Shown here piece by piece: positions 1 to 12,377 of a stretch of 12,377 nt of DNA. The first letter of the stretch is position 1; every line of letters starts with the position of its first letter. Source of the stretch: Nitrososphaerales archaeon TH526 (GTDB taxonomy: Archaea > Thermoproteota > Nitrososphaeria > Nitrososphaerales > Nitrososphaeraceae); contig JAATVR010000568.1 in assembly GCA_014523665.1 (NCBI GenBank), forward strand, positions 1 to 12,377, read 5' to 3'. The notes under the pieces were generated by a model. It was not told the origin of the DNA, made no database searches, and worked only from the letters and a program-made list of their open reading frames with translations. A program made the translations under genes and the position numbers.

Positions 1-507
1 ACCTCCATACCTGCTACACCAGCTTCTGGTAGTAATGATGAATCATTGTCAAGCGATGCTAACGATAACAGTAATAGCAACGCTGATGAAACTTCCAGTT
101 CTTCTGGATCTGCTTCTGACGCTGCCACCAACAGCGAAGATAGTGACTCACAACAAGATGCAACATCGAACGATGGCGATGACGGCAACGATAGTGTACC
201 TATAACACCAGCTCCCAATACTTCAGATAACGATGATGCTTCATCATCAAGTGATGATAATAACAGCAACAACGATGAATCCTCTACTTCATCTGGATCT
301 ACTGACGATGATAACAACAGCGAAGATAGTGACTCACAACAAGATACATCATCGAGTGATGGCGACAGCAGTGGGTCAGAAGATACAACACTGAGTGAAG
401 AAGAAGATGAGACTGAAGATAATTTCGAGCAGACAAACCCATTACTGGAACAAATAAGAGAGAGTGTAAGTGGAACATTATCCGCTACTGGAATAGCCGT
501 TCCATAA
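1..507 (+). CDS. Acidic Ser/Asp/Asn-rich repeat protein, 3' end only
   Basis: The frame is open from the first base of the window, so the start lies upstream; 168 residues are visible. They are almost entirely Ser, Asp, Asn, Glu, Gly and Thr, with very few hydrophobic or basic residues. Two copies of a unit of about 62 residues can be recognised, each with an NSEDSDSQQD core, and Pro/Thr-rich spacers (VPITPAPNTS and a similar stretch at the left edge). The last 35 or so residues differ: a Glu/Asp-rich run, then a more ordinary tail ending LSATGIAVP. This composition is typical of disordered linkers or stalks of exported or cell-surface proteins, but no membrane anchor or folded domain is visible here. 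The true product depends on the missing N-terminus. A T-rich stretch follows the stop. Confident as coding, no function assigned. Confidence 0.8.
   Translation, partial: TSIPATPASGSNDESLSSDANDNSNSNADETSSSSGSASDAATNSEDSDSQQDATSNDGDDGNDSVPITPAPNTSDNDDASSSSDDNNSNNDESSTSSGSTDDDNNSEDSDSQQDTSSSDGDSSGSEDTTLSEEEDETEDNFEQTNPLLEQIRESVSGTLSATGIAVP
130..345 (+). repeat. Tandem coding repeat, period 186 bp
   Basis: A 30-base block at 130-159 recurs without mismatch at 316-345, a period of 186 bp or exactly 62 codons. Flanking sequence matches less well but in the same order at protein level (Pro/Thr spacer, DNxSNxDE, SSGS, NSEDSDSQQD). A third, partial spacer copy is seen near base 1. The in-frame period fits expansion by unequal recombination inside the gene. 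Confidence 0.8.
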
Positions 508-510
508 CCC

Positions 511-530
511 ATTTTCCTTTTTATTGTTTT
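511..530 (+). terminator. T-rich transcription terminator
   Basis: Shortly after the stop at 505-507, runs of four to five T interrupted by single other bases extend to 530. Archaeal RNA polymerase commonly terminates at such T-tracts without a hairpin. Called from composition and position only. Confidence 0.45.
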
Positions 531-571
531 AAATTAGATTAGGTTCTTCCCTGGATTCATCATACCAGCTT

Positions 572-613
572 CAGTGGTTTGTAGTGCAGTTTAGTGCTGC
601 TAGTAGACCACTG
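572..613. repeat. Imperfect inverted repeat
   Basis: CAGTGGT (572-578) is complementary to ACCACTG (607-613). G-U pairs extend the stem inward, and GCAG can pair with CTGC nearer the loop. It lies in the spacer between the convergent acidic-protein and ABM genes. It could be an RNA hairpin, but no transcript can be assigned. Confidence 0.35.
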
Positions 614-772
614 GTATTAGAGAAAAAAAGATCAGACAAATCTGAATCAACCCACAAAAGACTTAGTGTCATAATGTGATTTGGTAAAGAGATTGATTAA
701 TATCCAATTCGGGCTGTTGTCGACAGTTCTAATATGCCCCACCAGAGGATAAAGCTTTCTATGATTTATCCC

Positions 773-787
773 CTATAATAAAAATAG
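773..787 (-). terminator. Probable terminator of the ABM gene
   Basis: On the minus strand, 24 bases past the ABM stop codon, the sequence is CTATTTTTATTATAG: a T-run flanked by CTAT/ATAG. It resembles the T-rich hairpin that follows the M35 gene at 8904-8927. Confidence 0.4.
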
Positions 788-810
788 TTTAAAACGCGAT
801 GATGGCAAAA

Positions 811-1176
811 TCAATCCACACAGACCCCTGGAATTACAATCTTTTTGAATACATGAGGACAGCCTGCCGCACTAGCAGGGTACTCAGACATCTTAGCCTG
901 GAATTGAGAATTACTAAGAGCTTGCTTGAATTGCGATGTGGATTCCCAGATAGCATAGTTAATGAATGTGCTACTTCCAGCAATACCTCGATGTAGTTGG
1001 GTTGAGATGAATCCAGGTTGCTGTTTGATCTCGGCGTCTGAAGCCCAAGCTTTTAAAAACTGGTTAACATCTTGTGGGTCTAAATTGAATTTATTAATAA
1101 GAAGGACAGGGCCAACATCTTCTTCTAACTGTTTATCAAGAGTTGTTCTTTTATCCATCTCTTCTATTTCTACCAT
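811..1176 (-). CDS. ABM-fold (antibiotic biosynthesis monooxygenase-like) protein
   Basis: 121 residues, close to the usual 95-120 of single-domain ABM proteins. After a charged N-terminal leader of about 20 residues comes the ferredoxin-like alpha/beta pattern: a first strand (GPVLLINKFNL, about 22-32), a helix with DVNQFLKAWASDA, the PGFISTQLHRG strand, a strand FINYAIWES, and a helix with FKQALSN, ending near 115 in a strand with VFKKIVIPG. The PGF and W-E-S positions are typical of the family. Members dimerise and range from quinol monooxygenases to heme-degrading enzymes and to proteins without known activity; the substrate cannot be told here. The ATG at 1176 is chosen because a TATA-like box lies about 23 bases upstream. 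An upstream ATG runs into a stop after four codons. Likely cytosolic and transcribed alone. Confidence 0.85.
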   Translation of the reverse strand: MVEIEEMDKRTTLDKQLEEDVGPVLLINKFNLDPQDVNQFLKAWASDAEIKQQPGFISTQLHRGIAGSSTFINYAIWESTSQFKQALSNSQFQAKMSEYPASAAGCPHVFKKIVIPGVCVD

Positions 1177-1193
1177 AATTAACTTACGGGCAT

Positions 1194-1203
1194 CTTAATA
1201 TTT
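1194..1203 (-). promoter_or_regulatory. TATA-like box of the ABM gene
   Basis: The minus strand reads AAATATTAAG, centred about 23 bases upstream of the ATG at 1176. This is near the archaeal box A distance for a leaderless or nearly leaderless transcript. A second A/T-rich candidate (TTAAAAAC) lies a few bases further upstream. Confidence 0.4.
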
Positions 1204-1392
1204 CAGTTTTTAATGAGCCATCAATGGAACCAAATAACAGGATAGCAAGATGAAGCACTGCAATAGACTGTTCTTCTTCATTTTAGACAATTCTGACTGA
1301 CATCATTGACAATCCCACTAGGGAAATCATATAATCTAGTGAGCGTGGAATGATATCGTAACTACAAATTTTGATAGAAGTGTTCAATACAT

Positions 1393-1411
1393 TTTGTAAA
1401 CAGTTAACAAA
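1393..1411. promoter_or_regulatory. Operator-like 19-bp near-palindrome
   Basis: TTTGTAAACAGTTAACAAA equals its own reverse complement at 16 of 19 positions. The GTAAAC element recurs twice just downstream (CGTAAAC at 1445-1451 and 1454-1460), around the AT-rich palindrome at 1431-1444. It looks like a binding site for a dimeric regulator, but no gene begins at a clear distance on either strand. Confidence 0.3.
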
Positions 1412-1424
1412 TTAGACTGGAGAC

Positions 1425-1444
1425 GTTTATAAAAATATATTTTT
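1425..1444. promoter_or_regulatory. TATA-rich palindrome, possible promoter without a gene
   Basis: TTTATA is followed directly by the perfect 14-bp palindrome AAAAATATATTTTT (1431-1444). It would serve as box A on either strand. No supported gene starts within 60 bases. Two copies of AACCAGCTAG (1473-1482 and 1510-1519) lie just downstream on the + strand. Could be the promoter of a small unrecognised RNA, or simply AT-rich spacer. Confidence 0.25.
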
Positions 1445-1733
1445 CGTAAACAACGTAAACGGGCTTAAAACGAACCAGCTAGAGCAATATATAGGAGCAT
1501 ATCCCAATCAACCAGCTAGTGTATGATTAAGAGTCTTTATTTATAACTACGTAGACAGAATATTATTGTAGGTATCAATATTGGCATGATGCGGTACGCT
1601 CCTCTAATTTTATTCTCGACTACTCCCGTATATTTCCTGGAAATATCGTCAGGCTGTAGGAATACTCACAAATGGATTGATGGGCTTTGGTTCCGATTAC
1701 TTAAAAAAAGAAGATATTGTGATTATATCCTTG

Positions 1734-2009
1734 CTACTTTTGACCCTTAATTTCTCTAAGCGTATCATAATTTGAGTCTAAGTTTATTTGCCATATTGGA
1801 AAGGCAGGATCCCTTGGAGCCTTGGCAGGATCATTCATGTCTCTTCCTACGTTACCGTGAACATTATTACGCCAAAACAGCTCGATTTGTCTGCCCAAGT
1901 GATCAGCATCTTCATAATCACTCAATTTATGTATAGTCTGGGCACGCAGGGCCGCAGTTACTGTTAGTATTTCCAGCTTGTATTGTCTAGTGGTTCTACT
2001 GAGGCTCAT
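1734..2009 (-). CDS. Small hypothetical protein, 91 aa
   Basis: No family recognised. The first 30 residues suggest a helix of mixed character (KLEILTVTAALRAQ). The rest is polar and charged with several aromatic and Pro positions (ELFWRNNVHGNVGRDMNDP, then DPAFPIWQI). No signal peptide or membrane segment is visible. The composition looks more protein-like than random AT-rich sequence, but at this length a chance open frame is possible. The ATG at 2009 is preceded by a TATA-like TTTATCATATATG around 2041-2053, leaving a leader of about 10-15 bases. It is divergent from the gene at 2130, with about 120 bp between them that could hold both promoters. Confidence 0.5.
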   Translation of the reverse strand: MSLSRTTRQYKLEILTVTAALRAQTIHKLSDYEDADHLGRQIELFWRNNVHGNVGRDMNDPAKAPRDPAFPIWQINLDSNYDTLREIKGQK

Positions 2010-2095
2010 GTCGACTAGAAAGGTAAGGCCCTATCTAGATTCATATATGATAAATCATAAGAAACAGCTCTTCATTAATACCGAAGCTTAGTAAA

Positions 2096-2105
2096 GTAAT
2101 ATAAC
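2096..2105 (+). promoter_or_regulatory. TATA-like box for the 2130 gene
   Basis: GTAATATAAC is centred about 29 bases upstream of the ATG at 2130. This spacing supports the ATG, rather than the TTG at 2106 that immediately abuts the box, as the translation start of a nearly leaderless mRNA. Confidence 0.45.
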
Positions 2106-2129
2106 TTGGGGGTACAATTCAATATTGAT

Positions 2130-2423
2130 ATGACATTCAAAGTCATCATTACTCACCCAAGCTCAGAAGGAGACGAACACACTTACTATGGAATAGCCTT
2201 TCTTAATCCAGGCAAGATCGAATCCGACAGACTTACATACTCACCATCGGATAGAAAGTTAAAGGCAACCCTTACGTTTGATGGGAACCCGATAAAAGTG
2301 GGAGAGAAATTCATAGCTATTTTAGTACCTGTGAACGAGAGCGAAATTACAGATAGCACAACTCCCGAATTTAAAATACACGAGAATGGTCCAGAGCATG
2401 AACCGGAGACAGTAGATTTCTAA
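2130..2423 (+). CDS. Small acidic hypothetical protein, probable beta-sandwich
   Basis: 97 residues from the ATG at 2130. The frame also opens at a TTG at 2106, but that start overlaps the TATA-like box. The residues alternate polar and hydrophobic in strand-like stretches (TFKVIITHP, YYGIAFLNPG, KLKATLTFDG, KFIAILVPVN), separated by turns rich in Asp, Gly, Pro and Ser. This suggests a small all-beta domain. The C-terminal 15 or so residues are acidic and probably disordered. No signal peptide, membrane segment, cysteine or catalytic motif is seen. No family is recognised and no functional link to neighbours is apparent. A T-rich stretch at 2469-2480 may end the transcript. Confidence 0.7.
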   Translation: MTFKVIITHPSSEGDEHTYYGIAFLNPGKIESDRLTYSPSDRKLKATLTFDGNPIKVGEKFIAILVPVNESEITDSTTPEFKIHENGPEHEPETVDF

Positions 2424-2468
2424 AAATCTATCGTCGTCAGGATACAATTAAAATTGATTCAACATAAC

Positions 2469-2480
2469 TTTCCCTTTTTT
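2469..2480 (+). terminator. Possible T-rich terminator
   Basis: TTTCCCTTTTTT lies 46 bases after the stop of the 2130 gene and just past a short AT-rich inverted repeat (CAATT/AATTG). It fits an archaeal T-tract terminator; composition is the only evidence. Confidence 0.3.
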
Positions 2481-3460
2481 CCTCAATCTATTGTAATGCT
2501 AACCGATGAATTTTCCGAGTCACATTAATTTATTCTGTCAAAACAAATCTAGTCCAAGTAAGAGTTTGACAACATTAGAAGTTGATGTCAAAATAAGAAA
2601 TTCAATGATGTTGAAGCTACCCCTTTTAGATCAGCCCAATAAACAATAAAGTGACTCGCACAAAACATATTCTGAATAATTTTCATATTGAAGTAGTTCG
2701 AAATATTATAGCTCACTATATTTAGGTCACGTTAAATATCTGCTTTGTACTTGTGAAGCTACCCTAAGTAGCGAAGTCAAAAAAGGGACTCAGGATTCGT
2801 TTCAAGTCTTGTTCTTGAAATCTATACTGGCAGTTGAATTCGGCATGGTCTACTTATTGGCACAAATTTATGAACACTACAGCTCTAGGCATCTAGGTAT
2901 TTTTTATTTCGGAATTGTAATCACCTCACTTAAATAAAAAGCGTCCATTAGTTATTACGTGGAAAACTCGACTATGTTACGTTTCTATTCCATAATGATA
3001 ACGACCGCAATCAATTGCATTTTTGGGAATCTCTTCTTCTCGGCTTATCCATTGCCTGTATCTTCAGGTGCCTCACAGGTTTATTCTTAGAGTCTTTTAT
3101 AATTCCCTGTACGACGTAGGTGGTCATGATGTCGGTATAATAGGGTACCTATTAAATATTTGAAAAGGAGCAGAAGACACTCCTAACAGTGATATTCTCA
3201 TGAAACTCCTAATTTGAATTCTACACACTTTTATCTATTGATGTCATCATAGTCTAATTACTATTGCATCTACAATGTTTTCTTTCAGAGACCTGAGAAT
3301 CCACGAATTAGATTGATACACCTCAAAATTATTCGCGACCTCTTTTTAGTAACCCTATGAGTACCTCTGCAATATTTCTTCTTATCCGCTAGGATTCCTC
3401 TTTGGATACCTTCTGCGATCATGAATTTATCAACCTTCCTCTAATAAAGATCGGAGCATT
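2481..3460. other. Gene-poor stretch of about 1 kb
   Basis: No convincing gene on either strand. One frame on + is free of stops from about 2690 to 2937 and ends in a hydrophobic stretch (from the ATG at 2845: MVYLLAQIYEH, then GIFYFGIVITSL), which could be a small membrane protein or a gene remnant. It has no start codon early in the frame and no clear ribosome binding site. No tRNA or obvious structured RNA was seen. Confidence 0.5.
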
Positions 3461-3477
3461 AATCACTGATTGAATCA
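3461..3477. repeat. Two overlapping 11-bp palindromes
   Basis: AATCACTGATT (3461-3471) overlaps TGATTGAATCA (3467-3477), each a 5+1+5 palindrome, directly past the stop of the minus-strand gene that ends at 3478. The arms share the AATCA/TGATT element. Role unknown; possibly part of the 3' end structure. Confidence 0.3.
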
Positions 3478-4607
3478 TCATTGGCGTGTCCACTTCTTAT
3501 AGAATGGTTTGAACTCTGAATCAATATGTCTCCTGGATTTGGTACCAAATCTTACCGGCGCATTTTTCAAAAATGGTATATATTCCCATTTCCATAAATC
3601 ATGATTATTGTCATGTTCTGCCATGGCATGATTAGATATATTGATAAAAATAATCGGATAACGATAATTAGAAAAGTAATACTTGACTCTTACATCTGGA
3701 GGTCGGGGATTTTCGTGAATTGAATCTTCTTCAATTCCGTAATCACTGCTGTAAATATTCTCAAATTGAAATAGCTTTTTGTTGATGCTTATATCATCTT
3801 CTTCTTCTTTATTCATTTTTATTTTGAAGGTTTCAACATCTATTTCTCTGCCGTAAACAAATAATCTAAATAATTCATAGATATGATTTACCAACCTATG
3901 TCGCCTTAGTTCTTCGTTCTCGAATAAAATAGAGACTTCCATGACTCCGGGTTCTAATTCAAAACAATGTATTTCTCTCACGAAATTGCGTAAAGAATCA
4001 ATGGACGGTTGATATACCACCGGTATTATCTTAGCTTTTGCAAGATCATCAATATCCAACTGGTCATCCTTAATTTGTACATCGAATATATCACCATGAC
4101 TTTCTTGGGAATTAGATGCCTTCTCATTGACAACATAAGTATGAATCTTATCGATGCTGTCCAATGATTCTACTCCTCCTTTTTGAATATCAATATTCTC
4201 ATTTAGAATCTTATCGTTGTCATGCCAATCCCAGATCCAAAAATCATTATCTAAAAGGAATACCTTGCGAATGCCAGCAGTTCGAGCTTGATTGGGAAGA
4301 TTTTTTCGTATGTTCGTTAATTGATAGTGTTCATGATAGATTTCAGAGAAATATCTATCCCTAGCATGTATTTTACCTCCACGGGTTTGTTTCCCATATA
4401 TTTTCTGTTTCGATTTGTTTTGCTTCTAAGAACAATCCTCGTCTTACCGTTCTCCATATTGCCAACAACACTCAATGTGCAGTTGTCCCAGTCTACAACT
4501 GTTGGTTGATCTGTCCACTCAATTTTATTTAATCCTGCTTTCGAGACAATATCATATTTATTTACCCGATGTGAAAACCAGAAAGGAATGGACCCATTCA
4601 GAAGCAT
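3478..4607 (-). pseudogene. Unknown protein gene split by one -1 frameshift
   Basis: Two minus-strand frames join into one protein of about 376 residues. The first runs from the ATG at 4607 and stops at 4317. The second is open from 4425 down to the stop at 3478. They overlap for about 110 bases, where both look protein-like. The second frame shows convincing protein upstream of the TTG at 4164 (for example FLLDNDFWIWDWHDND), so the AGGAGGAG before that TTG is probably coding sequence (KGGVESL), not a ribosome binding site. The ATG at 4607 has a TATA-like box 25 bases upstream and fits a leaderless start. A G GGA AAC heptamer in the first frame at 4389-4395 would allow a -1 slip; a single-base deletion or a sequencing error is likelier. 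The protein is charged, with no signal peptide or membrane segment and no recognised family. The 228-residue 3' part could also be translated alone. Confidence 0.6.
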
Positions 4608-4628
4608 ATCTAATCAATTCGTAATTTC

Positions 4629-4636
4629 GTAATAAA
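4629..4636 (-). promoter_or_regulatory. TATA-like box for the gene starting at 4607
   Basis: The minus strand reads TTTATTAC, centred about 25 bases upstream of the ATG at 4607. This is the spacing expected if transcription starts at or next to the start codon. Confidence 0.4.
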
Positions 4637-4639
4637 CCT

Positions 4640-5120
4640 TATCTACTAAGCCTTACACACTAACAATCCTAAGTTGCGTAATTGTAATATCATGCGTACG
4701 TGACTATTAGTTTCTTAACATTTAGTCCGTCTAACTATTTGATTCTCGATTTATGGTAGCATTACTTTCATATATCTTCTTGCCAGTGTAATTTCTATTT
4801 ATTAATGAAAGAAGTAACTGTGCTTTTGGGATTTGATATACTATTTCATTTTTTCCATTCATAAGAAGAAATTTTTTCTTTACTAATGTTTTGAGTACTA
4901 GGTATATCTAAAAAATTGAACATAGTCACTCAAATAGGCATACCAGAACATTATTATTTTGAGGTTAGCTCATCAATTAGTTGATGAACTCCACAGAATT
5001 ACAACTAGAATATACAATACTCATTCCAATATTTTACTATTTCTTGCTGAAGTTGGTTTGTAGAAGTATGAAATAAATTGGTGCTAATCTGACAAGCTAG
5101 CCTTGAGTATAGTATAAGGG
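4640..5120. other. AT-rich stretch without a gene
   Basis: No supportable reading frame, RNA gene or mobile element was seen on either strand. The only clear structure is the short hairpin at 4970-4987. Confidence 0.5.
4970..4987. repeat. Short perfect hairpin
   Basis: TCATCAA and TTGATGA form a perfect 7-bp stem around a TTAG loop; after one mismatch AG/CT adds two more pairs. There is no adjacent gene end, so it cannot be assigned to a terminator. Confidence 0.35.
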
Positions 5121-5160
5121 TTGATTATATTAATTTACACCAATATTATTTTCTTTCATA

Positions 5161-5244
5161 ATGACACAGTCCATTGCAAATCATCCTTCAAGTTTTATTG
5201 ATACCCTGCAACCATCGTTAATGATTTCACTACATGCAACGTAA
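5161..5244 (+). CDS. Possible 27-residue small ORF
   Basis: An ATG at 5161 lies about 31 bases downstream of a TATA-like TTATATTAAT (5125-5134). It opens a 27-codon frame rich in Ser, Leu and Thr that stops at 5244. The promoter-like spacing is the only reason to list it; the peptide resembles nothing known and may be a remnant or chance. Confidence 0.15.
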   Translation: MTQSIANHPSSFIDTLQPSLMISLHAT

Positions 5245-5306
5245 GCCTTAACATCTTTCCCTTCATGTGTGGCACCAGCGGAGTCTAGCGAATTTTAGTT
5301 TCGGGA

Positions 5307-5592
5307 ATGAAAGATGTTCCTGAATCAGAAAAGAGATTCACAGAAGATGTCACACTGCGAAACCGAAAATTATTGAACCATTCAGTCTACCGAAAGAGGC
5401 CGACCTCTCTTGATTCAGAGCCTGACCTGGAACGAAAAGTGCGTCGGTTATTGGTTATTTCATGACGAAATTAGACTGGTTAATGATGACATATTGATTG
5501 GTAGGTATTATTCCAGTCAAAATCAAATTTTCGATTGGCTACCTGATGGTCTAAGTTTCTTGCACATAGATAGAAAAGGGGATACTGTTTAG
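5307..5592 (+). pseudogene. Possible frameshifted gene remnant
   Basis: Two overlapping + frames look protein-like in sequence. One runs from the ATG at 5307 and stops at 5465, with a charged helix-like product (PESEKRFTEDVTLRNRK, then DLERKVRRLL). The second is open from 5383 to 5592 and gives GYWLFHDEIRLVNDD followed by GRYYSSQNQIFDWLPDG. A single frame change between about 5435 and 5460 would join them into a protein of about 95 residues. No family is recognised, and there is no clear promoter or ribosome binding site at 5307. Decay of a once functional gene is the likeliest reading, but frames of this length also arise by chance in AT-rich DNA. Confidence 0.3.
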
Positions 5593-5599
5593 TTGCCAT

Positions 5600-5980
5600 A
5601 TATTTTAAGAAGGATTAGAAGCTGAGGGCCTTTAGAAACGAAGTTGGTTGATACCGATGTTTAAGCAATTAGGTAAAACCATCGCATTTCGACGGTAGCC
5701 GCATGGTTAATCATCTTTGACGCCCCGTCAAGTTGATCAAGTAATCCCATTTTTTTATCAAGAGTGCTTAATAATGTTGACTTATTGCTTCGAATTAAAT
5801 ATGATCCACTATTCAAAATCCTCAAAAACTTACGATGTAAATATATATCGGATAGATGTAAATATTTCTCGAGTTTTAAGCAGCTTCCAATCTTTTTCCA
5901 AAATCTGAGGTGATACTGATTGAGATCTGATGAAAATCGAAAGCAGGTTGATTCGAATGTTTTTTAGCTGATCCCCCTGA
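5600..5980. other. AT-rich spacer before the exported domain protein
   Basis: Nothing supportable was found. Frames of about 60 codons exist on both strands, but they overlap each other and lack promoters and family features. Confidence 0.4.
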
Positions 5981-5982
5981 AA

Positions 5983-5995
5983 CCTTTTAATTTTG
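5983..5995 (+). promoter_or_regulatory. TATA-like box for the 6016 gene
   Basis: CCTTTTAATTTTG is centred about 28 bases upstream of the ATG at 6016. No purine-rich ribosome binding site precedes that ATG, which fits a leaderless archaeal mRNA. Confidence 0.35.
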
Positions 5996-6015
5996 CAGTC
6001 CCACCTACTACATCT

Positions 6016-6855
6016 ATGACAATACATTCAGAATTAGTACTATTCATTTGTCTTGCCTTTATTGTGGGTATCATTCTTGTAGCAAGTGGGAATACGTCCG
6101 TTAACTTATCTTCGGATATGTTTAATGGTTTGAAAGCTAAAATATTCGATAGAGGAATACTATCATCAAATCAAAGAGTCTGCGACTTTTACATCGATTC
6201 GGTTGGTTCCTATCCAGTTGGCTATGCTGGACTGGAGTTAATAAATTTGGAAAGTCCCAAATCGAGCTTCTCAATCTCAGATAAGATGGGGACAAGCAGT
6301 TTGAATCAGAATCCATTCCGCTTAATAGACATAAATTTAAATGTGTGCAAAATGAGTCTGAATCATCAAGTTAATAATATCATTATGGGAACTAATAACA
6401 TGTCTTCAATTATTGAAAAAATTAAGTACCGGCTAGACGCAAATGAGACATACCCTAAAGACGAACCGATTGTTATCAAGTTCACGTTAGAAAATAATTC
6501 AGAAGAAAATTTATGGATACTAAACTGGAATACGCCCCTAGAGGGTCTTAAGAATAGGATTCTAAACGTTATATGCGATGGAAAAGAAATTCCTTATGAG
6601 GGAATAATGATGAAGCGCGGGCAGCCCAGTAAGGAAGATTATGTGCAAATCACTCCCGGGAGTTCTATTTCTGCATCTGTTGATTTGTTAGAAGGTTATG
6701 CGATTCCCTTGGCAAACCAATGCAAGGTGGACTTTAAAGGTAGGATCCTTGACATTTCGACCAATGACGAATCAATTCCGAAGAAAGTTGAGGACTTTGA
6801 GTTGTTACCAAAGATAACTGGTAACGCTACTACTTTTCGGGTAAGTCCTTTGTAA
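6016..6855 (+). CDS. Exported stand-alone M35 propeptide-like domain protein
   Basis: 279 residues. Residues 6-25 form a hydrophobic segment (VLFICLAFIVGIILVASG), so the protein is secreted or membrane-anchored. Residues about 30-130 match nothing I recognise. Residues about 131-277 align along their length with residues 11-155 of the M35 metalloprotease encoded at 8929-10005. Shared landmarks are LxNNSxxxLxxLxW, PxEG, GxExxxYxGxxMKR, DY, DLxExY, RxLD and a final strand near FELL. In M35 enzymes this N-terminal beta-rich region precedes the protease domain and is removed as a propeptide in secreted members. Here the gene stops exactly where the shared domain ends, with no HExxH. It could inhibit, fold or tether the protease, or have lost its catalytic half; no M35 remnant was recognised downstream, which argues against recent truncation. 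The domain match is visible; the role is inference. Confidence 0.8.
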   Translation: MTIHSELVLFICLAFIVGIILVASGNTSVNLSSDMFNGLKAKIFDRGILSSNQRVCDFYIDSVGSYPVGYAGLELINLESPKSSFSISDKMGTSSLNQNPFRLIDINLNVCKMSLNHQVNNIIMGTNNMSSIIEKIKYRLDANETYPKDEPIVIKFTLENNSEENLWILNWNTPLEGLKNRILNVICDGKEIPYEGIMMKRGQPSKEDYVQITPGSSISASVDLLEGYAIPLANQCKVDFKGRILDISTNDESIPKKVEDFELLPKITGNATTFRVSPL

Positions 6856-6944
6856 TTAGTCTATAGCGTTCTGTGGACCTAATGCATTCTATTCGTGTTA
6901 ATGCTCGTTAGAATATTGATTAAAGGAGGAGTATTAGGTGTTAA

Positions 6945-7157
6945 GTTGACAACGTTGTTTCGTTTGAAAGCCTGAGAGAAATATCAAATAACAATTGTTG
7001 CATCTATACATTTTTGGTAATAGCCGTCTTCTATGTTGGTGTTATGTTCAAAATTGATATGTTAGGAATTACCGGAGCAAAGACAAAATTGAACTCAGAC
7101 CTGCCAAAAGCAAGTGAAACTCAGGAATGGGTATGTATAGTTTTAAGAAGGCGGTAA
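6945..7157 (+). pseudogene. Possible small membrane protein with damaged start
   Basis: A strong AAGGAGGAG (6923-6931) lies seven bases before a GTG (6938) that reaches a stop after three codons. One base away in phase, a frame without stops runs from 6945 to 7157 and encodes about 70 residues with a hydrophobic segment (IYTFLVIAVFYVGVMF) and a polar tail (TGAKTKLNSDLPKASETQ). It has no ATG at its beginning. One lost or gained base would connect the ribosome binding site, the GTG and the frame. It could be a small membrane protein damaged by an indel, or chance. Its position between the exported domain protein and the M28 peptidase is the reason to note it. Confidence 0.25.
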
Positions 7158-7401
7158 AGCCTATGTTCTATCATTACTACTAATTTATCTCTGAAATATC
7201 GACGGATTAATCCATTAATAATCAATTACTACTACTGGATCCCCCATTGAAGCCTAAGTGGTAAGGATTATCGGTGCTCCTAATACAGCGAAGATAAATA
7301 TAATGAGAACCATGACCTCACAACGTAACGCATTGTCATTATACCTCCATAGATATTGGAAGTGATGCCCTTGTGACCAACTCAGTACTAATCATTAAAT
7401 G
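7158..7401. other. Spacer without recognised features
   Basis: No gene, RNA or repeat can be supported between the doubtful small frame ending at 7157 and the M28 promoter. Together with the frame at 6945 it makes up most of the 585-bp gap after the exported domain protein. Confidence 0.4.
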
Positions 7402-7410
7402 TTTATATAA
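7402..7410 (+). promoter_or_regulatory. TATA box of the M28 peptidase gene
   Basis: TTTATATAA, a near-consensus archaeal box A, is centred 35 bases upstream of the ATG at 7441. Transcription would start around 7431, giving a leader of roughly ten bases without a Shine-Dalgarno sequence. The gene therefore has its own promoter and does not depend on the 6016 gene. Confidence 0.6.
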
Positions 7411-7440
7411 AATTCCTATTATCTGTTCGTCTGAGGTTAT

Positions 7441-8415
7441 ATGTGCAAAGAGAATTTGAAGCGATATCCAATCCCAGATAAGACTATGACGGTGTATGTG
7501 AAGCCAGTCGCTTCTAAAGTGCCTAAAGTCGCAATTGACGATAGAGTCAAAGCCTTACTATCCGATGTATCAACAGACTCTATCAAATCCAAACTACATA
7601 AATTATCATCTTATCATACAAGGCATACCAAGTCAAAATATATCCATGAGGTTGCTCAGTGGTTAAGGAGTGAATTTGAGTCTATGGGATACAATGATCT
7701 ATTTTACCATAAGTACAACGAAAATATAGATGGTACTGACTATGAATTGAAAAATGTAATATGTAATAAAAAAGGTAGAAATAATAAGTGGGTTCTTATT
7801 TGTGCGCATTACGACTCTAGGATGGAGCGTATTGATGATCATACCTCGAGCGCTCCGGGAGCAAATGATAATGCAAGTGGCGTGGGCGCCATTTTGGAGA
7901 TAGCTAGGTTGCTCCGACAGGTTGATCTAGAATATGGTGTTCAGTTTGCACTTTTCTCTGGCGAAGAGCAGGGATTGTTGGGTTCAAAACATTACGCAAA
8001 GTTTGTCAAGGAAAATAATCTAAGTATTTATAGATTGATAAATCTAGATATGATTGGTTACCCCCAGTTGAATGCTGGGATAGTATTAATTGAAAAGGAC
8101 GACCATAGTGATCCTGCCCACAATCAAGTAAGTGGGAATGATGAGGACTCTATCGAGTTCGCAAGGATTATGGCAGACATGTCCTCTTACACTGACTTGA
8201 AGATCAGTTTGGATTCAATTTGGAATAGCGACTACGAACCTTTTGAAGCCGAAGGATACGTTGTTGTTGGAGCTTACGACGGTTCAGCAAATGAGGATCA
8301 AAATCCCCATTACCACGACTCTAGTGATACACCTTCCTTAATAGACTGGACGTATTTAACATCAGTCACAAAATTGGTAATGGCTACTGTCCTAACTGTT
8401 TCCAAAATTCGTTGA
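7441..8415 (+). CDS. M28 family zinc metallopeptidase (aminopeptidase-like)
   Basis: 324 residues covering a complete M28 catalytic domain, which typically binds two zinc ions and removes N-terminal residues from peptides. All expected active-site positions are present: H123 and D125 in CAHYDSR, bridging D143 in GANDNASG, catalytic E175 and ligand E176 in FSGEEQGLLGSKHYA, D203 in NLDMIGY, and H292 in HYHDSSDT. Residues 45-90 match the helix that usually precedes the core (WLRSEFESMGY). There is an insertion of about eight residues between H123 and D143 compared with the Streptomyces enzyme. No signal peptide or membrane segment is seen, although many relatives are secreted, so the enzyme is cytosolic or exported by an unrecognised route. 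It may trim peptides made by the convergent M35 endopeptidase; that link rests on proximity only. The substrate residue preference is not readable. Confidence 0.93.
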   Translation: MCKENLKRYPIPDKTMTVYVKPVASKVPKVAIDDRVKALLSDVSTDSIKSKLHKLSSYHTRHTKSKYIHEVAQWLRSEFESMGYNDLFYHKYNENIDGTDYELKNVICNKKGRNNKWVLICAHYDSRMERIDDHTSSAPGANDNASGVGAILEIARLLRQVDLEYGVQFALFSGEEQGLLGSKHYAKFVKENNLSIYRLINLDMIGYPQLNAGIVLIEKDDHSDPAHNQVSGNDEDSIEFARIMADMSSYTDLKISLDSIWNSDYEPFEAEGYVVVGAYDGSANEDQNPHYHDSSDTPSLIDWTYLTSVTKLVMATVLTVSKIR

Positions 8416-8903
8416 GTCTTATGTACTTAATAAGCTGCCAAATTCTGTTATTGACCGTTAGAGCCTAGCCGTACCGTCTTTGGACACCACTTAGATACTG
8501 GCATTAAGTAACTAACTTTCATCTTCATAGGAAGAAATGTTAATGGAGTTCCATAGAATAACTGTGTTAGCCTTTTTCAATTAGCGTAAGATAACATCTG
8601 CACCAGAAATGTAGTTAATGGTGGGTTTCTTGAGTTATAATCCCAAAGTAAGCTCTAACATTGAAACATCAAAAAGTACATGTTATAGGTTAAAGGAAAT
8701 CATCTAGCAAAGGCACTTTTATACTGAAAGACATAGTGATGGCTAACATGACAGTCAAAGCAAAAAAAACAAAATAGCAACGTCTCACTTAACCCAACTG
8801 GTTCACTTGTATTAGACCAAGTTTCACAAACTCAGTTCGTTATCTAAAAATTAATTTAATATCTAATGATCCTTCGTTAATGTGTGCGATATTATAAACT
8901 AAA
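8416..8903. other. Spacer between convergent protease genes
   Basis: About 490 bases separate the M28 stop from the terminator-like hairpin of the M35 gene. No reading frame, RNA gene, repeat or clear T-tract for the M28 transcript was identified. Confidence 0.5.
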
Positions 8904-8927
8904 CTATTTTTAAAAAAATAAAAATAG
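8904..8927 (-). terminator. Hairpin terminator of the M35 gene
   Basis: CTATTTTTA (8904-8912) and TAAAAATAG (8919-8927) form a perfect 9-bp inverted repeat around six A residues, beginning one base after the M35 stop codon. In the minus-strand transcript the loop and 3' arm are U- and A-rich. It could act on both strands and also stop read-through from the M28 side. Confidence 0.6.
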
Positions 8928-8928
8928 G

Positions 8929-10005
8929 TCACATAGGAAGCTCTGGTGTATTTTCTGCAAAATACTCGTGGCTATCAGCATTGGCTATAGCCTCTTCTGG
9001 ACTATTTATTGCAAGCTGCCTACAAGCACTTTGACCATAAACATTATCATCAGTTCCTGCGACAACATTAAAGTGACTTAACTCATGTACTATCGTTCCA
9101 GCCCTAGAATCTGTTCCTGTCAGTTCAGCATTCCAAAATGCACTACATAAGAAAATCTCATAAGGTCGAGCAGGGTAAACGTATGCAAACACTCCATCTC
9201 GACAATCCTCCATCGAACAATTAAATATTATCTGTTTTGTTGTAAGTGCGTCTACTATATTTTTGTAATCTGCTAAAACCCGAGCGTAGTTTTGCTGTGT
9301 GTACTTGCCAAACCACTCTTTATAGCGGAGTGCCTCAGCAGGGTTAGCTTGTTCAGCTCCTGACAGGACACTTAGTGCTTCCTTTGCAATAGTCTCTGCC
9401 GCTTCTTTTGCTTGATCCAGCTCATTCCTTTGATTGGTGTTGCAGGCGCGAAATTCTGAAATTTTAGCAGCACTAGCCATCAATGCTCTCCACTTTGAAT
9501 CGACTCCCCCCACCTGCTTGGGAGATCTATCTTCCAAAAGTTCAAATTCAGCAATGTTTGAGCGAAGTTTCAGCGATTGGAACTCACGTGTATCATCCAA
9601 TCTTTTAGCTAAAGTTTTTGGTTCCTGTGTTCCCACATCCAATACTCGAGTATCGAGTTCAACAGTGTACTTACCAGCCTTCGAAATATTATATGCCTCG
9701 GAAAGATCAAAATCAGTTTCAATCGATTCTTGTGGATCCATAGTGATATAGTCGTGAGGTTTTGGAGCCGCTCGTTTCATCACCTTCCCAAGATACACTT
9801 CAACTTCTTCCCCTCTTTTTACCCAAAACGGATCACAATCCCACATACCTTCAATAGGTAATTGCCACTTTAACACATTCAGGGTTCGGTCCGAATTGTT
9901 AGTTAAAATTACTCGACAATCCTGCCCATCGTGTGATTGATATCGGCTGCTGCTCAATTCTATTTTTGCGGAAAGAGGCGTTGAACCTTCAGTATTATTT
10001 GACAT
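8929..10005 (-). CDS. M35 (aspzincin) metalloendopeptidase, predicted to cleave before Lys
   Basis: 358 residues. Residues 11-155 are the N-terminal beta-rich propeptide-like domain, 156-170 a linker, and 171-358 the protease. The zinc site is complete: HELSH (H307, E308, H311) and GTDDNVYG with third ligand D320 and Y323. D344 and E347 in NADSHEYFAEN sit at the spacing of the Asp/Glu pair that gives the Grifola frondosa enzyme GfMEP its preference for lysine at P1'. C188, C263, C268 and C287 match the family's two disulfides, with YAYVYP and IFLCSAFWNAELTGTDSRAGT nearby. These cysteines suggest an extracellular enzyme, yet there is no signal peptide, and an in-frame stop lies just upstream of the start. 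The ATG at 10005 has a TATA box 27 bases upstream, so it is probably leaderless. Such proteins are better known from fungi and bacteria, so horizontal transfer is plausible. The same N-terminal domain stands alone in the protein at 6016. Confidence 0.95.
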   Translation of the reverse strand: MSNNTEGSTPLSAKIELSSSRYQSHDGQDCRVILTNNSDRTLNVLKWQLPIEGMWDCDPFWVKRGEEVEVYLGKVMKRAAPKPHDYITMDPQESIETDFDLSEAYNISKAGKYTVELDTRVLDVGTQEPKTLAKRLDDTREFQSLKLRSNIAEFELLEDRSPKQVGGVDSKWRALMASAAKISEFRACNTNQRNELDQAKEAAETIAKEALSVLSGAEQANPAEALRYKEWFGKYTQQNYARVLADYKNIVDALTTKQIIFNCSMEDCRDGVFAYVYPARPYEIFLCSAFWNAELTGTDSRAGTIVHELSHFNVVAGTDDNVYGQSACRQLAINSPEEAIANADSHEYFAENTPELPM

Positions 10006-10027
10006 AAAGATTTTCTTAATACATTAC

Positions 10028-10035
10028 TATATAAA
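10028..10035 (-). promoter_or_regulatory. TATA box of the M35 gene
   Basis: The minus strand reads TTTATATA, a near-perfect box A centred 27 bases upstream of the ATG at 10005. Transcription would begin at or within a base or two of the start codon, so the mRNA should be leaderless. Confidence 0.6.
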
Positions 10036-10321
10036 CTTGATCTTCCATCCCTGAAGTCATGATAGAAACAGTCAGACAAATTAGATTTAGTGCCTATCAT
10101 GAAAGTTCTTTTCGAAGTTCACTTGAAAACCAGTAGCCTCTTTAATCTCTTATGCCGTAAATTAGTTCGCAACATAGATCCTCTTCTCCCACTAAGGACT
10201 CGCCCCACTATTATTCTGATTCTCCTCCACGAATTAATTAGGATTACATCGTTACGAGATCTTCATACTAATTATTTTTTACCGTTGCATAAATGAACTC
10301 ACCTTTCCTTTACCAGCTTAA

Positions 10322-10346
10322 ATGTTTAGAGTAAGTTTCTAAACAT
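10322..10346. repeat. Perfect 9-bp inverted repeat
   Basis: ATGTTTAGA (10322-10330) is exactly complementary to TCTAAACAT (10338-10346) across a 7-base gap. It could be an RNA hairpin or a 25-bp site for a dimeric regulator. The nearest supported gene start is the M35 gene, about 320 bp away. Confidence 0.45.
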
Positions 10347-10533
10347 ATTATTCATGCAATTACCTTATACTTGGAATATTTAGAATTAGATCTTCTCCCT
10401 TCTCTAGGAGCCGCTGGGTGTGCGCCTCAATGTGGAACCTAATAGTATGACATCTATCATGTCAATTATAAAGTATAACATGTATTTATAACTCTCTTAT
10501 ATAACATTATTAGATAAGTGTTCTAGGTGTATA

Positions 10534-10625
10534 CCGTTGGACGGCCAAGAGGTCACCGAGGTAGAAGACGGGCGAGAATTTGGGCTAACCTGGCTCACTC
10601 TCCCAGGTTGAGTCGGTTAACTCAA
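10534..10625 (+). ncRNA. GC-rich island, possible structured RNA or gene fragment
   Basis: The 90 bases at 10534-10623 contain 52 G or C by hand count (58%), against strongly AT-rich flanks. Near the 3' end lie two hairpins: AACCTGG/CCAGGTT (10587-10593 with 10603-10609) and TTGAGT/ACTCAA (10608-10613 with 10620-10625). They are adjacent and share two bases. Such GC islands in AT-rich archaea often mark structured RNAs, but I do not recognise RNase P, SRP, 5S or tRNA motifs. The stretch can also be read as protein (IPLDGQEVTEVEDGREFGL) up to a TGA at 10610-10612, so a fragment of a foreign gene is an alternative. Strand is uncertain. Confidence 0.3.
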
Positions 10626-10756
10626 AATAATATGAAAATGAAATTATAATTCACGGTCAATGGTTTTTACTTGGTGCTGAGTTCCGTTTGTAGTAGTAGT
10701 TCGGCAAGTATCGTAAACTCGTAGTCAACCGGCTAAGGTAAAAGGTGAGGGGAATC

Positions 10757-10915
10757 TTGGAATATCCACATACTCATCCACATACTCATGAATATTCAAT
10801 TATAATTGAAGGTACCCTTTCAATTTCACTATCAGGTTTAGCAAAACCATTTGTTTCAGCAGCGGTGGTGAAGTTGGCATCGGGGCCAGATGGGTTGGAC
10901 ATTCAGATTTGGTAA
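10757..10915 (+). CDS. Possible His-rich small protein, 52 aa
   Basis: A frame of 52 codons from a TTG at 10757, preceded by AAAGGTGAGGGG (10741-10752), a good match to an archaeal Shine-Dalgarno. A GTG at 10745 inside that site is the alternative start. The N-terminus is PHTHPHTHEY, coded by two exact tandem copies of a 12-base unit (10764-10787), and could bind metal. The rest is beta-like (YSIIIEGTLSISLSG, then KPFVSAAVVKLASGPDG) and ends in DIQIW. No family is recognised. Frames this short are expected by chance, so the ribosome binding site and the amino acid pattern are the only support. It may be the surviving piece of a longer gene. Confidence 0.3.
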   Translation: MEYPHTHPHTHEYSIIIEGTLSISLSGLAKPFVSAAVVKLASGPDGLDIQIW

Positions 10916-11771
10916 CTAAATATTGGGTCTTATAACACCAAAACCAGCACCACTGCTTCATCGATTGGGAACATTAACTCAACAGAATCAACGTTGATAT
11001 TACTCCTTCGCTCCTTCCAATTCCATGTTGGAAAATAATTCACTATTTCTCCCTTGTTATCATCTAGAGATAAACCTCTATGTGATTAATTATCTGTCAT
11101 GTTGTTATTTCAAATGACTCAATCATCTGGATATTGAGATAGGCCTACAGTCAGTACTTAAAGATTAGTCTTCATATACGGGGTATCAATTCCTAGTGTC
11201 ATATTTGTACTATTGTAATAGGTGTGTAAAGCTATCTCTGAGATTATTTTTGACAGATTTACCTAGGTTATCTCGTTTATGTACAAGTATTTTCAAACAA
11301 ATTTTACATTCTTAAGAATTCCTGATAATACAAGTCCGGAGACTATTTCATGGCAAACTCATTAATTTAAAGATCGGACTTTCAGCAGACATAAAGAAGT
11401 TATGTAGGCTTATACAACCTAAAAATTCTACCTCGTCAATTATTTCTAATAATGATATAATTTAGTAGGTGAACATTGTATCATAGAGTTCATATAACCT
11501 TTCTATGAAATATCTACGAGTAGATTGTGTACGTACGACTAAGTCAAAAGACATAAGGGCAACAACAGTAGGAACAAACTCGCAGTAACAGCAAGGTTCT
11601 ATACCCGTAGTAACAGAACCTAATTCACTTAAGCTTATCAGCATAACTGAATTAAATCATGGCATTGATACGATCACGGCATCAAAGTTAGAAATGACAA
11701 AATAATTTAAGGGCGAAGACTGAATAGTGAAGTAACAAGTCTTAATTCTTTATTATACAACAAATCAAAAG

Positions 11772-11783
11772 TTAAATATTATA
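11772..11783 (+). promoter_or_regulatory. TATA-like box for the NTF2-like gene
   Basis: TTAAATATTATA is centred about 32 bases upstream of the ATG at 11810. It would give a very short leader; no Shine-Dalgarno is seen before the ATG. Confidence 0.4.
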
Positions 11784-11809
11784 GTATTTCATTAAATTTT
11801 GATTTCTAG

Positions 11810-12226
11810 ATGGAGACAAGAACAAGGAGCGATAAGCTCAGAATAAATCAACTTTCGGAAAAAGCCTTTCAGTGGTATCTAGGATACTTGAATACTATTG
11901 ATAACAGAGATATTAAATCTTATACAAGTTATTTATCTGATGATTGTACATTGCAAATAAATAATAATCCACCAGTGAATGGAAAAGATCAAATTACAAA
12001 ACAACTTACTTCACTTTGGACTTCGTTTAACAGAAACGGCCATGAATTATTAAATATCTATGGTATTGATTCAGCTTTTTCATCAGAGATAGTAAATCAT
12101 TTCACCTTATCTGATGGAAAAGAAATCACTGTAAATGCAGTGGGATATTTAGATAGAAATGAGCAAGGGTTACTAACTTCGGTAAGGTTATACGCAGATT
12201 TTTCACCTCTAATTTCTAAAATGTAG
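11810..12226 (+). CDS. NTF2-like / SnoaL-like fold protein
   Basis: 138 residues, typical for a single-domain NTF2-like protein. The pattern fits: an N-terminal helix ending in FQWYLGYLNTIDNRDIKSYTSYL (about 21-43), a strand with DDCTLQINNNPPVNGKDQI (44-62, the characteristic turn before the second helix), a helix with ITKQLTSLWTSF, and then the curved sheet with HELLNIYGID, EIVNHFTLSDGKEITVNAVGYLDRNEQG and a final strand VRLYADFSPL. The fold forms a cone-shaped pocket used by enzymes such as ketosteroid isomerases, by cyclases and by binding proteins. No catalytic pair can be assigned with confidence, so no reaction is proposed. No signal peptide or membrane segment. It stands alone, with about 150 bp after it in the window that hold no clear feature. 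Confidence 0.85.
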   Translation: METRTRSDKLRINQLSEKAFQWYLGYLNTIDNRDIKSYTSYLSDDCTLQINNNPPVNGKDQITKQLTSLWTSFNRNGHELLNIYGIDSAFSSEIVNHFTLSDGKEITVNAVGYLDRNEQGLLTSVRLYADFSPLISKM

Positions 12227-12377
12227 AATAACAAATACCTGAATAATTATATTCTCTAAGATTGGCCTTCATTTGGGAGCGCCTATTATACTTTTACCTT
12301 CCTTCTCCCCTGCGAGTGGTGTATGAACCATTTTTGACATAAACTTTGGGCTCAATAATTCACGCATCTGGATCTAG

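Follow-up and report, generated by a model that had tools for sequence, protein, structure and literature searches.

The gene at positions 6016–6855 of a 12,377-nt stretch of DNA from Nitrososphaerales archaeon TH526 (the window; assembly GCA_014523665.1, contig JAATVR010000568.1) probably encodes a trans-acting inhibitor, that is, an immunity protein, of M35 metallo-endopeptidases. This function is likely because the pairing of a stand-alone M35 pro-domain with an M35 gene recurs in very different bacteria, including within type VI clusters. As the earlier note had described, the window hosts three open reading frames (6016–6855, 7441–8415 and 8929–10005) for the stand-alone protein, an M28 peptidase and an M35 protease. 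The archaeal host is of a soil type.

Domain architecture of the stand-alone protein and its M35 neighbour

The features of the locus are as follows.

5985..5994, + strand: weak AT-rich stretch 5' of the stand-alone gene, promoter-like by sequence (putative)
6016..6855, + strand: stand-alone pro-domain gene, 279 aa; full-length ORF kept in the sister genome
6022..6090, + strand: hydrophobic export signal or membrane anchor, residues 3–25 (AF2 helix 3–25; hydrophobicity 2.94)
6091..6405, + strand: variable spacer, predicted disordered, residues 26–130 (pLDDT <50 for residues 21–132)
6406..6846, + strand: pro-domain-like beta-sandwich, residues 131–277 (homology, fold and profile match)
6574–6576 and 6721–6723, + strand: Cys187 and Cys236 of the stand-alone domain, candidate disulfide
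6613–6618, + strand: KR signature of the stand-alone domain, within residues 131–277
7441..8415, + strand: M28 peptidase gene, 324 aa (Peptidase_M28, PF04389, 2e-37); a neighbour outside the recurring pair
8929..10005, − strand: M35 (aspzincin) metallo-endopeptidase gene, 358 aa (Aspzincin_M35, PF14521, 8.2e-46)
8953..9351, − strand: M35 catalytic domain with HELSH and GTDDNVYG
9532..9978, − strand: M35 pro-domain, residues 10–158 (BLASTP and domain profile)
10028..10035, − strand: TATA box TTTATATA, 22 nt 5' of the M35 start codon (by eye)

The asymmetry in export signals between the two proteins held: the best 19-residue hydrophobicity mean is 2.94 for the stand-alone protein and only 0.03 for the M35 protein, which has no signal peptide. 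A missed upstream M35 start is disfavoured because the TTTATATA box ends 22 nt 5' of the start codon, a box and spacing that are identical in the sister genome (counted by eye). The roughly 100 extra residues of the stand-alone protein correspond to residues 26–130, which are predicted to be disordered and evolve faster (dN 0.40 and dS 0.80 for residues 31–128) than the domain that follows (dN 0.15, dS 0.77); the archaeal stand-alone domain is under purifying selection. In the sister genome, Nitrososphaerales archaeon TH5895, the stand-alone ORF is full length with 60–62% identity. None of the Pfam and NCBIfam models covers the stand-alone protein, and those stand-alone and type VI partners that were tried had no NCBIfam match. 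The M35 protein scores 156.4 bits with PF14521 against a curated cut-off of 30, and its translation contains the zinc site HExxH + GTxDxxYG as HELSH and GTDDNVYG, GTXDXXYG being described in passages of PMC12924839 as the third-ligand motif. Its AF2 model (pLDDT 92.5) superposes on the AsaP1 crystal structure 2x3c at 17.8 A over 272 residues and does not reproduce the domain arrangement of the crystal.

Homology and origin of the detached domain

By homology to the M35 N-terminal domain and by fold, the stand-alone protein belongs to the M35 pro-domain family, as a detached member. The homology between its residues ~131–277 and M35 residues ~10–158 was borne out by BLASTP (33% identity, E 9e-17), with an aligned span of residues 158–276 against 34–156, and by a domain profile that spans residues 131–277 and 10–158, respectively (converted from frame coordinates). 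A six-frame search of its own genome with the stand-alone protein matched the M35 gene at 4e-14, and the fold of the domain matches the pro-domain of crystallised AsaP1. The shared motifs extend across the family: Y194, G196, K200, R201, P204, D208 and Y228 are each conserved at a level of at least 0.95 in both the 53 stand-alone domains and the 76 M35 domains compared, the latter including about half of the M35 proteins gathered.

That the archaeal stand-alone copy arose by a recent local duplication was rejected (AU p=1.1e-5, quick tree). A single common origin of all stand-alone and fused domains was not rejected (AU p=0.76), and the tree constrained to it surpassed the unconstrained quick search by 15 log units. 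To limit the size of the tree, roughly half of the M35 rows that the protein search had yielded were omitted, and the rows of loci L068 and L057 were removed before the AU tests.

Pairing in archaea and bacteria

Both proteins are present in the same two of 70 Nitrososphaeraceae genomes, and among five genomes of the same genus exactly the two with the pair carry contractile-sheath genes. Across the phylum, one of 398 genomes exceeds the PF14521 cut-off among the matches listed, the sister genome not being among them. The M28 peptidase, which the earlier note had placed as a third member of the system, is not located between the two genes in the sister genome and was not found near the two bacterial loci inspected, L021 (annotated) and L101 (ORFs judged by eye).

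A separate stand-alone copy occurs in 19 bacterial genomes from three samples, the third of which was picked because one member had the pair, and in 16 of the 19 no more than about 310 nt separate the domain from an M35 frame. The paired genes are close or overlapping, and at three more bacterial loci the stand-alone domain and M35 are fused in one frame. The pair was also found in Moorena (the only one of 292 Cyanobacteria), Aeromonas caviae and Pseudoalteromonas, where the stand-alone copy directly follows M35 (L021). Copies without M35 in the stretch read number three (G753, G1485 and G1529); for G1529 an M35 gene lies on another contig, and the G753 copy (L068) is doubtful (E 9e-6, end branch 7.7) and was kept in the denominator. 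Stand-alone copies are not found mostly in genomes that lack M35, the distribution that the earlier note had named as refuting its interpretation.

Two candidates were dropped: L057 (G461) resembles a second M35 in tandem, its sequence broken by undetermined bases, and L102 (G1423) resembles a single M35 split across two overlapping frames. Short copies without a signal (e.g., P0131–P0136) suggested cytoplasmic forms, a reading that was set aside, since P0130 and P0150 fall short of the full length of their source frames and miss the signal. None of the 22 pattern-matching stretches of viral contigs encodes a relative, one query of phages gave no match, and the stand-alone copy was absent from the stretches read of the two Streptomyces plasmid records with M35.

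At type VI loci the stand-alone copy follows M35 effectors that lack a pro-domain; the effector neighbours a VgrG, PAAR or Rhs gene at L101 and L118, with L119 a weaker case. The gene order at L101 is VgrG, an M35 with neither signal nor pro-domain, and an exported stand-alone copy, a layout matching that of a type VI effector with its putative immunity protein; the export signals of the bacterial copies were read by eye. Type VI copies no longer carry the KR signature, and therefore their contact with the enzyme may differ. The L101 pair had no match in E. coli genomes. A different pair, that of E. coli KE48, is present in 135 of 5426 E. coli genomes; the KE48 match is weak, at 1e-3 or 0.22 depending on the profile, and the M35 gene there scores under the Pfam cut-off.

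Proposed function and alternatives

In the mechanism we favor, the stand-alone pro-domain would be kept outside the membrane by its N-terminal anchor, where it would bind the M35 catalytic domain and block catalysis much as is proposed for the covalent pro-domain in the zymogen. The producing cell's own surface would thereby be shielded from its M35 or a neighbour's, the archaeal enzyme presumably acting at that site. The AsaP1 propeptide reportedly inhibits the AsaP1 enzyme. As expected of an inhibitor, the stand-alone protein is encoded by a separate gene, contains no protease domain and is linked to a protease gene. Points against inhibition include the lack of an export signal in the archaeal M35, whose partner is anchored outside, and the fact that most M35 partners, like most of the M35 proteins gathered, already have a pro-domain. 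A further reading, which we consider unlikely, is an archaeal self/non-self system in which the signal-less M35 would exit by lysis or a contractile device and attack neighbours, the anchored pro-domain conferring immunity. If true, the pro-domain fold would constitute a family of immunity proteins common to archaea and bacteria, directed against both secreted and type VI-delivered M35.

Among the three roles that the earlier note had put forward, inhibition has strong comparative support from the 16 of 19 proximity and the type VI gene order, and the role of chaperone fares poorly on the L101 signals. Propeptides of many proteases aid folding, as the abstract of PMC6993865 states for most subtilases, and close or overlapping genes would fit co-production of a detached domain that helps M35 fold in trans; however, most M35 partners have their own pro-domain, and at L101 the M35 lacking one is signal-less while the stand-alone copy has a signal, which would place their folding in separate compartments; we regard this role as improbable. 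A receptor or anchor holding the M35 enzyme or zymogen at the cell surface, to which we give equally little credence, would suit the membrane anchor and predicted disordered spacer of the archaeal copy and the lipoprotein-type signals of several bacterial copies (by eye), but leaves the VgrG effector loci unexplained, and the proteases of the fused loci, L060 and L065 seem to have their own C-terminal sorting sequence (by eye).

Still less probable is a roleless evolutionary remnant, left by an M35 duplicate whose catalytic domain was lost. A broken stand-alone gene copy on contig C455 of genome G000 and the resemblance of L057 to a tandem duplication would fit such decay, yet the domain is under purifying selection, is deeply split from the archaeal M35 pro-domains and belongs to a family with 41 members of stand-alone length (some perhaps partial). 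Just as improbable is a generic Ig-like domain for adhesion or binding, which would sit beside M35 on account of a shared substrate rather than contact with the enzyme.

An inhibitory role would give a probable function to an unnamed family of hypothetical proteins of archaea and several bacterial groups, and would tie the M35 pro-domain to type VI immunity. Since the M35 family includes the toxic protease AsaP1 and lysine-specific enzymes used in proteomics, the stand-alone domain is also a candidate genetically encoded inhibitor for M35 proteases.

Comparison with known systems

No description of a stand-alone M35 pro-domain appeared in the titles and abstract openings among the matches listed, in a search outside which most subscription journals lie. 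The term M35 is absent from the passages seen of PMC6838775 and PMC6833914, and those of PMC11985622 and PMC12924839 make no mention of an M35 partner protein. The intracellular proteinase inhibitor BsuPI of Bacillus subtilis (3isy, PF12690) differs from the stand-alone members, since PF12690 is absent from the 11 Pfam families listed for 45 of them at E up to 10, a search in which HMMER filters discard most matches above ~0.1. According to passages of PMC3901451, BsuPI is reported not to be effective against metallopeptidases, and MEROPS no longer includes its family, which was removed.

The type VI pairs Tpe1-Tpi1 and VgrG2b-PA0261, like the pair here, place a metallopeptidase beside an envelope-located partner; passages of PMC6899460 describe partners with a signal peptide, lipoprotein signal or membrane helix, for which disulfide formation matters. 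Unlike at those loci, no type VI genes were found in the window (no VgrG, PAAR or Rhs gene among 10 of its 11 ORFs of at least 80 aa), and the likeness is one of layout. In AsaP1, an Aeromonas M35 zymogen (PDB 2x3a/b/c), the pro-domain is covalently part of the protease, whereas the archaeal protein is separate and anchored and has a long spacer as well as a candidate disulfide. A detached propeptide-like protein is also found in the subtilase inhibitors SUB1-ProM, whose gene adjoins subtilisin-like genes (passages of PMC6993865), Pleurotus peptidase A inhibitor 1 and yeast peptidase B inhibitor (MEROPS I9). These act on another protease class, have another fold and have had their inhibition measured, whereas we infer it for the archaeal protein. 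If it is an inhibitor, the design known from detached propeptide inhibitors of subtilisin-like proteases would extend to a metallopeptidase family.

A stand-alone domain homologous to the M35 pro-domain

The genes considered here belong to a 4.9 Mb assembly of 833 contigs (genome G000), of which the window is contig C452.

6016-6855 (+), stand-alone pro-domain gene, 279 residues, no match when Pfam and NCBIfam were searched
7441-8415 (+), M28 peptidase gene
8929-10005 (-), M35 metallo-endopeptidase gene, PF14521 at 156 bits (cut-off 30)

BLASTP aligned the stand-alone domain with the N-terminal domain (~150 residues) of the M35 protein at 33% identity (E 9e-17), confirming the homology that the earlier note had read from the sequence, and a PDB sequence search matched the M35 protein to the Aeromonas zymogen AsaP1 (2x3a/b/c, E 3e-59), the alignment extending over the pro-domain. 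No second PF14521 match was found in the G000 genome. The predicted structure of the stand-alone protein comprises a hydrophobic segment (residues 3-25), a disordered stretch (~26-132) and a beta-sandwich (~135-277). That note had also placed an export signal on this protein and none on the protease, and this held: best 19-residue hydrophobicity was 1.3 to 2.9 in five stand-alone proteins versus -0.2 to 0.3 in five related M35 proteins, and no export signal was seen in the first 60 residues of the window M35 protein (best value 0.03). Since the TTTATATA box ends 22 nt upstream of the M35 start codon both here and in the sister genome TH5895 (G002; counted by eye), a distance that fits leaderless transcription in archaea, it is unlikely that an upstream M35 start was overlooked.

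Pairing with M35 in archaea and bacteria

Among 70 Nitrososphaeraceae genomes the stand-alone domain occurred in two, the same two that carried M35, and in a second set of 61 genomes of relatives both were again confined to this pair of genomes, which are of one genus and hence not independent. In G002 (locus L014) the stand-alone gene (9341-10201, -) and the M35 gene (10522-11598, +) are divergent neighbors with ~320 nt between them. On contig C455 of G000 (L015) the stand-alone and M28 genes are both broken and only the start of an M35 gene is left, so the three decayed together; as a single event this is a weak sign of their association.

By eye, no obvious signal peptides were seen in the peptidase islands (window 7441-10005, L015:2620-9098 and L014:1622-11598 on G002 contig C499). 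The G002 island encodes two M28 peptidases, an M43 and an M35, and C455 carries, by eye, an M14-like piece, a tyrosinase and S8-like ORFs besides its broken M28. A small protein is shared by the archaeal islands (window 2106-2423, L014:4460-4753; 85% identity over 97 aligned residues), the window copy having no Pfam match above cut-off. The window also encodes a 91-aa tyrosinase fragment (1734-2009; end of PF00264, just below cut-off), with longer tyrosinase ORFs on C455 (by eye) and G002 contig C515. Where the contig begins, 46-507 is a low-complexity ORF rich in Ser, Asp and Asn.

Scanning genome contigs with the stand-alone alignment yielded three loci: TH5895; Moorena sp. SIO3I8, where the protein has a lipoprotein-type signal and an M35 gene ends ~2 kb upstream; and Pseudoduganella flava, where M35 and an exported copy are convergent with a gap of 22 nt. 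A profile built from both domain kinds, whose matches also cover M35 pro-domains, then matched 13 of 369 genomes in the class and 12 of 398 in the phylum of P. flava, 15 of 109 in the order of G800 (picked because G800 had the pair) and 1 of 292 in the phylum of Moorena, these sets overlapping one another. All matched loci and L020 were classified with purpose-built profiles, and after L057 (G461) and L102 (G1423) were dropped, a separate stand-alone copy was present in 19 genomes (G448, G571, G704, G802, G800, G591, G706, G753, G1415, G1441, G1485, G1322, G1523, G1525, G1527, G1529, G1521, G1528 and G1531). The domain lies at most ~310 nt from an M35 frame, edge to edge, in 16 of these, the exceptions being G1485, the doubtful G753, and G1529, whose M35 gene sits on a different contig. 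Gene-to-gene distances at nine loci ranged from a 43-nt overlap to a 127-nt gap, M35 frames being measured between stop codons and the stand-alone start codons being the analyst's choice; a copy placed after M35 shares 4 nt with it in L060 and a single nucleotide in L065. Outside the samples, the same pair was found in Pseudoalteromonas (annotated) and Aeromonas caviae. An A. caviae record, L025 (NZ_AP026896.1), carries 18 annotated features and is labelled a plasmid, but at 4.94 Mb it is probably a mislabelled chromosome.

The 43 M35 loci examined comprised 21 with a separate copy, three with a fused copy and 19 with none (several of which hit a contig end), indicating that M35 can do without the stand-alone gene more readily than the stand-alone gene without M35. 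Each fused copy continues the M35 frame at its C-terminal end, preceded by an apparent membrane-spanning sorting tail (by eye) and a lipoprotein signal.

L064:4445-7150, single frame: pro-domain, M35, sorting tail, lipoprotein-like signal, second pro-domain-like copy
L066:4424-6739, single frame, same layout as L064
L067:4698-7061, single frame, same layout as L064

Evolution and conserved residues

In a tree of 135 domains, built from few columns and with many unresolved forks, the window stand-alone domain grouped with other stand-alone proteins, Moorena included (37 members, support 81), and the window M35 pro-domain fell elsewhere, among M35 sequences. A single clade of archaeal stand-alone and archaeal M35 domains was rejected (AU test, p=1.1e-5); one of all stand-alone and fused domains was not (p=0.76). 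Between the window and TH5895, dN and dS were 0.15 and 0.77 for the stand-alone domain, 0.40 and 0.80 for its spacer, and 0.12 and 0.67 for M35. When 5.8 billion proteins were searched with a profile under a length limit that admitted short sequences only, 41 were recovered, 93 to 300 residues long; all of them lacked precomputed Pfam domains.

Of 45 stand-alone sequences, 24 combine Cys187 with Cys236, five have the second Cys three positions earlier, and 16 show neither arrangement (given the kinship of these sequences, the Fisher p exaggerates the association), and M35 pro-domains have Tyr at position 236 in 97%. This pattern points to Cys187-Cys236 as a candidate disulfide that would stabilize the detached domain extracellularly.

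Contractile-sheath genes in the pair-bearing genomes

The signal-less archaeal M35 could possibly reach the outside by lysis or through a contractile device. Contractile-sheath genes occur in both pair-bearing genomes and in none of three other genomes of the genus, a weak indication of such a device.

L123:3748-5349 (G000 contig C375), contractile-sheath gene
L124:3194-4771 (G002), contractile-sheath gene; contig also holds a PLD-like gene
L125:2695-3798 (G002), contractile-sheath gene; contig also holds an M64 peptidase gene

Tyrosinase genes are also present on these contigs. For the one sheath protein tested by PDB sequence, 8bky (named only phage tail sheath) was closest, and the sheaths of the injection systems Afp and Pvc ranked well above pyocin. 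The sheath contigs have 18 listed ORFs, and a scan of 10 of them showed no other contractile-system parts.

Type VI loci and the role of the detached domain

In locus L101 (G1322), one strand encodes in order a VgrG (Phage_GPD, 9e-74), an M35 of 186 residues (PF14521 36.8 bits, cut-off 30) with neither signal nor pro-domain and, 3 nt later, an exported stand-alone copy of 219 residues (signal peptide by eye; domain E 3e-10 to 5e-10). In Cronobacter pESA3 an M35 domain (1.1e-11) forms the C-terminal part of VgrG, and behind it lies a copy (9e-10 to 3e-9) to which an in-frame upstream start would add a signal peptide. The E. coli KE48 locus comprises PAAR, VgrG, an M35 peptidase gene by annotation (24.8 bits, below cut-off) and a partner weakly similar to the domain (1e-3 or 0.22, depending on the profile). 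Two weakly domain-like proteins lie behind VgrG and peptidase M35 on this plasmid (L119:6016-6699 and 7104-7889), and the former of these recurs together with the M35 gene in 135 of 5426 E. coli genomes, Nissle 1917 and ATCC 25922 among them.

Because the signature YxGxxxKRxxP, DY and Y228 is identical in stand-alone and covalent domains, the simplest reading, and one we consider probable, is that the detached domain would bind the M35 catalytic domain in the manner of a pro-domain and so keep the protease inactive at the cell surface. KR is lost in the type VI copies, which would mean either that KR is not the inhibitory contact or that these copies bind differently. The earlier note had also entertained a folding helper for M35, which does not fit L101, where the signal is on the partner and none is on the effector. 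The same arrangement fits a partner that would confer immunity against a neighbor's effector.

Detached propeptide-like inhibitors are already known for subtilases; for M35, none was found among the literature matches listed, from a collection with few subscription journals. The M35 type VI loci resemble in design VgrG2b-PA0261 and Tpe1-Tpi1, for which, according to PMC6899460, a comparable effector-immunity design is established, with immunity proteins that come in signal peptide, lipoprotein or membrane-helix versions and in which disulfides play a role.
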